Shown here: positions 1 through 64,000 of the stretch, piece after piece | Position numbering within the stretch: position 1 is the stretch's first letter | How the letters are laid out: each line of letters begins with the position of its first letter | Assembly: GCF_001485535.1 (NCBI RefSeq) | Contig: NZ_BCMZ01000001.1 | Location: 558,001-622,000, forward strand | DNA length: 64,000 nucleotides | Direction of reading: 5' to 3' | Origin: Halobacterium sp. CBA1132 | Lineage (GTDB): Archaea; Halobacteriota; Halobacteria; Halobacteriales; Halobacteriaceae | Notes under the pieces: model-generated | The model's database searches: none | What the model was told of the DNA's origin: nothing | The model's input: the letters and a program-made list of their open reading frames with translations, nothing else | Made by a program: the position numbers and the translations under genes

Positions 1-940
1 CCGCGTGCCCGATAGAGGAGTACGCGAGCATCCGTTTGACTTCGTCTTGGGTGGCCGCCGCGAAGTTCCCGAGGGTCATCGTGACTACCGCGAGCACGGC
101 GAACAGCAGCGACCAGTCGATGGCCACCGCGGACACCACGTCCAGCGGGAACGCGGTCGTGAACACGCGGAACGCGACCGCGAACCCGGCGGCCTTCGAC
201 GCCGACGAGAGGAACGCGCTAATCGGTGCGGGCGCGCCCTCGTAGGCTTCCGGCGCCCAGAAGTGGAACGGCACGGACGCCGTCTTGAACGCGAACCCGC
301 CGGCGAGCATCAGGATACCGAGGCCGAGCACGCCGCTGAACTGGTTGCCAGCGACTTCGGCCGCGATGTTGTCCAGCAGGAGCGTGCCCGTCGTGGCGTA
401 CACGAGACTGATGCCGTACGCCATCACCGCGGAGGACAGCGCGCCGATGAGGAAGTACTTCAGCCCCGCTTCGACGCTACTGCGGTCGGTCTTCAGGAAC
501 GCGACGAGCGCGTACGACGGCAGGCTCGCCAGTTCCAGCGCGACGAACACGGTCACGAGGCTGTTGGCGGCCGCCATCAGCGACATGCCGGTCGCCGCCA
601 GCAGCACCAGCGCGTAGTACTCGGAGACGTGCTTCTCGCCCTCGACGTAGTCGTAGCTCGCGACGACGACGAGCGTGGCGACGCTCGCGACGACGAACGC
701 GAAGAACAGGCTCAACGCGTCCACGACGAGCGCGCCGTCGAACTGCACGAAGCGGTAGTCGCCCGAGCCGGCCGCGAGGAACCACACTGCGACGGCGGCG
801 GCCGACGCCGCGCCGACGGCGCTCACCGACGCGAGCACGCCGTTCTTCTTGGATTCGGGCGCGATGATGTCGACGCCGAACAGCACGAGCGCCGTCGCCC
901 CGAGCAGAAGCTGGGGCGTCAACGAGGGGAGCTCTACCAT
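1..940 (-). CDS. nuoN: NADH dehydrogenase-like complex subunit N (NuoN), 3' end cut by window
   Basis: Antiporter-like membrane subunit of the haloarchaeal complex I-type quinone reductase; it belongs to the proton-pumping arm. Read on the minus strand from the ATG at 940, it opens MVELPSLTPQLLL and is a continuous run of hydrophobic segments. The family core is visible: KTASVPFHFWAPEAYEG (transmembrane helix with conserved Lys and the HFW/PEAYEG element) followed by PISAFLSSASKAAGF, and DEVKRMLAYSSIGHA close to the cut. About 313 codons are present and the C-terminal third lies outside. The start overlaps the nuoM stop by one base, so the two are translationally coupled. It is the last visible gene of the nuo operon. 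Confidence 0.95.
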   Translation of the reverse strand, partial: MVELPSLTPQLLLGATALVLFGVDIIAPESKKNGVLASVSAVGAASAAAVAVWFLAAGSGDYRFVQFDGALVVDALSLFFAFVVASVATLVVVASYDYVEGEKHVSEYYALVLLAATGMSLMAAANSLVTVFVALELASLPSYALVAFLKTDRSSVEAGLKYFLIGALSSAVMAYGISLVYATTGTLLLDNIAAEVAGNQFSGVLGLGILMLAGGFAFKTASVPFHFWAPEAYEGAPAPISAFLSSASKAAGFAVAFRVFTTAFPLDVVSAVAIDWSLLFAVLAVVTMTLGNFAAATQDEVKRMLAYSSIGHA

Positions 941-2490
941 CAGAGCTCACCCCCGAGGAGGAAGGTGGTTGCCTCCGGCAGCGAGTCCACCATCGGGTTG
1001 ACCGCGTCCTGAATCATGCCATAGAACACCTCGGGAACCGTCCCGAGCACGACGACCAGCAACACCAACACGACGATGGCGACCGCGTCGTGGGGCGCCG
1101 CGGGCACGATGTCGTAGTCCGTGTCCGCGCTGAACGGCCCGAAGAGGACGCGCTGCATCGCGAACAGCAGGTAGCCCGCGACGACGACGATGCCGAACAT
1201 CGCCAGCGCCGTGAACAGCTGCGCGTACGGGAAGGTGGCGCTGAAGCCGCCGAGGAAGATGAACAGTTCGCCGGCGAAGCCAGCCATCAGCGGCAGGCCC
1301 ATGTAGCCGAACGCCGCGGCGACGAACACCGCGGCGGTCACCGGCATCTTGTCCGCGATGCCGGAGAGGTCGCCGACCATGCGCGTGTGAGCGACGTTGT
1401 AGATGACGCCGACGCACATGAACATCAGCCCCGAGATGAGGCCGTGGGCGACCATCTGGAACGTCGCGCCGCCGAGCCCGTAGACGTTGTACGCCACGAG
1501 CCCGAGAATCACGTACCCCATCGACGACACCGAGGAGTACGCGACGATGCGCTTGAGGTCCTGCTGGGCGAGCGCGAGCATCGCGCCGTAGATGACGGAG
1601 ACGACGGCGATGGCGGCGATGAGCACCGCGTAGTCGCGCGCGACGCCCGGCAGCAGCGTGAAGTTGAACCGGAGCAGGGCGTACGTACCCATCTTCAGGA
1701 GGACCCCCGCCAGCATCACCGAGGCCGGCGTCGGGGCCTGCACGTGGGCGTCCGGCAGCCACGTGTGCAGCGGGACCAGCGGCACCTTCACCGCGAACCC
1801 GATGAACATCGCGAAGAACGCGACAACCTTCAGCGTCTCCGCGCCGAGGCCGTACGTCGTCTGGAAGTTCCCGGCGTCGAGCGCGGCCGCGATGGCCGGC
1901 AGGTCCATCGTCTGGACCGGGAGCGCGAACACGAGCGCCACGAACCCGATGAACATCAGGAGGCTGGCGACGTTCGTGTAGACGAAGAACTTGATGGCGG
2001 CGTACTTCCGGCGCGGGCCGCCCCAGATGCCGATGAGGAAGTACATCGGCACCAGCACGAACTCCCAGAAGACGAACCAGACGAAGAAGTCCAGTGCCGA
2101 GAACACACCGAGCAGGCTCGCCAGCATGAACAGCATCAGCGAGTAGAACTGGCTCTGGCGCTCCTGAATCGGCGTCCACGCGCTCACGATGGCGAGCGAC
2201 GTCAGCAGCGTCGACAGCACGACCAGCGGCATGCTGATGCCGTCGAGGCCGACGTGCCAGTTGAGCGCGTACGGACCGACGCTGATCCAGCGTGCGGTCG
2301 TCTCGAACGCCAGCGACCCGCTCTCGAAGAGCGCGTTGCCGCTCGCGTCGAACTGTCCGAACATCCAGAGGCTCCCCGCGACGGGGAGGAGACTCAGGGC
2401 GAACGCCAGTTTGCCCGCGACCTCGTCGGGTGCGAGCATGACGACGAACGCCGAAACCAACGTGACGGCGATGAGTGCTTCGATCAACAT
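940..2490 (-). CDS. nuoM: NADH dehydrogenase-like complex subunit M (NuoM)
   Basis: Antiporter-like proton-translocating subunit of the membrane arm, 516 aa, about 14 membrane helices, the usual length for NuoM. Diagnostic elements are the conserved Glu in the helix FFVWFVFWEFVLVPMYFLIG (about residues 130-150), the KVPLVPLHTWLPDAHVQAP block (about 235-255) and the following SVMLAGVLLKMGTYALLRF with its pump lysine. It starts directly after the nuoL stop (zero gap) and its stop overlaps the nuoN start. Role: quinone-linked proton pumping in the respiratory chain. Nothing is unusual apart from the acidic loops expected of a halophile. Confidence 0.97.
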   Translation of the reverse strand: MLIEALIAVTLVSAFVVMLAPDEVAGKLAFALSLLPVAGSLWMFGQFDASGNALFESGSLAFETTARWISVGPYALNWHVGLDGISMPLVVLSTLLTSLAIVSAWTPIQERQSQFYSLMLFMLASLLGVFSALDFFVWFVFWEFVLVPMYFLIGIWGGPRRKYAAIKFFVYTNVASLLMFIGFVALVFALPVQTMDLPAIAAALDAGNFQTTYGLGAETLKVVAFFAMFIGFAVKVPLVPLHTWLPDAHVQAPTPASVMLAGVLLKMGTYALLRFNFTLLPGVARDYAVLIAAIAVVSVIYGAMLALAQQDLKRIVAYSSVSSMGYVILGLVAYNVYGLGGATFQMVAHGLISGLMFMCVGVIYNVAHTRMVGDLSGIADKMPVTAAVFVAAAFGYMGLPLMAGFAGELFIFLGGFSATFPYAQLFTALAMFGIVVVAGYLLFAMQRVLFGPFSADTDYDIVPAAPHDAVAIVVLVLLVVVLGTVPEVFYGMIQDAVNPMVDSLPEATTFLLGGEL

Positions 2491-4569
2491 TCAGAACCAC
2501 CCCCCGAGGAGGCCGAACGCAACCAGGAGGACGACCAGACTCAGCGTCAACAGGGCGGCGTAGTGAGTCACGATACCGTCCTGAATGCGCTTGACGCGGC
2601 TGCCGGTGAACAGGCTCACGCTGCTGACGCCGTTGACGACGCCGTCGACGATGCCTTGGTCGAACGTGTCGGCGGCGCGGGCGACGGGGAGCGTGACGCC
2701 TCGGGCGAGCCACACCTGGTACTCGTCCTGGTAGTAGTTGTTGTACAGTACGGTCTTGACGCCGCCGAGCTTCTCGGTGTGCTCGGTCGGCGAGTCGACG
2801 TTGTACAGCACCCACGCGAGGCCGGCGCCGCCGAGCGCGAGCGCCAGCGAGATGGCGCCCGGAACGAGCGGGCCGATGTCGGCGGCGTGGTAGCCGCCGA
2901 ACTCTTCGAGCAGGTGGTGGTAGTGTTCGTAGCCGAGCGCGGCGAAGTTACTGGTCTCCGGAATCACCAGCCACTGGTGGAGGTAGTCGATGTGGAGACC
3001 GGTGAGTTCTGCGACCGGCCCCATGTTCACGAGGCCGATGGTGGCCGCCAGAATCCCGAGGACGACCAGCGGGAGTTTGACGTTCCAGCGGACGCCGTGG
3101 GGGTCGCGGGCGGTGTCACTGCGGGGTTCGCCGTGGAAGGTGAGGAACACCATCCGGAACGTGTAGAACCCAGTGAAGAACACCGCGAGCAGCCCCATCG
3201 CGTACGCAGCGAGCAGAATCGGACTGTCGCCGGCGCCGTAGATGAGCGCCTCGTAGAGAATCTCGTCTTTCGACCAGAAGCCCGCGAACGGCACGATGCC
3301 GGCGAGCGCGAGGCTGCCGGAGAGGAACGTGTAGTAGGTCACGGGCATCTTCTCGCGGAGGCCGCCCATGTCCCACATGTCCTCGTTGTGGTGCATCGCG
3401 ATGATGACCGACCCGGCGCCGAGGAAGAGTAGCGCCTTGAAGAACGCGTGGGTCATCAGGTGGAAGGTCGCGGCGATGTAGCCGCCGGTGCCCAGCCCCA
3501 GCATCATGTAGCCGTACTGGCTGATGGTGGAGTACGCGAGCACCTGTTTGAGTTCGTCTTTGACGACGCCCATCGTGGCGGCGAACAGCGCGGTGAACCC
3601 GCCGACGAACGCGATGATCGCGAGGACGGTCGGGAGCAGCGCGTAGAAGCCGTACATGCGCGCGACGAGGTAGACGCCGGCCGCCACCATCGTCGCGGCG
3701 TGGATGAGCGCGGAGACGGGCGTCGGGCCCTCCATCGCGTCGGGCAGCCACGTGTGCAGCGGGAACTGCGCGGACTTCCCGATGACGCCACCGAGCACGA
3801 GCAGGCCGAGCACCATGAACCACGTCTCGGCGTTCATGCCGACGACGTCGAGGAAGTGCGCGACGTGTTCGGGCATCGTGCCCTCGCCGCCCGCGGCCGC
3901 GAGCGCTTGCTCGGCGAGGTGCGGGAAGCTGTGGACGCCGTCACCGACTGCGACGAACCGCGCGGTGCCGAACGTCGCGAGGATGCCGACGACGCCGATG
4001 AGGAAGAAGTAGTCCCCGAAGCGCGTGACGAGGAACGCCTTCTTCGCGGCGCTCGGCGGGCCGGGCTCCCGGAAGTGGAACCCGATGAGCAGGTACGAGC
4101 AGAGCCCGACCAGCTCGAAGAACATGAACGCCATCAGGAGGTTGTCCGCGACGACGAACGCCAGCATCGAGAACGTGAACAGGCCGAGGCCGGCGTAGTA
4201 CCGCGGCAGACCGGTCTCGCCCTCGTCGTTCATGTAACCGAGGCTGAACACGTGGACGAGGACGGCGACCAGCGACACGATGACCAGCATCATCGCCGAC
4301 AGCGGGTCGACGAGGATGCCGAAGTGGAGACTGAACGTGTTCTGGCCGACGACCCACGTGTAGAGGTCCTGTGCGTGGTAGCCGCCGCCGCTCACGGCCA
4401 CGAACGTCCAGAGAGACAACAGCAGCGACCCGGCTGTCGCGATGATGCCGGGAATCGCGCCGCCTTTCGGCAGCAGGCGCGGCGCGAAGTGGCCGACGAG
4501 CAGTGCCACGAGGAACGCGGCGAACGGCAGCAGTGGAATGGCCGGAGTGAAATCAATTGCACCTACCAT
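2491..4569 (-). CDS. nuoL: NADH dehydrogenase-like complex subunit L (NuoL)
   Basis: Largest antiporter-like subunit, 692 aa, at the far end of the membrane arm. The core block GKSAQFPLHTWLPDAMEG (about residues 245-262) followed by TPVSALIHAATMVAAGVYLVAR is diagnostic of NuoL. The long C-terminal extension, past about residue 520, is the part that in complex I forms the lateral helix along the arm; the sequence here ends in a hydrophobic anchor LLVAFGLLGGWF. The ATG at 4569 follows the nuoK stop by one base. Role: proton translocation coupled to quinone reduction. Confidence 0.97.
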   Translation of the reverse strand: MVGAIDFTPAIPLLPFAAFLVALLVGHFAPRLLPKGGAIPGIIATAGSLLLSLWTFVAVSGGGYHAQDLYTWVVGQNTFSLHFGILVDPLSAMMLVIVSLVAVLVHVFSLGYMNDEGETGLPRYYAGLGLFTFSMLAFVVADNLLMAFMFFELVGLCSYLLIGFHFREPGPPSAAKKAFLVTRFGDYFFLIGVVGILATFGTARFVAVGDGVHSFPHLAEQALAAAGGEGTMPEHVAHFLDVVGMNAETWFMVLGLLVLGGVIGKSAQFPLHTWLPDAMEGPTPVSALIHAATMVAAGVYLVARMYGFYALLPTVLAIIAFVGGFTALFAATMGVVKDELKQVLAYSTISQYGYMMLGLGTGGYIAATFHLMTHAFFKALLFLGAGSVIIAMHHNEDMWDMGGLREKMPVTYYTFLSGSLALAGIVPFAGFWSKDEILYEALIYGAGDSPILLAAYAMGLLAVFFTGFYTFRMVFLTFHGEPRSDTARDPHGVRWNVKLPLVVLGILAATIGLVNMGPVAELTGLHIDYLHQWLVIPETSNFAALGYEHYHHLLEEFGGYHAADIGPLVPGAISLALALGGAGLAWVLYNVDSPTEHTEKLGGVKTVLYNNYYQDEYQVWLARGVTLPVARAADTFDQGIVDGVVNGVSSVSLFTGSRVKRIQDGIVTHYAALLTLSLVVLLVAFGLLGGWF

Positions 4570-4570
4570 C

Positions 4571-4876
4571 TTACCACCTCATCGTCGTAGCGTTCCGCAC
4601 GTCGATGTCGTCGAAGTTCCGGTACAACACGAGGATGATGCCGAGGCCGACTGCGACCTCGGCGGCGGCAATCGCCATCACGAACAGACTGAACACCTGC
4701 CCCGTGAGGTTGCCGTAGAAGTGCGAGAACGCCACGAGGTTGATGTTCGCGGCGTTCAGCATCAGCTCGACGCTGATGAGGAACATGAGCGCGTTCTCGC
4801 GCGTCAGAATGCCGAACACGCCCGTGCAGAACACGGCCGCGGACAGCAGGAGGTAGTACTCGACGGCGACCGCCAT
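4571..4876 (-). CDS. nuoK: NADH dehydrogenase-like complex subunit K (NuoK)
   Basis: Three-helix membrane subunit, 101 aa, matching the normal NuoK size. The segment GILTRENALMFLISVELMLN carries the conserved membrane glutamate of helix 2 (SVELM), and MAIAAAEVAVGLGIILVLYR carries the second conserved glutamate (AAAEVAVGL); both belong to the proton path next to the quinone site. Its start overlaps the nuoJ2 stop by one base. Confidence rests on length, the two buried Glu motifs and operon position. Confidence 0.95.
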   Translation of the reverse strand: MAVAVEYYLLLSAAVFCTGVFGILTRENALMFLISVELMLNAANINLVAFSHFYGNLTGQVFSLFVMAIAAAEVAVGLGIILVLYRNFDDIDVRNATTMRW

Positions 4877-5190
4877 TACTCGCCGTCACCTCCTTCCGTG
4901 TCGCGGCTCGCGAGCATCACGGCGCCCGCGAGCGCGGCGACGAGCACGACGTCGATAATCTCGAACGCCGCGAGGAAGCCCTCGCTTGCGGGCGCGCTCT
5001 CGCCGGCGACGTTCATCAGGCCGAACAGCGCGTAGCCGATGGTCGCCGTGATGTTGGCGTCGCCGCTGAAGCCGACCGCGCTCCCGAACCCAGCGTTGAG
5101 GAACACGGCCGCGAGCACGACGAACAGCGCCACCGCGACGATGCCCGTCACGAACGTCGACGGGTCGCGCAGCCGTGGTCGCGTCGTCAT
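4876..5190 (-). CDS. nuoJ2: NADH dehydrogenase-like complex subunit J, C-terminal half (NuoJ2)
   Basis: Membrane protein of 104 aa corresponding to the C-terminal part of bacterial NuoJ. It has an N-terminal helix (STFVTGIVAVALFVVLAAVF), a middle part ITATIGYALFG typical of NuoJ, and a last helix ending ALAGAVMLASRDTEGGDGE. The haloarchaeal split of NuoJ into two genes is a lineage trait rather than a frameshift: both halves have their own starts and overlap by four bases (stop of J1 within the start of J2). Role: structural and quinone-proximal part of the membrane arm. Confidence 0.9.
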   Translation of the reverse strand: MTTRPRLRDPSTFVTGIVAVALFVVLAAVFLNAGFGSAVGFSGDANITATIGYALFGLMNVAGESAPASEGFLAAFEIIDVVLVAALAGAVMLASRDTEGGDGE

Positions 5191-5456
5191 GCGTTAGTCA
5201 CCTCTTCTGTACCTCTAGTCTGACGTGTCAGCATCACTGCGAACGTGATGAGGATGAGGACGCCGCCGACGTAGACGAGAATCTGCATCGCGGCGACGAA
5301 CTCCGCCTGTAGCATCACGTAGTGCACGGCGAAGCTCATCAGTGAGCCGCCGAGCAGCAGCGCGGAGTGCCACACGTCCCGCACCAGGACAGCGCCGAGA
5401 CTGCACGCTACAGTGAGCAGCGCGAACAGCCCGAACGCGATTGTTTCGGTCGTCAT
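5187..5456 (-). CDS. nuoJ1: NADH dehydrogenase-like complex subunit J, N-terminal half (NuoJ1)
   Basis: Short membrane protein corresponding to the N-terminal part of NuoJ. The helix-turn motif HSALLLGGSLMSFAVHYVML followed by AEFVAAMQILVYVGGVLILI is the characteristic NuoJ block (the AxFLAxxQIlVYVGAV-like element). The ATG at 5456 is preferred; an in-frame GTG three codons upstream (5465) would add three residues. The gene overlaps nuoJ2 by four bases and follows nuoI after a roughly 50-base gap. Confidence 0.9.
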   Translation of the reverse strand: MTTETIAFGLFALLTVACSLGAVLVRDVWHSALLLGGSLMSFAVHYVMLQAEFVAAMQILVYVGGVLILITFAVMLTRQTRGTEEVTNA

Positions 5457-5514
5457 TTCAGTCACCTTGTGGTTCGCAAATACGCCCTTTGTAGGTTTCG
5501 AGACGGGCGCGGGC

Positions 5515-5976
5515 CTACTGGTAGTCGACCTCGCCTTCGCCTTCGCCGACCCACGCTCCCCGGTCGGGCTCGCGGGACGCCAGCGGGTCGAGGTCGTTGT
5601 ACCACGGCACGTTCTTCAACTGTTCTTTGTTGAACACGAGGTCGTGTTTCGTGTCCCCGGTGAACTCGAAGTTCTCCGTGAGGAGAATCGCGTCCACCGG
5701 ACAGACCTCCTCGCAGAGCCGGCAGTAGATGCACTGGCCGACGTGGAGGTTGTACTGCTCGCCGTTGCGCTGCTTGTCCGTGACAATCTGGATGGTGTCG
5801 TTCGGGCAGACGTTCTCGCACTGGCGACACCAGATGCAGCGTTCCTGGCTGAACTTGTGCACCCCGCGGAAGCGCGGGCTGACTTCGGGCGCTTCCTCCG
5901 GGTACTCGACGGTGAACGTGTCACCGTCGAGCGCGTGTTTCATCGTCGTTGCCATCCCTTTGAGTAGTCCAATCAT
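5515..5976 (-). CDS. nuoI: NADH dehydrogenase-like complex subunit I (NuoI), 8Fe ferredoxin type
   Basis: Peripheral-arm electron-transfer subunit, 153 aa. Two complete [4Fe-4S] motifs are visible: CIWCRQCENVCP (about residues 47-58) and CIYCRLCEEVCP (about 83-94), the pair that binds clusters N6a and N6b and passes electrons to NuoB. The N-terminus MIGLLKGMATTMKHAL is the amphipathic helix that lies on the membrane. The start overlaps the nuoH stop by four bases. With no NuoEFG in the operon, electrons probably enter from an unidentified donor at or near this subunit. Confidence 0.97.
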   Translation of the reverse strand: MIGLLKGMATTMKHALDGDTFTVEYPEEAPEVSPRFRGVHKFSQERCIWCRQCENVCPNDTIQIVTDKQRNGEQYNLHVGQCIYCRLCEEVCPVDAILLTENFEFTGDTKHDLVFNKEQLKNVPWYNDLDPLASREPDRGAWVGEGEGEVDYQ

Positions 5977-7025
5977 AGTCCGAGCACCCCGAGGATAACT
6001 GCGGTGAGCACGAGATTAGCGAAGGACAGTACCAGCAGGCCCTTCCAGCCAATCTCGATGATCTGGTCGATGCGGACGCGCGGCACCGCCGACCGGCACC
6101 ACTGCGTGAACAGGAACACCCCCCAGATTTTGATGGTGAACCAGACGAACCCGGGCAGGACCGGTCCCGCCGGGCCGCCGAGGAACAGCGTCGCGATGAT
6201 GGCGCCGCCGAGGAAGATGTGAACGAACTCGCCGAGGTAGAACAGCACGAAGTACACCGACGAGTACTCGGTCTGGTAGCCGCCGACAATCTCGGTCGGG
6301 GCTTCCGGCGTGTCGAAGGGGTTCCGGCCGACCTCCGCGAGGTTCGCCACCATGAACAGCACGAACGCGAACGGGTTGACGAACGCGAACCACGACGGAA
6401 TCCGCAATCCGGCGATGGTCGTCAGTTCCGCGGTCTGCGCGGCGACGATTTCGCTCATCTGGAGCGACCCCGTGAACAGCACGACGGAGGCCGCGGTGAC
6501 GACGAGCGGAATCTCGTACGCGACGTTCTGCGCGACGGCCCGCAGGCCGCCCAGCAGGCTGTACTTGTTGTTCGACGCGTACCCGCCCATCAGGAGGCCG
6601 AGGCTCGCAATCGACGCGATAGCGAACACGAACACCAGCCCCGTCTCGGGGTCGGCGAGGTGGATGCCGTTCCCCATCGGAATCACGGCGAAACCGAGAA
6701 TCGCCGAGCCCGCGAGCACGACCGGCGCGATGTCGAACGCGGGCCGGTCGGCGCCCTCGGGGATGATGAGTTCTTTCGACAGCAGGCGGACTGCGTCGAC
6801 GATGATGGTGCCCAGCCCCCACGGGCCGATGCGGTTGACGGAGATGCGGTCCGTGAACGCCGCGGTAATCTTCCGCTTCGCCCACGGGCCCGCGAACGCC
6901 GTCATCGTCAGCATGATTGTGCCGACGAGGGCCGCGCCGAGCAGCATGGACAACAGCTCCCCGGCGAGACCGCCGATACCGAGGAGGTCCTGAATCGTGT
7001 CGGGGAGTGGTGTCGCCGTCGCCAT
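5973..7025 (-). CDS. nuoH: NADH dehydrogenase-like complex subunit H (NuoH)
   Basis: Eight-helix membrane subunit forming most of the quinone chamber, 350 aa. The conserved cytoplasmic loop is seen in ERKITA-like form at KRKITAAFTDRISVNRIGPWG (an RxGPxG element) and in the E-rich loop AEVGRNPFDTPEAPTEIVGG, followed by YQTEYSSVYFVLFYLGEF; all are NuoH signatures. The ATG at 7025 abuts the nuoCD stop with no gap. The stop overlaps nuoI. Confidence 0.97.
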   Translation of the reverse strand: MATATPLPDTIQDLLGIGGLAGELLSMLLGAALVGTIMLTMTAFAGPWAKRKITAAFTDRISVNRIGPWGLGTIIVDAVRLLSKELIIPEGADRPAFDIAPVVLAGSAILGFAVIPMGNGIHLADPETGLVFVFAIASIASLGLLMGGYASNNKYSLLGGLRAVAQNVAYEIPLVVTAASVVLFTGSLQMSEIVAAQTAELTTIAGLRIPSWFAFVNPFAFVLFMVANLAEVGRNPFDTPEAPTEIVGGYQTEYSSVYFVLFYLGEFVHIFLGGAIIATLFLGGPAGPVLPGFVWFTIKIWGVFLFTQWCRSAVPRVRIDQIIEIGWKGLLVLSFANLVLTAVILGVLGL

Positions 7026-8702
7026 CTATCTGTCCACCTCCCCGAGAATCACGTCGAGGCTGCCGAGCGTGGCGATGAGGTCCGGGATGTACTCGCCGGT
7101 GGACATCTCCTGGAGCGCGGAGAGGTTCGAGAACGCGGGGCTGCGAATCTTGAACCGGCCCGGCTTCTCGGTGCCGTCCGCGCGGATGTAGATGCCGAGT
7201 TCGCCCTTCGCGCCTTCGACGGCGCGGTAGGTCTCCTTGCCGGCCTCGGGCTTGAGGGTGCGCGGGACGTTCGCTTGGATGTCGCGCTCGTCCTCGGGCC
7301 AGTCCTCCAGCAGGTCGACGCACTGCTCGATGATGCGGGCGGACTGTTCGATTTCGCGCATCCGCACGAGGAGGCGCGCGAAGTTGTCGCCGCCGTCCTC
7401 GGTGACGACGTCCCAGTCGAGCTTGTCGTAGTAGCCGTAGGGGTCGTCGCGGCGGAGGTCGTAGTCGACGCCGGAGCCGCGGGCGACCGGGCCCGTGACG
7501 CCGTAGTCTTTGGCGACCTCGGGGTCGAGGTAGCCGGTGTCGACACACCGCGATTGGAAAATCTCGTTCTCCGTGATGAGGTCGTGGTACTCGTCGAGTT
7601 TCCCGGGGAGGTCGTCGAGGAAGTCCCGGACGCTCTCGAAGTACTCCTCGCGGGGTTCGGGGATGTCCCAGACGACCCCGCCGAGGCGGAGGTAGTTGAA
7701 CATCATGCGCTGGCCGGTGAGGTCCTCCAGGAGGTTCTGGACGATCTCCCGGTCCCGCATACCGTACATGAAGATTGCGGTGAAGTCGCCGTAGAGGTCC
7801 AGCGCGAACGTCGCGGTGGCGAGCAGGTGGCAGGCGATGCGGCACATCTCCGAGCCCATCGTCCGGATGACCTGCGCGTACTCGGGGACCTGGATGTCCG
7901 CGAGGTCCTCGGCCGCGCGGGCGTACGCCCACTCGTTGACGATGCCGCCCGGACCGTAGTCCCAGCGGTCCGGATACGGCATAATCTGGTAGCGGTACGT
8001 GCCCTTCTGGGCCATCTGCTCCTCGCAGCGGTGGAGGTAGCCGATGTCGGGGTTGACGTCCGCGACCTGTTCGCCGTCGAGGACCGTCTCGACGTGGAGG
8101 ACGCCGTGCGTGGCGGGGTGGTGGGGACCGATGTTGAGGAACATCGTGTCCGAGTCGTCGCCGCCGCGCTGGTGGTCCTCGAGGGGGTTCTTGTTCTCCT
8201 CGAACGTGACAATCTGGGGCTTTTCTTGGTTGTAGTCCAAGCCGAGCGGGTGGCCCTGCCACGTGTCGGGGAGCAGAATCCGTTCGAGGTTCGGGTGGTC
8301 GTCGTACTGGACGCCCACGAGGTCGTAGGCTTCACGCTCGTGCCAGTCGGCGGTGCGGAACACGGGTGCCGCGCTCTCGCTGACCGGCTCCTCGCGGGCG
8401 GTCGGAACGACGATGCTGACCTCGTTGGTCGGGTCGTCGTACTGCTTCAGGTGGTAGATGCTCTCGAAGCGGTCCTCGTGCTCCTCGGCGGTGACACACG
8501 AGAGGTGGTCGAAGCCGGCGTCGTCCCGCAGCGTCCGGAGGACGTCCTGGACGGCATCCGCGCGAACGACGTAGGCGTCGGCGTTGAGGTGCTGCTCGCG
8601 GTCGAGAACGTGGTCGCCGAGCAGGTCTTCGATAGCGTCACCGTCGACGTCGCCCGACTCGGTCGTCGGGGGTTCGACGTTGCGTTCGTCGTACGTACTC
8701 AT
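7026..8702 (-). CDS. nuoCD: Fused NADH dehydrogenase-like complex subunits C and D (NuoCD)
   Basis: Single polypeptide of about 558 aa. The first 170 residues are NuoC (the ERLxxxYxLxSYDD-like region is represented by YHLKQYDDPTNEVSIVV and WHEREAYDLVGVQYDDHPNL). The rest is NuoD, with NIGPHHPATHGVLHVE (the quinone-site His block), IGYLHRCEEQMAQK and a C-terminus ending ATLGSLDVILGEVDR. In complex I this subunit, with NuoB, forms the quinone-reduction site. The ATG at 8702 is preferred over a GTG at 8711. A 79-base gap separates it from nuoB, the largest space inside the operon. Confidence 0.96.
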   Translation of the reverse strand: MSTYDERNVEPPTTESGDVDGDAIEDLLGDHVLDREQHLNADAYVVRADAVQDVLRTLRDDAGFDHLSCVTAEEHEDRFESIYHLKQYDDPTNEVSIVVPTAREEPVSESAAPVFRTADWHEREAYDLVGVQYDDHPNLERILLPDTWQGHPLGLDYNQEKPQIVTFEENKNPLEDHQRGGDDSDTMFLNIGPHHPATHGVLHVETVLDGEQVADVNPDIGYLHRCEEQMAQKGTYRYQIMPYPDRWDYGPGGIVNEWAYARAAEDLADIQVPEYAQVIRTMGSEMCRIACHLLATATFALDLYGDFTAIFMYGMRDREIVQNLLEDLTGQRMMFNYLRLGGVVWDIPEPREEYFESVRDFLDDLPGKLDEYHDLITENEIFQSRCVDTGYLDPEVAKDYGVTGPVARGSGVDYDLRRDDPYGYYDKLDWDVVTEDGGDNFARLLVRMREIEQSARIIEQCVDLLEDWPEDERDIQANVPRTLKPEAGKETYRAVEGAKGELGIYIRADGTEKPGRFKIRSPAFSNLSALQEMSTGEYIPDLIATLGSLDVILGEVDR

Positions 8703-8781
8703 GCGAGACACCTCCGGTGTCGAGTGTGAGTAGACGAGTCGCAGCCCGCGAAGCGGCGCGAGCGGGAACGTCTCGGCGTAC

Positions 8782-9489
8782 TCATGGCGAATCAGCCCAG
8801 TTGTAGCGCATGACGAGCGTCTCCTCGTCGATGTCGTCGGCGAGCTTCTGGACCATCTCGTCGCGGTCGAGGTCCCCGAACTCTTCGAGTTCGTAGGGCT
8901 TGACCGTGACCGGGGAGGACTCGCCGTTCGCGATGCGTTCCTGGAGCTTCGCGACGCCGTAGACGAGCGCCTCGGGACGGGGCGGGCAGCCCGGGATGTG
9001 GATGTCGACCGGGATGACTTCCTCGGCGCCCTTCACGACGTTGTACCCTTCTTGGAAAGGGCCGCCGGAGGCCGTGCAGTTGCCCATGCCGACGACGAAC
9101 TTCGGCTCCGGCATCTGGTCGTAGACGCGCTTCATGCGCGGGGCGAACTTCGAGACGATAGTTCCCGGCACGATCATCACGTCGGCCTGCCGCGGGGACG
9201 CCCGCGGGACGCCGGCGTGGAAGCGGTCGAGGTCGTGTTTGACCGAGTACGTGTGCATCATTTCGATGCTGCAGCAAGCGATACCGAACTGCAGCATGAA
9301 CATACTCGACCCGCGAACCCAGTTCATGAACTTGTCGAACTTCGTGAGGATGAACGGCGTCGAGCCGAACGCCTCTCGAAGTTTCGAGTTGAACCGGCTG
9401 TCGACGCCCTCCCCCATTCGGGCTTCGCGGGTGTCGGTCAGTGGTTCGCTGGATCCCGTAATACTGTCGCGTGGTTGGTCACTGCTCAT
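8782..9489 (-). CDS. nuoB: NADH dehydrogenase-like complex subunit B (NuoB), cluster N2 protein
   Basis: Carrier of the terminal [4Fe-4S] cluster N2, 235 aa. All four cluster cysteines are seen: the adjacent pair in GIACCSIEMM, one in GMGNCTASGGPF and one in HIPGCPPRPEAL. The N-terminal roughly 45 residues are a hydrophilic extension. The protein docks with NuoCD and NuoI in the peripheral arm. Its start lies 11 bases inside the end of nuoA, so translation is coupled. Confidence 0.97.
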   Translation of the reverse strand: MSSDQPRDSITGSSEPLTDTREARMGEGVDSRFNSKLREAFGSTPFILTKFDKFMNWVRGSSMFMLQFGIACCSIEMMHTYSVKHDLDRFHAGVPRASPRQADVMIVPGTIVSKFAPRMKRVYDQMPEPKFVVGMGNCTASGGPFQEGYNVVKGAEEVIPVDIHIPGCPPRPEALVYGVAKLQERIANGESSPVTVKPYELEEFGDLDRDEMVQKLADDIDEETLVMRYNWADSP

Positions 9490-9883
9490 GTGGTTTTCCT
9501 CCGTGCCGCGGTGTTCGCACCCACCGGACGACGCCTTTCCGCCACGCCCACGCGAGGCCGACGACGAGCACGCCGATGAAAACGAGCATCGGCAGCAGTG
9601 CTTGCGTCAGGCCGGCGGACTGGACGGCGTCTTGGTAGATGACGGTCCACGGGAAGATGAGAACGGTCTCGATGTCGAACACGAGGAACAGCAGCGCGAC
9701 CATGTAGTACTGGATGTTAAACTGGACGCGCGCGTCCCCCGTCGGAACCTCGCCACTCTCGTAAGTGGCTCGCTTCCCTTGTTCAGGTACGGTCGGGCGC
9801 AACAACGAGGACACCGTCATCATCGTTACCGGGATGAGGATGCCCACGAGCGCCAACATACCGATGGCGATCCATGGATTCAT
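9479..9883 (-). CDS. nuoA: NADH dehydrogenase-like complex subunit A (NuoA), first operon gene
   Basis: Three-helix membrane subunit, 134 aa. The loop KRATYESGEVPTGDARVQFN with the conserved E-S-G-E (family YESG) and the following helix YMVALLFLVFDIETVLIFPW with conserved D-I-E identify it. It begins the operon: upstream on the minus strand lie TATA-like stretches (9924-9943) and then the purE stop. The charged C-terminal tail RKGVVRWVRTPRHGGKPHEQ extends past the last helix. Confidence 0.95.
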   Translation of the reverse strand: MNPWIAIGMLALVGILIPVTMMTVSSLLRPTVPEQGKRATYESGEVPTGDARVQFNIQYYMVALLFLVFDIETVLIFPWTVIYQDAVQSAGLTQALLPMLVFIGVLVVGLAWAWRKGVVRWVRTPRHGGKPHEQ

Positions 9884-9923
9884 AGGAGTGTCTCCGTGAC
9901 GAGCGGGAGTTTGGACCCCACGC

Positions 9924-9943
9924 CCATAAACGTTGATTTATGC
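9924..9943 (-). promoter_or_regulatory. Probable promoter of the nuo operon
   Basis: On the minus strand two AT-rich elements, GCATAAATC and TTTATGG, stand 40-60 bases before the nuoA ATG (9883) in an otherwise GC-rich spacer. Either could serve as an archaeal TATA box, giving a leader of roughly 15-30 nt. This is the only clear promoter seen for the eleven nuo genes. Confidence 0.5.
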
Positions 9944-10017
9944 CCGCACGGCCGCACGCGGCAGAATTTTAGCGTTTCAGGGCGACTGCGGCGTTCGGGC
10001 GTCGCCCACGTGATTAG

Positions 10018-10629
10018 TCAGTCCCGTTCCGACCGGAAGCCCGGCGTCCCGCGTTCGTGCAGTTCGCGGGACACGTCCGCGACGCCGTCGCTCTGCTCGG
10101 CGTGGAGGTCGCGCAGTCGCTGGGCAAGTTCGTCGTCGCTGGTCGCGAGGAACTGGGCGGCCGACAGCCCGGCGTTGTAGGACTTCCCCGCGTCGACGGC
10201 CGTGATGGGTGCGCCGGTCGGCATCCCGATGACTGAGTCGACGGACTTCTCCTGGACGGGGACGCCGACGACCGGAATCGGGTACGCCAGTGACGCGGTC
10301 ATGTTCGGGAGGTCGGCGGACTTCCCGCCGGCGCCCGCGATGATGACGTCGAGGCCGCGGCCGGCGGCCGTCTGGGCGTACGCGTACATCAGGTCCGGCG
10401 TGCGGTGCGCGGAGACGACCCACGACTCGAAGGAGTAGCCCTCGGGCGGGTCGTCGTAGTCCGTGACTTCCGCGAACCCGAGGTCGACGAGCGCGTCGTG
10501 GGCGCCCGCCATCACGTCGAGGTCGCTGTCGCTGCCCATGACGATGCCGACGTCCGGCGTCTGTTCGCTGGGGCGGTCGCGCTGTGCTTCCGATTCGAAC
10601 AACTCGACGAGGTCTGAGACGGTGGTCAT
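10018..10629 (-). CDS. purE: N5-carboxyaminoimidazole ribonucleotide mutase (PurE)
   Basis: Purine biosynthesis enzyme converting N5-CAIR to CAIR, 203 aa. The phosphate/substrate loop GIVMGSDSDLDVM and the catalytic block VVSAHRTPDLMYAYA with the key His are clear, followed by IIAGAGGKSADLPNMTASL and PVVGVPVQ. Compared with bacterial PurE there are about ten extra residues between the first strand and SAHRTP (YDDPPEGYSFES), and a charged C-terminal tail. The start at 10629 overlaps the purK stop by four bases, so purK and purE form one operon catalysing consecutive steps. Confidence 0.97.
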   Translation of the reverse strand: MTTVSDLVELFESEAQRDRPSEQTPDVGIVMGSDSDLDVMAGAHDALVDLGFAEVTDYDDPPEGYSFESWVVSAHRTPDLMYAYAQTAAGRGLDVIIAGAGGKSADLPNMTASLAYPIPVVGVPVQEKSVDSVIGMPTGAPITAVDAGKSYNAGLSAAQFLATSDDELAQRLRDLHAEQSDGVADVSRELHERGTPGFRSERD

Positions 10630-11822
10630 TGTTGGAAGGAGAGTGCGTCGCGGGCGGCGCGGGCGCGCATCAGGAGTTCGCCGCGGTCGTCGCCGCCGAC
10701 CGTGACGTGCCCCATCTTCCGGAGCGGGCGGACGTCGCGTTTGCCGTACCAGTGCAGGGCGACACGGTCGTCGCGGAGCGCGCTCGACGCGCCCGCCAGT
10801 TCCGCGGGCCGCTCTTCTGCGTCGGGGTCGCCGAGCACGTTCGCCATCACGGTCGGCTGGCGCAGGCCGGTGTCCCCCAGCGGCAGCCCGCAGAGCGCGC
10901 GGGCGAACTGCTCGAACTGCGAGGTGTGACAGCCCTCGATGGTGTAGTGGCCGGAGTTGTGCGGCCGGGGCGCGACTTCGTTGACCAGAATTCGGTCGTC
11001 CCCGTCTCGCGGGCTTCGCCCGCTCGATTTTCCCGCGTCGCCGTGCGACGCGCACTCGAACAGTTCCACGCCGAAGACGCCGCGGCCGTCGAGCGCGTCG
11101 AGAACGTCGCGAGCGACCGAAGTCGCTTCCTCGCGGACGCGCTCGCTGGTGCGTGCAGGTACCACGGATTCGCGCAGAATCTCGGCCTCGTGGACGTTCT
11201 CCGCGACGGGGAACGTCGCCGTCTCGCCGTCCCCGCTGGCGGCGATGACCGAGAGTTCGCGGTCGAAGTCAACGAGCCGTTCGGCGACCAGTCCGTCGAG
11301 CCCGCCGAACGTCTCGCGCGCTTCGTCGACGGACTCGACGGGCGCGTTCCCGCGGCCGTCGTAGCCGCCGGTGCGCTGTTTCACCATCAGCGGCCGCCCG
11401 AGGTCGTTGAACGCGGTATCGAGGTCGGCTTCGTCGTCGACCGCGCGGAACGCCGGGACGGGCACGCCGGCGTCCTCGAACGCCCGATTCTGGACGAGCT
11501 TGTCCTGAATCGTCTCCAGCGTCCCCGGAGACGGGTGGACAGGCACGTCGGCGGTCTCGCTGACGTCCGCCAGCACCGCGGGGTCCGCGAGCTCGATTTC
11601 GTAGGTGAGGACGTCCGCGCGCTCGGCGAGGTCGCGGATGGCGTCGCGGTCGTCGAACGCCGCCGTAATCTGGTCGGCGGCGGGCGGACACGCCGGACAG
11701 TCCGGCGTCGGGTCGAGGACGACCACGTCGACGCCCAGCGGACTCGCTGCTTCCGCGAGCATCCGGCCGAGTTGGCCGCCGCCGACGACCCCGACTGTCG
11801 CTCCGGGAACGGGTACCGTCAT
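10626..11822 (-). CDS. purK: N5-carboxyaminoimidazole ribonucleotide synthase (PurK)
   Basis: ATP-grasp enzyme making N5-CAIR from AIR, ATP and bicarbonate, about 398 aa. The N-terminus GVVGGGQLGRMLAEAASPLG is the PurK Rossmann-like signature; TYEIELADP, QDKLVQNRAFEDAGVPVP and NEVAPRPHNSGHYTIEGC follow as expected. Between GVELFECAS and ILVNEVAPR lies an insert of about 15 residues rich in Gly, Ser and Arg whose DNA holds a perfect hairpin (11009-11023). The ATG at 11822 is chosen; a GTG one codon upstream is possible. Confidence 0.96.
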   Translation of the reverse strand: MTVPVPGATVGVVGGGQLGRMLAEAASPLGVDVVVLDPTPDCPACPPAADQITAAFDDRDAIRDLAERADVLTYEIELADPAVLADVSETADVPVHPSPGTLETIQDKLVQNRAFEDAGVPVPAFRAVDDEADLDTAFNDLGRPLMVKQRTGGYDGRGNAPVESVDEARETFGGLDGLVAERLVDFDRELSVIAASGDGETATFPVAENVHEAEILRESVVPARTSERVREEATSVARDVLDALDGRGVFGVELFECASHGDAGKSSGRSPRDGDDRILVNEVAPRPHNSGHYTIEGCHTSQFEQFARALCGLPLGDTGLRQPTVMANVLGDPDAEERPAELAGASSALRDDRVALHWYGKRDVRPLRKMGHVTVGGDDRGELLMRARAARDALSFQQ

Positions 11823-11891
11823 CACCCGCGACTTCCGCCTACTCCTGCATAAGAATTGCCGAACGAACCGACGAAGTACTCACGACCGTGA

Positions 11892-13595
11892 TTACCGGGG
11901 TTCGGCGAAGCCCGGCGCCTCGGTGTCGACGAAGACGACGATTATCGTGTTCGTCGCCGTGAGTTCGTACGTCCACCCCTCGTAGTTCGAGTGGAGGTGT
12001 TCGCGGACGCCCCGGTAGTTCTCGGCCTCCGTCACGACGACCGGCGCGTCCGCCGTCTCGACGCTGCCCGTCGCGTTCCCCGTCGTCGGTTCCGTTAGTC
12101 GCACTGTCGAGTCAGTTGTCGCGTCCGCTCGCTCGGTGTACCACGGGAGCGGCAGCCGATTGAACCAGTCTGTGCCCGCGACGCTGTCGGGGTCGGTCGG
12201 GTCGTAGTCGCCGGTGATGTAGAAGTGGCTGCCGTAGTAGAGCACGTCCGTCCCGTCGTTGCGGGGCGCGATGCGTTCGATTCGGTCGAGCGTCTCGCCC
12301 ATGTCGCTTCCGGGCTGGCCGTACTGCACGAGCGCGTTGTCTTCGTCCTGCGGCATCAAGTACGATGTCTCCGCGGTGACAGCGCCCATCTGACCGACGG
12401 CCGCCACCAGTACGAGCGCGGCGAGCGCGACGCCGACGCGGTCGTCGCTGGCGTACGCGGAGCGCCCGCGGTCGACGACGACGCGCACGCCGACGGCCGC
12501 CGGAATCGCCAGCGGGACGACCGCGTGGACGACCGACCAGTGCCCGGAGATGTCCGTAATCGCGGGGTAGACGACGACCGACGCGACCGCCCAGTAGCCC
12601 GCGAACAGCACGAGGTCGCGGGAGTCGTCGGTGGCGTAGCGCTCTGCGAGGAAGCCGACGACCGCGGCCGCGACCAGCATCAGCGACGCCGCGCCGAGCG
12701 TCCGCAGCGCGTCCGCGAGGAACGCGATGTAGCTGTGTTGTCGGGACGCGCTACCGCTGATGCCCCACGTGTTCCAGAACTCCGCCCACGCGCCGGCCGT
12801 CCCCGCAGCGACGACGCCCGGCAGTTGCGTCGGATTCGCGAGCGCCGCGTAGAACTCCGGCCGGGGCGCGTAGAAGACGACGACTACGACGAGGAACGCG
12901 AGCGTCCCGCCCGCGAGAGCGCGCCGCCACGCGACCAGTCCGCCACCCACTCGCTGCAGGGTCGCGTGGAGCACGCTCTCGAAGGATTCACCGCGCGTTC
13001 GCGCCGTGAACAGCTGTTCGTCGAGCAGGAGCGCGCTCGCGCCGGCGAACATCGCGACGTAGACGAGCGCGTTCTCCTTGGTCGTGAACGCCAGTCCGAG
13101 CACCGCGCCGGCGGCGACGAGGTAGCCGCCGCGGCGGGTGTCGAGCGCGCGCACCGCGAGGCCGAGCGCGGCGACGCTGAACGCCGCGACGAGCACGTCA
13201 CTGCGCATGAACCGCGAGTAGTAGACGAGCACGGGGTTGAGCGCGAGCAGCCCCGCCAGCGCTGCGACCTCCACGTCGTCGAGGCGTGCGCGGAACAACC
13301 ACGCTGTCGCCGGCAGGAGCGCGCCGACGACCGCGACGGGCGCTCGCGCGACGGCGTCACTCGCCCCAAAGACGCCGAACAGCCACTCGTTCACGTGGAA
13401 GAGGAACGGCCCGTGGACGATGGCGCGATACGACCACTCGCCGGAGGCGGCGTACTGCAGCACCCAGTAGCCGACCCGGGCTTCGTCCCAGTGGAAGGTG
13501 CGGTCACCGAGTGCGACCACCCGCAGCGCGAGGGCGGCCAGCACCGCGACAGCGACCGCCAGCGCCGCGGCGCGGCGGCGTCCGAAGGAGGGCAT
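11892..13595 (-). CDS. Agl23-like polytopic membrane protein (flippase-associated / GT-C fold family)
   Basis: Integral membrane protein of about 567 aa with a dozen hydrophobic helices and an extracytoplasmic C-terminal part of about 150 residues. The N-terminal loop FHWDEARVGYWVLQYA and the loop HGPFLFHVNEWLFGVFG resemble the acidic motifs of GT-C/ArnT-like transferases; the overall pattern matches the haloarchaeal family named after Agl23 in Haloferax, associated with moving or processing lipid-linked glycans for N-glycosylation. The ATG at 13595 (MPSFGRR) is chosen because the sequence before it is poorly coding. It is divergent from ribH. The precise biochemical role is unproven. Confidence 0.75.
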   Translation of the reverse strand: MPSFGRRRAAALAVAVAVLAALALRVVALGDRTFHWDEARVGYWVLQYAASGEWSYRAIVHGPFLFHVNEWLFGVFGASDAVARAPVAVVGALLPATAWLFRARLDDVEVAALAGLLALNPVLVYYSRFMRSDVLVAAFSVAALGLAVRALDTRRGGYLVAAGAVLGLAFTTKENALVYVAMFAGASALLLDEQLFTARTRGESFESVLHATLQRVGGGLVAWRRALAGGTLAFLVVVVVFYAPRPEFYAALANPTQLPGVVAAGTAGAWAEFWNTWGISGSASRQHSYIAFLADALRTLGAASLMLVAAAVVGFLAERYATDDSRDLVLFAGYWAVASVVVYPAITDISGHWSVVHAVVPLAIPAAVGVRVVVDRGRSAYASDDRVGVALAALVLVAAVGQMGAVTAETSYLMPQDEDNALVQYGQPGSDMGETLDRIERIAPRNDGTDVLYYGSHFYITGDYDPTDPDSVAGTDWFNRLPLPWYTERADATTDSTVRLTEPTTGNATGSVETADAPVVVTEAENYRGVREHLHSNYEGWTYELTATNTIIVVFVDTEAPGFAEPR

Positions 13596-13658
13596 CTCGT
13601 TCGCCAAACGGAACGGTGTGCATACAAACTTGTGGGTTCGCGCTGTCTGGAACGGTAG

Positions 13659-13668
13659 GCCTTTATCC
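13659..13668 (+). promoter_or_regulatory. TATA box of ribH
   Basis: GCCTTTATCC is centred about 26 bases before the ribH ATG at 13690, which predicts a leaderless or almost leaderless transcript and supports the chosen start. Confidence 0.5.
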
Positions 13669-13689
13669 GCCCCGGGAGACCGTTCTGAC

Positions 13690-14091
13690 ATGGTAGAGCT
13701 CGGGCTCGTCGTTGCGGAGTTCAACCGCAGCGTCACCGAACAGATGGAGTCGGCGGCCGTGGAGACGGCCGACGACGCGGGCGCCGACGTCGTGGAGTTG
13801 GTCCGGGTGCCGGGCGCGTACGACGCGCCGCTGGCCGCCGACCGACTCGCGCGACGCGACGACGTCGACGCCGTCGCAGTCGTCGGCGCAATCGTCACGG
13901 GCGACACCGACCACGACGACGTCATCGCTCACGCGACCGCGCAGAAGCTCACCGACGTCAGCCTCGACCGCGACACGCCGGTGGCGTTCGGCGTCGCCGG
14001 CCCGGGGATGTCGGGCGCGGAAGCACGCGAACGAGTACAGAAGGGAGCGGAAGCAGTAGACAGCGCGATTCACCTCGCGGAGGAACTCTAA
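13690..14091 (+). CDS. ribH: 6,7-dimethyl-8-ribityllumazine synthase (RibH)
   Basis: Penultimate enzyme of riboflavin synthesis; condenses the ribityl-uracil with dihydroxybutanone phosphate. It has 133 aa, a short archaeal-type RibH. Visible family features are LVVAEFNRSVTEQM (substrate loop with FN), VRVPGAYDAPLAADRL, and AIVTGDTDHDDVIAHATAQ, where the GDTDHDD stretch supplies the conserved His and the phosphate-binding loop. It starts about 95 bases from the divergent agl23-like gene and ends one base before the aminotransferase, suggesting co-transcription. Confidence 0.95.
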   Translation: MVELGLVVAEFNRSVTEQMESAAVETADDAGADVVELVRVPGAYDAPLAADRLARRDDVDAVAVVGAIVTGDTDHDDVIAHATAQKLTDVSLDRDTPVAFGVAGPGMSGAEARERVQKGAEAVDSAIHLAEEL

Positions 14092-14092
14092 G

Positions 14093-15235
14093 ATGGACTT
14101 CACCGACAGGGTACGACGAGTGGAACCGAGCGCGACGCTTGCAGTCAGCAACCTCGCGAACGAACTCGAAGCCGAGGGCAAGGACGTCATCGACCTCTCG
14201 GTCGGCGAACCGGACTTCGACACGCCGCAGAACGTCAAGGACGCCGCCGAGGACGCGCTGGAAGCCGGCGAGACGGGGTACACGTCCTCGAACGGCATCC
14301 CGGCGCTCCGGGAGGCAATCGCGGCGAAGCTCCGCGGCGACGGCATCGACTACGAGGCGGGCAACGTCATCGTGACGCCGGGCGCGAAGCAGGCGCTGTT
14401 CGAGACGTTCCAGGCGCTCGTCGACGACGGCGACGAGGTCGCGCTCCTGGACCCCGCGTGGGTGTCCTACGAGGCGATGGCGAAAATCGCGGGCGCGGAG
14501 CTGACTCGCGTCGACCTCTCGCCGCACGACTTCCAGTTGGAGCCGGCGCTCGACGAACTCGAAGCCGCGATTTCCGACGACACGGAACTGCTGGTCGTGA
14601 ACTCGCCGAGCAACCCCACTGGCTCGGTCTACTCCCGGGAGGCCATGGAGGCCGTCCGTGACCTCGCCGTCGAGCACGACGTGACGGTCATCTCGGACGA
14701 AATCTACCAGCACATCAACTACGGCCGCGAGCACGTCAGTCTCGCCGCCCTCGACGGGATGTTCGAGCGCACCGTCACCATCAACGGCTTCTCGAAGGCG
14801 TACGCGATGACGGGATGGCGGCTCGGCTACCTCGCGGGACCGGAGTCACTCATCGACCAGGCCGGGAAGGTCCACTCGCACTCGGTGTCCTCGGCGACGA
14901 ACTTCGTCCAGCACGGCGGCGTCGAAGCCATCGAGAACACCGACGACGCCGTCGACGAGATGGTCGACGCCTTCGAGTCCCGCAAGGAGCGGCTGCTCGA
15001 ACTGTTCGCCGAGCATGGCGTCGACGTGCCCGAGCCGGACGGCGCGTTCTACGTGATGGTGCCCGTCGACGAGGACGACCAGCAGTGGTGTCAGGACGCC
15101 CTGAAGGACGCCCACGTCGCCACCGTTCCCGGCAGCGCGTTCGGCACGCCGGGGTACGCGCGCATCTCGTACGCCGCCAGCACCGAACGCCTCGAAGAAG
15201 CGGTCGAACGCCTCGCCGAGGAAGGCTACGTCTAA
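14093..15235 (+). CDS. Pyridoxal phosphate-dependent aminotransferase, class I (aspartate aminotransferase-like)
   Basis: Fold-type I aminotransferase, 380 aa. The N-terminal signature LSVGEPDFDTP (substrate-carboxylate loop), TPGAKQALFE (PLP phosphate site), NSPSNPTGSVYS (conserved Asn-Pro) and the PLP lysine in TINGFSKAYAMTGWRLGYLA are all present, as is a C-terminal arginine in YARISYAAS. The family includes AspC-like enzymes with broad aspartate/aromatic specificity; the sequence does not settle the substrate. It follows ribH by one base. Confidence 0.93.
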   Translation: MDFTDRVRRVEPSATLAVSNLANELEAEGKDVIDLSVGEPDFDTPQNVKDAAEDALEAGETGYTSSNGIPALREAIAAKLRGDGIDYEAGNVIVTPGAKQALFETFQALVDDGDEVALLDPAWVSYEAMAKIAGAELTRVDLSPHDFQLEPALDELEAAISDDTELLVVNSPSNPTGSVYSREAMEAVRDLAVEHDVTVISDEIYQHINYGREHVSLAALDGMFERTVTINGFSKAYAMTGWRLGYLAGPESLIDQAGKVHSHSVSSATNFVQHGGVEAIENTDDAVDEMVDAFESRKERLLELFAEHGVDVPEPDGAFYVMVPVDEDDQQWCQDALKDAHVATVPGSAFGTPGYARISYAASTERLEEAVERLAEEGYV

Positions 15236-15247
15236 GCGGAACGGCGT

Positions 15248-15496
15248 TCAGCTGTCGCCTCCCAAGTTTTCCCTCGCGAGGAACGCACCGACCATCGTCA
15301 CCGCAACCACTCCGAGAATCGCCGCTCGCTGATTTCCGCTAACGAAGACAGCGACGCTGACGGTACCGCCCATAGCCGCGAAGTACCCCACTTTTGCGAC
15401 GGCGCTCCATGCGTCGCTGAGTCGGTCGGCCGACGTTACGGCTGTCGGACTGAAGTAATACAACAGCACTCCAGCGACGACGGTGGCGGGAACCAC
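15248..15496 (-). CDS. Small membrane protein of unknown function
   Basis: A minus-strand frame encoding three predicted membrane segments: VPATVVAGVLLYYF, AVAKVGYFAAMGGTVSVAVFV and AAILGVVAVTMVGAFLA, ending NLGGDS. No ATG precedes the hydrophobic part in frame; the GTG at 15496 is the nearest plausible start, giving 82 aa, but the frame stays open further upstream so the true start may be longer. It lies tail-to-tail with the aminotransferase. I do not recognise the family. Confidence 0.55.
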   Translation of the reverse strand: MVPATVVAGVLLYYFSPTAVTSADRLSDAWSAVAKVGYFAAMGGTVSVAVFVSGNQRAAILGVVAVTMVGAFLARENLGGDS

Positions 15497-15645
15497 GAGG
15501 CGGTGCAGCGACGACAAGGACGGGTGACTGCCACCAGTCGCTGTTCCACCCCATCGAATAGTGTCCCTATCACTACATTCGATACCGTGGAGAAAAGTGT
15601 AGCGCCGGTGGCGAACGCCTGCGGCCGCGGGTTCGTTTCTTGGCC

Positions 15646-16899
15646 CTACGGCCACGTGCCGCTGCCTTCGTAGGCGTCGACGACGCGCTGGATGGCGACG
15701 ACGTACGCGGCCGTGCGGAGGTTCGGGAGGTCGTTGGCCTCGTAGGCGTCGATCATTGCGTCGAAGGCGTTCGTAATCACGGCCTCCAGCTCCTCGTTGA
15801 CGCGCTCTTCGGTCCACTGGAAGCGCTGGCGGTTCTGCACCCACTCGAAGTACGAGACGGTGACGCCGCCCGCGTTCGCGAGGATGTCCGGGACGACGTG
15901 GACGTCGCGCTCCGCGAGCACGTCGTCGGCGTCCGGCGTGAGCGGCCCGTTGGCGGCCTCCACGACGATGTCGGCCTGCACGGCCCCCGCGAGGTCGGCG
16001 TCGATGGCGTTCTCCAGCGCGGCGGGCACGAGCAGGTCGACGTCGAGCGTGAGCAGTTCCTCGTTCGTGAACTCCTCGGTGGCGCCGTCGTAGCCGGCGA
16101 CGCTGCCGGTCTCGCGCTTGAACTCCTTGACGTGGCGCGTGTCGAACCCTTCAGGGTTGTAGATGGCGCCCGAGGAGTCCGAGACGGCGACGACGTGCCC
16201 GCCGAGGTCCTCGATGAGGTTGGCCGCGATCGAGCCGGCGTTCCCGTAGCCCTGCACGGCGACGGTAGCTTCCTCGACGTCCTTGTCGAGGTAGTCGAAG
16301 ACCTCACGAGCGGCGAACATCGTCGAGCGACCTGTGGCCTCCACGCGGCCCTCGCTGCCGCCGTTCTCCAAGGCCTTCCCCGTGATGACGCCGGGCTCGG
16401 TCGTGTTCTCCAGCGTCTCGTAGGTGTCTTTGATCCAGTTCATCTCCCGCTGGCCGGTGTTGACGTCCGGCGCGGGCACGTCCTTGTCCTCGCCGATGAA
16501 CGGGCGAATCTCCTTGGCGAACGACCGCGTGATGCGTTCGAGTTCGCTCTCGGAGTAGTCGCTGGGGTCAAGGACGATACCGCCCTTCCCGCCGCCGTAG
16601 GGGATGTCGACGACGGCGGTCTTGTACGCCATCCACCCGGAGAGCGCCTTCACTTCGTCGCGCGTGACGCCGGGGTGGTAGCGGATGCCGCCCTTGTACG
16701 GTCCTCGGTCGCCGTTGAACTGCGAGCGGTACGCGTCGAACGTCTCGATGGTCCCGTCGTCCATCTCCACGGAGAGTGTGAGTTCGAGCACGCGCTCGGG
16801 CTGTTTGAGGCGTTCGAGCACGTCGTCGCCGACGTCGAGGTACTCGCTCGCGTCGTCGAGTTGCTCCTGCAGACTCTCGAAGGGATTGACGTCCGCCAT
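15646..16899 (-). CDS. gdhB: Glutamate dehydrogenase (Glu/Leu/Phe/Val family)
   Basis: Interconverts glutamate and 2-oxoglutarate plus ammonium with NAD(P); 417 aa, standard hexameric size. The catalytic domain contains [39 protein letters not shown] (substrate lysines) and the C-terminal coenzyme domain has [20 protein letters not shown] (GxGxxG-type fold). I chose the ATG at 16899 ([11 protein letters not shown]), which matches family N-termini. Between its start and the upstream lyase gene is a 9-bp inverted repeat (16911-16939). The context with a CitE-like lyase and MaoC hydratase suggests 2-oxoglutarate/C5 metabolism. Confidence 0.95.
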
Positions 16900-16910
16900 A
16901 CGCCGACTGA

Positions 16911-16939
16911 CTCCGCCACTCAGCAAAAACGTGGCGGAG
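16911..16939. promoter_or_regulatory. Inverted repeat just upstream of glutamate dehydrogenase
   Basis: CTCCGCCAC at 16911-16919 and its exact complement GTGGCGGAG at 16931-16939 flank an 11-base spacer containing a run of five A. It ends 12 bases before the gdhB ATG. It could be an operator, a 5' hairpin in the mRNA, or a terminator of the lyase gene whose stop is at 16969. Confidence 0.5.
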
Positions 16940-16968
16940 TCCCCATCACATGATGCCGTCGACTGTCA

Positions 16969-17832
16969 CTAAGTCCCGTCGTGGGAGCCAGCGGCCCGCG
17001 CCCGTTCGAGAACGCGCTCGGCCTGCGCGACCAGCGGCGCGTCCACCATCTCGCCGTCGACGCGGTACACGCCGCGGCCTTCCGCGTCGGCCTCCTCCGT
17101 CGCGTCGAGAATGCGCTCGGCCCACTCGATGTCCTCGTCGGTGGGCGTGAACGCGTCGTTGATGACCTCGACCTGCGAGGGGTGAATCGCGAGTTTCCCG
17201 TCGTACCCCAACTGCGCGGCGAACGCAGTCTCTTCGCTGAGTCCGTCCGAGTCCTCGATGTCCGTGTAGACGGTGTCGATGGCGTCGACGCCCGCCGCGC
17301 CGGCCGCGAGCACGACCTGCTCGCGGGCGTGCAGGACCTCCACGCCGTCGTCGGTCCGCGTCGCCCCCACGTCCGCCGCGAGGTCTTCCGCGCCGAACAC
17401 GAGCGCGTCCGTCGGCCCGGCGTCCGCGATTTCCTCGGCGTGCAGGACGCCGCGCGCGGACTCCACGAGCGCCAACACCGGCACGTCGAACGCGCGCTCG
17501 TCGAGTAGTCGGCCGAGCGTCGTCACCTCGTCGGCGGCCGTCGCTTTCGGGAGGACGACGGCGTCGAGTCGCGGGTTCTCCCCCGCGAGTACCGTCGCCA
17601 CGTCGTCGCGGGCGCCCGACCCCAGCGGATTCACGCGCACGCACACCTCGCAGTCCGGGTCGAACTCGGGGTCGGCGAGCACCGACTGGACGGCGGTCCG
17701 CGCCTCCGTCTTTCGCGCGGGCGCGACCGCGTCTTCGAGGTCGAAGACGACGGTGTCCGCGCCGGTCTGTGGGGCCTTCCGCAGTAACTCCGGCTGGTCA
17801 CCCGGCGAGAACAGGACGCTGCGTCGAGCCAT
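16969..17832 (-). CDS. HpcH/HpaI aldolase / CitE-like CoA-ester lyase family protein
   Basis: TIM-barrel lyase of the citrate-lyase beta / malyl-CoA lyase superfamily, 287 aa. Family motifs: LFSPGDQPELLRKA (start), VVFDLEDAVAPARKTEAR (metal-site acids), VRVNPLGSG (active-site Arg), LALVESARGVLHAEEI (metal Glu) and LVFGAEDLAADVG. It ends with the usual helical region LAIHPSQVEVINDAF. Candidate substrates are malyl-CoA, methylmalyl-CoA or citramalyl-CoA; there are no CitC, CitD or CitF partners, so it is not a citrate lyase subunit. It sits upstream of gdhB on the same strand. Confidence 0.85.
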   Translation of the reverse strand: MARRSVLFSPGDQPELLRKAPQTGADTVVFDLEDAVAPARKTEARTAVQSVLADPEFDPDCEVCVRVNPLGSGARDDVATVLAGENPRLDAVVLPKATAADEVTTLGRLLDERAFDVPVLALVESARGVLHAEEIADAGPTDALVFGAEDLAADVGATRTDDGVEVLHAREQVVLAAGAAGVDAIDTVYTDIEDSDGLSEETAFAAQLGYDGKLAIHPSQVEVINDAFTPTDEDIEWAERILDATEEADAEGRGVYRVDGEMVDAPLVAQAERVLERARAAGSHDGT

Positions 17833-17862
17833 GCCGGGGGGTCGCCCCGGCCGCTTGTATGT

Positions 17863-19173
17863 CTATCGACGCACGAGCAGCGCGGCCGCGGCGGCGAGCG
17901 CGACGGCCGCCGCGACGGTGCCAAAGCCGGGCGACGTCGACGGCGTCGAGTCCGCCGTCGTCTGCGCGTCGGTCTGCGTCGGCGCAGTGGTCGTCGACGC
18001 GTCGGCCGATGTCTCTTCGGTAGTCTGGGCGACCGTCGTCTGGGTCGCGTCCAGGGATAGCGAGGCGTTCGCCGTGCCGCCGCTGCTCTGGTAGTTCACG
18101 TCCACGGGGACCGAATAGTTGCCCGCGCCGGGATTCTGAACGTCCTCGTAGGCGACGACGACCTCGTCGCCGGCTTCGAGCGTGTAGTTCCCGCCGAGGC
18201 CGACGACCAGCGTCTCACCGTCGTTCTCGGCACTGACGCTGCTGAGGTCATCGGAGACGTTCACAGTGAGCGTGTCGTTGCTCGTGTTCCCGGTGCGGTC
18301 GATACCGATTCTCGTGATGTCGCCCTGTCCGACGTCGCTCACGTCTACCCCCGTTCCGTTGTAGCTAACCTCCAGTCCATTCCACGAGTCGCCGCCCGTC
18401 TCGTCGTCGACGACGACGGACACGGTGTGCGTTGCCGTTTCGTTCGCGTCGTCGGGCGTGGCGGTCACGTTCGCCCACGCCGTGACGCTCGTCGTCTCGT
18501 CGTCCGAGGCAGTCGTCGTGTCGCTTCCGCTGGAACTGCTCGTCGTCGTGGTCGTGTCACTGTCGTCGGAGTCGGTGGTCGTGGTGGTATCGTCGGAGTC
18601 AGTGGTCGTCTGGGTCGTGTCCGACGTAGTCTGTGTCGTTGTCTGCGTGGTCGTCTGTGTCGTCGTCGAAGTGCTGGAAATCGAGAGGGTCGCTGACGCC
18701 GTTGCGCTACTGCTCTGCGGGTTGATGCGGATACCGACATCGTAGTCGCCCGCGGCCGGATTCTGTGCGCCCTCGTAGGTAATCACCACCTGGTCGTTCT
18801 CGTAGAGGTCGTAGCTTCCCCCGAGAGTAATCTTGATGCTCTCGCCGTTGTTCGATATACTGACACCGCTGATGTCGTCGGAGACGTCGATAGTCTCGCT
18901 GTTGTTGGCACGCTGGACGTACATCTCGGTGATGTCGCCCTGTCCGACGTTACTCACGTCGGTCGCCTCGTAGTCGACTCTGAACCCGTTCAACGAGCTC
19001 CCGGCCTCATCGCTGTCGACGGTCGCCGTCACCGTGTGGGTCGACGTCGCGCCCGCGTCGTTCGGTGACGCCTCGATTGAACCGCCCGTTGCTGCCGCTC
19101 CGACACCTGTGAGGGCGGCGGCCGCGACGACGACTGCCACGAGTATTCCCGCACGGACGTAGTTCCGTTGCAT
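17863..19173 (-). CDS. Secreted surface protein with two repeated domains, Thr-rich stalk and PGF-CTERM
   Basis: 436 aa with an N-terminal signal peptide (RAGILVAVVVAAAALTGVGAAA) and a C-terminal sorting signal TSPGFGTVAAAVALAAAAALLVRR: the PGF tripeptide, a membrane helix and two arginines, as processed by archaeosortase A. Between them are two homologous domains of about 130 residues, each containing NVGQGDIT or DVGQGDIT, then a VSDD(I/L)S.VS..N(D/N)GE core and Q.V..YE..QNP.AG.Y. They are joined by a linker of about 60 Thr/Asp/Ser residues, a likely O-glycosylated stalk. Function unknown; a cell-surface structural or adhesion role is inferred. I took the ATG at 19173 rather than one seven codons earlier. 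Confidence 0.85.
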   Translation of the reverse strand: MQRNYVRAGILVAVVVAAAALTGVGAAATGGSIEASPNDAGATSTHTVTATVDSDEAGSSLNGFRVDYEATDVSNVGQGDITEMYVQRANNSETIDVSDDISGVSISNNGESIKITLGGSYDLYENDQVVITYEGAQNPAAGDYDVGIRINPQSSSATASATLSISSTSTTTQTTTQTTTQTTSDTTQTTTDSDDTTTTTDSDDSDTTTTTSSSSGSDTTTASDDETTSVTAWANVTATPDDANETATHTVSVVVDDETGGDSWNGLEVSYNGTGVDVSDVGQGDITRIGIDRTGNTSNDTLTVNVSDDLSSVSAENDGETLVVGLGGNYTLEAGDEVVVAYEDVQNPGAGNYSVPVDVNYQSSGGTANASLSLDATQTTVAQTTEETSADASTTTAPTQTDAQTTADSTPSTSPGFGTVAAAVALAAAAALLVRR

Positions 19174-19258
19174 AATCTGTGTGAGACGACGCACGACGAC
19201 CGAAAAAGGATGGTGGCCAAACGCCGCGCTAAAAGCCTGATGGCCGATATTTCGGCGG

Positions 19259-19265
19259 TTTTAAG
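19259..19265 (+). promoter_or_regulatory. TATA box of the MaoC-like gene
   Basis: TTTTAAG centred 28 bases before the ATG at 19290, in the divergent spacer with the surface protein gene; predicts a leaderless transcript for the following three-gene group. Confidence 0.5.
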
Positions 19266-19289
19266 GGTTGGGGCCGACCGCGTTCGTTC

Positions 19290-19751
19290 ATGGCGGGACG
19301 CTACTACGAGGGCTTCGAGGTCGGCGAGACCATCGAACACGAGAAGCGACGCACCGTCTCGGAGGCGGACAACCAGCAGTTCTGCGACATGACGATGAAC
19401 CAGCAGCCGCTGCACCTCGACGGCGAGTTCGCCGCGGACAGCCAGTTCGGGGAGCGCGTCGTCAACGGCCTCTACACGATGAGTCTCGCCGTCGGCCTCA
19501 CGATTCCGGACACTACGGACGGCACCATCGTCGCGAATCTCTCCTACGACGACGTCGAGCACCCCGCTCCGGTGTTCCACGGCGACACGGTTCGCGTGCA
19601 GTCGACGGTGACCGACAAGCGCGAGACCAGCGACGGCGAGCGCGGCGTCGTCACGTTCCACGTCGAGGTGTTCGCCGTGAACCGCGACGACGAGTTGGTC
19701 TGTGAGTTCGACCGCACCGCGCTCTCGCTGAAACGCGAACACGCCGAGTGA
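19290..19751 (+). CDS. MaoC-like (R)-hydratase, hot-dog fold
   Basis: Enoyl-CoA hydratase-type protein, 153 aa. The hydratase motif is present as DNQQFCDMTMNQQPLHLDGE, where the Asp/Asn and His correspond to the catalytic pair of MaoC proteins, followed by GERVVNGLYTMSLAVGL. Members in haloarchaea include mesaconyl-CoA hydratase and polyhydroxyalkanoate (R)-hydratases. Neighbouring glutamate dehydrogenase and CitE-like lyase genes make a C4/C5 acyl-CoA substrate plausible, but that is inference. Its stop overlaps the start of the DoxX-like gene by one base. Confidence 0.88.
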   Translation: MAGRYYEGFEVGETIEHEKRRTVSEADNQQFCDMTMNQQPLHLDGEFAADSQFGERVVNGLYTMSLAVGLTIPDTTDGTIVANLSYDDVEHPAPVFHGDTVRVQSTVTDKRETSDGERGVVTFHVEVFAVNRDDELVCEFDRTALSLKREHAE

Positions 19752-20188
19752 TGTCCGTTCGCGGCCGCGCACGGCAGTTCGCCGCTCGGGCACCCGACCC
19801 CGCGACGCTGGCGCGTTTGGGGCTCGGCCTGATGCTCGTCGCGGCGGGCACGCACAAACTCCTCGACCCCGCGGGCTGGACGGTGTACGTCACCGACTGG
19901 CTGGCGCCGTGGATCGTCGTCTCGCCGCGCGTGTTCGTGCTCGCGAACGGTTGGCTGGAACTCGGGTTCGCGGCGCTGCTGCTCGCGGACCGCTGGACGG
20001 CGTTCGCCGCGCTCGTCGCCGCCGTCTCACTGACGGCGACCGTCGGCTACCTCGCCGTCGTCTGGGCGGCGACCGGCCAGTTCGGGGACGTGCTCGCGCG
20101 CGACGTGGGCCTCGTCGGCCTCGCGTTTGCCGTGCTCGTCGACGCGCTGCGTCCCGAGAGTGGGACCAGGACGGGGAAACTGCCTTAG
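19751..20188 (+). CDS. DoxX-like four-helix membrane protein
   Basis: 145 aa with four hydrophobic helices (LARLGLGLMLVAAGTHKLLD, FVLANGWLELGFAALLLADR, AFAALVAAVSLTATVGYLAV, and a final helix around VGLVGLAFAVLVDAL). The pattern GLMLVAAGTHKL near the N-terminus followed by W...L fits the DoxX superfamily. Biochemical role unknown. The ATG at 19751 overlaps the previous stop; an in-frame GTG lies one codon before. Likely co-transcribed with the MaoC-like gene. Confidence 0.7.
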   Translation: MSVRGRARQFAARAPDPATLARLGLGLMLVAAGTHKLLDPAGWTVYVTDWLAPWIVVSPRVFVLANGWLELGFAALLLADRWTAFAALVAAVSLTATVGYLAVVWAATGQFGDVLARDVGLVGLAFAVLVDALRPESGTRTGKLP

Positions 20189-20211
20189 TCGAGGGGGTCG
20201 TCGCGTACGGT

Positions 20212-20586
20212 ATGTCTTCTTCCGATAGACTGACAGTCGAGGACGTGATGTCCGCGCCGCTGGAGACGATTGCCGCCGACGCGACGGTGAAAGAAGCCGC
20301 CGAGCGGATGCGCAGCAAAGACATCAGCGCGCTCGTCGTAACGACGACGCCACGCGCAATCATCAGCAGCACGGACGTCCTCGACGCCGTCGCGGAGGGG
20401 AAAGACGTGACCGAGTTGACGGTAGCGGACGTGATGACGACCGACGTGGAGACCGCCGCGCCCGACCTCTACATGGAGGAGGTCGCCGCGATGATGACGA
20501 CGTACGGCATCAAACACCTCCCGGTCGTCGACGACGACTACGTCGGGATGATTTCCTCGACAGACGTTACGGCGCACCTGTCGTAG
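20212..20586 (+). CDS. Stand-alone tandem CBS-domain protein
   Basis: 124 aa made of two CBS motifs (a Bateman module): VEDVMSAPLETIAADATVKE through ALVVTTTPRAIISSTDVLDA, and VADVMTTDVETAAPDLYMEE through HLPVVDDDYVGMISSTDVTA. Such proteins bind adenine nucleotides and regulate partner enzymes or transporters. No effector domain is attached. It lies 24 bases after the DoxX-like gene. Confidence 0.92.
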   Translation: MSSSDRLTVEDVMSAPLETIAADATVKEAAERMRSKDISALVVTTTPRAIISSTDVLDAVAEGKDVTELTVADVMTTDVETAAPDLYMEEVAAMMTTYGIKHLPVVDDDYVGMISSTDVTAHLS

Positions 20587-20607
20587 CCCGCCGGGCGGCC
20601 GGCGGCC

Positions 20608-22377
20608 TCAGAGAATCGTGCCGTGTTTTTTCGACGGGCGGTCTTTCTCGACGCCCTCGTAGAAGTCGAAGCGCGCTGCGAGTTCACTCCGTAGCTCCGA
20701 CGGCGGGACGATTTCGTCGATGACGGTCTCGCTGGCCATCCGGTGGACGTCGATGTCCTCGCGGTACTCTTCCCGGAGTTCCCGTTCGCGCTGCTTGCGC
20801 TCCTCGGGGTCGTCGATGTCGTCGAGCTTGTTCGCGTACACCGCGTTGATGGCGGCTTCCGGGCCCATGATGCCGATTTCGCCGGAGGGGAGAGCGATGG
20901 TGGACTCGGGGTCGTAGGCGGGCCCGCTCATCGCGTAGATGCCCGCGCCGTAGGCCTTCCGCACGACCACGGACTGCTTGGGGACGGTGGCCTCGCTGGT
21001 GGCGTAAATCATCTTCTTGCCCTTCTCCAGAATCGCGTCCTTCTCGACCTGCGAGCCCGCCATGAAGCCCGGCGTGTCACAGAGGTAGAGGAGGGGAATG
21101 TTGTAGGCGTCGGACTTCCAGACGAACTCCGCGGCCTTCTCGGCGGCGTCGGGGAAAATGGCGCCCGCGCGCTCGGCGGGCTGGTTCGCGACGATACCCA
21201 CCGTACGGCCGTCGATGCGCGCGTATCCCGTGAGAATCTCGGGGCCGTACTCGGGCTTGAGTTCGAAGAAGGAGTCCGCGTCGGCGACGCGCTCGATGAG
21301 GTCGTGCATGTCGTACGCGCGGTTCGGGGACTCCGGAATCAGGCCGTCGATGCCCTCCGTGGGTTTCGCGGGCGGTTTCGCGGGCTGGCTCGGCGGCTGC
21401 TCGTCGCTGTTGTCAGGGAGGTACTGAATCAGGTCCGAGACGAGTTCGCGGGCGTGCTCCTCGTCGCGGGCGACGAGGTCCGCGCTCCCGGACTGGCGGG
21501 CGTGGACGTCCGGGCCGCCCAACTCCTGCATCCCGATTTCCTCGCCGGTGACCATCTTCACCATCCGCGGGCTGGCGATGGCCATCGCGGACATCCCCTC
21601 GACCATCACGGTGAAGTCCGCGAACACGGGCGTGTACGCGGCGCCGGCGATGCAGGGGCCGTACAGCACGCAAATCTGGGGGACGCGCCCGGAGAGTCGC
21701 GAGTGGTTGAAGTAGTACTTCCCGATGCCCTCGCGGTTCGCGAAGAACCCGGACTGCTGGTCGATGCGACCCCCGCTGGAGTCCATCAGGTAGAGGACTG
21801 GCTTGCCGGTCTTGAGCGCGCGCTCCTGCATGCGGAGGAACTTCTCGACGCCGCGCTCGGCCATCGACCCCGCCTTCACGGTGAAGTCGTTGGCCATGAA
21901 GTGAACGTCGCGGTCCTCGAAGTCCGCGGCGCCGGTGATGAGGCCGTCCGCCGGGAGGCGGGTGTCCGGGTCGGCCTCGTCGACGTCCGGGCTGTCGGGA
22001 TGCCACGAGTCGAAGTTCGCGAACTTCCCGTCCTCGAACAGCAGGTCGCCGTTGCCGTCCCCGCCGGCCTCCCCGAACCAGAGGTCGAGGCGGTCGCGGA
22101 CGAACAGTTTGTCCTGCTCGCCGAGTCGTTCCTTGTACTTCTCGGGGCCGCCTTCGAGGATGTCCGCGATCTCCTCGCGGAGGCTCGCCTCGCGCTCGGT
22201 CGGTCCGAGGTCGTCGTCCTCGGGGCTGGTGGAGGGCGCGGGGGCTTCGTGGACGGCCGCGGGTTCGTCGTCGTCGCCGAGGTACACTTCGACCTCGTCG
22301 GCGACGTGTTCGGCGAGCGCGGCGGCGACCGCGCTGGCTTCCTCGTCGGTCGCGCCGGCACCGATTCGTACCTTCAT
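20608..22377 (-). CDS. pccB: Acyl-CoA (propionyl/acetyl-CoA) carboxylase carboxyltransferase with fused small-subunit-like N-terminus
   Basis: Biotin-dependent carboxyltransferase of 589 aa. From about residue 75 it follows the PccB/AccD5 pattern: LDLWFGEAGG region, DVHFMANDFTVKAGSM, DSSGGRIDQQSGFFANREGI (oxyanion Gly pair), GPCIAGAAYTPVFADF, then the second half with VGIVANQPAERAGAIFPDAA, LCDTPGFMAGSQVEKDAI and RKAYGAGIYAMSGPAYDPES. The first about 45 residues, MKVRIGAGATDEEASAVAAA onward, look like the small epsilon/PccX subunit of such carboxylases, followed by an acidic linker. The biotin carboxylase partner is not in this window. Start at the ATG 22377. Confidence 0.92.
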   Translation of the reverse strand: MKVRIGAGATDEEASAVAAALAEHVADEVEVYLGDDDEPAAVHEAPAPSTSPEDDDLGPTEREASLREEIADILEGGPEKYKERLGEQDKLFVRDRLDLWFGEAGGDGNGDLLFEDGKFANFDSWHPDSPDVDEADPDTRLPADGLITGAADFEDRDVHFMANDFTVKAGSMAERGVEKFLRMQERALKTGKPVLYLMDSSGGRIDQQSGFFANREGIGKYYFNHSRLSGRVPQICVLYGPCIAGAAYTPVFADFTVMVEGMSAMAIASPRMVKMVTGEEIGMQELGGPDVHARQSGSADLVARDEEHARELVSDLIQYLPDNSDEQPPSQPAKPPAKPTEGIDGLIPESPNRAYDMHDLIERVADADSFFELKPEYGPEILTGYARIDGRTVGIVANQPAERAGAIFPDAAEKAAEFVWKSDAYNIPLLYLCDTPGFMAGSQVEKDAILEKGKKMIYATSEATVPKQSVVVRKAYGAGIYAMSGPAYDPESTIALPSGEIGIMGPEAAINAVYANKLDDIDDPEERKQRERELREEYREDIDVHRMASETVIDEIVPPSELRSELAARFDFYEGVEKDRPSKKHGTIL

Positions 22378-22470
22378 GGTCTTTCGTGGGTGGGTGAGCG
22401 TCAAACCGTTTTCCGTTGGGCGCCGAAACGGCCACAAGAATTACGCCGCTTCTGTCGGAACAGATTCTTC

Positions 22471-22569
22471 ATGACTCCCGTGGCATTCCTCCTCACGGTG
22501 CTGCTCGTCGTGGTGTTCGTGGCGTTCGCGTACCTGGTCCCGGGTATCATCCGGACGCTGCACTCGTAG
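22471..22569 (+). CDS. Possible small membrane peptide, 32 aa
   Basis: ATG at 22471 followed by a strongly hydrophobic stretch (VAFLLTVLLVVVFVAFAYLV) and a short tail PGIIRTLHS. It lies alone in the divergent spacer between the carboxyltransferase and the FAD protein, 94 bases from the former. Size and a single membrane helix fit a real micro-protein, but length alone cannot prove it. Confidence 0.45.
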   Translation: MTPVAFLLTVLLVVVFVAFAYLVPGIIRTLHS

Positions 22570-22637
22570 GCTGCTGTCCCGCTTCGGCAGTTGCCGATTG
22601 GTGGAGTGCTAAGGGGCTGGCGAGCCAACCCAGCGAC

Positions 22638-23663
22638 GTGACTGATTCGCTGGCAATCGTCGGCGCGGGCGCGGCCGGCGCGGCGGCCGCCTATCGCCTC
22701 CGGAACGATGCGCGCGAGGTTACCGTCTTCGAGAAGTCGCGCGGCGTCTGCGGGCGCGCGGCGACGCGGCGCCGCGACGACTGCCGGTACGACCACGGCG
22801 CGAACTACGTCAAATCCGGCGACGGCCTCGTCGGCGCCCTCGTGCGCGACCTCGGCGAGGACGGCCTCCACGACATCGCGGAGCCGGTGTGGACGTTCGA
22901 CGGCGACGGCGGAATCGCGCCCGGCCGGAGCAGCGACGAACCGAAGTGGACGTGGGAGGACGGCATCACCCAACTGGCGAAGCGCCTGTTCGCGCGCACC
23001 GACGCCGACGTCCAGCGCGAGACGCGCATCGAGTCGCTCGCACGCGAGGACGATGGTTGGACGCTCACCGGCGCCGCCGGCACCACGTACGGCCCGTTCG
23101 CGGACGTACTGCTGACGCCGCCGGCGCCACAGACTGCGGACCTGCTCGCGGCGACCGACTGGAAGGACGACCGACTTGCGGCCGCCCGCGACGCGGTCGA
23201 GTCGGTTCCGTACCGCAGCGTCGTGACCGCAGTTCTCCGGTACGACTTCGACGTGGACCGCGAGTGGTACGCGCTCGTGAACACCGACGATGCTCACGAT
23301 GTTGGCTGGCTCGCGCGCGAGTCCTGCAAGCCCGGCCACGTCCCGGACGGCGAACTGTTTGTCGTCCAGATGGCGCCGGACTGGTCGCGCGAGCACTACG
23401 ACCGCGACCCGGACTGGCAGACCGAGCGCGCCGCCGAGCACGCCGCCGCGCTGCTCGACGACACCCGCCTCGTGGACCCTGCGTGGACCGACACGCAGGG
23501 CTGGCGGTACGCGCTCCCCGAGGACGCGGTCGACCCCGCGCCGGTCGCGGCGATTCGGGACGCCGGCCTCCACGTCGCCGGCGACTGGGTCGCTGGCGAG
23601 GGCCGCGTCCACGCCGCCGTCGAGAGCGGACTCGCCGCGGGCGACCGCCTCGCCGACGAGTGA
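22638..23663 (+). CDS. NAD(P)/FAD-dependent oxidoreductase (renalase-like amine-oxidase fold)
   Basis: Flavoprotein of 341 aa. N-terminal dinucleotide-binding fold SLAIVGAGAAGAAAAYRL (GxGxxG) followed by VFEKSRGVCGRAATRR, the GR motif of the renalase/amine-oxidase group, then YDHGANYVK. The C-terminal FAD closing motif is GLHVAGDWVAGEGRVHAAVE. The substrate is unknown; cytosolic. It starts with GTG at 22638 because no ATG precedes the Rossmann strand at the right distance. Confidence 0.88.
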   Translation: MTDSLAIVGAGAAGAAAAYRLRNDAREVTVFEKSRGVCGRAATRRRDDCRYDHGANYVKSGDGLVGALVRDLGEDGLHDIAEPVWTFDGDGGIAPGRSSDEPKWTWEDGITQLAKRLFARTDADVQRETRIESLAREDDGWTLTGAAGTTYGPFADVLLTPPAPQTADLLAATDWKDDRLAAARDAVESVPYRSVVTAVLRYDFDVDREWYALVNTDDAHDVGWLARESCKPGHVPDGELFVVQMAPDWSREHYDRDPDWQTERAAEHAAALLDDTRLVDPAWTDTQGWRYALPEDAVDPAPVAAIRDAGLHVAGDWVAGEGRVHAAVESGLAAGDRLADE

Positions 23664-23719
23664 ACTCGGGAGGGGTCTGCGTGTAAACGGCTTAGTGGTG
23701 TCCCGCCGCGCGTCTACGT

Positions 23720-24289
23720 ATGAGTGACGCGATGCGACGGTTCCCCGTCCCGGACAGCGACGACATCCCCGAAGACCTCCGCGAGCGAATCGCCGAGGAG
23801 ACCGAGCGCGCCGGCTTCACGCCGAACGTCTTCGAGGCGTACGCGTACAAGCCCAGTCACTTCCGCGCGTTCTTCGCGTTCCACGACGCGCTCGTCGAGG
23901 ACACGCCCCTCGTCCGGGAGGAGGTCGAGATGATCACGGTCGCGGTCAGCGGCGCCAACGACTGCCTCTACTGCGTGGTCGCGCACGGCGCGCTCTGCCG
24001 CATCTACGCCGAAGCCCCAAAACTAGCGGACCAACTCGCCACGAACCACCGCAGCGCGGACGTCTCCGAGGAACACGCCGTGATGTTGGACTTCGCGGTG
24101 AAGCTCACGGAGTCCCCGGAAGCCGTCGGAGACGAGGACGTCCAGGGGCTCCGCGACGCCGGCTTCTCCGACGAGGAAGTGTGGGACATCGCGGCCGTTG
24201 CAGCCTTCTTCAACCTCTCGAACCGAATGGCTGCCGTCGCGGACATGCGGCCCAACGACGAGTTCTACGCGATGGGCCGTGGCGAGTAG
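23720..24289 (+). CDS. AhpD-like peroxidase-related protein (carboxymuconolactone decarboxylase fold)
   Basis: 189 aa, alkylhydroperoxidase-like. The redox CxxC is visible in GANDCLYCVVAHG with the downstream His of the family, and the helical pattern FRAFFAFHDALVEDTPLVRE matches the 'uncharacterised peroxidase-related' subgroup. It may reduce peroxides using the Cys pair, in the cytosol. It is monocistronic by position. Confidence 0.9.
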   Translation: MSDAMRRFPVPDSDDIPEDLRERIAEETERAGFTPNVFEAYAYKPSHFRAFFAFHDALVEDTPLVREEVEMITVAVSGANDCLYCVVAHGALCRIYAEAPKLADQLATNHRSADVSEEHAVMLDFAVKLTESPEAVGDEDVQGLRDAGFSDEEVWDIAAVAAFFNLSNRMAAVADMRPNDEFYAMGRGE

Positions 24290-24336
24290 CCCGGGACGGA
24301 GGCCGGATTGTCGGCGGACTCGGACGCGCCCACCAC

Positions 24337-24346
24337 TATATTCAAG
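24337..24346 (+). promoter_or_regulatory. TATA box of the calcium-repeat protein gene
   Basis: TATATTCAAG centred about 25 bases before the ATG at 24365; the region is a visible AT-rich patch and predicts a near-leaderless transcript covering two overlapping genes. Confidence 0.5.
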
Positions 24347-24364
24347 TGCGTTACACCACGACAG

Positions 24365-25510
24365 ATGTACGTGTCTCGGTGCTCAGTTCCGCGTTTCGTC
24401 GTCGTCGCCGTGGTCGTCGCATTCGTGGCGACGAGTCCGATGACGGCGCTCGCGGCTGGCACCACTACTACCACGGTCGATTCGGGCGTCCTCGACGTTG
24501 ACGTGACTGGCGCGGGCGCCGCGACCGAACGCGGTGGCGTCTACTACGTGTGGGCCGACGAACCCGCGACGGTGCGGGTGACCGTCGGCGACTACCTCGC
24601 GGAGTCCGACACCTACTACGCCGACTACACCGTCCGACTGACCGAGACCCGGGAAGCCCGCTACAGCGAGCACTTCGACGACTCGCTCGCCGTGACGACG
24701 GTGACGCTCGGCGAACTGGCGACGACCGACGCCGACCTCACGCTCGAATCCCGCGAACAGGACCTCGAACGCGGCCGGCACACGCTGTACGCGACGATGT
24801 ACCGCTCCGGGCCGGGCGGAACCTCGCGCCTCGACGACCGCGCGGTCACCGTCCACGTCATCGAGAAGGGCGGCGACCTCGACGCAGATGGCCTCTCGAA
24901 CGTCAACGAACTGTCGCTGGGGACTGACTTCCGCGACGCCGACACGGACGGCGACGAACTCGAAGACGGCTACGAAGTCCACCAGTTTGGCACCGACCCG
25001 AACGACCCCGACACCGACGGCGACGGCGTCCGCGACGACGAGGAGGTCCGCGCGGGGACCGACTACGGGGACGCGGACACGGACGCCGACAGCCTCGACG
25101 ACGTGTCCGAACTCGCGGGTAACACGTCCGCCGTCGAGGCGGACGCGGACCTCGACGGGCTGCCGGACGCGCTCGAAGTCGAATTCGGCACCGACCCGTA
25201 CGACCGCGACACGGACGGTGACGGCCTCACCGACCTGACCGAGTACCGCGACACGGGCACGGACCCGCTGGACGCGGACACGGACGGTGACGGCCTCGAA
25301 GACGGCATCGAACTCCGGCGGTACGGCTCCAATCCGACCGCGCTGGACTCGGACGCCGACGGGATTCCCGACGGCGAGGAAGTCCTGCGCGGCACCGACC
25401 CCACGTCCCCGAACGACGACGCGCAGAACCCCGCGGTCGCGGCCGGCACGGGCGCGTTCGACTGGTCGGTGTACTACCCACTGGGACAGCTCTCGCACGC
25501 ATCCACATGA
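24365..25510 (+). CDS. Secreted protein with thrombospondin type 3-like calcium-binding repeats
   Basis: 381 aa. Signal peptide ([23 protein letters not shown]), then a beta-rich N-domain of about 140 residues, then eight or so acidic repeats of D-x-D-x-D-G-(D/L) type, e.g. [52 protein letters not shown] and [12 protein letters not shown]. These bind Ca2+ in TSP3-type proteins. There is no C-terminal anchor: it ends [14 protein letters not shown]. The last four bases overlap the start of the beta-helix protein, so the two are made together and may act as a pair on the cell surface. Confidence 0.88.
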
Positions 25511-27966
25511 CGCCGAGAACCCTCCTCGTCGCCGCACTCGTGGTGCTCGCTGCGGCCACCGCCGGGGTCGCCGCTGGTGCCGCCGGGCCGGCGACCGCCG
25601 CGGAGACAGGGCCGACGTACGTCGACGGTGACGTGACCGAGAACACGACGTGGACCGCCGAGAACGGCCCGTACTACGTGGGCCGCGACCTGACCGTCGC
25701 CGGGGACGCGACGCTCACTGTCGAACCCGGTACGCGAGTCAACGTCGGCGAGGAAGTCACGATAACCGTCCGGGGGAGCCTCGTGGCGGCCGGAACCGGA
25801 CTCGACCCGATTCAGTTCACGACCGCCGACCCATCCTCGGGCCCGGGGACGTGGCAGACCATCGAGTACGCCGGCGACGGCGACTCCACGCTCCGGTTGG
25901 AACACACCATCCTCGAACACGCCACGACCGCGGTGACGGCGACGTCGAGCGCGGGGTCGATTCGCGTCGCCGACTCGACGGTCCGCGAGCACGTCCGCGA
26001 CGGTCTCGCCGTCACGGCCCGAGAGGGAGCGCCGTCGATTCGGATTACGGACTCGCGGTTCGCCGACGTCGGCCGCGCGGGCGTCACCGCCGCGGTTCCC
26101 GAGACCGTGCCGTACGTGGATGCCGTGCGCGACCTCCGGGTCTCCGGGACGACGTTCGCGAACACCGGCACGAACGGCGTTCGCGTGCGAGCGAGAGCGA
26201 TTTCGGACGTCAAACTGACCGACGTCACCGTCGCCGGCGTCTCGGGCACCGGCGTTGCCTTCGAGACCGAGTCGACGGACGCGCGCCCGAAGGCGACGAA
26301 CGACCACACCGTCGAGGACGTGACGCTCCGCCGCGTCGCCGTCGAGAACGTCGGCGGCAACGGCGTCGTGTTCCAGGGCGGCGCGCTCGAAGACGTACTC
26401 GTCTCGGAGAGCGAGGTCCGGGCCGCGTCCGGGAGCGGCGTTCGTGTGCACGGGGCGACCGACGCCGACCGCGTGCGCTTCGCCCGCAACACCGTCGTCG
26501 ACTCCCGGGACGGACTGCGCGTCTCGCTCCGTCGAACGTCCGGGAGCATCCAGCACGTCTCGCTCGCCGTCCAGCACAACGAGTTCTCGCGCAACGACCA
26601 GTACGGTATCGACGCCAGCGCCGAGTACGTCTTCGTCGACGCCTTCGACGTGCGGAACAACACGCTCTCCGGGAACGGCGCCGGCGGCGCGAGGTTCGGC
26701 ACCCAGCAGGTCGACAACACGGTGTTCGCGGACAACGTCGTGCGCGAGAACGACGGCCCCGGTGTCGCCGTCTCCGCGGTCCGGGTGCGCGGCGTGACTG
26801 TTCTCCGGAACCGCCTCGTCGACAACGCCGGCGACGGGCTCTCTGTCGACGCTCACGACCTGCTCGGCGGCGTGACTGTCGGCTTCAACGACGCGCTCGA
26901 CAACGGCGAGTTCGGCGTCGATGTCGCAGGCCAGCGCGCGGGCACCACCACCGTCGTCCACAACAATACGATTGCGGCGAACGCCAACGGCGTGCGCGTC
27001 GCCGGCCCGACACCCACGCGGCTGGCGAACAACTCCGTGGTGCTGAACACGGCCGACCGGGAGCGCGCGGACGGCGGCCGCGACGCCGCCGCAGCGACCG
27101 GCGTCGTCGTCGAGAACGCCCCGAACGTCGAACTCGGCCACAACGACATCTACGGCCACATCGTCGGACTACGGAGCGCGCTCGACACCGGCGAAGTCGT
27201 CGTCGCCGAACACAACTACTGGGGCGCCCCCTCGGGCCCGTACCACGAGACGCTCAACCCCGGTGGCGCCGGCGACGCGGTCGTCACCGACGGCGGGAAG
27301 GCCGACCCCGTCCCGTTCGCCAGCGAGCCGTTCGGCCCGCGCTACGAGCGCCCGACCGCGGCGCTCGTCGCCAACGAGACGACCGTTCGAGTCGGCGACC
27401 CCGTCGAACTCGCGGGCCGCCAATCCACCGACGACGGCGACATCGAAGTCTACGAGTTCACCGTCGCCGGCGAGCGCCACGTCGGCTCCTCGCCGACGTA
27501 CGTGACCAGATTCGACGAACCTGGTACGTACGCGGTCTCGCTTGCCGTCGAGGACGAACTCGGTGTCCAGAGTCTCAACGACGCGACCGTGAACGTCACC
27601 GTCGAAGCCGCCGCCCAGCCCACACACACGACGACTGCGACCACGACCGCGACTACCGCCGCGCCCGAACCCGGCGACGGGCGCGACGACTCGCTGCTGG
27701 CGAGTCTGTTCTCGCTGTGGGGTGGCCTCGGCGCGCTGATTTACCTACTGGCGCTGGCGCTCGGCGCGTACGGCACGTGGCTGTCCATCCGCGGTAACGA
27801 CCCGCCGGTCGCCGGAACGACGATTCACGCGCTCGCCGCAGTCGGCGTGCTCACGTGGGCCGTCGCCGGCTTCCTCGGTGACGGCGCGCTGCTTACGTTC
27901 GCTGCCGGCGGCGCCGTCGCGTGGGGCGCCGCGACTGGGGTTGTGCTCGCGCTCGCTACAAGATGA
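25507..27966 (+). CDS. Secreted right-handed beta-helix repeat protein with PKD-like domain and C-terminal membrane helices
   Basis: 819 aa. Signal peptide ([20 protein letters not shown]), then about 550 residues of parallel beta-helix repeats recognisable by regularly spaced N.T, NNT and G.G.V turns (e.g. [39 protein letters not shown]), ending with the motif [19 protein letters not shown] common to NosD/periplasmic beta-helix proteins. A PKD-like domain follows ([36 protein letters not shown]), then a Thr-rich linker and about four C-terminal membrane helices. Role: surface polysaccharide binding or cleavage is possible but no catalytic residues were assigned. Confidence 0.85.
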
Positions 27967-27996
27967 GTTAGAGGACGCGTAGCGCGCTCGTCCCTC

Positions 27997-28311
27997 TCAG
28001 AGGTTCGTCTCGATGTCCACGATAGTCTTGGCCGTCTCGAAGATGCCGTCCGCGGCCAAGAACTCCTCCACGGAGTCGAAGTCCGCGGGCTCGGTCGGAA
28101 TCTGGAGTTCCAACTCCTCGTCGTCGAGGCCGCCCGTGATTCGAGCCAGCGACTGCGTTCCGCCCGCCTGCACGTGAATCACCGCGTTCACCACCTCGTC
28201 CTCGACCTGTACGTGTTGAATCTCCAGCGGACCGTCCTGCCCCCCATCCGCGTAGTGCAGTACCGCCGGGACGGCGTCCATCTGGACCAATTTCGTGCCG
28301 AGTGTCGCCAT
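27997..28311 (-). CDS. Conserved acidic hypothetical protein
   Basis: 104 aa, cytosolic, no membrane segment, starting MATLGTKLVQMDAVPAVLHY. It alternates short beta-like strands (VVNAVIHVQ, ELELQIP) with acidic loops and ends FETAKTIVDIETNL. I do not recognise a family. It is the last ordinary gene before the integration repeat at 28412, which marks the left edge of the island. Confidence 0.7.
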   Translation of the reverse strand: MATLGTKLVQMDAVPAVLHYADGGQDGPLEIQHVQVEDEVVNAVIHVQAGGTQSLARITGGLDDEELELQIPTEPADFDSVEEFLAADGIFETAKTIVDIETNL

Positions 28312-28411
28312 ACTGGCACACGCGCCGTACGGCCGGAAAAACCGCGCGACTCGCAAGTGCGTCCCTTCGGCTGTGGCGGTCTCCCTGGTCAAGCTCTCGT
28401 GTCGTTCGCCG

Positions 28412-28433
28412 GCAAAATGATGGGCGCTACAGG
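28412..28433 (-). repeat. Degenerate att-like repeat of the tRNA-Arg 3' end (distal copy)
   Basis: Twenty of 22 positions match 31943-31964, the segment made of the last 12 bases of the tRNA-Arg(TCG) gene plus 10 flanking bases, in the same orientation. The two mismatches are at the eighth and eighteenth positions. Such a copy is what an integrase leaves at the far end of an element inserted at a tRNA 3' end. Confidence 0.65.
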
Positions 28434-28471
28434 TGTCTCGCGGCAGGGTACCTTTCACCCCGACGGTTCTA

Positions 28472-28759
28472 TCACTCGTAATCAGTTCTTGTTCGTCGGT
28501 CGTGTCGCTGAGTGTATCGATTGTCGTGGTGTCTATCGATTGATTTTGCACCAGCGGCGTTAGGCACGGCGGCGCTTCGAAGCGCGGTCGTGCGTGGCTG
28601 GACGGCGGCCTCTCGACCGACATTCTCGAGGACACCGACGATGACTGATTGGTTCTGATGCTTGCTCCCTGCGAACGGAAACGAACTTGGCCCGTAGGTC
28701 TGCACGTCCTCGAACCCGAACTGCGGGAAGTATCTGCTGACCGAGATTTTCGAATACAA
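28472..28759 (-). CDS. Possible degenerate ORF downstream of the restriction endonuclease
   Basis: A 95-codon frame starting 22 bases after the endonuclease stop on the same strand. The first 50 residues look protein-like (KISVSRYFPQFGFEDVQTYG, PFAGSKHQNQSVIVGVLENV), the rest is low-quality basic sequence. It may be a remnant of a gene truncated at the island boundary. No function can be given. Confidence 0.25.
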   Translation of the reverse strand: MYSKISVSRYFPQFGFEDVQTYGPSSFPFAGSKHQNQSVIVGVLENVGREAAVQPRTTALRSAAVPNAAGAKSIDRHHDNRYTQRHDRRTRTDYE

Positions 28760-28780
28760 TCGGACAGAGCAGCCACCGAG

Positions 28781-29902
28781 CTAACTCTCTAAATGCGCGA
28801 GCGCGGTGTTCTCGGGGTCGACTTGCTCGATGAATCGAAGGATACGCTGAACGGCTTTCGGATTCTCCTCGATGTGGTAGAAGTAGTGGACCATGCCCTG
28901 GACCGCGCGGTCCTGCTGGTGGTAGTCCCACGACGCAATCTCCTGTTCGAGGTCCTCGTCCGTGATTACGGTGACGCCAGCGTCCTCGAGTACGTCGGTG
29001 GCGTTATCCGAGACTGACCGGCAGAGGGCGATGACCATCGCCGTGGTGTCCTCGGCCAGCTTCATCATCTCACCGAGCTCCCCTCGCACGTTCCCCATCG
29101 TGATGTCGCGGTCTTTCGCTTCGACGGAGAGCATCAGGTCCGGGCCGACGTAGCCATCGATGTCCCCGTACCGATTCTGCCGCGAGGACCCCGTGCGCAC
29201 CTTGCTCGCAGTCAGGGACAGGTGCGTCCACTTCGCCTTCACGTACCCGTAGGCGAACGCCTGGTACGCCGCACCGCCGTTCTCGTCGGGGTGCGAGCGC
29301 TGGTAGTCCTGGAGGATGTCGTAGAAGGGACTGGAGAACGGGGGCTCCCGCGTCGGGAGACTTTGGCTGTCGAGACGGTCGAGACCGACATCGAAGAGGC
29401 GCTGAGCCGCCTCGTATCGACCCGTTCGAGACAGTTGGTTCGCCAGTTCGAACATGTCCTCGTACTCGTCCCACTTGCCGGTGTGGTGGCCGGGCGAACT
29501 CGGGAAGTTCGTTCGGTTCAGCGCGTCGCGGAAGACCGTGATGACATCGTTCTGGACGGGGCGAATCCCGTACTTGTTCCCGTCGAGGAGGAACGTGAGC
29601 GTGTCCGTGTCGCGTTCGTCGTACCGGCTTCGAACGTCGTCGGCAGTCAGGCTCGAGTCGAAGCCGTTCAGCCAGTCGTCGACCTGCGAGAGCTGCTCGG
29701 CGACCATGAGGAAGTCGATGGCGAGTCCGAGCGTCCCCTTCGAAGACGCGAAGTAGTCCTCCGCGCGGTTCACGAGCGCCTCGATTGTCTCTTTCTCCTC
29801 ATTAGACAGCGTCGACGGGTCGTGCTGGTACTCGGTCCGAAAGTACTCTCGGAGGAATTCTTCGATTGCCTCGTCTTCCTCGTCGGTCCGGCCGGCAGTC
29901 AC
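28781..29902 (-). CDS. Probable type II restriction endonuclease (PD-(D/E)XK-like)
   Basis: 373 aa, soluble. The first 200 residues are helical and acidic; the catalytic-looking core is at about residues 246-264: GDIDGYVGPDLMLSVEAKDR, i.e. an Asp followed by E-x-K in a beta strand, the pattern of PD-(D/E)XK nucleases. It is encoded back-to-back with a cytosine-5 methyltransferase, with a small winged-helix gene overlapping its start, so an endonuclease role is strongly suggested by context. The recognition site cannot be read from the sequence; a relation to SacI-type enzymes is only a suspicion. Confidence 0.75.
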   Translation of the reverse strand: MTAGRTDEEDEAIEEFLREYFRTEYQHDPSTLSNEEKETIEALVNRAEDYFASSKGTLGLAIDFLMVAEQLSQVDDWLNGFDSSLTADDVRSRYDERDTDTLTFLLDGNKYGIRPVQNDVITVFRDALNRTNFPSSPGHHTGKWDEYEDMFELANQLSRTGRYEAAQRLFDVGLDRLDSQSLPTREPPFSSPFYDILQDYQRSHPDENGGAAYQAFAYGYVKAKWTHLSLTASKVRTGSSRQNRYGDIDGYVGPDLMLSVEAKDRDITMGNVRGELGEMMKLAEDTTAMVIALCRSVSDNATDVLEDAGVTVITDEDLEQEIASWDYHQQDRAVQGMVHYFYHIEENPKAVQRILRFIEQVDPENTALAHLES

Positions 29903-30201
29903 TTCGAATCACCGTCGTTCAGATCCTCGACGACGTTCGCGACCTCCTCGCCGGTCTCGGTGAGCGAATACAGTTTTGTCCGGGACTCCGCGCTGTGGGA
30001 CTGGACGAGGTCGCGTTCGCGGAGTTCGGTGAGAGCACGGCTGACGTGGGAGCGAGCGAGGTTACGTACGTCTGCGATGGAACTCGGATTAGTCGGCTTT
30101 CCCGCCAACTCCGCGACGACCGCTTGTCGATACTTCGAACCGAGGACGTAGGCTGCGTGGTCCAACTCTGATTCGTCGTCGTGGTTTGCTGTCAACGTCA
30201 T
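29899..30201 (-). CDS. Winged-helix transcription regulator, putative R-M controller
   Basis: 100 aa. Winged-helix DNA-binding pattern: YVLGSKYRQAVVAELAGKP (helix 1), SIADVRNLARSHVSRALTEL (helix-turn-helix with recognition helix) and RTKLYSLTETGEEVANVVED (wing and last helix), as in ArsR/MarR-like archaeal regulators. It overlaps the endonuclease start by four bases and faces the methyltransferase across 122 bases, the arrangement of a controller that keeps endonuclease expression behind methylation. The ATG at 30201 is used; a GTG two codons earlier is possible. Confidence 0.8.
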   Translation of the reverse strand: MTLTANHDDESELDHAAYVLGSKYRQAVVAELAGKPTNPSSIADVRNLARSHVSRALTELRERDLVQSHSAESRTKLYSLTETGEEVANVVEDLNDGDSK

Positions 30202-30323
30202 CAGCACCGGATGCGTACCCGTTGATGCCCAAGCAATAATAGGAAATTTACCATCCGATTACCAACTTTGTAGTGTGCGAGGAGACGAATGGTTAAGTAC
30301 GAGCCAGCCAGTAATTCGCTGCA
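30202..30323. promoter_or_regulatory. Divergent promoter region of the R-M system
   Basis: AT-rich spacer between the regulator and the methyltransferase. On the plus strand GGTTAAGTAC (30291-30300) is 28 bases before the methyltransferase ATG, predicting a leaderless message. On the minus strand an AT-rich stretch around 30232-30252 (reads CCTATTATTGC) stands about 40 bases before the regulator start. A partly symmetric GGAAATTTACC lies between them and is a candidate operator. Confidence 0.45.
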
Positions 30324-31532
30324 ATGAGTGAGGACCTGACGTACGTCGACCTCTTTGCGGGTGCGGGAGGGCTCTCTGTCGGTCTCGAGAACGCAGGCTT
30401 CACGCTCAAGCACGCCGTCGAAGTCGACGAAGACGCGCGTGCCTCCTTCGCCAACAACCGGGACGGTTGGGAACCAGCGGACATCTCTGAAGACATTCGC
30501 GACATCGAACAGGAGGAAATCGCGGGGCTCGTCGGAGACGAATCTGTCGACCTCGTCGCAGGCGGTCCTCCGTGCCAGGGTTTCTCCGAAGTCGTAAGCC
30601 CGGACGGGTCCGACGAACGCAACCACCTCTTCACGAACTTCATCGAGTGGGTGAACGAACTCCGTCCACAGGCCGCGCTCTTTGAGAACGTCCGCGGGAT
30701 GCAGAACACGGCGGGTGGCAAGTTTCTCGAGGCGGTGGAGAAGTCCTTCGACAAGATGGGGTACGAGGTGACCTACCGTGTCGTCACGTCCTCCGACTTC
30801 GGCGTCCCCCAGCATCGTCGGCGTCTCGTCGTCCTCGCGTTCAAGGATGGGCAGCCGGACTATCCGCTGGAAGGATTCGACCTCGACCCGGTCGAGACTC
30901 CGGGCGTCATCGACGGTATTGGCGACCTACCCGAAGTCGGACCCGGCGAAGAGGTCGAAGAATACGACCGGGAGCCCCAGACGGTTCTCCAGCGAGACCT
31001 ACGTGGCGACAACGACCAGCTTACTTCGCACCAGGCAGCGAACCACACCGACGACATGGTCGAGATGATTTCGCACATCCCGGACGGTGGAGACCGGACC
31101 GCGATTCCGGACGAACTCCAACCGTCGTCGGGTTACCACAACTCGTACTCGCGCCTACAGTCGGACGCACCCGCGGTCGCGATTACCTCGAACATGTCGA
31201 AGCCGTCGAGCGCCCGCTGCATTCACCCGTTCCAAGACCGAGGGCTGACGCCTCGAGAAGGAGCGCGCCTCCAGACGTTCCCGGACACGTACCGTTTCGA
31301 GGGCGGGCTGGTGTCTCGCCGTCAGCAAATCGGGAATGCCGTTCCTCCTTACCTCGGTGAAGCGCTCGGTTACTACCTCAAAGAGTCTGTTTACGACGTG
31401 GAGTTCTCGGAAGCCGACCGTGAACGAATCTACACACTCCGATGTGGATCACTCACACCCGAGGAGTTCGAAGAGACGCGACCGAAACTGGAAGGTTTTG
31501 CACAGCAGGCAACGTTCGACGTAGCGGACTGA
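30324..31532 (+). CDS. DNA (cytosine-5-)-methyltransferase
   Basis: 402 aa modification enzyme with all main C5-MTase motifs in order: I YVDLFAGAGGLSVGLENAGF (SAM site), IV GGPPCQGFSEV (catalytic Cys about residue 84), VI ALFENVRGM, VIII FGVPQHRRRLVVLAF, then a variable target-recognition region of about 130 residues, IX/X around LTPREGARLQTFPDTYRFEG and QQIGNAVPPYLGEALG. It protects sites of the adjacent endonuclease by 5-methylcytosine. Start ATG 30324 is supported by the TATA-like element 28 bases upstream. Codon use is somewhat less GC-biased than neighbours, consistent with transfer. Confidence 0.95.
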   Translation: MSEDLTYVDLFAGAGGLSVGLENAGFTLKHAVEVDEDARASFANNRDGWEPADISEDIRDIEQEEIAGLVGDESVDLVAGGPPCQGFSEVVSPDGSDERNHLFTNFIEWVNELRPQAALFENVRGMQNTAGGKFLEAVEKSFDKMGYEVTYRVVTSSDFGVPQHRRRLVVLAFKDGQPDYPLEGFDLDPVETPGVIDGIGDLPEVGPGEEVEEYDREPQTVLQRDLRGDNDQLTSHQAANHTDDMVEMISHIPDGGDRTAIPDELQPSSGYHNSYSRLQSDAPAVAITSNMSKPSSARCIHPFQDRGLTPREGARLQTFPDTYRFEGGLVSRRQQIGNAVPPYLGEALGYYLKESVYDVEFSEADRERIYTLRCGSLTPEEFEETRPKLEGFAQQATFDVAD

Positions 31533-31828
31533 GAACCGGGCTGGAGTCTGGCCTTGACGCGACTCACGAGGATGCTAGCCATCTCGTCGATTAGCGGTAA
31601 GACAGACTTCGACGACGAGGGGCGTCCCGTAGGTTAGGCGCTCGAACGTCACGCCGCCCACCTCTGTGAGTTGGCTCGGCTAACGCCTTGACGGCGTGGA
31701 CCCTCGTCACGTGACGGGCTGGGATACGATTGAGATGCCGAATTGGCGAATGGTGATTCGCTCGATTTCTGGAGGAAGAAGTAGCTACGGGGAGAAATAG
31801 GGTGGGGCACAAAACGGGTGGTCGCTGT
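31533..31828. other. Non-coding right arm of the island
   Basis: About 300 bases between the methyltransferase stop and the first tRNA-end copy. No frame with sensible protein sequence or RNA gene was seen; it may be decayed integrated DNA. Confidence 0.5.
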
Positions 31829-31852
31829 ATGGGCGCTGCAGGATTGTGAACC
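31829..31852 (-). repeat. Second copy of the tRNA-Arg 3' end (proximal)
   Basis: Seventeen bases (31829-31845) are identical to 31951-31967, followed by a single-base insertion and a further match to the T-arm. Same orientation as the tRNA. It lies 122 bases to the left of the intact gene and indicates an additional insertion or excision event at this site. Confidence 0.65.
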
Positions 31853-31892
31853 GGAGCCAGACGGTCACCTCGCTTCGCTCGGCGCTGCGACT

Positions 31893-31919
31893 GACAGGGT
31901 TCAAATCCTCGGCCCAGGT
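31893..31919 (+). repeat. T-arm-like tRNA fragment in opposite orientation
   Basis: GGGTTCAAATCC on the plus strand, followed by CGGCCCA, resembles the T-loop and acceptor 3' strand of another tRNA, but the T-stem does not pair well and no 5' part is present. Probably a remnant. Confidence 0.3.
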
Positions 31920-31952
31920 TTAGCTCGCCACCTCCGTTCCTCGCAAAATCAT

Positions 31953-32026
31953 GGGCGCTGCAGGATTTGAACCCGCGGCGTCTTGGTCCGAAGCCAAGTG
32001 CTCTGTCCAAGCTGAGCTAAGCGCCC
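31953..32026 (-). tRNA. tRNA-Arg (anticodon TCG)
   Basis: Complete cloverleaf on the minus strand, 74 nt, no encoded CCA. Acceptor GGGCGCT pairs with AGCGCCC; D-stem GCTC/GAGC; anticodon stem CTTGG/CCAAG with loop CTTCGGA, giving anticodon TCG (codon CGA); T-stem GCGGG/CCTGC around TTCAAAT. No intron. Its 3' end is the target of the integrated island to the left. Confidence 0.95.
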
Positions 32027-32052
32027 GGCACGCGAACGTAGACGGAGGTCGG

Positions 32053-32059
32053 TTTTAAA
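32053..32059 (-). promoter_or_regulatory. Box A of the tRNA-Arg gene
   Basis: On the minus strand GGTTTAAAACC is centred 30 bases before the tRNA 5' end at 32026, the usual position of the archaeal TATA box for stable RNA genes. Confidence 0.55.
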
Positions 32060-32090
32060 CCCCGTGATTCGGAGCGGGCGGTATCGCCTC

Positions 32091-32097
32091 CTTTATT
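32091..32097 (+). promoter_or_regulatory. TATA box of the UbiA-family gene
   Basis: CTTTATT centred 28 bases ahead of the ATG at 32123; this fixes the start of the prenyltransferase as a leaderless message rather than the GTG upstream. Confidence 0.5.
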
Positions 32098-32122
32098 CGG
32101 GGTGGTCCGCGTAGGCGTGGGC

Positions 32123-32962
32123 ATGAGTGTGGCGGGGACGGTACGGGGGCTGGTGGAGCTCACCCGGCCGGTGAATACGGTGGCGGCGGGCGCGTTGACG
32201 TTCATCGGGGCGTTCGTCGCCGGCGGGGCGTTCGCGGAGCCGGCGGCGACGGCAGCGGCGGTGGGGGCGACGTGGTTCGCGACGGCAGCGGGGATGGCGA
32301 TAAACGACTACTTCGACCGGGACGTCGACCGCATCAACAATCCGGAGCGCGCGATTCCGCGCGGCGCCGTCTCGGAGCGCGGCGCGCTGGCGTTCAGCGT
32401 GGCGTTGTTCGCGGGCGCGGTGGTGCTCTCGGTGCTGTTGCCGCCGCTGGCGTTGGGCATCGCGGCGGTGAATCTCGCGGGGTTGGTGACGTACACGGAG
32501 TTCTTCAAGGGCTTGCCTGGCGCGGGGAACGCGCTGGTGGCGTACCTCGTGGGGAGCACGTTCCTGTTCGGTGCGGCGGCTGTCGGCGACCCGCTGGCGG
32601 GTGGCGTGCTCGCGGTGCTGGCGGCGCTGTCGACGTTCACTCGCGAGGTCATCAAGGACGTCGAAGACGTGACTGGGGACCGCGAGGAGGGGTTGCGGAC
32701 GCTCCCAATCGTCGTCGGGGAGCGGCGCGCGCTCGTCCTCGGTGCGGCACTCTTGGTCGTCGCGGTGCTGGCGAGCCCGGTGCCGTACGTGGCGGGGACG
32801 TTCGGCGTCTGGTATCTGGTCGTTGTGGTGCCGGCGGACACGGTGATGCTGGCGGCGGCGTACCGGAGCTTCGACGACCCGGAGGCGGGCCAGCAACTGC
32901 TCAAGGCGGGGACGTTCGTCGCTGCTGTGGCGTTCGTCGTCGGTCGGTTGGCCGGGCCGTGA
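32123..32962 (+). CDS. Digeranylgeranylglyceryl phosphate synthase (UbiA family)
   Basis: Membrane prenyltransferase, 279 aa, eight or nine helices. It joins the second geranylgeranyl chain to GGGP in archaeal ether-lipid synthesis. The two Asp-rich motifs are present: NDYFDRDVDRINNPERAIPRG (about residues 62-82) and KDVEDVTGDREEGLRTLPI (about 176-194). Its length and these motifs fit the archaeal DGGGP synthase branch; other UbiA proteins (menaquinone, haem O) are less likely because of the short loop and archaeal-type PRGAVS sequence. Confidence 0.85.
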   Translation: MSVAGTVRGLVELTRPVNTVAAGALTFIGAFVAGGAFAEPAATAAAVGATWFATAAGMAINDYFDRDVDRINNPERAIPRGAVSERGALAFSVALFAGAVVLSVLLPPLALGIAAVNLAGLVTYTEFFKGLPGAGNALVAYLVGSTFLFGAAAVGDPLAGGVLAVLAALSTFTREVIKDVEDVTGDREEGLRTLPIVVGERRALVLGAALLVVAVLASPVPYVAGTFGVWYLVVVVPADTVMLAAAYRSFDDPEAGQQLLKAGTFVAAVAFVVGRLAGP

Positions 32963-32980
32963 GAGGGCCAATCAAAAGGA

Positions 32981-32987
32981 ATTTAAG
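32981..32987 (+). promoter_or_regulatory. TATA box ahead of the leader ORF and DUF7504 gene
   Basis: ATTTAAG centred 28 bases before the ATG of the short leader ORF at 33012 and about 100 bases before the DUF7504 start. Transcription from here would begin right at the leader ORF. Confidence 0.5.
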
Positions 32988-33011
32988 CGAATCAGCATAT
33001 CTTTCGGGCAG

Positions 33012-33083
33012 ATGAAAACGGGGGAGTCCGACTCGTCGACACGCCACTCCCCGGTCGCAGTCGGTACGCGAGGGGGAGCATAA
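33012..33083 (+). CDS. Possible 23-codon leader ORF coupled to the DUF7504 gene
   Basis: ATG at 33012, 28 bases after a TATA-like element, opens MKTGESDSSTRHSPVAVGTR and stops at TAA whose last base is the A of the next gene's ATG (TAATG). Leaderless initiation here followed by coupled re-initiation at 33083 is suggested. It could equally be an untranslated leader. Confidence 0.35.
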   Translation: MKTGESDSSTRHSPVAVGTRGGA

Positions 33084-33730
33084 TGTACGAGCTTGGCGCG
33101 GCCTTCTCGGACGTGGACGTCGACCCGGGGACGAACATCCTCGTAGAGGGGCCGCCGATGAGCGGGAAGCGAGACCTCGGGTTCGACGTGCTCGCGACCG
33201 GCGCTCGCGGAGGAGAGGGGTCTATCGTCGTCTCGACGAAGGACAGCGCCGAGCGCGTCATCGAGGATTTCGCCGAGCACGTCGGCGACACGGAGCCGCT
33301 GCTGGGCGTCGTCGACTGCGTCACCAAACAGCAGGGGATGGGGACGGCGACGGAGTCCGAACTCGTCCGGTACGCGTCCTCGCCGGTGGACCTCACCGGC
33401 ATCGGTATCGAGCTCTCGGAGCTGTTGCGCGCGCTCTACCAGCAGCGCGGCGTCACACGGAATCGCATCCTCCTGCACTCGCTGTCGACGCTGCTGATGT
33501 ACTCGGACCTCCAGACGGTGTTCCGGTTCCTGCACGTGTTCACGGGGCGCGTGCAGTCCGCGGACGCGCTCGGCGTGTTCGTCGTCGACTCCAGCGCCCA
33601 CGACGCGCAGACGGTCAGCACGCTCAAGCAGTTGTTCGACGGTATCGTCACGATTCGCGAGCGCGACGACGGCGGCTTCGAGGCGCGCCTCGTCGGCATC
33701 GACGACGGCACCGACTGGCGCGACCTGTAG
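33083..33730 (+). CDS. DUF7504/HTR-like RecA-superfamily ATPase
   Basis: 215 aa, a haloarchaeal family related to KaiC/RadA-type P-loop proteins. A Walker A-like loop is present as VEGPPMSGKRDLGFDVL, followed by SIVVSTKDSAERVIEDF, LLGVVDCVTKQQG, SPVDLTGIGIELSELL and a Walker B-like region ALGVFVVDSSAHDAQTVSTL. Some family members sit next to signal-transduction genes. The role is unknown; possibly ATP-dependent signalling. A broken second copy lies at 36827-37250. Confidence 0.8.
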   Translation: MYELGAAFSDVDVDPGTNILVEGPPMSGKRDLGFDVLATGARGGEGSIVVSTKDSAERVIEDFAEHVGDTEPLLGVVDCVTKQQGMGTATESELVRYASSPVDLTGIGIELSELLRALYQQRGVTRNRILLHSLSTLLMYSDLQTVFRFLHVFTGRVQSADALGVFVVDSSAHDAQTVSTLKQLFDGIVTIRERDDGGFEARLVGIDDGTDWRDL

Positions 33731-33761
33731 CTTTTTCGCCTCGGCGCGCCAACGAGACGGT

Positions 33762-34172
33762 ATGCCCGTCGAATCAGACACCGAACTCGCGGAGATTCTG
33801 GAGTACGACAACGTCGCTGTCGTCGGGTGTTCCTCGACGCCGGGGAAGGACGCCCACGACATCCCTCAGTACCTCCGCGACAACGGCTACGACGTGATTC
33901 CCGTGAACCCGTACGCCGACGAAATCTTCGGGCGGGCGGCCTACGACTCGCTGTCCGACGTCGACGAACAGGTGGACGTCGTGGACGTGTTCCGGCCCAG
34001 CGAGGAGGTTGCGGGCATCGTCGACGAGGCGATTGCGCGCGACGACGTGCAGGCCGTGTGGACGCAACTCGGCATCCGCGACGACGACGCCGCACAGCGC
34101 GCCGAAGAGGCGGGGCTGCGCGTCGTGCAGAGCAAGTGCATCAAAGTCGAGCACGGCCGACTGAAGGCCTGA
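33762..34172 (+). CDS. CoA-binding domain protein (YccU-like)
   Basis: 136 aa Rossmann-type CoA-binding fold. Signatures: YDNVAVVGCSSTPGKDAHDI, VIPVNPYADEIFGR, VDVVDVFRPSEEVAGIVDEA and VWTQLGIRDDDAAQ, ending VVQSKCIKVEHGRL with the conserved C-x-K. Related to succinyl-CoA synthetase N-domains but catalytically unassigned. It converges on the AIM24 gene with no spacer. Confidence 0.92.
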   Translation: MPVESDTELAEILEYDNVAVVGCSSTPGKDAHDIPQYLRDNGYDVIPVNPYADEIFGRAAYDSLSDVDEQVDVVDVFRPSEEVAGIVDEAIARDDVQAVWTQLGIRDDDAAQRAEEAGLRVVQSKCIKVEHGRLKA

Positions 34173-34835
34173 CTACTGCATCTGGCCGCCTTCCTCGTGG
34201 GGTTGGAGGACGACGAACCCGTCGTCGGCACTGAACTCCATCTGGACGGACTCCCCGGAGGTCTGTCCGATTTCGAGGGCCTTGTTCACGGAGAACGACG
34301 GCGAGAGGCCGTCGCTCCACGCGACCGTCGCGTCGGGGTCTGTCGTCACGGGCGGATTGATAACCAGCGGGTCGCCGTGGGTCGTGATGGCGACTTCGCC
34401 GGGGCCGGTGAGGTAGACGTTCGTCAGCCCGCCGGCCGCGGCGCCGGAGAGGTTCCCGATGGTGCTGATTTCGTAGTCGACGTTCGCGTCGAACGCGAGC
34501 ACGTCGTTGCCGTTGACGGACAGCGACTCGTCGGCGTCGAGGTCCAGAATTTGGACTTTCTTGCTGCGGTCGGCGACGTAGAGGTAGCCGGTGCCCTCCG
34601 CGACCATGACCGGCGTCCCTTCGCTGGTCACTGCTTCCTTGACGAGCCCCGTGAGGCCGCCTTCGGCGCTGGCTTTCCCGGTGAAGGTGAACTCGCCGGT
34701 GTAGCCGACCATCGAGCCGGCGCGAATCGTCACGCTGCCGTCGACGGGGATGCCGAGGAGGCGGTTGTTCTCTTTGCGGAATCCGTCGGTGTCGGTGTCC
34801 GTGTCGGCGGCCTGCGGGAGGGTCGAGATGTCCAT
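34173..34835 (-). CDS. AIM24 family protein
   Basis: 220 aa, all-beta. It shows the AIM24/TRAP-like pattern: VDGSVTIRAGSMVGYTGEFT, then GGLTGLVKEAVTSEGTPVM, GTGYLYVADRSKKVQILDLD and VYLTGPGEVAITTHGDPL. Cytosolic with a soluble N-terminal tail rich in D/T. Function of the family in archaea is unknown. The stop abuts the CoA-binding gene's stop. Confidence 0.88.
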   Translation of the reverse strand: MDISTLPQAADTDTDTDGFRKENNRLLGIPVDGSVTIRAGSMVGYTGEFTFTGKASAEGGLTGLVKEAVTSEGTPVMVAEGTGYLYVADRSKKVQILDLDADESLSVNGNDVLAFDANVDYEISTIGNLSGAAAGGLTNVYLTGPGEVAITTHGDPLVINPPVTTDPDATVAWSDGLSPSFSVNKALEIGQTSGESVQMEFSADDGFVVLQPHEEGGQMQ

Positions 34836-34916
34836 GGCGGTGTCGGTTCGGTTCTTCGGAATCGAGTTATACGCTTCGCCGAGTGGCGGACAGCGCGAAC
34901 GCTCCCGGCACTCTGG

Positions 34917-35897
34917 TCACCCCTCCCACTCCTCGTAGCTGCCGTAGACGCCCTTCGAGAGGTAGCGCTCGCTGGAGTCCGGGAAGACGGTGACCACGCA
35001 GTCGTGGGGGAGGTCGAGGTCGCCGGCGGCCGCGCGCTCGGCGACGTCCAGCGCCGCGAGCGAGTTCGCGGCGGAACTGGACGCGACGAGGTGCCCTTCT
35101 TCGCGGGCGAGTCGCTGCATCTCCGCGTGGGTGTCCTCGTCGGGAATCTGGACGATGTCGTCGACGAAGTCGGGGTCGAACAGCTCGTTCGTCGAGGGGT
35201 CGTGGGTGCCGATGCCTTCGGTCTTGTACTCGCCCTGTTCGGCGTCCCGTCCCTGCGTGGTCGCGTACAGCGAGCCCTTTGGCTCGACGGCCGTGACGTG
35301 CAACTCGGGGACCTGCTCGCGGAGGTATCGGCCCGTGCCCATCAGCGTCCCGGCGGTGCCACACCCCGCGACGACTGCGCCGACCTCGCCGTCGAGCGCC
35401 TGGCTGATTTCGGGGCCCGTCGTCTCGTAGTGGGCTTCCGGGTTCAGCGGGTTCGAGAACTGCTGGGGGACGACGGCGTCGTCCAGTTCGTCGGCGAGCT
35501 CGTGGGCGCGGTCGATGGCGCCGCCCATGCCGTCCTCGGTGGGCGTGTTGATGACGTCGGCGCCGAGCGCGCGCATCAACTGCTGTTTCTCGACGCTGAA
35601 GCGCTCGGGGACGACGAAGACGGCGTCCACGTCGAGCTGGCCGGCGGCGACCGCGAACCCGATGCCGGTGTTGCCCGCCGTCGGCTCGACGATGGTGCCG
35701 CCCTCGGGGAGGTCTCCCGAGTCGAGCATCTGTTCGAGCATGTACTCCCCGATGCGGTCTTTCACGCTCGCCCCGGGGTTGAACGACTCCAGTTTCGCGT
35801 ACACCGGGACGTCGTCGGGCGATGCGTGGACGCGCACCAGCGGCGTCTCTCCGATTGTCTCCAGCACCGAGTCCAGCGGCCTCCGGTGGGTGGTCAT
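34917..35897 (-). CDS. Cysteine synthase family PLP enzyme (CysK/CysM type)
   Basis: 326 aa fold-type II PLP enzyme making cysteine from O-acetylserine (or a related beta-replacement). The PLP lysine is in LESFNPGASVKDRIGEYML, the substrate loop is EPTAGNTGIGFAVAA, the phosphate loop is VAGCGTAGTLMGTGRYL and the PLP-N1 serine region is LVASSSAANSLAAL. Which activated serine it uses is not visible. It is 28 bases after the DUF5798 gene on the same strand. Confidence 0.93.
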   Translation of the reverse strand: MTTHRRPLDSVLETIGETPLVRVHASPDDVPVYAKLESFNPGASVKDRIGEYMLEQMLDSGDLPEGGTIVEPTAGNTGIGFAVAAGQLDVDAVFVVPERFSVEKQQLMRALGADVINTPTEDGMGGAIDRAHELADELDDAVVPQQFSNPLNPEAHYETTGPEISQALDGEVGAVVAGCGTAGTLMGTGRYLREQVPELHVTAVEPKGSLYATTQGRDAEQGEYKTEGIGTHDPSTNELFDPDFVDDIVQIPDEDTHAEMQRLAREEGHLVASSSAANSLAALDVAERAAAGDLDLPHDCVVTVFPDSSERYLSKGVYGSYEEWEG

Positions 35898-35924
35898 CTC
35901 GCCGGAAATTCTTGCCGGCGTTCT

Positions 35925-36200
35925 TTAGTCGTTGCCATCCGCACCGTCGCTGCCGGCGTCTCCCACGCCCGCGTCAGCGACGACGCTCTCGACGTCGACG
36001 CCCTCCTTCTCGGCGAGCGCTTCGACGAGCGCGCGCTGCTCGGCGAGTTCGGTCTCTAGTTCGGCGACGCGCCCGTTGGTTTCCTCGACGGTCCCCGCGA
36101 GGTCGTTGACCTGTTCGCGGAGTTTCTCGAAGCGCTCGTAGAGCTTGTCCGCCATATCAGTGACTTTCTGGAGTTTCTTCGCGGTCGAACCGAATCCCAT
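35925..36200 (-). CDS. DUF5798 family coiled-coil protein
   Basis: 91 aa. After GFGSTAKKLQKVTDMADKLY comes a heptad-patterned helix (FEKLREQVNDLAGTVEETNG, ELETELAEQRALVEALAEKE) and an acidic Gly-rich tail. Widely conserved in haloarchaea; function unknown. Possibly co-transcribed with the cysteine synthase. Confidence 0.8.
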   Translation of the reverse strand: MGFGSTAKKLQKVTDMADKLYERFEKLREQVNDLAGTVEETNGRVAELETELAEQRALVEALAEKEGVDVESVVADAGVGDAGSDGADGND

Positions 36201-36335
36201 GCCCGCCAGTAGACGGCCGGCCGGGATGACCGTTTCCCTCCCCGCTACGCTGGCGCACCGCTCGCGTGACGCGCTCGCGGATGGTAGATACCCTGCGCTG
36301 GACCGATGGACTGCACCGACACAGAGACCCCATCC

Positions 36336-36350
36336 CGAAAGGCCCTTAAG
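36336..36350 (+). promoter_or_regulatory. Promoter of the SRP RNA gene
   Basis: CGAAAGGCCCTTAAG combines a BRE-like purine stretch with a TATA-like CTTAAG, centred about 26 bases before the predicted RNA 5' end at 36373. Confidence 0.5.
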
Positions 36351-36372
36351 AGGGAGCCGTCTACGTGAAAGT

Positions 36373-36677
36373 GGACTAGGCCGGGCGGTTTGGCCCCGCC
36401 CTCCTCCCGCGAGACAGCCATTAGCGGGGGCCGAAATCCGGGGGAGTCCGGTCGACGTGTCCGGGCCCCGGAAGCCAACGTGGAAGCCTCGTCCTTCGGG
36501 GACGGCGGTCCGCGGCGCGCACCTGCAGGGGTGTCGTCGTCGCGGTTCGTCGGTGCCACTCCGTCAGGCACGGAAGTGAGCAGCGGAGCACCGAACGCTC
36601 GTCGCTCGAAGGGTCGCGGGGTGGAGAAGGCGACCGGGACTACCCGGGCAGGAACGCCGGGCAACCTCGACCCGTCC
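36373..36677 (+). ncRNA. ffs: Signal recognition particle 7S RNA
   Basis: About 305 nt, the expected size of haloarchaeal 7S RNA. The helix 8 signature is plain near 36570: GTCAGGCACGGAAGTGAGCA, i.e. the SRP54-binding internal loop and GGAAG tetraloop, flanked by complementary GGTGCCACTCCG and CGGAGCACC. The ends GGAC (36373) and GTCC (36674-36677) can pair as helix 1. It guides secretory ribosomes to the membrane with SRP54 and SRP19. Ends are set by pairing, so they may be off by a few bases. Confidence 0.95.
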
Positions 36678-36761
36678 ATCATTCATATGTACCTTTTCCT
36701 GCGCTCAGTCGCGACGCTCCTTCGCTTGCAAAAGCTACGCTAAAAGCCTCCTCACTCCAGC

Positions 36762-36814
36762 CGCGGCTCTGCGAGCCGCGTTAGTCGTTCGTCGGCCAGC
36801 GCGCGTAGCGCGCT
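36762..36814. terminator. Two perfect GC hairpins downstream of the broken gene and the SRP RNA
   Basis: CGCGGCTC-TGC-GAGCCGCG (36762-36780, 8-bp stem) and AGCGCGC-GTA-GCGCGCT (36798-36814, 7-bp stem). They lie between two converging transcripts (SRP RNA and the minus-strand pseudogene) and may act as bidirectional terminators or processing signals; archaeal terminators usually need T-runs, and a T-rich stretch is only seen near 36692. Confidence 0.4.
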
Positions 36815-36826
36815 GTGACTCTGCTA

Positions 36827-37250
36827 TCACTCCGTCACGTCGAAGCTCACCCACTCACGGGGCTGGTCGGGGATGCCGCGGGAGCGCAACTGTTGGCCGG
36901 TCTCGGTCTCGCGGACGTCGATTCGCGCCGAACAGAACTGCGTAATCGTGCTCACGGTCTACTCGTCGTGCATCCCGGGGTCGATGCAGAACACGCCGAT
37001 GCCGTCGACGGCGTCGATGCGCCCGACGAGCGTGTGGACGAACCGCGAGACGGTTTTGAGGTCGCCGAACGACAGCAGCGTCGACACCGAGAACAGGCCG
37101 GTGCGAACGCGCTCGATGCCGGCCTCGCGGAACGTCCGGTAGACGTCCGAGTAGCGCATGCCGATACCGGTCAGGTCCGACGGCCCGGAGACGGGAAGCA
37201 CCTGCGCGTGGACGCTCTGGTCGTCGTCGCCGACGCAGTCGAGGATTGCG
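36827..37250 (-). pseudogene. 3' fragment of a DUF7504-family gene with internal stop
   Basis: Minus-strand frame reading AILDCVGDDD, SGPSDLTGIGMRYSDVYRTF, RTGLFSVSTLLSFGDLKTVS and GVFCIDPGMHDE, clearly paralogous to the gene at 33083. A TAG stop at 36959-36961 falls where relatives have Gln (HDE-stop-TVST), after which the frame continues to a natural TGA at 36827 (ARIDVRETETGQQL, WVSFDVTE). The Walker A half is missing. Confidence 0.75.
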
Positions 37251-37956
37251 GCGCGCTCGCGTAGAAGCGGATGTTCGCGGCCGCAAGCCCCTCGTTGTCC
37301 TCGAAGCGCGGGTCCTCGTTCACGTCCTCGATGACCGTCACGCCGTCGTCCAAGATTGCGTACGTGCAGACGGTGTTCTCGCGGTCCATCGGCTCGAAAC
37401 TGAGGCCGTAACACGAGAGGAACTCCTCGCTGTGTGCGTCGATGACGCCGACAGCGGCGGCGTCGAGGCCGAACAGCGCGGTCGCGAGTTCCGTCAGTCG
37501 GTCCAGCGACGCGCCGAGTTCCTCGGGGTCGGTGGCGTACTGTTCGAGCGCCGCGACCCGCGCGCCTTCGTCGTCGGGCAGCGGGTACGCGGTCTGACTG
37601 CGGAACGCGAGCGCGTGTTCGACGACGCCGACGAGTTCCTCGCGGTCGTCGCCGTCCTTGTGGACGTACTCCGCGACCATCGACCCGAACGCGCCGGTGT
37701 CCACGTCGTCCAGTCCCGCCTCCGTGAACAGCACGCACGTCGCGTCGGGGAATCGCTCGCGCACCGTGTCCGCGAGTTCCAGGCCGTTGCCGTCGGGGAG
37801 CGCGTGCTCTGTGACCACGCACTCGACGACGTGCTCGTCGAGCACGCCGTGTGCTTCGGCCAGCGACCCGGCCTCCGCAACGTCGAAGCCGGCGTCCGCG
37901 AGCGCGGTCGCTGTCCGCTCGCGCGCCGGCGCCTCGGGGTCCGCGCAGAGAATCAT
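37251..37956 (-). pseudogene. 5' fragment of a receiver-GAF signalling gene
   Basis: Starts with an ATG (MILCADPEAPARERTATALA) and has a receiver-like domain to about residue 115 and a GAF-like domain from about 130 (LTELATALFGLDAAAVGVID, ENTVCTYAILDDGVTVIEDV). The phospho-acceptor position appears as Glu in CVVTEHALPDG instead of Asp. The GAF domain stops at NIRFYASAP and the reading frame then runs out of phase into the DUF7504 fragment, so the gene lost its 3' part. A short protein of 261 aa could still be made. Confidence 0.7.
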
Positions 37957-38115
37957 ACGCGCAGTTTACTATCCGGCACCGTAAAATTTCGTGCTCGGCG
38001 GCGTCGATGGACGCTGTGAGCCAGCGCCCGGAACTCACGTCAGTGATTCTATCGTTCCCGGGGCGGCCGCGGATTCAGGCGCGCTGGCCCGCGCTTCGGG
38101 CGTCGAATCGGCCGA

Positions 38116-38985
38116 CTATTCGAGGTGGTCGGTCGCCGGCGACCCCGAGATGTCGACCTCGCCGTTCAGGGTGCGAATCGGGTACGGGATGTCGATGCCC
38201 GCCTCGTCGAAGCGCTCCTTGACGGACTGGACGTACTCGCTGCGGGTCTTCACGAAGTCCGAGCGGGAGGGGTTGGCAATCCAGAACCGGGACTTGAGGC
38301 CGACGTAGGAGTCGCCGAGTTCGGTCAGCCGCACCGTCACGCCGGGGTCGTCGAGGATGTTCTCGTGGTTCTCGGCCTCCTCGACGATGATTTCGGTGGC
38401 CGCGTCGATGTCGTCGTCGTAGCCGATGCCGAACAGGAACTGCTGGCGGAGCTTGTCCTTCGCCACCGGGTTCTTGATGACGCCGTCGGTGAGATTCGAG
38501 TTCGGGACCGTCAGCAGTTCGTTGTCGAACGTGCGAACGCGGGTGACGCGGAGGCTGATGTCCTCGACGATGCCGGAGTTGTCGTCCCACTCGATCCAGT
38601 CGTCGACGCGGAACGGCTCGTCCGTGTAGATGAACACGCCCGCGACGAAGTTCTTGATGACGTCCTGCATCGCGAACCCGACGGCGAGCGTGGCGGCCGC
38701 CGCGATGGTCGCGAGACTCGTCAGGAAGTTCCCGTAGCCCGCGAACCCGAACGCCACGGAGATGGCGACGAACACCACGCCGAAGTTCACGAGCCGCTGG
38801 AGGGGCTTGCGGGCGTGTGCGTCGAGGTCTCGCCGCCGGAGCACGCGGTCGAACAGCGGCCGCACGACCACCTTCCCGACGAGGTAGATGGCAGCGAACG
38901 CCGCGACGAAGTAGAGGAACTGCGTGACCGCGCCCGCGTACTGCGGTACGATGTCCCGGACGAACGGCAGCGGATCCACCGGCAT
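38116..38985 (-). CDS. MscS-family small-conductance mechanosensitive channel
   Basis: 289 aa. Three N-terminal helices; the pore helix region is FLTSLATIAAAATLAVGFAM then QDVIKNFVAGVFIYTDEPFR, the family TM3-beta junction (GxAxQdxlxNfxaGi). It continues with VDDWIEWDDNSGIVEDISLR and a C-terminal alpha-beta domain. It releases solutes on hypo-osmotic shock. Its start overlaps the YhbY gene stop by one base. Confidence 0.93.
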   Translation of the reverse strand: MPVDPLPFVRDIVPQYAGAVTQFLYFVAAFAAIYLVGKVVVRPLFDRVLRRRDLDAHARKPLQRLVNFGVVFVAISVAFGFAGYGNFLTSLATIAAAATLAVGFAMQDVIKNFVAGVFIYTDEPFRVDDWIEWDDNSGIVEDISLRVTRVRTFDNELLTVPNSNLTDGVIKNPVAKDKLRQQFLFGIGYDDDIDAATEIIVEEAENHENILDDPGVTVRLTELGDSYVGLKSRFWIANPSRSDFVKTRSEYVQSVKERFDEAGIDIPYPIRTLNGEVDISGSPATDHLE

Positions 38986-39227
38986 TACTTGTAGACCGCC
39001 GTGTTACCCCGCGTCTCGACGACCTCTCCCCCGGCGAGGCCCGAGAGTTCGTCGGCGAGCTCCTCCGTGGAGCCGTCGCCGCGCGCCGACCGCAGGAACT
39101 TCACTTTCACGACGTCTCGGTCGTCGAGTTGGTCCGAGAGTTCGTCGGCGACCGCGTCCACGCCGGCCTTCCCCACCCAGACCGTCACGTCGGCCTCGTG
39201 GGCTTGCTTCGCTAAGTCCTCGCTCAT
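38985..39227 (-). CDS. YhbY / CRM-domain RNA-binding protein
   Basis: 80 aa single CRM domain: ADVTVWVGKAGVDAVADELS (helix with GKxG loop), DRDVVKVKFLRSA and GGEVVETRGNTAVYK (the TxGxxxvlYr-type end). Associated with ribosome assembly in bacteria. Between the channel and RNase P genes it forms part of a three-gene minus-strand group. Confidence 0.9.
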   Translation of the reverse strand: MSEDLAKQAHEADVTVWVGKAGVDAVADELSDQLDDRDVVKVKFLRSARGDGSTEELADELSGLAGGEVVETRGNTAVYK

Positions 39228-39289
39228 GTTCTACAGACAGTTCAGGGCGCGAGACTTTGAAGCTTGTTGCATCGGCCGCGCCCGTCTCG

Positions 39290-39565
39290 CTACTCGTAGG
39301 GGTACCGGGCTTGGTGGCCGCAGTCGCACGTGACGACGACGTGGCCGTCCTGCGTGCGGACGCGAGCGTTCCGGCCGGGGACGAGGTAGGCGTCGCAGGC
39401 GTCGCAGGTGAAGCGCCGGAACTCGCGGGGGAGCGTGAGCCGGTTGCGTTCCGCGAGGCGACGGGCGAGGCGGACGTACTCGCGGGCGCGGTCGTCGTCG
39501 CCCTCCCGCGCCGCTCGCCGCGCGAGGGCGTGCAGTCGCTCGATTCGCTCCGCCGCGATGGACAT
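39290..39565 (-). CDS. rnp4: RNase P protein component 4 (Rpp21/Rpr2 family)
   Basis: 91 aa zinc-ribbon protein of archaeal RNase P. N-terminal helices AERIERLHALARRAAREGDD and AREYVRLARRLAERNRLTLP match Rpr2, followed by RRFTCDACDAYLVPGRNARV and VVTCDCGHQARYPYE, giving the four zinc ligands C-x2-C...C-x-C. It works with the RNase P RNA in tRNA 5' maturation. It lies 62 bases upstream of yhbY. Confidence 0.93.
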   Translation of the reverse strand: MSIAAERIERLHALARRAAREGDDDRAREYVRLARRLAERNRLTLPREFRRFTCDACDAYLVPGRNARVRTQDGHVVVTCDCGHQARYPYE

Positions 39566-39638
39566 ACCTACCGGCAGGCGTGGGCCACCGAAGACAGTTC
39601 CGGTAGGATTATCGGCGGCGGTCGGCTTGCGTCGGGTA

Positions 39639-40727
39639 ATGCGGGCGCTGAACTACCTCGAGTTCGAGGACCGACTCCGCGGGGGTATCGTGACCGCGAC
39701 GCGCCAGCAGCGCGCGGCCCTCGCGACGACGGACGTCGAGGTGGTGGAGTCGCCGTGGCGCGCGGGCAACCCCGTGCAGTCGCTCGGCACGCTGTTCGCT
39801 GGCGAGGGCTACTTCGCGGAGTACGACCTCGCGCACTGCAACCTCGTCGGCCCGGGCAGCGTCGCCGTCGCCCGGCACGCCGAGCGCAACGACATCCCGC
39901 TGGTCCTGCACGCACACGTCACGAAAGAGGACTTCGCGGAGTCGTTCCGCGGGTCGTCGACGGTCGCTCCCGCGCTGGAACCGTACCTGCGGTGGTTCTA
40001 CTCGCAGGCCGATTTGGTGGTCTGCCCCAGCGAGTACACGAAGGGCGTCCTCCAGTCCTACCCCGTCGACGCCCCAATCAAGCAGATTTCGAACGGCGTG
40101 GACGTCGAGAGCCTGCAGGGTTACGACGACTTCCGGGCGGACACCCGGGAGCGATTCGACCTCGACGGCATGGTCGTGTACGCCGTCGGCGAGGTGTTCG
40201 AGCGCAAGGGCCTCACGATGTTCTGCGAACTCGCGAAGGCCACGGAGTACGACTTCGCGTGGTTCGGCCCCTACGACGAGGGGCCACAGGCCGGCAAGGC
40301 GACGACGAAGTGGGTGAACAATCCGCCCGAGAACGTGACGTTCACGGGCTACATGGAGGACAAGCGCGCGGCGTTCGGCGCGGGCGACGTCTACCTCTTC
40401 CCCGCGAAAGTCGAGAACCAAGGCATCGCGGTGCTGGAGGCGATGGCCTGCGGGAAGCCGGTCGTCCTCCGGGACATCGACGTGTTCCGGGAGTTCTTCA
40501 CCGACGGCGAGGACTGTCTGCTGTGTTCGACGTTCGCGGAGTTCCGCGACGCGCTCGAACGACTCGCGGACGACCCAGAACTCCGCGAGCGCCTCGGCGA
40601 GAACGCCCGGAAGACCGCCGAGTCCCACAGCCTCGAACGCGTCGGCGACGAACTCGAAGCGGCGTACCGCGACCTCGCGGCGGGCGTTCCGCCAGAAGCC
40701 GTCGCTGCCGGCGACGCGGAGGGGTAG
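39639..40727 (+). CDS. Glycosyltransferase family 4 protein
   Basis: 362 aa, GT-B fold. Opens MRALNYLEFEDRLRGGIVTA; acceptor-side features include AHCNLVGPGSVAVARHA and LVLHAHVTKEDF; the donor side has VDVESLQGYDDF, YAVGEVFERKGLTMFCELAK and the E-x7-E-type region AKVENQGIAVLEAMACGKPV. Cytosolic/peripheral membrane. It is followed by a second GT4 gene after one base, so both probably act in one glycolipid or glycan pathway. The substrate is unknown. Confidence 0.88.
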   Translation: MRALNYLEFEDRLRGGIVTATRQQRAALATTDVEVVESPWRAGNPVQSLGTLFAGEGYFAEYDLAHCNLVGPGSVAVARHAERNDIPLVLHAHVTKEDFAESFRGSSTVAPALEPYLRWFYSQADLVVCPSEYTKGVLQSYPVDAPIKQISNGVDVESLQGYDDFRADTRERFDLDGMVVYAVGEVFERKGLTMFCELAKATEYDFAWFGPYDEGPQAGKATTKWVNNPPENVTFTGYMEDKRAAFGAGDVYLFPAKVENQGIAVLEAMACGKPVVLRDIDVFREFFTDGEDCLLCSTFAEFRDALERLADDPELRERLGENARKTAESHSLERVGDELEAAYRDLAAGVPPEAVAAGDAEG

Positions 40728-40728
40728 C

Positions 40729-41838
40729 GTGTCCGAGGACTCCCCGACCGTCGCGGCGTTCACCGACTCCTACCTGCCGACGGTCAACGGCGTCACGTAC
40801 ACCGTCTCGACGTGGCACGACCGCTGGCAGGCGCGCGGCGGGCAGATGCCCGTCGTCTACCCGCGCGCCGACTACAACGCCGGCCCCGGCGAACACGCGG
40901 TGCCGAGTCTCGGGTTCCCGTTCTACGAGGGGTACCGGATGGCGCTGCCACGAACCCCGAACGCGGTCCAGAATCTCGAGGTCGATGTCGTCCACGCGCA
41001 CACGCCGTTCGGCCTCGGGTTGGCCGGCATGCGGTTCGCGCGCAAGCACGACCTCCCGTTCGTCGCGTCCTACCACACGCCGACCGCCGAGTACGCCGAG
41101 TACGTCGTCCCGGACGCGGCGACGGGCGCGGTCCGGCGCGCCAGCGAGCGCTGGGAGCGCTGGTTCCTCGACCACGCCGACCTCGTGTTGACGCCGAGCG
41201 AGCGCACCCGCGACCACGTCTGGGACCTCGGCGTCGACGCGCCCGTCGAACCGCTCCCGAACGGCGTCGACGTACAGACGTTCCGCCCGGTCGAAACCGC
41301 GGACTTCCGCGCGCGCTACGACCTCCCTGAGAACGAACCGCTCGTCGGCTACACGGGCCGCCACGGCTACGAGAAGTGCCTCTCGGACCTGCTCGCAGCC
41401 GCCGAGGGACTGGACGCGACGGTCGTCTTCGGCGGTGACGGTCCCGCTCGCGACGACCTCGAAGCCGAGGCCCGCGAGCGCGGCGTCGACGCGCGCTTCC
41501 TCGGGTTCCTCGACCGCGAGGACCTCCCGGCGTTCTACTCTGCGCTGGACGCGTTCGCGTTCCCCAGCCCCGTCGAGACGGAGGGGTTGGTGGCGCTGGA
41601 AGCCAACGCCTGCGGGACGCCCGTGGCCGGCGTGAAAGCCGGCGCGCTCGCCGAGACTGTCGACGACGGTGAGACCGGCTACCACTACGAGGCCGGCGAC
41701 GTCGACGGCTTCCGCGCGGCCATCGAACGCACGCTCGACGAACGCGAGCGCCTCGCGCAGAACTGTCTCTCGCGGCGCGAGGAAATCAGCGTCGAACGCG
41801 CAATCGACGAGTTAGAAGAGCTGTACGGCGACCTCTAG
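40729..41838 (+). CDS. Glycosyltransferase family 4 protein (diacylglycerol glycosyltransferase-like)
   Basis: 369 aa, GTG start one base after the first transferase. N-terminus TVAAFTDSYLPTVNGVTYTV and DVVHAHTPFGLGLAGMRFAR are typical of the GT4 branch containing diacylglycerol glucosyltransferases and SqdX-like proteins; LPNGVDVQTFRP, VGYTGRHGYEKCLSDLLAAA and SPVETEGLVALEANACGTPV complete the donor site. A role in archaeal glycolipid synthesis is inferred from this resemblance. Its end overlaps the convergent Gly-rich gene by four bases. Confidence 0.88.
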   Translation: MSEDSPTVAAFTDSYLPTVNGVTYTVSTWHDRWQARGGQMPVVYPRADYNAGPGEHAVPSLGFPFYEGYRMALPRTPNAVQNLEVDVVHAHTPFGLGLAGMRFARKHDLPFVASYHTPTAEYAEYVVPDAATGAVRRASERWERWFLDHADLVLTPSERTRDHVWDLGVDAPVEPLPNGVDVQTFRPVETADFRARYDLPENEPLVGYTGRHGYEKCLSDLLAAAEGLDATVVFGGDGPARDDLEAEARERGVDARFLGFLDREDLPAFYSALDAFAFPSPVETEGLVALEANACGTPVAGVKAGALAETVDDGETGYHYEAGDVDGFRAAIERTLDERERLAQNCLSRREEISVERAIDELEELYGDL

Positions 41839-42236
41839 TCTTCGAGCGCGTTCGCGATGCGGTCGAGCTTGTTGTTCGTGCGCTCCAGTTCCTTGCGGAG
41901 CTGTTCGAGCTCGCGCTCGACTTTCTCGCTGGAACCGCCCTCCGACTCGTCGGGTCGGCCGCCGCCCATGCCGGGCGGGCCGCCACCGCCGCCGCCCATC
42001 ATGCCGCCCATCATCTGCGCGAACGGGTTGCCGCCACCACCGCCGCCGCCGCCCATGCCGGGCGGGCCGCCACCGCCGCCCATGGCTTCTTCCATGCGCT
42101 CGCGGGGGCCACCTTCGCCTTCCTCGCCCTCGTCGCGTTCCTGTGCGCGCTCCTGACGGATTTCCTCGACGCGCTCTCGGAAGGACTTCTCCTCCTCGTC
42201 TCCCTCGTTCTCGGCGTCGGGTTCGTCGTCTGCCAT
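41835..42236 (-). CDS. Acidic protein with Gly/Met/Pro-rich centre and C-terminal coiled coil
   Basis: 133 aa. N-terminal third is highly charged (KSFRERVEEIRQERAQERDE), the middle contains repeated G-G-G-P-P-G-M-G-G blocks with NPFAQMMGGMMG, and the C-terminal 30 residues form a heptad helix (KVERELEQLRKELERTNNKL). The layout suggests a flexible oligomerising protein; I do not recognise a characterised family. The reading frame is supported by the coherent coiled coil and clean start. Confidence 0.75.
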   Translation of the reverse strand: MADDEPDAENEGDEEEKSFRERVEEIRQERAQERDEGEEGEGGPRERMEEAMGGGGGPPGMGGGGGGGGNPFAQMMGGMMGGGGGGPPGMGGGRPDESEGGSSEKVERELEQLRKELERTNNKLDRIANALED

Positions 42237-42296
42237 ACCACCGGATTGGCTACCCGCACGGAAAAAAGCCGCTTTCCACGGTCGCGCTCGCCGCTT

Positions 42297-43133
42297 CTAG
42301 AACGCGCCGAGACTCGACTGGCGGTCCCGGTCGCTCGCGCCTTCAGTGACATCGTAGCCTACGAGGTCGCGCATGTCCACGGCGTACGTCGTCCCGCCGC
42401 GCTCCAGCGCGAGCACGCGCCCCTTCGTTCCGAGCACGGTCCCCGTGGCCATCGTCTCCGCGACCGGGCGCGCGTCGAAGGCCAGCCCGTAGTCGAAGTC
42501 GAAGCGCTCGATGGGGTCGTACGCCGCGACGAGGGACTCCCACGCGGCGTCGTCCACGCGGTCGGCGAACCCCCGGATTTTGGTGGGGACGCGCACGCGG
42601 TCGGGAATCTCCTCGGCGATGCCGTACTCGATTTGTCGCGCGCGCTTGCCGTCCTCGACGGTCCTGATGTGGGCCGCGCGGTCCGCACCCTGCTCGCGCA
42701 GCCGCGTGTCGAGGCGCCACGACCGCGTCACGCCCACCTTGAACGTGTCCGGCGCGAACGCCGCGATGTAGATTGCGTGCTCCTCGTGGCACGACTCGAG
42801 GGGCATCGCGCAGTTCCCGACGCAGCGCGCGCACGGCCACGTCGACGTGTGGTCGTCACAGTACGGCGCGTCCTCGTTCCCACAGGCCTCGTGGACGCCC
42901 TCGTCTGTGGCGCCCGCGCAGTGGCGCTCGCCGAGCGTGTACGCCAGCGTCTCGCCCGCCAGCAGCGGCACGCGTTCGACGTGCCCCTCGCTAGCGACGC
43001 GGAGTGCGGCCGGCCCCTCGCCGGGCGTCGTCTCGTACTCCACAATCTGCACGCTCGCGGGTACGCCGCTCCCGAATAAAGCGGTGACGTTCGCGGGGCC
43101 GATGACGTGCGTGTCACCCGGTGGCGTCGACAC
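42297..43133 (-). CDS. DUF2797 domain protein with zinc-binding cysteines and GIY-YIG-like segment
   Basis: 278 aa, GTG start. A Cys/His cluster (GERHCAGA, EACGNEDAPYCDDH, WPCARCVGNCAMPLESCHEE) is followed by HAIYIAAFAPDTFKVGVTRS and RLDTRLREQGADRAAHI, a pattern resembling a GIY-YIG fold. The family is widespread in haloarchaea and some bacteria without known activity. It is divergent from the VOC genes. The upstream frame has no ATG, so the GTG start is by default. Confidence 0.8.
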   Translation of the reverse strand: MSTPPGDTHVIGPANVTALFGSGVPASVQIVEYETTPGEGPAALRVASEGHVERVPLLAGETLAYTLGERHCAGATDEGVHEACGNEDAPYCDDHTSTWPCARCVGNCAMPLESCHEEHAIYIAAFAPDTFKVGVTRSWRLDTRLREQGADRAAHIRTVEDGKRARQIEYGIAEEIPDRVRVPTKIRGFADRVDDAAWESLVAAYDPIERFDFDYGLAFDARPVAETMATGTVLGTKGRVLALERGGTTYAVDMRDLVGYDVTEGASDRDRQSSLGAF

Positions 43134-43172
43134 CCGCGAGCGCTTATCCGACCGGGCGGCCTACGGAGGGGT

Positions 43173-43784
43173 ATGGCAGACGAATCCATTCCGGTCTCCG
43201 CAGAAGCCCCTGACAGTCCGTTCCAGACCACGGGCACCGACCACATCACCATCTGGGGGAGCAACCCCGACGACACCATCGCGTTCTACCGCGACCTGCT
43301 CGGGATGCCGCTCGTGCTCCGCCAGCCGAACCTCGACGACCCCTCGCAGACGCACCTGTTCTTCGACACGGGCGACGGCCGCATCCTCACCGTCTTCGTC
43401 AGCGACGACCGCGCGTCCAACCGCGGCATCCGCACGCAGACCGGCGGCGTCCACCACCTCTCGTTCTCCATCGCGGCGGAGGACTTCGAGGACGTCATGG
43501 AAGCCCTCGACGACGCCGGCCACGGCTACAACGTCTTCGACCGAGGCATCTTCTTCAGCCTCTACACGCAGGACAACAACGGGCTCGTCATCGAACTCTC
43601 CGCCGACAAGTACGACATCCCCGACGACCGCCGCGGCGAAGTGCTGGCGACCGCCCAACGCCTCCGCGAGGAGGACGGCGCGGACTTCGCGGAGGACCGC
43701 CACATGAAGCAGGCGCTCGAAGAACTCGGCCTCGACGCCGAACCCGCGGACCTCCCGGACGCCTCCACCGGCGTCGGTTACTGA
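43173..43784 (+). CDS. VOC family (glyoxalase/extradiol dioxygenase fold) protein
   Basis: 203 aa with one VOC module pair: TGTDHITIWGSNPDDTIAFY (metal His), LVLRQPNLDDPSQTHLFFD, GGVHHLSFSIAAEDFEDVME (metal His) and SLYTQDNNGLVIELSADKYD (metal Glu), plus a helical C-terminal tail. It is the first of a three-gene plus-strand run with a second VOC protein and an alpha/beta hydrolase. Substrate unknown; possibly an aromatic or quinone compound given the next gene. Confidence 0.88.
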   Translation: MADESIPVSAEAPDSPFQTTGTDHITIWGSNPDDTIAFYRDLLGMPLVLRQPNLDDPSQTHLFFDTGDGRILTVFVSDDRASNRGIRTQTGGVHHLSFSIAAEDFEDVMEALDDAGHGYNVFDRGIFFSLYTQDNNGLVIELSADKYDIPDDRRGEVLATAQRLREEDGADFAEDRHMKQALEELGLDAEPADLPDASTGVGY

Positions 43785-43794
43785 ACGCAGTTCG

Positions 43795-44748
43795 ATGCTC
43801 ACGGACACGCCCGGCATCCACCACGTCACCGGCCTCGTCGAGTCCGCCCAGCGCAACGTCGACTTCTACGTCGGCGTCCTCGGCCTGCGACTCGTCAAGC
43901 GCACGGTCAACCAGAACGACATGCTGCGCTACCACCTCTTCTACGGGAACGGGACGGGCGACCCCGGGACCGTGTTGACGTGCTTCCCGTACCCCAACGA
44001 GGCGCCGGGCCGCGTCGGCAAACCCCAGATTTCGGCGGTGGCGTTCGCCGTGCCGCCGGGGTCGCTGCCGTACTGGCGGGGCCGCCTCGCCGAGCACGGC
44101 GCGGACGTGACGGGAACAGATACCCGCTTCGGCGACCGCGTCCTGCGATTCGCGGACCCCGACGGTACGAACGTCGAACTCGTGGCGCGCGAGTCGCCCG
44201 TCGAACCGTGGACCGGCGGGCCGGTCCCCGAGCAGTACGCGATTCGGGGCGTCCACAGCGTCACCGCGCTCCCCACGAACCCGTACACGACCGGCGCGCT
44301 GCTGGAGACGCTGGGCTTCGAACTCGCGGGCGAGGAACGCAGCCGCGACGAGAACCGGATTCGCTACGAGGCCGATGGCGAGTACGCTACCGTCCTCGAC
44401 CTCATCGACCGCCCGACCGAGGAGTTCGGCCGCGAGGGCACCGGCTCGATTCAGCACGTCGCCGTGCGCGCCGACAGCGTCGACGAACTGTACGAGTGGC
44501 ACGACTTCCTCCGCGACCGCGACTACGACGTCTCCCGCGTCCACGACCGGTACTTCTTCCACTCGCTGTACGTCCGCGAACCCGGCGGCATCCTCCTCGA
44601 ACTGGCGACCGAGGAGCCCGGACTCGCCGCCGACGAGGACACCGCGGAACTCGGGGAGACGCTCGTGCTACCCGACCAGTTCGCCGAGGACCGCAGCCTC
44701 GTGGAGGGCCAACTCCCGCCGCTGTCGGTCCCGTTCGCGGATGACTGA
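43795..44748 (+). CDS. Ring-cleaving dioxygenase, VOC family (MhqO-like)
   Basis: 317 aa with two tandem VOC halves. The first begins TPGIHHVTGLVESAQRNVDF and includes LGLRLVKRTVNQNDMLRYHL and FYGNGTGDPGTVLTCFPYP, the classic start of the MhqO/ring-cleaving dioxygenase group. The second begins YAIRGVHSVTALPTNPYTTG and carries IQHVAVRADSVDELYEWHDF and REPGGILLELATEEPG with metal His and Glu. MhqO in Bacillus is induced by hydroquinones. Its stop overlaps the hydrolase start by eight bases. Confidence 0.9.
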   Translation: MLTDTPGIHHVTGLVESAQRNVDFYVGVLGLRLVKRTVNQNDMLRYHLFYGNGTGDPGTVLTCFPYPNEAPGRVGKPQISAVAFAVPPGSLPYWRGRLAEHGADVTGTDTRFGDRVLRFADPDGTNVELVARESPVEPWTGGPVPEQYAIRGVHSVTALPTNPYTTGALLETLGFELAGEERSRDENRIRYEADGEYATVLDLIDRPTEEFGREGTGSIQHVAVRADSVDELYEWHDFLRDRDYDVSRVHDRYFFHSLYVREPGGILLELATEEPGLAADEDTAELGETLVLPDQFAEDRSLVEGQLPPLSVPFADD

Positions 44749-45385
44749 GGGCCCGCACGCCGACCAGCCGGTCGTCACCGCGGGCGCGCCGGCCTCCGTC
44801 GCGGACGCCGTCGTCGTCCTGCTGCACGGCCGGGGCGCGACTGCGCAGGGCGTCGTGAATCTCGCGGAGCCGCTGTACCGCCACGGCGTGACGTTCGTCG
44901 CGCCCGAAGCCGCACGGAGCCGGTGGTTCCCGTACTCGGCGTTCGCTCCCGTCGAGCGCAACGAGCCACACGTCTCCTCGGCGCTTTCGGCCGTCGACGG
45001 CGTGCTCGACGACGTGCGCGAGTGGGGCATCCCACTGACGGACGTGGTGTTGTTCGGGTTCTCACAGGGCGCGTGCCTCGCCAGCGAGTACGCCGCCCGC
45101 AACCCCCGCGAGTACGGCGGCGTCGCGGCGCTGAGCGGCGGCCTACTGGGCGAGGAAGTCGGCGACTACGACGGGTCACTCGCGGGGACGCCCGTGCTTC
45201 TCGGCGTCGGCGACAGCGACCCCGAGGTCCCCGTGGCGCGCGTCCGCGAGACTGCGGCCGTGTTCTGCGCGCTCGGTGGCAGCGTCACGGAGCGCGCCTA
45301 CGAAGATGTCGGCCACGAGGTCACCGACGACGAGTTCGCGGTCGTCGGGTCGTGGCTCGACGACATCCTCTCGGACAGCGACTGA
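44741..45385 (+). CDS. Alpha/beta hydrolase, phospholipase/carboxylesterase type (MhqD-like)
   Basis: 214 aa. Oxyanion region AVVVLLHGRGATAQGVVNL, catalytic Ser in VVLFGFSQGACLASEYAAR (GFSQG), Asp in LLGVGDSDPEVPVARV and His in YEDVGHEVTDDE. The family includes MhqD, which in Bacillus is co-regulated with MhqO. The overlapping start with the dioxygenase indicates a shared pathway, presumably hydrolysis of ring-cleavage or quinone-derived products. Confidence 0.92.
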   Translation: MTEGPHADQPVVTAGAPASVADAVVVLLHGRGATAQGVVNLAEPLYRHGVTFVAPEAARSRWFPYSAFAPVERNEPHVSSALSAVDGVLDDVREWGIPLTDVVLFGFSQGACLASEYAARNPREYGGVAALSGGLLGEEVGDYDGSLAGTPVLLGVGDSDPEVPVARVRETAAVFCALGGSVTERAYEDVGHEVTDDEFAVVGSWLDDILSDSD

Positions 45386-45457
45386 CTCCGGTCGTTTCGG
45401 CCGCGCTATCGGGTGGCGACATCCGTGTCACCCGGTAGTGGCCGTGTCGCCGAACGC

Positions 45458-45484
45458 CCAAGTAGTTCCCTGTCGAACCAAGTA
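45458..45484 (+). promoter_or_regulatory. Candidate operator ahead of the DoxX-like gene
   Basis: CCAAGTA occurs twice 20 bases apart (45458-45464, 45478-45484), and between them GTTC-N6-GAAC forms an inverted repeat. It sits where the promoter of the leader ORF/DoxX message should be. This is pattern evidence only. Confidence 0.3.
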
Positions 45485-45489
45485 ACGTT

Positions 45490-45570
45490 GTGAAATCTAC
45501 TATCGACACGTCAGTTGCGAACGCTGCACAGTTCGACGACCGCGCCGCGACGACGGAGGTGTCCGCCTGA
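45490..45570 (+). CDS. Possible 26-codon leader ORF coupled to the DoxX-like gene
   Basis: GTG at 45490 opens KSTIDTSVANAAQFDDRAA and ends with TGA at 45568-45570, sharing its last base with the ATG of the next gene (TGATG). The overlap suggests translational coupling. Whether the peptide is made is unknown. Confidence 0.35.
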   Translation: MKSTIDTSVANAAQFDDRAATTEVSA

Positions 45571-45977
45571 TGGCGGCCGTCGACGTTCTCCTGCTGGTCG
45601 GGCGCGTGCTGTTCGGCGGCGTCCTCGCGTTCATGGGCCTCAACCACTTCATGCAGACCGAATCGATGACCGGCTACGCCCAGCACAAAGGCCTCCCCGC
45701 GCCGAAGCTCTCGGTGCTCGCCTCCGGCGCAGTGCTGGTGCTCGGCGGTCTCTCGGTTGTCACGGGAATCGCTCCCGTCGTCGGCGCCGTCGCGCTCGCG
45801 GGCTTCCTCGTCGTCTCCGCGCTCACGATGCACGACTTCTGGGCGGTTCCCGAGGACCAAGCCCAAGACGAGATGACTGGCTTCCTGAAGAACGTCGCAC
45901 TCGCGGGCGGCGCGCTCGCTGTCGCCGCGTCCGCCACGGCCGGCTGGGCGTACAGCGTCGGCATCACCCTCTTCTAA
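45570..45977 (+). CDS. DoxX family membrane protein (MhqP-like)
   Basis: 135 aa, four membrane helices. The family opening LLLVGRVLFGGVLAFMGLNH is clear, then GYAQHKGLPAPKLSVLASGA, and two further helices. DoxX proteins of this type are encoded with ring-cleaving dioxygenases in bacterial quinone-stress operons (MhqP). Here it lies 184 bases after the MhqD-like gene with its own leader, so it may be separately controlled. Confidence 0.88.
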   Translation: MAAVDVLLLVGRVLFGGVLAFMGLNHFMQTESMTGYAQHKGLPAPKLSVLASGAVLVLGGLSVVTGIAPVVGAVALAGFLVVSALTMHDFWAVPEDQAQDEMTGFLKNVALAGGALAVAASATAGWAYSVGITLF

Positions 45978-46248
45978 CTCGTCGCTTCGCCGACATCTCT
46001 TCCGCGACCCGGACTCGTTCTCACGAGAAAACTAGTTGTAATTTTGTTCTTTCCGCGCGCGACTCGTGTGCATACACCGCCCGCAGACGATATTTTGCTA
46101 ATTGTGTGGAAATAGGAGAAATAGATTTAGAATCCTGTGGGTTCCTCCTTATACACTCACTATACTACTATCACGACCCCATTCGATTAAGCGTTTATAC
46201 GTTAGCCTTTTGTATAGGAGCGTGGTGTCCAGCGATGTGACGGATTTA
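45978..46248. other. AT-rich non-coding region before the ammonium transporter
   Basis: About 270 bases; from 46020 to 46210 it is clearly more AT-rich than anything nearby, with several TATA-like strings (CCTTATACAC, CTATACTAC, GCGTTTATACG). No convincing gene. It probably holds the promoter and nitrogen-responsive control sites of amt-glnK. Confidence 0.5.
46183..46201 (+). promoter_or_regulatory. Probable amt-glnK promoter
   Basis: CGATTAAGCGTTTATACG contains the last and best TATA-like element before the coding region. A transcript starting about 27 bases on would have a leader of about 130 nt before the amt ATG, unusually long for this window. Confidence 0.4.
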
Positions 46249-46362
46249 ATGCCCGAACGTGGAGCAATCTCGGAAATTAGTAGTCGCATCTTGCAAGAAC
46301 AGCGCAGTTCCGTGAACGGTGCGCCGGCTGTGGTCGGTGTAGGAGGGCGCGACGATGCTTGA
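46249..46362 (+). CDS. Possible 37-codon leader ORF overlapping the amt start
   Basis: ATG at 46249 (MPERGAISEISSRILQEQRS) with its stop eight bases inside the amt gene. It fills most of the long leader. Support is positional only. Confidence 0.2.
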   Translation: MPERGAISEISSRILQEQRSSVNGAPAVVGVGGRDDA

Positions 46363-47740
46363 GGGGGCAGTCATCGCGCAAGCAGACCCCGGCACGATAG
46401 TCAACGGCGTCAACACCGTCTGGACGCTCGTGGTCTGCTTCCTCATCTTCTTCATGCAGCCCGGGTTCGCGCTGCTGGAGGCGGGGCAGGTCCGCGCGAA
46501 GAACGTCGCCAACGTCCTCATGAAGAACCTCATGGACTGGGGGATGGGCGTCCTCGTGTTCTTCGTCCTCGGACTCGGCGTCTACGGCATCGCCGGCCAA
46601 CTCACGACGTCCGGCCTCGCGCTGGACGTCGGGGCGGCGTTCTCGTACATCAACGACCCGAGTTCGTGGATCGGCTCGTACCTGTTCAGCGCCGTGTTCG
46701 CGATGACCGCGGCGACCATCGTCAGCGGGGCGGTCGCCGAGCGCATCAAGTTCAAGGCGTACATCTTCTACTCCATCGGCCTCACGGCGTTCATCTACCC
46801 GGTCGTCGCCGGGTTCTCGTGGGGCGGCACCGGCTTGCTGTCCTCGAGCGGCTTCCTCGGACAGGCCATCGGGGTCGGCTTCCTCGACTTCGCCGGTGCG
46901 ACCGTCGTCCACATGCTCGGCGGCGTCGCCGGCCTCGTCGGCGCGTACATGGTCGGCCCGCGGAAGGGCCGCTACGACTCCGAAGGCAACAGTCAGCCGA
47001 TTCCCGGTCACTCCATCACGCTGGCCGTGCTGGGGACGTTCATCCTCGCGTTCGGCTGGTACGGATTTAACGTCGGGACGCAGGCCGCAGTGCTCAGCGT
47101 CTCCGAAGGCGCACTCGCGTTCAACGGTGACGCGCTCGGCCGCGTCGCGCTGAACACCACCCTCGGCATGGGCGGCGGCGCGGTCGCCGCCGCGCTCGTC
47201 ACCGGCTGGTCGGACGGCAAGCCCGACCCGCTGTTCACCGCGAGCGGGCTGCTCGCCGGTCTCGTCGCGGTCACGGGCGCTGTTCCCCACGTCACGTGGT
47301 ACGGCGGCCTCATCCTCGGCATCATCGGCGGCGCGCAGGCGCCCATCGTCTACCGCTGGGTCACGGACAAGCTCAAAATCGACGACGTCGCGGCCGTCTT
47401 CCCCGTCCACGGGAGCGCGGGCGCAATCGGGACGCTGCTGATTCCGGTGTTCGCGACGGGCGGCTTCTCCGCCACGCAACTCCTGATGCAGGCGGTCAGC
47501 ATCGCCGTCATCGTGGCGTGGACGGTCGTCACGACCGTCATCGTCTTCAAAATCGCCGACATCGCCGTCGGCCTGCGTCCCGACGAGGACGAGGAAGACA
47601 TCGGGCTCGACCGCAGCGAACACGGGTACACGGCGTACCCCGAGTTCGTCGACACCGCCGGCGACGGCGGCGTCACGGTCACCAGCGGGGACAGTGGAGC
47701 TATGGCAACTGACGGCAGTGGGGTGAACGAAGATGACTGA
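46355..47740 (+). CDS. amt: Ammonium transporter (Amt family)
   Basis: 461 aa, eleven helices. The opening [20 protein letters not shown] and [20 protein letters not shown] is the Amt signature; the twin pore histidines are in [15 protein letters not shown] and [17 protein letters not shown] hydrophilic acidic tail of about 50 residues (after [15 protein letters not shown]) follows the last helix. Imports ammonium and is gated by the GlnK protein encoded next, whose start lies eight bases inside this gene. Confidence 0.96.
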
Positions 47741-48086
47741 AAGCGACATCGAACTCGTCATGGCGGTTATCCGGCCGGACAAACTCTCGGAAGCGAAGCA
47801 AGCGCTGGCGGAAGTCGGCGCGCCCAGTCTCACCGTCTCGGACGTGAGCGGGCGCGGCAGCCAGCCCGCGATGACCGAGCAGTGGCGCGGTGAGGAGTAC
47901 ACCGTCGACCTCCATCAGAAGGTCAAAATCGAAATCGTCGTCGCGGACATCGACGCCGAGGACGTCGCGGAGGCGCTCAGCGACGCCGCCCACACGGGCG
48001 AACCCGGCGACGGCAAGATATTCATCCTCCCGGTCTCGGAGGCCTACCAGATTCGGACCGGCGAGACAGGTATCGACGCGGTCTGA
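47733..48086 (+). CDS. glnK: P-II family nitrogen regulator (GlnK)
   Basis: 117 aa trimeric P-II protein. The T-loop includes [20 protein letters not shown], keeping the tyrosine corresponding to Tyr51, followed by [20 protein letters not shown]; the B-loop [20 protein letters not shown] and C-loop [10 protein letters not shown] bind ATP/2-oxoglutarate. It controls Amt by plugging its pores. Translationally coupled to amt. Confidence 0.96.
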
Positions 48087-48167
48087 CGCCGCGCGGCGAC
48101 GCTATTTTTGCGTGTCGACCCGCCGGCAGTGGCCACGTTCGGCAAGTACGACCGCGTCGAACGAGTG

Positions 48168-48176
48168 TTATTTATC
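48168..48176 (+). promoter_or_regulatory. TATA box of the branched-chain amino acid transporter operon
   Basis: TTATTTATC centred 40 bases before the chosen ATG at 48212, so the transcript would begin near 48199, after the alternative GTG start at 48182; this supports 48212. Confidence 0.5.
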
Positions 48177-48211
48177 CCTCCGTGTCCGAGCGTACCACGA
48201 GAGACTCACAC

Positions 48212-49468
48212 ATGGACGCGAATCAAACAGTAGAACGCGGACTCCGGGCCGCGCGGCGCAGCCCCGGTGCGGCCGTCGTCTGGGCGGTCGCGGCTTTCCT
48301 CTTCCTGGACCTGCTCGCGAAACTCGCGGGCGTCTCGCTCGGGCCCTTCGAGACCCCGTGGTTCGCGCTCTGGTTCGGCGGGGACGTCGCGATTAGCGAA
48401 GCCGCAGGGCTGGCGTGGAGCGGCATCGTCATCGGTGCCGTCATCGGCCTCGCGAGCATCGGCCTGTCGTTGACGTACAGTATCCTCAACTTCGCGAACT
48501 TCGCACACGGCGACTACATCACCGTGGGCGCGTTCTCCGGGTGGGCGGTCACGTACGTCATCGCGGGCGTCGGCGGCCTGCTCGCGCTCGGCGAGACCGC
48601 TCTCAACGCCCTCACGGGCCTCGGTCAGTCCCAGCTCGGGGACGCCGACCTCGTCTCGCTAGTGTTGCTCCGGACGCCGCCGCTGGACGCCGGCGCGAAC
48701 ATCTGGCTGTCGCCGCTGGCCATCGTCGTCGGCCTCGTCGTCGCCGTCGCGATGACCATCGCAATCGCGCTCGTGCTCGACCGCTTCGTCTACCGGCCGA
48801 TGCGCGACGCCGAGGGCATCTCACTGCTCATCGCGTCCATCGGTGTGGCGTTCATGCTGCGGTACCTCGTCGCGTTCGTCTTCGGGAGCGGTCGCCGCAT
48901 CGTCACGTCGAGCAACCAACTCCCGTCGATGGACGTCGCCACCGCTGTGACCGACCTAGTGCCGTTCCTCGGTCCCGCCCGGAGCGCCATCATCATCGAC
49001 CTCCACGAGCTCACGCTCGTGGTCATCGCGGCCCTGCTCATGGTCGGCCTCCACGTTCTCCTCCAGCGGACGAAACTCGGGAAGGCGATGCGCGCGATGG
49101 CGGACAACCGCTCGCTCGCGCAAGTCACCGGCATCCCGACCGAGCGCGTCATCAAGTCGACGTGGCTCATCGGCGCCGGCCTGACGGGCGCGGCCGGCTA
49201 CCTGCTCGTGCTCTCGCAGGGCGGGCTCGGCTTCCAGACCGGCTGGCTGCTCCTCCTGCTCATCTTCGCGGCGGTCATCATGGGCGGCATCGGCTCCATC
49301 TACGGCGCCATCGCCGGCGGCCTCGTCATCGGGCTCGCGAGCCGGGTGTCGCTCATCTGGCTGCAGGGCGACCTCTCCTCGTTCGCCCGGCCGACCGCGT
49401 TCGCGCTCATGATTCTCATTCTCCTCTTCCGCCCGTCGGGCATCTTCGGGGGGGTGAAGACCGCATGA
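48212..49468 (+). CDS. livH: ABC transporter permease, branched-chain amino acid type (LivH)
   Basis: 418 aa. LivH pattern: GIVIGAVIGLASIGLSLTYS then ILNFANFAHGDYITVGAFSG (NFAHG motif), DRFVYRPMRDAEGISLLIAS, MRAMADNRSLAQVTGIPTER and a C-terminus IFGGVKTA. Longer than bacterial LivH by an N-terminal helix of about 60 residues and a loop after the third helix. Forms the membrane channel with LivM. Its stop overlaps livM by four bases. Confidence 0.92.
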   Translation: MDANQTVERGLRAARRSPGAAVVWAVAAFLFLDLLAKLAGVSLGPFETPWFALWFGGDVAISEAAGLAWSGIVIGAVIGLASIGLSLTYSILNFANFAHGDYITVGAFSGWAVTYVIAGVGGLLALGETALNALTGLGQSQLGDADLVSLVLLRTPPLDAGANIWLSPLAIVVGLVVAVAMTIAIALVLDRFVYRPMRDAEGISLLIASIGVAFMLRYLVAFVFGSGRRIVTSSNQLPSMDVATAVTDLVPFLGPARSAIIIDLHELTLVVIAALLMVGLHVLLQRTKLGKAMRAMADNRSLAQVTGIPTERVIKSTWLIGAGLTGAAGYLLVLSQGGLGFQTGWLLLLLIFAAVIMGGIGSIYGAIAGGLVIGLASRVSLIWLQGDLSSFARPTAFALMILILLFRPSGIFGGVKTA

Positions 49469-50784
49469 GCGAGTCGACCACGCGGGACGCCCTCGACCCG
49501 CTGCGCACGCTGTTCGCGCACGACGCCGCGAAAGTCAGCGTGATGTTCTTCGGCATCTGGGCGCTGTTCTACGCGTTCGGCACCATGCTGGGCTACGGGA
49601 ACACGGGCACGCTCGCGCTCGTGCGCCGCGTCACGTTCCTGTCGGCGGTGTACGGCATCGTCGTGCTCGCACTGAACATCCAGTGGGGGTACGCGGGCCT
49701 GTTCAACATCGGTGTCGCGGGCTTCATGGCGGTCGGCGCGTACACCGCCGCGATGCTGTCCAGTTCGCCCGGTGGGATGCCGCCGGGACTGGGCCTCCCG
49801 CTGCCCATCGGCATCCTCGGCGGAATGCTCGCGGCTACGATTGTGGGGCTCGTCGCCGCGCTGCCCGCGCTCCGCCTGAAAGCCGACTACCTCGCCATCG
49901 TCACCGTCGCGCTCTCCGAAATCATCCGCATCGTCTACAACACGCCCGCGTTCGCGAACATTACGGGCGGCGCCAGCGGGTTCGACAACCTCCCGACGAA
50001 CCCCGTCAACGCGCTACTGCTGCAGGACCCGACGAGCACCGTCTCGGAGCCGACTGCCGTCGGCGAAGTGGTGTTCTCGTTTTTCTCGTCGTTCGGCATC
50101 GAGCGGTTCGTTGCCATCCCCACGGTCTACACGATAGGGGTGCTGGTGGCGCTGCTGGTCGTCTACCTCGTCCTCGAACGCACCGGGAAGTCCCCGTACG
50201 GCCGCGTGTTGAAGGCCATCCGCGAGGACGAGACTGCCGCCCAGTCGCTGGGCAAGGACACCCAGAACTTCAAGGTGCGCGCGTTCGCGCTCGGCTGTGG
50301 CCTGATGGGGCTGGCCGGCATCCTCTGGTTCGCCATGGGGCCGCGCGCGTCCATCACGCCGACGACGTTCCGGCCGAACATCACGTTCTACATCTTCATC
50401 GCGCTCATCATCGGCGGCGCCGGGTCGAACACCGGCAGCGTGCTCGGCGGCGCGCTGTTCGCCAGCCTGCTGTTCGAGGCGCCGCCGGTCGTCCGCAACC
50501 TCATCACGGACGCCTTCGAGGTTTCCGCGGACCCCGCGAACCTCGTCGAGGCGCTCGTCCCCCTCGCCAGCGGCGAGATCATGCCGCTGGCGGGCTTCCT
50601 GCTGGGGAACATCGACACGCTCCGGTTCATGGGTATGGGGCTGTTGCTCGTCGTGCTCGTCCAGCGCCGGCCGGACGGCCTGCTCGGCGCGCGCAAGGAA
50701 ACTGCCGCTGGCGTCTCGCTGGCCGCGGACACGCGCCCCGGCGGTGACACCGCCGCCGAGAGCGGAGGTGGCAGCGATGAGTGA
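49465..50784 (+). CDS. livM: ABC transporter permease, branched-chain amino acid type (LivM)
   Basis: 439 aa. Family elements: IVVLALNIQWGYAGLFNIGV (GLFNIG), LPALRLKADYLAIVTVALSE (LRLxGxYxAixTLA-like), YGRVLKAIREDETAAQSLGK and RPNITFYIFIALIIGGAGSN with GSVLGGALF. Acidic Gly-rich tail. Partner of LivH; stop overlaps livG by eight bases. Confidence 0.93.
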   Translation: MSESTTRDALDPLRTLFAHDAAKVSVMFFGIWALFYAFGTMLGYGNTGTLALVRRVTFLSAVYGIVVLALNIQWGYAGLFNIGVAGFMAVGAYTAAMLSSSPGGMPPGLGLPLPIGILGGMLAATIVGLVAALPALRLKADYLAIVTVALSEIIRIVYNTPAFANITGGASGFDNLPTNPVNALLLQDPTSTVSEPTAVGEVVFSFFSSFGIERFVAIPTVYTIGVLVALLVVYLVLERTGKSPYGRVLKAIREDETAAQSLGKDTQNFKVRAFALGCGLMGLAGILWFAMGPRASITPTTFRPNITFYIFIALIIGGAGSNTGSVLGGALFASLLFEAPPVVRNLITDAFEVSADPANLVEALVPLASGEIMPLAGFLLGNIDTLRFMGMGLLLVVLVQRRPDGLLGARKETAAGVSLAADTRPGGDTAAESGGGSDE

Positions 50785-51667
50785 CGCCGGCGACGAAATC
50801 GCCGACGCCGAGGTGCCCGAGGACGTCGATGTCCCCGAGGACCTCGAACCCGAAACCGCCGACTCCGACATCGAGGAAGGCGCGAAAGAAGTGCCCCGCG
50901 GCCTCCCGCTGCGCGTGGAGGGCCTACGCAAGGAGTTCGGGGGCATCACGGCCGTCGACGGCGCGTCCTTCGAAGTCGAAGAAGGGTCGCTGACGGGCCT
51001 CATCGGGCCGAACGGCGCCGGCAAGTCCACGACGTTCAACTGCATCACGGGCGTCCACGAGCCGACCGCCGGCGACGTCTACTTCCGCGGCGAGGAAATC
51101 ACGGGCCTCCAGCCCCACGACATCGCTCAGCGCGGACTCGTGCGGACGTTCCAGATTGCCCGCGAACTCGACGAGATGACCGTCTTGGAGAACGTGATGC
51201 TCGCGCCGGACGGCCAGCGCGGCGAGTCCATCACGCGCTCGGTCGTCCCGGGGCTCCGCGGACAGGTCGTCGACCAAGAGCGGGACCTCCGCGAGGAGGC
51301 CTGGGAGACCCTGGAGTTCTTCGAACTCGACCACCTCGCCACCGAGTACGCCGGCAACCTCTCGGGCGGCCAGCGCAAACTCCTGGAATTGGCGCGCGCG
51401 CTGATGACCGACCCCGACGTGATGTTGCTGGACGAACCGTTCGCGGGCGTCAACCCCACGCTGGAGGAGAAGCTCCTCGACCGCATCCACGACCTCCGCG
51501 AGCAGGGGCTGACGTTCCTGCTCGTCGAACACGACATGGACCTCATCATGGAGAACTGCGAGCACGTCATCGTCATGCACCAGGGGCGCGTCCTCGACGA
51601 GGGGCCGCCCGAACAGATACAGAACAACGAGGAAGTCATCGAGGCCTACCTCGGAGGGAACGTATGA
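50777..51667 (+). CDS. livG: ABC transporter ATP-binding protein (LivG)
   Basis: 296 aa. An acidic N-terminal extension of about 45 residues precedes the ABC domain: Walker A LIGPNGAGKSTTFNCITG, LivG-specific GLVRTFQIARELDEMTVLEN, signature NLSGGQRKLLELARAL, Walker B VMLLDEPFAGVNP and switch LLVEHDMDLIM. Energises uptake. Overlaps livF by four bases. Confidence 0.94.
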   Translation: MSDAGDEIADAEVPEDVDVPEDLEPETADSDIEEGAKEVPRGLPLRVEGLRKEFGGITAVDGASFEVEEGSLTGLIGPNGAGKSTTFNCITGVHEPTAGDVYFRGEEITGLQPHDIAQRGLVRTFQIARELDEMTVLENVMLAPDGQRGESITRSVVPGLRGQVVDQERDLREEAWETLEFFELDHLATEYAGNLSGGQRKLLELARALMTDPDVMLLDEPFAGVNPTLEEKLLDRIHDLREQGLTFLLVEHDMDLIMENCEHVIVMHQGRVLDEGPPEQIQNNEEVIEAYLGGNV

Positions 51668-52413
51668 GCGAGCACGCCTCTCGCGAGTCGGCGCTCCCCG
51701 ACGACGAGGACGGCATCCTCGCAGTGCGGGACCTCGACGCCGGCTACGGCGACCTTCAAGTGCTGTCGGACGTCGACCTCGACGTCCGCGACGGCGAGTA
51801 CGTCACCATCGTCGGGCCGAACGGCGCCGGCAAGTCCACGGTGATGAAGTCCATCTTCGGGCTGACGACGTACATGGGCGGCGCGATTACGTTCCAGGAG
51901 GCGCCCATCCACGAGCTCCCGCCCGAGGAAATCATCCACGAGGGCATCGGCTACGTCCCCCAGAACGAGAACGTCTTCGCGGGGCTGTCCGTCCGCGAGA
52001 ACCTCGAGATGGGCGCGTACATCCTCGACGAGGTGCCCGAGGACCGGATTCAGTCGGTGTACGACCGCTTCCCGATTCTCGAGGAGCGCGCCGACCAGAA
52101 GGCGGGGTCGCTGTCGGGCGGCCAACAGCAGATGCTCGCGATGGGACGCGCGCTCATGCTCGACCCCGCGCTGTTGATGCTCGACGAACCCTCCGCGGGA
52201 CTGGCGCCGGACCTCGTCGACGAGATGTTCGACCGCATCGACCGCATCAACGACGACGGCACCTCCGTGTTGATGGTCGAGCAGAACGCCAAGGAGGCGC
52301 TGCGGCGCTGCGACCGCGGCTACGTCCTCGTCAACGGTGAGAACAGTTACATGGACGACGGTGACGCGCTCCTCGACGACGAGGAGGTCCGCCGAGAGTT
52401 CCTCGGCGGGTAG
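51664..52413 (+). CDS. livF: ABC transporter ATP-binding protein (LivF)
   Basis: 249 aa. Walker A TIVGPNGAGKSTVMKSIFGL, LivF-typical GIGYVPQNENVFAGLSVREN, signature SLSGGQQQMLAMGRAL, Walker B LLMLDEPSAGLAPDLV, switch VLMVEQNAKEALRR. Last gene of the plus-strand transporter operon; it ends one base before the convergent DUF4350 gene. Confidence 0.94.
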   Translation: MSEHASRESALPDDEDGILAVRDLDAGYGDLQVLSDVDLDVRDGEYVTIVGPNGAGKSTVMKSIFGLTTYMGGAITFQEAPIHELPPEEIIHEGIGYVPQNENVFAGLSVRENLEMGAYILDEVPEDRIQSVYDRFPILEERADQKAGSLSGGQQQMLAMGRALMLDPALLMLDEPSAGLAPDLVDEMFDRIDRINDDGTSVLMVEQNAKEALRRCDRGYVLVNGENSYMDDGDALLDDEEVRREFLGG

Positions 52414-53427
52414 TCAGGCCGTCACGAACGACGACCCTGCTCCGGTCTGCCCGCCGGCCGACCCGGACGGACTCGCCGGCGCGCCTGCTTCTTTGTCGCC
52501 GCTGACGAGGAACGCTGCGATGTTGCTCGACAGCACGTCGTTGTCGCCCTCGGTCGCGGTTCCCGACGTCAGGAAGTCGGTGTCCCCGACGGCGAGCACG
52601 TTCCCGTTGCGCGCAGCGACGGTGTACGACGCTTCCTCACGCGTCGAGGACAGCGACACGCCGCTGGCCGACAGCACCGGCGAAGCGTCACCACCGGTCG
52701 TCACGGGCGTGGCGTCGGTGAGAACCGCGTCCTCGACGCCGTCTGCGACGCCGCTGTCACCGCCCGCGTAAACGGACTGGAAGTTGTTCGCGTTCTCGGC
52801 CATGTCGTAGAGGTAGCCGCTGCCGAAGGACACGCCGAACGTTGCCGCGAGGTTCGTCGGCTGTCCGGACGCCGACACGGTCGAACCCGACGTCAGTCCG
52901 GGAATCGAGACGGTCGACGTCGCACTCGTCGTCGTCGGCGGTTCCGCGGCGAGCAGCACGCGGCCGCCCGCGTCGGCGAACGCCTCCACGCCCGCTATCT
53001 CGTTCGACGAGTACGTGGTCGCGGGGCTGGCGACGACGAGCGCGTCCGCGCTCCGGAGCGTGTCGTTGAACGCGGCGCCGGGTTCGGCGCCGATGGTGCT
53101 CGTCGACCCGCCGCCGTACATCTGGACTTCGTGGCCGGCGGCGACGAGCGCGTCGACGAACGGCTGGAGGGAGTTCTCGCTGACGCCGTTGCCGTGGCTC
53201 ACGTCTATCACGACGGTCTTGGACTCGTCACCGCTGGGGGCGGTGACGCTCCCGCCCTCCTCGATTGGTTGGGCGACCAGTTCGTTCGTGTCGTAGGCGG
53301 GCGCGTCGGGCGCCGCCGAGTGCGTGGGCGAGCCCAACAGGAGGCCGCCTGCAAACGTCGCTGCGACGACGACCGCCGCGACGACCGCGACGACGCCGAC
53401 CGCGCGCGCAACCTCACGCGGTCGCAT
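52414..53427 (-). CDS. DUF4350 domain membrane-anchored protein
   Basis: 337 aa. One N-terminal membrane anchor (AVGVVAVVAAVVVAATFAGGLLLG), then an extracytoplasmic domain resembling DUF4350: TVVIDVSHGNGVSENSLQPF, LRSADALVVASPATTYSSNE, FADAGGRVLLAAEPP (a GATase-like fold) and NVLAVGDTDFLTSGTATEGD near the end. Gly/Ser-rich tail. Third gene of a minus-strand operon with an S49 peptidase and a lipoprotein; overlaps the peptidase by 14 bases. Function unknown. Confidence 0.8.
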   Translation of the reverse strand: MRPREVARAVGVVAVVAAVVVAATFAGGLLLGSPTHSAAPDAPAYDTNELVAQPIEEGGSVTAPSGDESKTVVIDVSHGNGVSENSLQPFVDALVAAGHEVQMYGGGSTSTIGAEPGAAFNDTLRSADALVVASPATTYSSNEIAGVEAFADAGGRVLLAAEPPTTTSATSTVSIPGLTSGSTVSASGQPTNLAATFGVSFGSGYLYDMAENANNFQSVYAGGDSGVADGVEDAVLTDATPVTTGGDASPVLSASGVSLSSTREEASYTVAARNGNVLAVGDTDFLTSGTATEGDNDVLSSNIAAFLVSGDKEAGAPASPSGSAGGQTGAGSSFVTA

Positions 53428-54334
53428 TCGCGGTCACCTCCGTCTGTGCGTCCGCCGTCGGCTCGATTGTCCCGTGCAGCATCAGGTACTGGACGGTGTC
53501 GACGCCGCGGTACTCGAACACCTGCTCGGTGCTGGCGTCCGCGGCGTCGCCGTCGGCCGCGAGGCCGAGTTGCGAGAGCACCGAGGCTTGGGGTGCTTCC
53601 ATGCGAACCACGTCGTAGTTGTCGAGGCCCGCGTCGTCGGCGGCGACCGAGATGGCCGTGTCGATGCCGCCGATTTCGTCAGCGAGCCCGTTCTGGATGC
53701 CGGTGGCGCCGGCGTACACTTTCGCGTGCGAGACTTCCTCGCGAGTGAGTTCGATGCGGTCACCGCGCTCGGCGAAGACGGAGCCGACGAACGCGCGGCG
53801 AAGCGTCTCCACGCGCTGACGGACTTCGTCCTGCGTGGAGCCGCTACCCTTGTCCGGGCCGGTCACGACTTCGCCGGCGGGCACGCCGTCGGAGGGGAGG
53901 GTGGCTCGCACGCCGACGCTCCCGACGACGGACGCGGGCGTGACGTAGATTTCGTCCGCGGGCACCGAGGCGTAGTACGACCCGGAGGCCGCGGTGCCGG
54001 TGACGCTCGCGACGACCGGCATCTCACCCGCGGTGCGTTTCACCGCGAGGTAGAGCTGTTCGCTCGCCGAAGCGGTGCCACCGGGGCTGTTCACGTCCAG
54101 CACGACCGCTCGAATGGAGTCGTTCTGCCGGGCTTCCCGAAGGTCGTCGACGACCGCGGTCGCGGAGTCTCCCGTGATGGTGCCGTGGAGCTCCACGACC
54201 GCGACGGAGCCGTCGGCGTCCGTGGCGTAGCCCCACGCCTGCGGCGCGAACGCGACGCCAACGACGACGCCAACGACGACGAGCACGAGGGTGACGCTCC
54301 GGACGCTGCCGCGAGCGGTATCGGCGGACGTCAC
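53414..54334 (-). CDS. S49 family signal peptide peptidase-like serine protease (SppA/SohB type)
   Basis: 306 aa, GTG start overlapping the lipoprotein stop by four bases. One N-terminal membrane helix (SVTLVLVVVGVVVGVAFAPQ), then the S49 fold: VAVVELHGTITGDSATAVVD, AVVLDVNSPGGTASASEQLY, VVASVTGTAASGSYYASVPA with the nucleophile Ser, IYVTPASVVGSVGV, and a lysine in GPDKGSG. Likely cleaves membrane peptides on the outer face. Single-domain length fits archaeal/SohB forms. Confidence 0.88.
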   Translation of the reverse strand: MTSADTARGSVRSVTLVLVVVGVVVGVAFAPQAWGYATDADGSVAVVELHGTITGDSATAVVDDLREARQNDSIRAVVLDVNSPGGTASASEQLYLAVKRTAGEMPVVASVTGTAASGSYYASVPADEIYVTPASVVGSVGVRATLPSDGVPAGEVVTGPDKGSGSTQDEVRQRVETLRRAFVGSVFAERGDRIELTREEVSHAKVYAGATGIQNGLADEIGGIDTAISVAADDAGLDNYDVVRMEAPQASVLSQLGLAADGDAADASTEQVFEYRGVDTVQYLMLHGTIEPTADAQTEVTANATA

Positions 54335-54975
54335 GCCCACACCTCCGCGCTGGCGGATTCGTTCTCGAAGACGGTCACGTCGTCGTACGTGACGGTTACG
54401 GACGCCGACTGGCCGTTTGTCGTCGTCCACGACGTGTTGACCTTCAGCGGGACCTTGCGGTCGAGGTCGACCCACAGGGTCCGCGTGACGTCCGCGGCGT
54501 CGCCGGTCGCGTTCTCGCGCGGGTCCAGTTCGACGACGGCGGTGCGGTGGCCGTCGTAGGACGTGACCCGTTCGAGGGTGACGTTGCTCGTGCGCACGAG
54601 CGACTCCGCCAGTTCGCCGTAGGCGGCGGGCGTCGCGAGCGCATCGGCGCTCGTCCCGGCGTCGAAGACCGGGCCGCTGTCGGCGGACCCGACGACTGTC
54701 TCACCGGCCTGTGGGCCGGTATTGTACGTTACTTCTCGTTGATCGCCGCGGACGGTGACGGCCGCGCTGGCCGTGGTGGTCGAGTCACCAACTTCGACGG
54801 TGCGGGTGACCGTCGCGTCGTAGCCGTCCAGGGCGGCGTATCGCTGTTCGACTGCGTCTCCGACTGCGGCGGCGTCGACGGAGCCGTCGGCCGACAGCCC
54901 GCCGATACAGCCCGCCGTCAGGGAGATGACGACGAGGGCGGTTGCTACCGCCACCCGCATTCGTGTACCTTGCAT
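54331..54975 (-). CDS. Lipoprotein with LolA-like beta domain
   Basis: 214 aa. Signal sequence with lipobox LTAGCIGGLSADGSVDAAAV, so it should be lipid-anchored at the Cys. The mature part looks like the haloarchaeal LolA/DUF2092-type fold: VEQRYAALDGYDATVTRTVE, REVTYNTGPQAGETVVGSAD, HRTAVVELDPRENATG, RTLWVDLDRKVPLKVNTSW. First gene of the operon with the S49 peptidase. An alternative ATG lies five codons in (54960). Confidence 0.8.
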   Translation of the reverse strand: MQGTRMRVAVATALVVISLTAGCIGGLSADGSVDAAAVGDAVEQRYAALDGYDATVTRTVEVGDSTTTASAAVTVRGDQREVTYNTGPQAGETVVGSADSGPVFDAGTSADALATPAAYGELAESLVRTSNVTLERVTSYDGHRTAVVELDPRENATGDAADVTRTLWVDLDRKVPLKVNTSWTTTNGQSASVTVTYDDVTVFENESASAEVWA

Positions 54976-55077
54976 AACTCTCCGCCCGGCAGTACCGTAG
55001 GTACTGACAAAACACGCCGGTGGCGTTCGCAAGCCCAGAGAATTCGCCTCGCCGTCGAAAAACGAGTGGATGCCGCG

Positions 55078-56370
55078 TTACGCCGAGAACTTAATCTCGT
55101 CGAGCGTCTCGATACCGCCGCCCTCCTCGAAGCCGAAGTACTCGTAGGTCGCGGCCTTCAGGTCGCCGTTCTCGTCGAAGTCGACGGCGCTGGACGCTCC
55201 AGCGTACTGGATTTCGGTGCCCTCGGCGGCCATCTGCAGACCGTCCGCGAGCGTCGATGGCGTGACTTCCTCACCACCGGGGTTCGCGACGTTCTGCATC
55301 TCCTCGGCGATGGCGGCGCCGGAGTTCTCGCCGGCGGCCGCGTTCGCGAGCAGGCAGACTGCCGTGGCGTCGAACGCCTGCGACGTGAACACGCCGGGCT
55401 CCTCGCCGTACTCGGACTGGTACTGTTCGTTGAAGTACTCCGTGCCCGGCCCAGCCGCCAGCGGCGCCGTGCCGGTGACGTTGTTGAGCGGGTTCCCGAC
55501 GTCTGCGGGGAGGCTCGACGAGCGCATCCCGTCCGTGACGAGAATCGGGACATCTGTGTCGAAGTCCGAGTAGAAGTCGTTGAACAGCTGGATGCCGCTC
55601 TCGGGGTAGCCGATGACGACGACGACGTCCGGGTTGTCGTTGAGCGCCTGCGAGATGCGCGAGGTGTACGCCGACTGGCCCTTCTGGAAGGACACTTCCT
55701 GATACACCTGTCCGTCGCGGTCTTGGAACGCGGATTTGAAGCTCTCCGCGAGCAGCTGCCCGTAGGAGTTGTTCACGTACATCGTCGCCGCCGTCGACGC
55801 CTGATGTTGTTCGGTGGCGACCTGCGCGAGCACTTGGCCCTGCAGGGCGTCCGTCGGCGGCGTCCGCCAGATGAGGCCGTTGTCTTCGAGGTCGGTGATC
55901 GCGGGGGAGGTGCTCGCGGGCGAGCACCCCACCATCCCCGAGGGGATGAAGACGTTCTTCGCGACGGAGATGGTGACCTCCGAGGACGCTGCACCCGTGA
56001 CCGCGGGGTAGCCGCCGTTCCGGAGGGTCTGTGCCGCGGACTGTGCGGCGTTGGGGTCCGTCTGCGTGTCCTGCACGGAGAAGTCTAGCGTGAAGTCCGT
56101 CTCGCCTTCGAGCAGCGTCTCCGGGAGGACGGCGCCGTCGCGGATGGGGCCGCCGAGGTCCGCGAGGTCACCGGTCGTCGGCAGGAGGACGCCCTGCATG
56201 AGCGTCCGGCTGGTACTGCCCCCACCGCTGGTGGTCGTCGTGTCGCCACCGCTCCCGCTGGTCGTTCCGCCGCTGCCGTCGCCGTCGCCGCCGGTACAGC
56301 CGGCGAGCCCGGCGATGCCTGCAGCTCCGAGACCGCGGATGACGTCGCGCCGATTGACTCTTGATGGCAT
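55078..56370 (-). CDS. livJ: Branched-chain amino acid ABC transporter substrate-binding lipoprotein (LivJ-like)
   Basis: 430 aa. A Tat signal (SRVNRRDVIRGLGAAGIAGL) leads to a lipobox AGC, then a Gly/Thr/Ser linker. The periplasmic-binding fold is shown by LMQGVLLPTTGDLADLGGPI, QSAAQTLRNGGYPAVTGAAS, IWRTPPTDALQGQVLAQVAT and PVDIPILVTDG-like VPILVTDGMRSSSLPADVGN. It should deliver ligand to LivHMGF, though it is separated from them by three minus-strand genes and has its own promoter. Start at ATG 56370, not the one 16 codons earlier. Confidence 0.92.
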   Translation of the reverse strand: MPSRVNRRDVIRGLGAAGIAGLAGCTGGDGDGSGGTTSGSGGDTTTTSGGGSTSRTLMQGVLLPTTGDLADLGGPIRDGAVLPETLLEGETDFTLDFSVQDTQTDPNAAQSAAQTLRNGGYPAVTGAASSEVTISVAKNVFIPSGMVGCSPASTSPAITDLEDNGLIWRTPPTDALQGQVLAQVATEQHQASTAATMYVNNSYGQLLAESFKSAFQDRDGQVYQEVSFQKGQSAYTSRISQALNDNPDVVVVIGYPESGIQLFNDFYSDFDTDVPILVTDGMRSSSLPADVGNPLNNVTGTAPLAAGPGTEYFNEQYQSEYGEEPGVFTSQAFDATAVCLLANAAAGENSGAAIAEEMQNVANPGGEEVTPSTLADGLQMAAEGTEIQYAGASSAVDFDENGDLKAATYEYFGFEEGGGIETLDEIKFSA

Positions 56371-56549
56371 ACCACGCAATAACACGCAACTGGTATAAAT
56401 GGGTTCCGGACAGTGCACCTTTCACCGCGCGTTCGGCGGAAATCCGCTGGTCTGAGACGCGAAGCCTCCGCGGTCGGCGGCGGCACAATCAGGGTGTTCT
56501 CAGCCCGAGTGGTCAGCATCCTTTTGGGAGTTCCCGACGACTCGTCGGT

Positions 56550-57890
56550 ATGGAACCGACGAAGTTTCTGTTCGTCTCCGCCGACGCTGCCCTCATCGGC
56601 GACGTCGCGTGGCAGGTCCACGAGGAGGGCCACGACGTCAAGTACTACATCGAGGCCGACAGCGACGAGGAAATCGGCGACGGGTTCGTCCCGAAAACCG
56701 ACGACTGGGAGGGGAACGTCGACTGGGCTGACGTGATTATTTTCGACGACATCTGGGTCGGCTCGGACGTCGGAACGGGGCAACTCGCGGAAGACCTCCG
56801 CGCGGAAGGGAAGGCAGTCGTCGGCGGCACGCCCAACACCGACCGACTGGAGGAAGACCGCGGGTACGCCATGGAGGTGTTAGAGGGGAACGGCGTGAAC
56901 ACCATCGACCACGAGGAGTTCACGGACTTTCAAGCGGGCATCCAGCACGTCCAGGAGAACCCCGGGCCGTACGTCGTCAAGCCGCTCGGCGAGGTCCAGA
57001 ACGTCAAGCGCCTGCTGTACGTCGGCGACGACGACGACGGCAGCGACGTCGTCGACGTCCTGCGCGCCTACGAGAAGGCGTGGGGCCACCGGATGAAGGG
57101 GTTCCAGCTACAGCGCAAGGTCGAGGGCGTCGAAATCGCGGTCTGCGGGTTCTTCAACGGGAACGAGTTCGTCGAGCCGGTGAACTTCAACTTCGAGCAC
57201 AAGCGCCTGTTCCCCGGCAACATCGGTCCTTCCACGGGCGAGATGGGGACGAGCATGTTCTGGTCGCGACGCAACGACCTCTTCGAGCGCACGCTCGGCC
57301 GCATGGAGGGGTGGCTCGCCGACGAGGGCTACGTCGGCAGCATCGACCTCAACTGCATCGTCAACGACACCGGCATCTACCCGCTGGAGTTCACGCCGCG
57401 CTTCGGCTACCCAACCATCACGCTGCAGGAGGAAGCCCTCGAATCCTCGACGGGGGAGTTCTTCGCGGCGCTGGCGAACGGCCGCGACCCCGGCTTCGAC
57501 GTCCACGACGGCTACCAAGTCGGCGTGCGAGTCGTGCTGCCGCCGTTCCCGTTCGACGACGAGGCGACCTACGACGAGAACTCGCGGAACGCCGCCATCG
57601 TGTTCGACTCCGACGAGGACGGCGGCGCGACCACGCCGCCGTCTGGGGTTCACATCGAGGACGCGAAACGAGTCGATGGCCAGTGGCGCGTCGCCGGCGA
57701 GTCCGGGATGCCGCTGGTCGTGACGGGGAAGGGCGAGACGATGCAGGAGGCCCAACAGCAGGCCTACGAGCGCGTCGAGGACGTGCTCATCCCGAACCTC
57801 TACTACCGTGACGACATCGGTGACCGCTGGGTGGAGGGCGACGGCGACCGTCTGCAGGCGTGGGACTACCTCGGGCCGGCAGACGAGTAA
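56550..57890 (+). CDS. PurD-like ATP-grasp protein
   Basis: 446 aa resembling phosphoribosylamine-glycine ligase. It opens KFLFVSADAALIGDVAWQVH; ATP-grasp parts include GYAMEVLEGNGVNTIDHEEF, GPYVVKPLGEVQNVKRLLYV (ATP-binding Lys), GVEIAVCGFFNGNEFVEPVN, NFEHKRLFPGNIGPSTGEMG, and IDLNCIVNDTGIYPLEFTPR with metal-site acids. The N-terminus lacks the usual GGGGREHA loop of true PurD, so the purine role is uncertain; it may ligate another amine and acid. It is divergent from livJ. Confidence 0.75.
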   Translation: MEPTKFLFVSADAALIGDVAWQVHEEGHDVKYYIEADSDEEIGDGFVPKTDDWEGNVDWADVIIFDDIWVGSDVGTGQLAEDLRAEGKAVVGGTPNTDRLEEDRGYAMEVLEGNGVNTIDHEEFTDFQAGIQHVQENPGPYVVKPLGEVQNVKRLLYVGDDDDGSDVVDVLRAYEKAWGHRMKGFQLQRKVEGVEIAVCGFFNGNEFVEPVNFNFEHKRLFPGNIGPSTGEMGTSMFWSRRNDLFERTLGRMEGWLADEGYVGSIDLNCIVNDTGIYPLEFTPRFGYPTITLQEEALESSTGEFFAALANGRDPGFDVHDGYQVGVRVVLPPFPFDDEATYDENSRNAAIVFDSDEDGGATTPPSGVHIEDAKRVDGQWRVAGESGMPLVVTGKGETMQEAQQQAYERVEDVLIPNLYYRDDIGDRWVEGDGDRLQAWDYLGPADE

Positions 57891-57906
57891 CACCTCCAGT
57901 TTTCCG

Positions 57907-58776
57907 CTAGCCGTCCGGACAGACGGCGAGCAAGCCGTCGGGGAACTGTGTGAGCGTCGGCGCGCCCTCCCCGAACGCGGTGTGGACGAACGCCTGCCAG
58001 AGCACGCGCTCGGCGTACGGCCGCGAGTCGAGGTCGACGCCGAGTTCCGCGGCGACCGCGTCCTCGTCGACGCTCGGTCCCGGTGCCACGTCCAGGGTCG
58101 GTGGCGCGTCGTCGAGGTCGACGCCGAACGACGGGAACAGCCGGTAGGTCGCGTCGATTGCGGGGTGGTAGAACGTCCGGTCGCCCGGATATCGGACGGA
58201 CAGCACGAGCGTCGCCGTCGCGCGCTCGCCGTCCGGGAGTTCGACCCGTCGCTCGCCGAGCGGGAGTTCGCGGCGCTGTCCGCGTTCGACGTGGTAGCGG
58301 TCGCCGTCGGCCACGACGACGGCTCCGCCGGCCTCGACGCGCTCAATTGTGACAGCTACTTGCTGGCGCTCCGCGAGTTCGGCTTCCGTCGAGTCGCCGC
58401 CGACTGTTCCCTCCACGACGACGGTCCGGCCGTCGTCGGCCGTCAGCGCGGGCGAGACTGCTTCGCCCTCGCTCGCCGGGTGGACGCGGTACGGCGTCGC
58501 GCACACGACATCCCACTTGCTGGCCGGGGGCGTGGAAACATCGAGTACCGAGCGCCAGTAGAAGACGCGGGCCTCCTCGCCGCAGGTGTAGGGGACCGAA
58601 TCCGGGAAGAACCCGCCGCCGAACCGCGTCGCCTCCAACTCCCGGTATTCGAGGATAGCTTCGAGGTAACGCACTCTTTGTCGGACTGGTGCGGCGCGCT
58701 CGCTCGCGCTTGCCAGTGTCCACTCGACGCCCTCGAAGTCGCGCACGGAGTCCATCACCGCGACGTACGCCGTCAA
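57907..58776 (-). CDS. Hypothetical acidic protein
   Basis: 289 aa, soluble, starting MTAYVAVMDSVRDFEGVEW. It contains EEARVFYWRSVLDVSTPPAS and a beta-rich C-terminal half (RRVELPDGERATATLVLSVR, DRTFYHPAIDATYRLFPSFG). No family recognised and no signal peptide. Monocistronic; convergent with the PurD-like gene. Confidence 0.7.
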   Translation of the reverse strand: MTAYVAVMDSVRDFEGVEWTLASASERAAPVRQRVRYLEAILEYRELEATRFGGGFFPDSVPYTCGEEARVFYWRSVLDVSTPPASKWDVVCATPYRVHPASEGEAVSPALTADDGRTVVVEGTVGGDSTEAELAERQQVAVTIERVEAGGAVVVADGDRYHVERGQRRELPLGERRVELPDGERATATLVLSVRYPGDRTFYHPAIDATYRLFPSFGVDLDDAPPTLDVAPGPSVDEDAVAAELGVDLDSRPYAERVLWQAFVHTAFGEGAPTLTQFPDGLLAVCPDG

Positions 58777-58857
58777 CTCGCAAAGCCCTGCGTCCGGAGA
58801 TGTTCGCCCCGAGACGCGCTAACTGCCGGCCGAACATGTCCGCGCACAATCCTTAGT

Positions 58858-58871
58858 TTAGGTGTGCCTAA
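58858..58871. promoter_or_regulatory. Iron-box-like operator (DtxR-type inverted repeat)
   Basis: TTAGGTGTGCCTAA: perfect TTAGG/CCTAA arms with a 4-base centre, the form recognised by DtxR/IdeR/SirR-family metal regulators. It overlaps the TATA-like AGTTTAGG (58855-58862) and ends 27 bases before the ATG at 58898, so binding would block transcription of the operon that follows. Confidence 0.6.
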
Positions 58872-58897
58872 TCACCCGGCGAGGTGTTCCAGTCGCG

Positions 58898-59848
58898 ATG
58901 GCAGACGTGACCCACGAGCCCGCCGGCACAGTCGCGGACGAACTCTTCGACAAGTACCTCCTCCCGAAAGCCGCGCTCGCCGTCATCCTCGCGGCGTCGC
59001 TGGTCGGCACCGCGCTGACTCTCGACCTCACGGGCCAGTGGTCGCCGCTTTTGGCGCTCGCGAAGTGGGGGTACTTCGTCGCGCTCGGCGTGCTGTTCGG
59101 CGGCCTGCTCTGGAAGCACGGCTTCGTCCGTCCCGGCGATGTCGACGCCGCCACCGACTACTGCGCGCAGATGTACCGGCGCTTCGACCGCATCGCCGCC
59201 GGCGCGCTCGCCGTGCTCGCCGTGACTGGCGTCGCGCTCCTCACCGTCGTCTACGCCGACGCCCCGCTCGGACTCCGCGTCGCGCTCGCCGTCGCCATCG
59301 GCGCCACCGTCTCCACGGGCGCTATCGACACGCTCCACGACGCCCCCGTTCCGGAGCGCTTCCGCACGGCTGCGGGCGTTCTCGCGCTCGCCGGTGCGAC
59401 GGTCACCGTCGCGCTGACTGCCATCACCGATGTCTCGCTCGCGGGCGGCGGCGCCGTCCCCGCCCTGTCTCGGGCGGTCCACTTGCTCGCGTTCGCGGCG
59501 TGGGTCGGCGGCGCCGTCTGGAACATCTTCGTCGCCGTCCCATCTGGTCAACTTCGGCCGACGCCACCCGTCGTTCGCGCCGCCGGCGAACAACTCGAAC
59601 GGTTCCGGTGGACGGTGCGCTTCGTCATCCCGACGCTCGTGCTCACCGGCGCCTACCAGTCCGTCGACGCGCTCGGCACCAGCCTCGCCACCTACGTCGG
59701 CACGGCCGTCGGCCTCGCAGTGGTCGCGAAACTCGCGCTCGTCGCCGTTCTGTTCGCCATCTTCCTCGCGTGCCCGATGTGGCGCGCGTGCTCGCCAATC
59801 GACGGCGTCTGCGACCTCGCGAAGATGGACGACGAGGTGGGCGACTGA
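58898..59848 (+). CDS. CopD-like polytopic membrane protein
   Basis: 316 aa, about eight helices. Motifs such as SPLLALAKWGYFVALGVLFG, YRRFDRIAAGALAVLAVTGV and RAVHLLAFAAWVGGAVWNIF (helix with conserved His) are those of the CopD/copper-resistance membrane domain. The C-terminal loop has several cysteines (LACPMWRACSPIDGVCDLAK), and another lies in DYCAQMY, which could bind a metal or redox group. First gene of an operon behind the iron-box; its stop overlaps the TusA-like start (TGATG). Transport or haem/copper handling is inferred only. Confidence 0.8.
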   Translation: MADVTHEPAGTVADELFDKYLLPKAALAVILAASLVGTALTLDLTGQWSPLLALAKWGYFVALGVLFGGLLWKHGFVRPGDVDAATDYCAQMYRRFDRIAAGALAVLAVTGVALLTVVYADAPLGLRVALAVAIGATVSTGAIDTLHDAPVPERFRTAAGVLALAGATVTVALTAITDVSLAGGGAVPALSRAVHLLAFAAWVGGAVWNIFVAVPSGQLRPTPPVVRAAGEQLERFRWTVRFVIPTLVLTGAYQSVDALGTSLATYVGTAVGLAVVAKLALVAVLFAIFLACPMWRACSPIDGVCDLAKMDDEVGD

Positions 59849-60129
59849 TGGCGGACCTCGACGTCCCCGCGACCGTACCCGACGCCGACCCCGACCGCAC
59901 CGTCGACAACCGGGGCCGCGGCTGCGCGAACGGCATCGTACGCGTGCAGCGCGCGCTCGAAGACCTCCCGCCGGGGGCGGTGCTGGAGATTCAGAGCACC
60001 GACCGCCGCGCGAAGACCGAGTACCCGAAACTCGCCGCCGAAACCCCGCACGAACTGCTCGCCGTGGTCGAGAGCCGGCGGCGCGTCCTCCGCAAACAGT
60101 ACACCACCTACCTCGAAATCCATGAGTGA
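59848..60129 (+). CDS. TusA/SirA-like small sulfur-carrier-type protein
   Basis: 93 aa. The alpha-beta fold is recognisable: VDNRGRGCANGIVRVQRALE, DLPPGAVLEIQSTDRRAKTE, ETPHELLAVVE. The conserved Cys is present (GRGCANG) but the CPxP motif of true TusA is changed to CANG. In the family the Cys carries persulfide sulfur or interacts with membrane partners. Genes before and after overlap it, so it belongs to this operon's function. Confidence 0.82.
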   Translation: MADLDVPATVPDADPDRTVDNRGRGCANGIVRVQRALEDLPPGAVLEIQSTDRRAKTEYPKLAAETPHELLAVVESRRRVLRKQYTTYLEIHE

Positions 60130-60808
60130 ACTCGTCGACCCGACACCGCCGTCGAGCGGCACCGCACGCACGAACTGGCAGCACCTCGCGGACGCCGACC
60201 CCATCGCTGTCCGGGACCCGCTCGCGGAACTCCTCGGCGTCGTCCCCGACGGCGACCCGCTAGTCGTCGGCTTCCCCGAAGTCGTGCTCGCCGCCGGCCA
60301 CGCCTGCCCCGCCGTCGCGGGCGCCTATCGCGCCACCCAACTCGCGCTCGACGACCTCTACCCCGACAGCCTCCCCGTGCGAAGCGACGTCGCCGTCGAA
60401 GTCGGCGGCGAACCCGACGACCACGGCCTCGGCGCGATGGCGAACGTCGTCAGCCACGTCACCGGCGCCGACCGCGAGACCGGATTCACCGGGTTCGGCG
60501 GCTACGGCGGCCGCGAGAACCTCCTGTCGTTCACGGACCTCGACGGCCCCGGACGCACGTTCGCGTTCCACCGCCTCGACACCGACGACAGCGTCCGCGT
60601 CTCGTTCGCGCCCGGTGAAATCGGGATGTCGCCGCCCGGCGAAAGCGGCGGCAGCGTCGGGGATGTAATTCCGAAACTGGTCGCCGGCGACGCCACCGAC
60701 GCCGAACGCGACCGCTTCCACGACCAGTGGCACGACCGCGTCCAGCGCGTTCTCGACGCGACCCCCGGCGAGGACAGTCCGTTCACGCTCTGCCACCCCG
60801 AGAACTGA
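60122..60808 (+). CDS. FmdE-like domain protein
   Basis: 228 aa. The FmdE motif appears as VLAAGHACPAVAGAYRATQL (H-x-C-P), followed by VEVGGEPDDHGLGAMANVVS with further His/Asp, then FAPGEIGMSPPGESGG. FmdE-type domains bind a metal through such Cys/His residues and occur outside formylmethanofuran dehydrogenase. Methanogenesis is absent here. Its start overlaps the TusA-like gene by eight bases. A metal-binding or chaperone role is inferred. Confidence 0.75.
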   Translation: MSELVDPTPPSSGTARTNWQHLADADPIAVRDPLAELLGVVPDGDPLVVGFPEVVLAAGHACPAVAGAYRATQLALDDLYPDSLPVRSDVAVEVGGEPDDHGLGAMANVVSHVTGADRETGFTGFGGYGGRENLLSFTDLDGPGRTFAFHRLDTDDSVRVSFAPGEIGMSPPGESGGSVGDVIPKLVAGDATDAERDRFHDQWHDRVQRVLDATPGEDSPFTLCHPEN

Positions 60809-60882
60809 CTCGCTGCCACCCAGTTTTGTCGCTCGCTGGAGAACTACGAACAACTAAGTTGGCGTCTCGGCACACTTCTGAC

Positions 60883-61923
60883 ATGGGCGGTTTGCGACGA
60901 CACCTGCCGGTCGCCGCCGTCTTGGGGCTCGCGGTCGGACTGCTCGCCGTCTCCACGGCCCACCACGCCCACGAAATCGAGCAGATAAACCACGTCGGCG
61001 GGCCGGTCTCCGCGTTCCTCGTCGACGCCGTCCCCGCCGCGTGCCTCCTCCTCGCCGGCTACTGGCTCCACGCGAGCGACTTCGGCGCCGCCGGCCGCTG
61101 GCTCGTCGCCTCGTGGTCGGTACTCGGCGGCGGACTGTTCGCCGCCATCACGCTGCTCACCATCGCCATCCGCGAGTTCGAGGGGCGCAGCGTCGCCGAA
61201 CCCGTCTTCCCGCTGCTCGTCGACACCGGCGTCGGCGCCGTTGCCGGCTTCCTCGGCGGCGTCTTCTACGTTCGTGCGCGCCGCGACGCCGAGCGCGCGT
61301 CCCGCGCCAGCGACGCGTTCGCGTTCGTCAACGACGTGCTCCGCCACGACATCCGCAACAGCCTCGGCGTCGTGCGCGGGCAAGCCGACCTGCTCGCGTC
61401 CACCACCGACGACGAGTCGGTCGCGGACCGCGCGGCGACGATTCACGACCAGACCGAGGAAGCTCTCGACCGAATCGAGAGCGCCGACACCGTCGCGAGC
61501 ACGCTCCGCGACGAGGCCGCGTTCGAACCCGTCGACCTCAGCGCCCGTGCCGAAACGGCGGCCGACCGCGTCGCCGACGCCTACGCGGCCACCGTCGACA
61601 CCGACCTCCCCGAGCAGGCGCCCGTGCTCGCGAACGACGCCGTCCAGTCGGTCGTCGACAACCTCGTGGAGAACGCCGCCGAGCACAACGACGCCGACGA
61701 CCCGCGGGTCGAAGTCGCGGTCGAACTAGGGGGCGACGCGGTGCGACTGGAAGTCCGCGACAACGGGCCCGGCGTCGCTGCCGACGTCCTCGCGGACGCC
61801 GACGGCGGACTCGACCTCGTGCGGACGCTCGTCCACCACTACGACGGCGACATCTGCGTCACCGACAACGACCCCCGCGGGACCGTCTTCGCCGTCGACC
61901 TGCCGCGCGCCGACACCGACTGA
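60883..61923 (+). CDS. Membrane sensor histidine kinase
   Basis: 346 aa. Four predicted helices (VAAVLGLAVGLLAVSTAHHA, FLVDAVPAACLLLAGYWLHA, WSVLGGGLFAAITLLTIAI, VGAVAGFLGGVFYV), then the phospho-acceptor helix FVNDVLRHDIRNSLGVVRGQ, N-box VVDNLVENAAEHNDADDP, and G1 VRDNGPGVAADVL. The G2 region is shortened to DGGLDLVRTLVHHYDGDI. No cognate response regulator is adjacent. A TATA-like element (60854-60860) 26-28 bases upstream suggests a leaderless message. Confidence 0.9.
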   Translation: MGGLRRHLPVAAVLGLAVGLLAVSTAHHAHEIEQINHVGGPVSAFLVDAVPAACLLLAGYWLHASDFGAAGRWLVASWSVLGGGLFAAITLLTIAIREFEGRSVAEPVFPLLVDTGVGAVAGFLGGVFYVRARRDAERASRASDAFAFVNDVLRHDIRNSLGVVRGQADLLASTTDDESVADRAATIHDQTEEALDRIESADTVASTLRDEAAFEPVDLSARAETAADRVADAYAATVDTDLPEQAPVLANDAVQSVVDNLVENAAEHNDADDPRVEVAVELGGDAVRLEVRDNGPGVAADVLADADGGLDLVRTLVHHYDGDICVTDNDPRGTVFAVDLPRADTD

Positions 61924-61976
61924 CGCCGTCGGTTCGGCGAGTACGCTTAACTGCTTGCTCCCGGCACACTCGACAA

Positions 61977-63794
61977 ATGGCCGACACCGCGAAGCCGGAC
62001 AGCAGCGGTCGCCTCGCCGGGTACGCTGTCGCCGCGCTCGGCGCGCTGCTGTTCGCCGTACCGCTGTACGACGTCTGGGACGACACGACCGACCTCGGCT
62101 GGAGTCTCCTCCCGACGCTCGTCGAGAACGCCACCCTGTTCGCGCTCGCGGGCCTCGTCGTCGCCGGCGGCGTCTGGCTCGCGCGCTCGCAGTGGGACAG
62201 CAAGCACGTCACCACAGTCGCGGCCACGACGTTCGCCGGATTCGCTGCGACGGCCGCGCTGTTCGCGTGGATTGTCGCCGTCCAACTGTGGGCGATGCAC
62301 GAACTCAAGCCGTACGTCATCGCGCTGGACGCCGTCGTCGTCGGTACGCTCGGGTCGTTCGGCATCGGCGTCTACCGCGCGCGTTCCGAGAGCCGGTGCC
62401 GAGCGCTCCGGGTCGAACGGAACCGCCTCGCCGGTCTCTTCGAGAACACCAGCGACGCCGTCGCAACCGTCGAACTCGCCGACGGCGCCCCGACGGTCGC
62501 GTCGGCGAACGGGCGCTTCCGTGAGACGTTCGCCGACCCGATGGCCGCAATCGAGGCCGCCGCCGACCTCGCGGGAACGTCGCTGTCGTCGCTGTTCGAC
62601 TCCGGCCGCGGCACCGACACGACCACCCACGAAATCGCGTACAGCGACGCGGCCGGCGTCCACGAAGTCGCGTACGGCGACCGCGCCGACCGCGGCGACG
62701 ACGCCCGCGAGTTCATCGTCCAGTTCGTCCCCTTCGACACCGACGACGGCAGGACGTACGTCTACGTCGTCGCCACGGACGTCACCGAGCAGAAGCAACT
62801 CGCGCGCGAACGCGAAGCGAACGAACGCCTCGACCTCCTCCACGAGTACGCCTCGAAACTCGTGAACGCTGACGACAGCGAGGGCGCCGCCGCGCTCGCC
62901 CGGGAAGCCGTCGAGGAACTGTACGCGCCCTCGGCCGTCCGCGTCGTCCTCGACGACGACGTCGCTGCCGGACCCGCTGACTCCGAGGCGGCCTTCGACA
63001 TCACTATCGACGTCGGCGACCGCGGCCGTATCGACGTCGCCGCCGACCTCGCGCCCCGCGAACTGAACGCGGTCAACGTGCTCGCGACCCACCTCGACGA
63101 CGTGCTCGACCGCCTCGACTACGAGCGCGAACTCGCCGACGAGCGCGAGGAACTGGACTTCATCAACCGCACGCTCCGCCACAACCTCCTCAACGACATC
63201 CAAGTCGTGCGGGCGCGCCTCCAGACGCTCGACGGCGACGAGGACCTCGTGGACCACCGCGACGTGTTCCTCGACCACCTCGACCGCATGGCGGACTTCG
63301 TCCAGACGATGCGCACCTACACCAAGTCACTCGTCGAGGACGACGAACACGTCCTCAAGCCCGTCGACCTCCCGTCCGCGCTCGACGACGTGGTCGACGG
63401 CACGCAGAACGCCTACGAGGACGCGACCGTCTCGCTCGGAGACGTGCCACAGGTCGCCGTGAGCGCCGACGAACTCCTCGAACCACTGCTTGAGAACGTC
63501 ACTACGAACGCCGTCGAACACAACGACAAGGAGACGCCCCGCGTCCACGTCGACGCCGAACGCCACGGTGACTGGGTGACCGTCCGCGTCGCCGACAACG
63601 GCCCCGGTGTCCCCGACGACCGCAAGGACGACGTGTTCGAGCGCGGCGAACTCGGCGAGCACAGCTCCGGCAGCGGCTTCGGGCTGTTCTTCGTGCGCAA
63701 AACTGTCGAATCCTACGGCGGCGGCGTCGAACTCCGCGACAACGAACCCACGGGCACCGTCGTGCGCCTCACGCTCCCCGTCGCGTCTACTTGA
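61977..63794 (+). CDS. Membrane sensor histidine kinase with PAS and GAF-like domains
   Basis: 605 aa. Four N-terminal helices to about residue 135, a PAS domain (LAGLFENTSDAVATVELADG to VYVVATDVTEQKQLAREREA), a GAF-like segment around VEELYAPSAVRVVLDDDVAA, then H-box FINRTLRHNLLNDIQVVRAR, N-box LLENVTTNAVEHNDKETP, G1 VRVADNGPGVPDD and G2 SGSGFGLFFVRKTVESYGG. It has the standard archaeal layout. It starts 53 bases after the other kinase, with a TATA-like CTTAAC 28 bases upstream of the ATG. Confidence 0.92.
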   Translation: MADTAKPDSSGRLAGYAVAALGALLFAVPLYDVWDDTTDLGWSLLPTLVENATLFALAGLVVAGGVWLARSQWDSKHVTTVAATTFAGFAATAALFAWIVAVQLWAMHELKPYVIALDAVVVGTLGSFGIGVYRARSESRCRALRVERNRLAGLFENTSDAVATVELADGAPTVASANGRFRETFADPMAAIEAAADLAGTSLSSLFDSGRGTDTTTHEIAYSDAAGVHEVAYGDRADRGDDAREFIVQFVPFDTDDGRTYVYVVATDVTEQKQLAREREANERLDLLHEYASKLVNADDSEGAAALAREAVEELYAPSAVRVVLDDDVAAGPADSEAAFDITIDVGDRGRIDVAADLAPRELNAVNVLATHLDDVLDRLDYERELADEREELDFINRTLRHNLLNDIQVVRARLQTLDGDEDLVDHRDVFLDHLDRMADFVQTMRTYTKSLVEDDEHVLKPVDLPSALDDVVDGTQNAYEDATVSLGDVPQVAVSADELLEPLLENVTTNAVEHNDKETPRVHVDAERHGDWVTVRVADNGPGVPDDRKDDVFERGELGEHSSGSGFGLFFVRKTVESYGGGVELRDNEPTGTVVRLTLPVAST

Positions 63795-63798
63795 GGAC

Positions 63799-64000
63799 TA
63801 CCGCTCAGCGTCTTCGACGACCTGCAGGAGTTCGGTCATCCGCTCGTCGTCGCCGTCCAGTTGGTCGGCGGCCTGCTCGCGCACGCGTTCTAACTCGGCC
63901 TGCAGTCGCTGGAAGCGCTCGTCGTCGGCCAACTCGTCGTCGTCGTAGCGCGTCTCCAGTTCCGCGACCTTCGAGCTGAGCGCGTACAGCGCCCGCAGTT
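63799..64000 (-). CDS. C-terminal part of an acidic coiled-coil protein (start outside window)
   Basis: At least 66 codons on the minus strand, ending at TAG 63799-63801. The visible part is a helix with heptad pattern: LYALSSKVAELETRYDDDEL, FQRLQAELERVREQAADQLD, RMTELLQVVEDAER. Convergent with the kinase. Family not identifiable from this fragment. Confidence 0.75.

Follow-up and report, generated by a model that had tools for sequence, protein, structure and literature searches.

A restriction-modification island at a haloarchaeal tRNA-Arg gene as a likely remnant of an integrated element, and a hairpin unit at tRNA 3' ends that is nearly class-wide

In the window, the whole stretch of 64,000 nucleotides of Halobacterium sp. 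CBA1132 DNA analyzed here, the segment 28412-31850 is very probably the remnant of an element that had integrated site-specifically at the 3' end of tRNA-Arg(TCG), with its integrase reduced to 19 codons and a restriction-modification (R-M) cassette left behind. Between this remnant and the tRNA gene lies a hairpin unit of a kind that recurs at tRNA 3' ends. The explanation in its entirety, an element remnant with an R-M cassette next to a class-wide tRNA-end hairpin unit, can be considered probable, if less so than its first part.

Results

Repeats of the tRNA-Arg(TCG) end

The intact tRNA-Arg(TCG) gene is found at 31952-32026 on the minus strand. The segment 28412-28433 (GCAAAATGATGGGCGCTACAGG) repeats 31943-31964 (GCAAAATCATGGGCGCTGCAGG) in the same orientation with 20 of 22 identical positions, as had been claimed in the original prediction. 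With the tRNA gene at these coordinates, however, the 22 bases are made up of 13 tRNA bases and 9 flanking bases and not of 12 and 10, so that the copy stood and its division had to be corrected. When up to three mismatches were allowed, the repeat pair gave the sole two matches in the window, where none was expected from 100 shuffles. A search of the whole 3.0-Mb genome for the joint repeat pattern at the same threshold returned those two places only, with none for the reversed control, and the repeat is thus not common elsewhere. A third copy of the tRNA-Arg end is present at 31830-31852 and is identical in 17 of 17 positions over 31829-31845. The distal att-like copy extends over 28388-28433 and consists of the core at 28412-28433 and an outer flank that resembles the 3' flank of the tRNA in the relative G002 (score 33, with 1 of 300 shuffles equally high), which is the expectation if this flank is the displaced old one. 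The distal edge therefore bears the direct repeat of the tRNA 3' end by which a tRNA-integrated element is recognized.

Integrase scar and island edges

No intact integrase gene was found next to the att site in the island, in line with the original prediction. A scar of such a gene is nevertheless present at 28536-28592 on the minus strand (HDRASKRRRA*RRWCKINR). It corresponds to the last 19 codons of a tyrosine integrase, with a stop among them, and matches the integrase of G008 in 14 of 19 positions, the DNA being identical in 37 of 41 positions (E=1e-9). The scar lies 118 nt inside the distal att copy, as compared to 120 nt in G008, and has the same orientation. In G008, the same tRNA has a distal copy of its end 14.2 kb away with an intact tyrosine integrase (367-codon frame) beside it, and in G004 a second, related integrase is found together with an att-like copy near the homologue of the window gene at 27997. 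The reduction of the integrase to 19 codons agrees with a decayed element, the first of the two options considered earlier, the other being mobilization in trans. The 14-kb G008 element between the tRNA-Arg copies (L062:550-14804) itself has a provirus- or virus-related look, and three of its proteins match PHROG families of unknown function (phrog_1979, 3526 and 2231).

On the tRNA-proximal side, an arm at 31594-31850 shows an unbroken alignment with the DNA directly 3' of the tRNA-Arg of G001 that runs into the tRNA end (score 149, against a null maximum of 47). The arms of G001 and G008 also resemble each other (60 against 36). Compared directly, the window arm and G008 gave a weak match not beyond control windows, and the link to the G008 arm is therefore kept as an indirect one via G001. 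Since the DNA beyond the third copy aligns with the DNA directly behind the G001 tRNA, the proximal edge of the island is, judging from this alignment, most likely the copy at 31830-31852. Of the island limits as first drawn, the distal one was thus retained, whereas the proximal one at the tRNA-proximal repeat was not. The arm type shared by G008 and G001 also occurs in G007 and, as in G001 itself, without a detected G008-type integrase; it could therefore be old chromosomal flank.

The restriction-modification cassette

The remaining cargo is, according to the predicted gene products, an intact type II R-M cassette. It comprises a type II restriction endonuclease of 373 aa in an open frame (28781-29902, minus strand), a C5-cytosine DNA methyltransferase of 402 aa (30324-31532, plus strand) and, between these two genes, a winged-helix DNA-binding protein of 102 aa (HVO_A0261_N / HTH_27; 29899-30207, minus strand). 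The nuclease matches a PADLOC type II restriction model (E=4e-30), and its PD-(D/E)XK residues D254, E260 and K262 are invariant across 16 homologues. Its predicted structure has a mean pLDDT of 82, and the nearest solved fold is that of EcoT38I (7edb, 7e8r; E=1.2e-4), which resembles it in the PD-(D/E)XK residues but shares only 13-14% identity with it at a low TM-score of 0.24-0.31. The methyltransferase is clearly assigned as a C5-cytosine enzyme, and it is encoded together with a nuclease that has the PD-(D/E)XK residues, as in type II R-M systems. The space between the repeats had been thought to hold only R-M genes and debris; the R-M genes are there, and the winged-helix gene, the integrase scar and the third tRNA-end copy have to be added.

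The R-M genes have been acquired. In none of 58 sampled relatives (own genome apart), 12 of which belong to the same genus, was the nuclease gene detected, and the possibility that the R-M genes are backbone shared with the relatives was rejected on these grounds. Within the class, which a named homologue in Halorarius litoreus and the haloarchaeal genes present identify as Halobacteria, its distribution is patchy (22 of 391 genomes, 14 of 86 genera), and among the 22 nuclease-carrying genomes the own genome is the sole member of its family. The C5 methyltransferase adjoins the nuclease in every extended locus examined. Any tRNA was present in just 5 of 20 fetched homologous loci, which by a rough estimate is about what tRNA density would give, and an inherent link of the cassette to tRNAs is thus unsupported. 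In 7 of the 20 loci, G008-type integrases were found within the fetched neighborhood of the cassette. The acquired genes, the distal tRNA-end copy and the G008 element at the same tRNA together uphold the predicted R-M island at the 3' end of tRNA-Arg(TCG).

The locus in relatives

On its distal side the island is bordered by a conserved backbone gene at 28000-28311 on the minus strand (the gene at 27997; 104 aa, no confident family), beyond which, at about 28354, the similarity of the DNA to that of relatives ends. At the other end, the gene at 32126-32962 (plus strand), which encodes a putative UbiA-like prenyltransferase, is a conserved neighbor of tRNA-Arg(TCG), and the two stay together across the genus. 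A homologue of the 27997 gene lies at most 12 kb from tRNA-Arg(TCG) in G002, G009, G011, G012 and G003. The gap between them is 0.7 kb in G002, 0.8 kb in G009, 2.2 kb in G011 and 11.4 kb in G012, and in these four relatives the homologue is followed by a putative type IV pilin gene, so called on the basis of its sequence. A bare empty site, with the 27997 gene adjoining an intact tRNA-Arg and nothing between, had been proposed as support for the island, but none was found in the relatives compared; the shortest gaps, of exactly 717 bp (G002) and 790 bp (G009), hold the pilin gene. The island therefore did not simply insert into a site that has stayed the same in other respects. The tRNA-Arg(TCG) locus is different in nearly every species of the genus, and the site is hypervariable. 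As the pilin gene is present in four relatives and missing from the window locus, some local loss must have happened here besides the acquisition.

Two further observations were made in the surroundings. A second variable spot corresponds to window positions 27964-27997: in G002 and G011, the homologues of the gene that ends at 27966 and of the gene at 27997 are separated by an additional 2 kb or so. In G011, the tRNA-Arg site (L052:7050-8050, minus strand) holds, by eye, a PIN-domain toxin/antitoxin-like pair in place of the R-M genes.

Anatomy of the hairpin unit

The tRNA-end hairpin unit of the window has a length of 122 bp (31830-31951, minus strand) and adjoins tRNA-Arg(TCG). In the tRNA sense, the order in such units is tRNA, spacer, antisense T-loop/T-stem, inner stem, loop and tRNA 3'-end copy, with the 3' arm copying the 3' end of the own tRNA (nt ~53-73) and the 5' arm being the T-arm in antisense. 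With increasing coordinates, the window unit accordingly contains the direct tRNA 3'-end copy, which is longer by one base (31830-31852), the inner stem and loop followed by the antisense T-arm (~31901-31915), and the spacer (~31916-31951). The G001 flank meets the window sequence at 31850, so that 31851-31951 is additional; G009, G011 and G012 also have this stretch next to the tRNA, there without the R-M nuclease.

Sequence similar to the window unit adjoins other tRNA genes of the own genome. Downstream copies of their own end with a score of at least 14 were seen for 20 of the 40 tRNA genes, while the upstream controls scored 11 at most. The direct copy is specific for the tRNA it belongs to (own-tRNA match 231; highest permutation value 140), and the antisense arm fits its own T-arm (0 of 10000 permutations). 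For the acceptor part of the antisense arm, own-tRNA specificity was not significant (773 of 10000) and was rejected, leaving the T-arm part alone as significant. Single units fold into the same hairpin, and the stems pair across the own-genome set. Searching 28300-32200 with the Rfam 15 covariance models gave no match to the unit and only the tRNA itself; the unit is not recognized as a tRNA, which speaks against a tRNA pseudogene.

Some additional features of tRNA genes and their flanks were noticed, the first two by eye. In the own genome (G000), the spacers between tRNA and unit often hold an extra GC-rich palindrome (CGCGAGAGAC...GTCTCTCGCG), examples being found behind tRNA-Val(GAC) and tRNA-Val(CAC). 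The 3' flank of tRNA-Arg(CCG) at G000:C1:34576-34648 (L004, L115) resembles the tRNA-Arg(TCG) flank of G004, G005 and G006 (AACGATCC..., TTTATAAA), so that two arginine tRNAs may share a type of element end. G011 has five consecutive tRNA genes in about 530 bp (G011:C1:229003-229533), possibly a tRNA cluster of a mobile element.

Covariation and distribution of the family

A covariance model of the unit was built with a hand-given structure; automatic consensus caught only 4 pairs. It picks up units that follow tRNA genes in the same orientation. Units were detected with this model in 113 of 116 genomes of the class, covering 44 of 46 genera, with 1 to 34 per genome. In a sample of the phylum (n=148), they were present in 22 of 24 genomes of the class and in 0 of about 124 genomes outside it. 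ARAGORN placed a tRNA in the locus of 89 units. Of these units, 86 are on the strand of the tRNA and at most 400 nt 3' of it (median 58); 76 match its final 14 bases with a score of at least 11, compared to 3% for other tRNAs.

Among 105 distinct units, 97.7% of the cells were paired versus 87.4% after shuffling, and 183 double changes were counted versus 50, in an alignment made with a model of the same structure, so that the pairing counts lean towards that structure, and with related rows that are not independent. Sliding the partner by one column nonetheless made pairing collapse to 48-62%. The inner stem has a conserved T.T mismatch, present in 91 of the 105 units. The 61 G.U cells, as opposed to 14 A.C cells, favor folding of the tRNA-sense strand, and from this base-pair pattern we infer that the unit folds in that strand, more likely as RNA.

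A tRNA-end hairpin family with this anatomy almost certainly exists. Distant BLAST searches of phages and plasmids gave no match to the window unit, and the exact unit pattern was not present in viral contigs. No description of the family was found in the literature, in a search of titles and abstracts restricted to open-access papers that is weak evidence of absence; the family is apparently undescribed so far.

Presence, absence and decay of units

Units occur in tandem, and the copies decay away from the tRNA. In arrays, the tRNA-nearest copy was the better match in 17 comparisons, the worse in 1 and equal in 17. Between sister sites, entire units are present or absent, the breakpoints falling at the T-loop or the acceptor; filled and empty pairs are tRNA-Asn in G000 and G002, tRNA-Lys(TTT) in G011 and G002, and tRNA-Arg in the window and G001. 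Within the genus, the number of units ranges from 1 (G007) to 33 (G000). This picture would result equally from gain of a unit at the tRNA end or from its exact removal through recombination of the ~21-nt repeats; loss by itself, however, does not account for the arrays or for the spread between tRNA genes, for which gains are needed too.

Discussion

The island has much in common with known archaeal elements. Those integrated at tRNA genes with tyrosine recombinases are reviewed in PMC8371274, and GI3 of Haloquadratum walsbyi as well as a 6.7-kb tRNA-Thr1 remnant without an integrase are described in PMC3119063. Such elements are bordered by an intact tRNA on one side and by part of its 3' end, in copy, on the other, and their cargo may include restriction systems; the tRNA-Thr1 remnant parallels the window island also in its missing integrase. 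The window island differs in that a 19-codon scar of the integrase persists, in the hairpin unit between tRNA and arm and in that a clean empty site was not found for it. In the sequence of events that we favor, an element would have entered at the 3' end of tRNA-Arg(TCG), and its integrase would later have been deleted down to the last 19 codons with the R-M cassette remaining.

The repeat is short and has two mismatches, as a chance match at a locus without integration history might have. Its uniqueness in the genome, the zero matches expected in the window from shuffles and the position of the integrase scar at the expected distance from the att copy led us to reject this origin, which would be extraordinarily improbable. 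A more serious alternative is that the R-M genes entered the hypervariable spot by homologous recombination or transposition and that repeat and scar stem from an older, unrelated element. The lack of enrichment near tRNAs of R-M homologues elsewhere, the failure to find a clean empty site among relatives and the ~300 bp of debris on each side of the R-M genes would all be compatible with it. The R-M genes, however, lie exactly between two att copies, and G008-type integrases accompany the cassette in the homologous loci mentioned above. We consider this alternative unlikely and retain the integrated element as the source of the cassette.

As to the hairpin, the tRNA 3' end may receive the unit as a cassette, whereby the displaced old end would become the distal copy of the unit; the arguments for and against such a gain are about evenly balanced. 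The more complete description of the units, as an undescribed, nearly class-wide, non-coding structured cassette gained at tRNA 3' ends, with direct and antisense copies of the host tRNA and the newest copy next to the tRNA, is put forward tentatively, as slightly less probable than the gain alone. In the window, the unit between the tRNA and the element arm would have been inserted after the element, or the element would have used the unit copy as its attachment site. The latter order suits the idea of decoy attachment sites, in which the tRNA-end copy diverts integrating elements from the real tRNA gene. The copy indeed covers the tRNA 3' region that becomes duplicated when elements integrate; in the window, G009, G011 and G012, the unit copy marks the end of the conserved block, and in the window the G001-like arm abuts it. 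Yet the data agree just as well with a unit inserted after the element, and a decoy leaves the antisense arm, the covarying inner stem and the T.T mismatch unexplained; we regard it as improbable. Alternatively, the units may be a structured RNA of the tRNA transcript, acting in 3' processing, in termination or as a small RNA, with the antisense arm regulating the folding of the tRNA end. The nearly exclusive tRNA-sense orientation, the excess of G.U over A.C and the strong covariation speak for this; half of the own tRNA genes, however, have no unit, distal copies decay, and the range of unit numbers within the genus indicates that a unit is dispensable at any one tRNA. Such an RNA is therefore also doubtful, if a little less so than a decoy, and any particular function of the units in the cell is on the whole unlikely. 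Gain as a cassette thus remains our working description.

Some known repeats resemble the units. Integron attC sites are imperfect hairpins with a stem mismatch, conserved in structure more than in sequence, that form tandem arrays with the newest copy nearest to the anchor. The units are likewise mismatched hairpins with structure conserved above sequence, in tandem and possibly newest nearest to the anchor, a likeness that serves as a lead only. The attC boxes RYYYAAC/GTTRRRY were not found, as the unit arms read TTTGAAC and GTTCAAA and the GGTTCAAATC core misfits GTTRRRY; the unit arms moreover match the local tRNA, and there are no genes between unit copies. Repeats of the MITE/REP type are short, dispersed and palindromic, with flanking direct repeats resembling target duplications. 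The units share the shortness, dispersal and palindromic nature and were observed to have inverted arms and direct repeats of ~21 nt at their flanks, but they are confined to tRNA 3' ends, their inverted arm matches the local tRNA and their stems covary.

Taken alone, the island is nothing unusual among decayed elements at tRNA sites that carry R-M genes. If the description of the hairpin units is true, with a dozen or so of them in nearly every haloarchaeon, tRNA expression and the chromosomal sites commonly used for integration would have an unexplained element or RNA at their center; given the wide distribution of units in the class, laboratory haloarchaea amenable to genetics probably have them too.

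Follow-up and report, generated by a model that had tools for sequence, protein, structure and literature searches.

The window analysed here is a stretch of 64,000 nucleotides (contig positions 558001-622000) from the 3.0 Mb genome of Halobacterium sp. CBA1132, and contains three overlapping genes on the forward strand together with one divergent gene. The first gene, copD (58898-59848, + strand), encodes a CopD-like membrane protein of 316 aa with eight transmembrane segments, the second, tusA (59848-60129, + strand), a TusA-like protein whose start overlaps the end of copD in a TGATG, and the third, fmdE (60122-60808, + strand), an FmdE-domain protein with an 8-base overlap with tusA. Each product scored modestly above its Pfam cut-off (CopD, PF05425, 33.5 bits versus 32.1; TusA, PF01206, 37.1 bits versus 28.6; FmdE, PF02663, 25.9 bits versus 22.9), which bears out the domains named in the original prediction; a search of the three products against NCBIfam gave no match above cut-off. 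Upstream of copD, a TATA-like element CTTAGTTT (58852-58859, + strand, taken from the promoter listing) is overlapped by a 14-base palindrome, the DtxR-type box TTAGGTGTGCCTAA (58858-58871, strandless), whose last base is separated from the copD ATG by 26 bp. The original prediction had placed the box over the TATA region, the three genes and both overlaps exactly at these positions. It had not included a second palindrome of denitrification type, CGAACATGTCCG (58831-58842, + strand), located 67 bp before the copD ATG, or the conserved divergent gene c0 (57907-58755, - strand; 282 aa), which is preceded by a palindrome of the same type, CGAACATCTCCG (58795-58806, - strand; contig 616795-616806).

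Within a class sample of 391 genomes, 43 yielded a CopD match, 33 of them a strong one (50% identity or E below 1e-50, a split of our own choosing). In 33 of the 34 loci tusA comes after copD, and the one deviating locus is a cut contig; c0 was detected by tblastn in 34 of 39 neighbourhood loci. A third gene, fmdE, follows tusA in 11 of the haloarchaeal copD-tusA loci, has left a remnant in L132 and is missing from the other loci; one further genome carries tusA-fmdE on a cut contig. Since tusA is near-constant, c0 frequent and fmdE restricted to these loci, the trio is better described as a gene pair with a divergent partner and an optional fmdE: judging from the sequences, copD-tusA is the conserved unit and fmdE a lineage-specific add-on. 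The three-gene order originally proposed as the unit is kept in Halobacterium where fmdE is present, but fmdE occurs in just 11 of 32 copD-tusA loci. Regarding c0, no Pfam or NCBIfam family scored above cut-off, and its model (pLDDT 92, predicted to be beta-rich) yielded no close PDB fold and no useful match with Foldseek and VIA-align.

In the alignment of the copD products, residues H74, C89, H195, C292, C298 and C305 are invariant, and the tail carries the motif CPMWRACSPIDGVC. A motif of the type H195-x6-W-x-GG is typical of CopD, and this motif and the Pfam match constitute the likeness to the copper resistance protein D family. The differences from CopD are the score just over the cut-off, the conserved cysteine tail, the TusA-like partner and a promoter of denitrification type. 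The TusA-like protein shares with the sulfur carrier TusA the family match and a single conserved cysteine, the invariant C26 within DNRGRGCANG. The hallmark of the TusA family is the CPxP active-site motif, whereas CAxG stands in its place in all 19 sequences, and a membrane-protein partner accompanies the gene in every uncut locus examined. In the thiosulfate uptake system TsuA/TsuB (YeeE/YeeD), too, a TusA-like protein has a membrane partner with cysteines; this partner belongs to a family other than that of the copD product.

The structural model of the copD product (pLDDT 84.6) was superposed best on cytochrome bd (Z 15.5, rmsd 4.1, 250 aligned positions). The cytochrome bd subunits gave Z 15.5 to 13.4, with one row at 11.9, followed by subunit C of alternative complex III (Z about 12.5) and PsrC (Z 12.2), the next unrelated row being at 8.3; the matched folds are helical bundles, among which a Z value as high as about 13 may be unspecific. 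Foldseek alone gave no significant match for this model (best E 0.28). The modelled arrangement of two four-helix bundles, which may resemble that of cytochrome bd and PsrC, would fit a quinol-linked membrane subunit as a putative function.

A scan of named genomes yielded 35 loci, comprising 21 haloarchaeal, 11 Chloroflexi and 3 Deinococcota loci. A TusA-like match adjoins copD or is fused to it in all 14 bacterial loci, with a single open frame in three of the 11 Chloroflexi loci (L168, L169 and L171) and in Thermus. Of the 14 bacterial rows, 13 retain the three tail cysteines (L180, partly aligned there, and L177, unaligned there, were counted as placed) and all 14 the TusA-like cysteine; a DUF2249 gene follows copD/tusA in 8 of the 11 Chloroflexi loci. 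On plasmid 4 (370,865 bp) of Thermus thermophilus NAR1, the fusion is annotated as 'sulfurtransferase TusA family protein' and stands in the order ferredoxin, CopD-TusA fusion, SdhB-like protein, NAD(P)/FAD oxidoreductase (NDH-2), with the nitrate reductase operon adjoining. The record does not use the name nrcE, which was assigned to the fusion gene because strain, plasmid size and gene order agree. The nrcDEFN genes, described with this gene content in a review of the strain, encode the nitrate-specific NADH dehydrogenase of T. thermophilus, in which NrcD is a ferredoxin and NrcE a polytopic protein of the membrane, with NrcF and NrcN bound to its cytoplasmic C terminus; nrcE mutants grow more slowly on nitrate, and their membranes oxidise less NADH with nitrate (PMC7694296). 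NrcE is thus required for efficient electron transfer from NADH to nitrate.

When a 98.6% identical T. thermophilus fusion protein was compared with the window by BLASTP, the CopD part matched with 46% identity over 127 aa and the TusA part with 37% over 75 aa. With NrcE of NAR1 as query, the copD gene of haloarchaeal loci was matched at 31-48% identity; the match to the window spans NrcE residues 165-283, and those to several other loci span NrcE residues 18-283. The common features are the CopD-like membrane part, the CPLYRxCSPVKGVC tail and a TusA-like domain with DNRxxxCA, and the Thermus gene adjoins nar and nitrite reductase genes. By these sequence comparisons the copD and tusA products are homologues of the membrane part and of the C-terminal TusA-like domain of NrcE, respectively, with the difference that Thermus has one fused chain and the window two overlapping genes. 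FmdE, the divergent gene and the DtxR-type box are haloarchaeal additions with respect to nrcDEFN. No homologues of NrcD or NrcF were found near the 34 haloarchaeal stretches searched, and an NrcN-like NDH-2 lies nearby in five of the 34, all from Halobacterium and outside the copD operon; the pair is therefore called NrcE-like and not a member of the Nrc complex. In the present genome, an NDH-2-like gene, 30% identical to NrcN, lies just beyond the window (contig 622501-623670, or 64501-65670 in window numbering), 3.7 kb past the end of fmdE and in reverse orientation to it; such a gene occurs near the operon in Halobacterium loci only. In Thermus composti (L180:5992-7077), the NrcE-like fusion contains one in-frame TAG inside the cysteine-tail motif, and the T. 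thermophilus copies examined are open at this place.

The respiratory nature of NrcE argues against an import or haem device, and copD-tusA is probably a membrane module of denitrification that resembles NrcE but is split into two genes, and not an importer of iron or copper; certain lineages would have added an iron-type brake. A persulfide or sulfur relay, in which the CopD-like protein would import or release sulfur species and pass them to the TusA-like cysteine, so that Fe-S or Cu-S centres damaged or required during denitrification could be repaired or assembled, is considered rather unlikely. The TusA homology with its invariant C26, the three invariant tail cysteines and several genes nearby would suit such a relay, namely those for the Fe-S repair or carrier proteins RIC and SufB, for DsrE-like proteins and, directly upstream in the Chloroflexi locus L173, for an ApbC/NUBPL-type NTPase; the uniform replacement of CPxP by CAxG speaks against it, as does the role reported for NrcE in NADH oxidation rather than sulfur transfer (PMC7694296).

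The assignment of the NrcE-like pair to denitrification draws further on its promoter. The palindrome CGAAYATNTYCG is present exactly in 30 of 32 copD promoters and with one mismatch in the other two, starting 52-68 bp before the ATG, as compared with exact occurrence in 1.1% of random 80-bp windows. It is one substitution away from the semi-palindrome that drives the nor and nosZ promoters of Haloferax mediterranei. In that organism, CGAAYATDKTYG is reported ahead of nirK (at 79 nt), nor (66 nt) and the nos operon (69 nt), and the nor and nos promoters became less active when their copies were mutated (PMC10062603). The published consensus CGAAYATDKTYG itself has no exact match in the 32 copD promoters, 28 matches with one mismatch and four with two, at about the right position. 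Across the host genome, the denitrification-type element gave 27 strand-hits versus 4 for a control, and is located upstream of copD, c0, norB, the nos operon, a halocyanin/multicopper-oxidase operon and an HTH_10 gene (the multicopper oxidase and adjoining halocyanin were identified by eye, whereas the identities of NorB, NirK and NosZ were checked separately). Upstream of c0, the CGAACATCTCCG-type element is exact in 18 of 34 loci and has one mismatch in a further five (2.7% and 4.9%, respectively, in the null). NarO is no more than a candidate for the regulator; according to PMC10062603, it is absent from H. mediterranei.

Gene content points in the same direction. NirK was matched in 29 of the 33 genomes with strong copD (missing in four) versus 193 of the 358 others (p = 9e-5), and NosZ in 16 of the 33 (missing in 17) versus 98 of the 358 (p = 0.015), relatedness being ignored in both comparisons; within Halobacterium, NirK accompanies copD in seven of eight genomes and occurs in one of five without copD. 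A NosZ-specific role in the supply of the Cu-S cluster was dropped because the co-occurrence with NosZ is too weak. An association of fmdE with NosZ (9/10 versus 7/22, p = 0.006, among the copD genomes of the class sample with G155 excluded) was likewise not adopted, as it loses significance outside Halobacterium (2/3 versus 7/22, p = 0.53). Neighbours of haloarchaeal copD include DUF2249 repeats, HTH_10 regulators, RIC, CGCGG RiPP precursors and a COX1-like membrane protein, and elsewhere a metal-dependent regulator and a multicopper oxidase; the same kinds of neighbours are annotated on plasmids of Halomicrobium urmianum and Natrinema sp. DC36. In the host genome nirK itself is flanked by DUF2249-like and CGCGG genes. 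The nirK cluster (L181:8738-15997; contig 1571237-1578496) also contains a TIGR04053 radical SAM protein and a TIGR04347 pseudo-SAM protein beside the CGCGG RiPP precursor, and in Thermus TIGR04053 accompanies NirS or NirK together with the fusion.

The co-occurrence with NirK and the CopD family match would also be expected of an importer of copper or another metal that supplies NirK, halocyanins and oxidases in denitrification, and the surroundings of the Chloroflexi fusion L168 include a P1B ATPase of CPG type, of which a 50% identical relative occurs beside FmdE paralogues. Such an importer is nevertheless unlikely, given a CopD score barely over the cut-off, a T. thermophilus TF27 fusion close to the haem enzyme NirS and FeoAB, neighbourhood listings in which no CopC-like partner was recognised, and an NrcE phenotype of electron transfer (PMC7694296).

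The other promoter element, the iron-type box TTAGG-N4-CCTAA, occurs exactly at 19 places in the whole genome versus 2 for the reversed control pattern; within the window, matches with up to two mismatches are not enriched (2 seen versus 3.7 expected). Among the matches listed, translations of genes next to box copies were recognised by eye as FecCD-like permeases, ABC ATPases and iron-type ABC substrate-binding proteins. Because the box is shared with iron ABC transporter genes, it was assigned to a DtxR-like metal regulon. The host has three DtxR-family genes, one of which encodes a cysteine-rich tail and resembles the regulator near copD in other haloarchaea. The box is a real DtxR-type site family of this genome, with putative iron-dependent binding and repression. 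In the copD promoters it lies 31-41 bp before the ATG and is exact in 6, with one mismatch in 10 and with two in 2 of 32 copD-tusA loci (18/32 together; exact in 0.17% and with one mismatch in 0.27% of random 70-bp windows). At the remaining 14 loci at least three mismatches are present and the box is lost or degraded; the CTTAG of the TATA-like element is retained also in many loci devoid of the box. On this sequence evidence the box is lineage-specific, unlike the near-invariant upstream palindrome; the conservation originally envisaged holds in Halobacterium where fmdE is present and fails at the 14 loci.

An iron-starvation device for import, haem or siderophore handling would accord with a box common to iron ABC transporter genes and conserved in Halobacterium, yet the box decays where the denitrification element stays, no transport signature beyond CopD was recognised, and FmdE keeps two of four metal ligands; such a device is very unlikely. 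The import or haem function first suggested for the operon is consequently not supported as its main role, iron or copper import being outweighed by the denitrification element and the kinship with NrcE. A further idea, that one box serves both divergent genes, was dropped because c0 and copD are separated in three Halobacterium loci (L048:6919-8139, L049 and L052) by a gene encoding c14, a protein with many transmembrane segments and no Pfam match; a relative of c14 occurs near copD in L055. Distant CopD homologues (30-40% identity) also have an exact upstream box (L121:2526, L140:678, L141:3760, L142:4885 and L145:4006), and four of these five loci contain a DtxR-like regulator with a cysteine-rich tail.

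According to the preferred reading, in which an NrcE-like membrane module of denitrification is divided between copD and tusA, the eight-segment protein would work at the quinone pool, and its cysteine-rich cytosolic tail would bind the TusA-like protein, which may provide a docking or redox function towards a soluble donor or acceptor. The promoter elements, the conservation, the fusion and the homology to NrcE were observed directly, and the quinone contact, the shared cysteine site, the identity of the regulator and the direction of electron flow are inferred parts of the model. The three tail cysteines and the TusA-like cysteine may build one shared site. The operon would be turned on together with the nor, nir and nos genes via the CGAAYATNTYCG element, and in Halobacterium and some relatives a candidate DtxR-type repressor would add control by iron (or manganese) at the TATA region, with FmdE as a lineage-specific helper. 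A broader proposal, put forward tentatively and held to be possible but doubtful, is that CopD-TusA constitutes a previously unnamed, widely transferred respiratory module of haloarchaea, Chloroflexi and Deinococcota, in which the tail cysteines and the cysteine of the CPxP-less TusA would form a shared Fe-S, metal or persulfide site coupling cytosolic donors to the quinone pool. No paper treating CopD, TusA and denitrification together was found in the collection searched, and no description of the copD-tusA pair was noticed in the literature on FmdE/TusA, FmdE/P-type ATPases or haloarchaeal denitrification and sulfurtransferases. Three automatic family names, pointing to copper, sulfur and methanogenesis, would mask a pair of denitrification genes, for whose best-known relative a respiratory phenotype has been measured. 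Haloarchaeal denitrification would gain a new accessory gene, and a possible role is offered for a TusA-like protein devoid of the catalytic motif. The superposition of an iron-type operator on a denitrification promoter agrees with the repression of iron-uptake genes under denitrification reported for H. mediterranei (PMC11218638).

The metal site of FmdE proteins is described as His-x-His-x-Cys plus a second Cys, and Q2LQ23_SYNAS, treated in the same paper, likewise lacks two ligands (PMC2954224). Regarding the FmdE of the window, the likeness to the structures 2GLZ, 2GVI and 3D00 (PMC2954224) is confined to the GHxCP motif region, and two of the four known metal ligands of the N-terminal domain, H60 and C62, are kept; the first His is replaced by Ala in all 11 sequences, and the second Cys has no conserved counterpart. 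A phmmer search of FmdE against the PDB found nothing, and the FmdE profile reached only E = 2 with 2GLZ. The sulfur-carrier-like and metal-binding parts of the original prediction are accordingly upheld as family matches but weakened by the missing CPxP and the two lost ligands. A subfamily of FmdE paralogues (about 45% identity) adjoins a P1B ATPase, mostly on smaller replicons, the ATPase cluster being present in 30 of 31 loci. This association suggests a putative role of FmdE in metal handling. Among the heavy-metal P1B ATPases scanned beside these paralogues, 29 of 30 have CPG as the motif of the sixth transmembrane segment, and the cassette (L046, L047 and L057-L085) combines the CPG ATPase with an HTH regulator and, in many cases, a CxxC HMA chaperone. 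Many haloarchaeal genera have plasmids that bear near-identical copies of the cassette, and plasmids of Azospirillum, Paracoccus and Neisseria gave weaker matches to FmdE.
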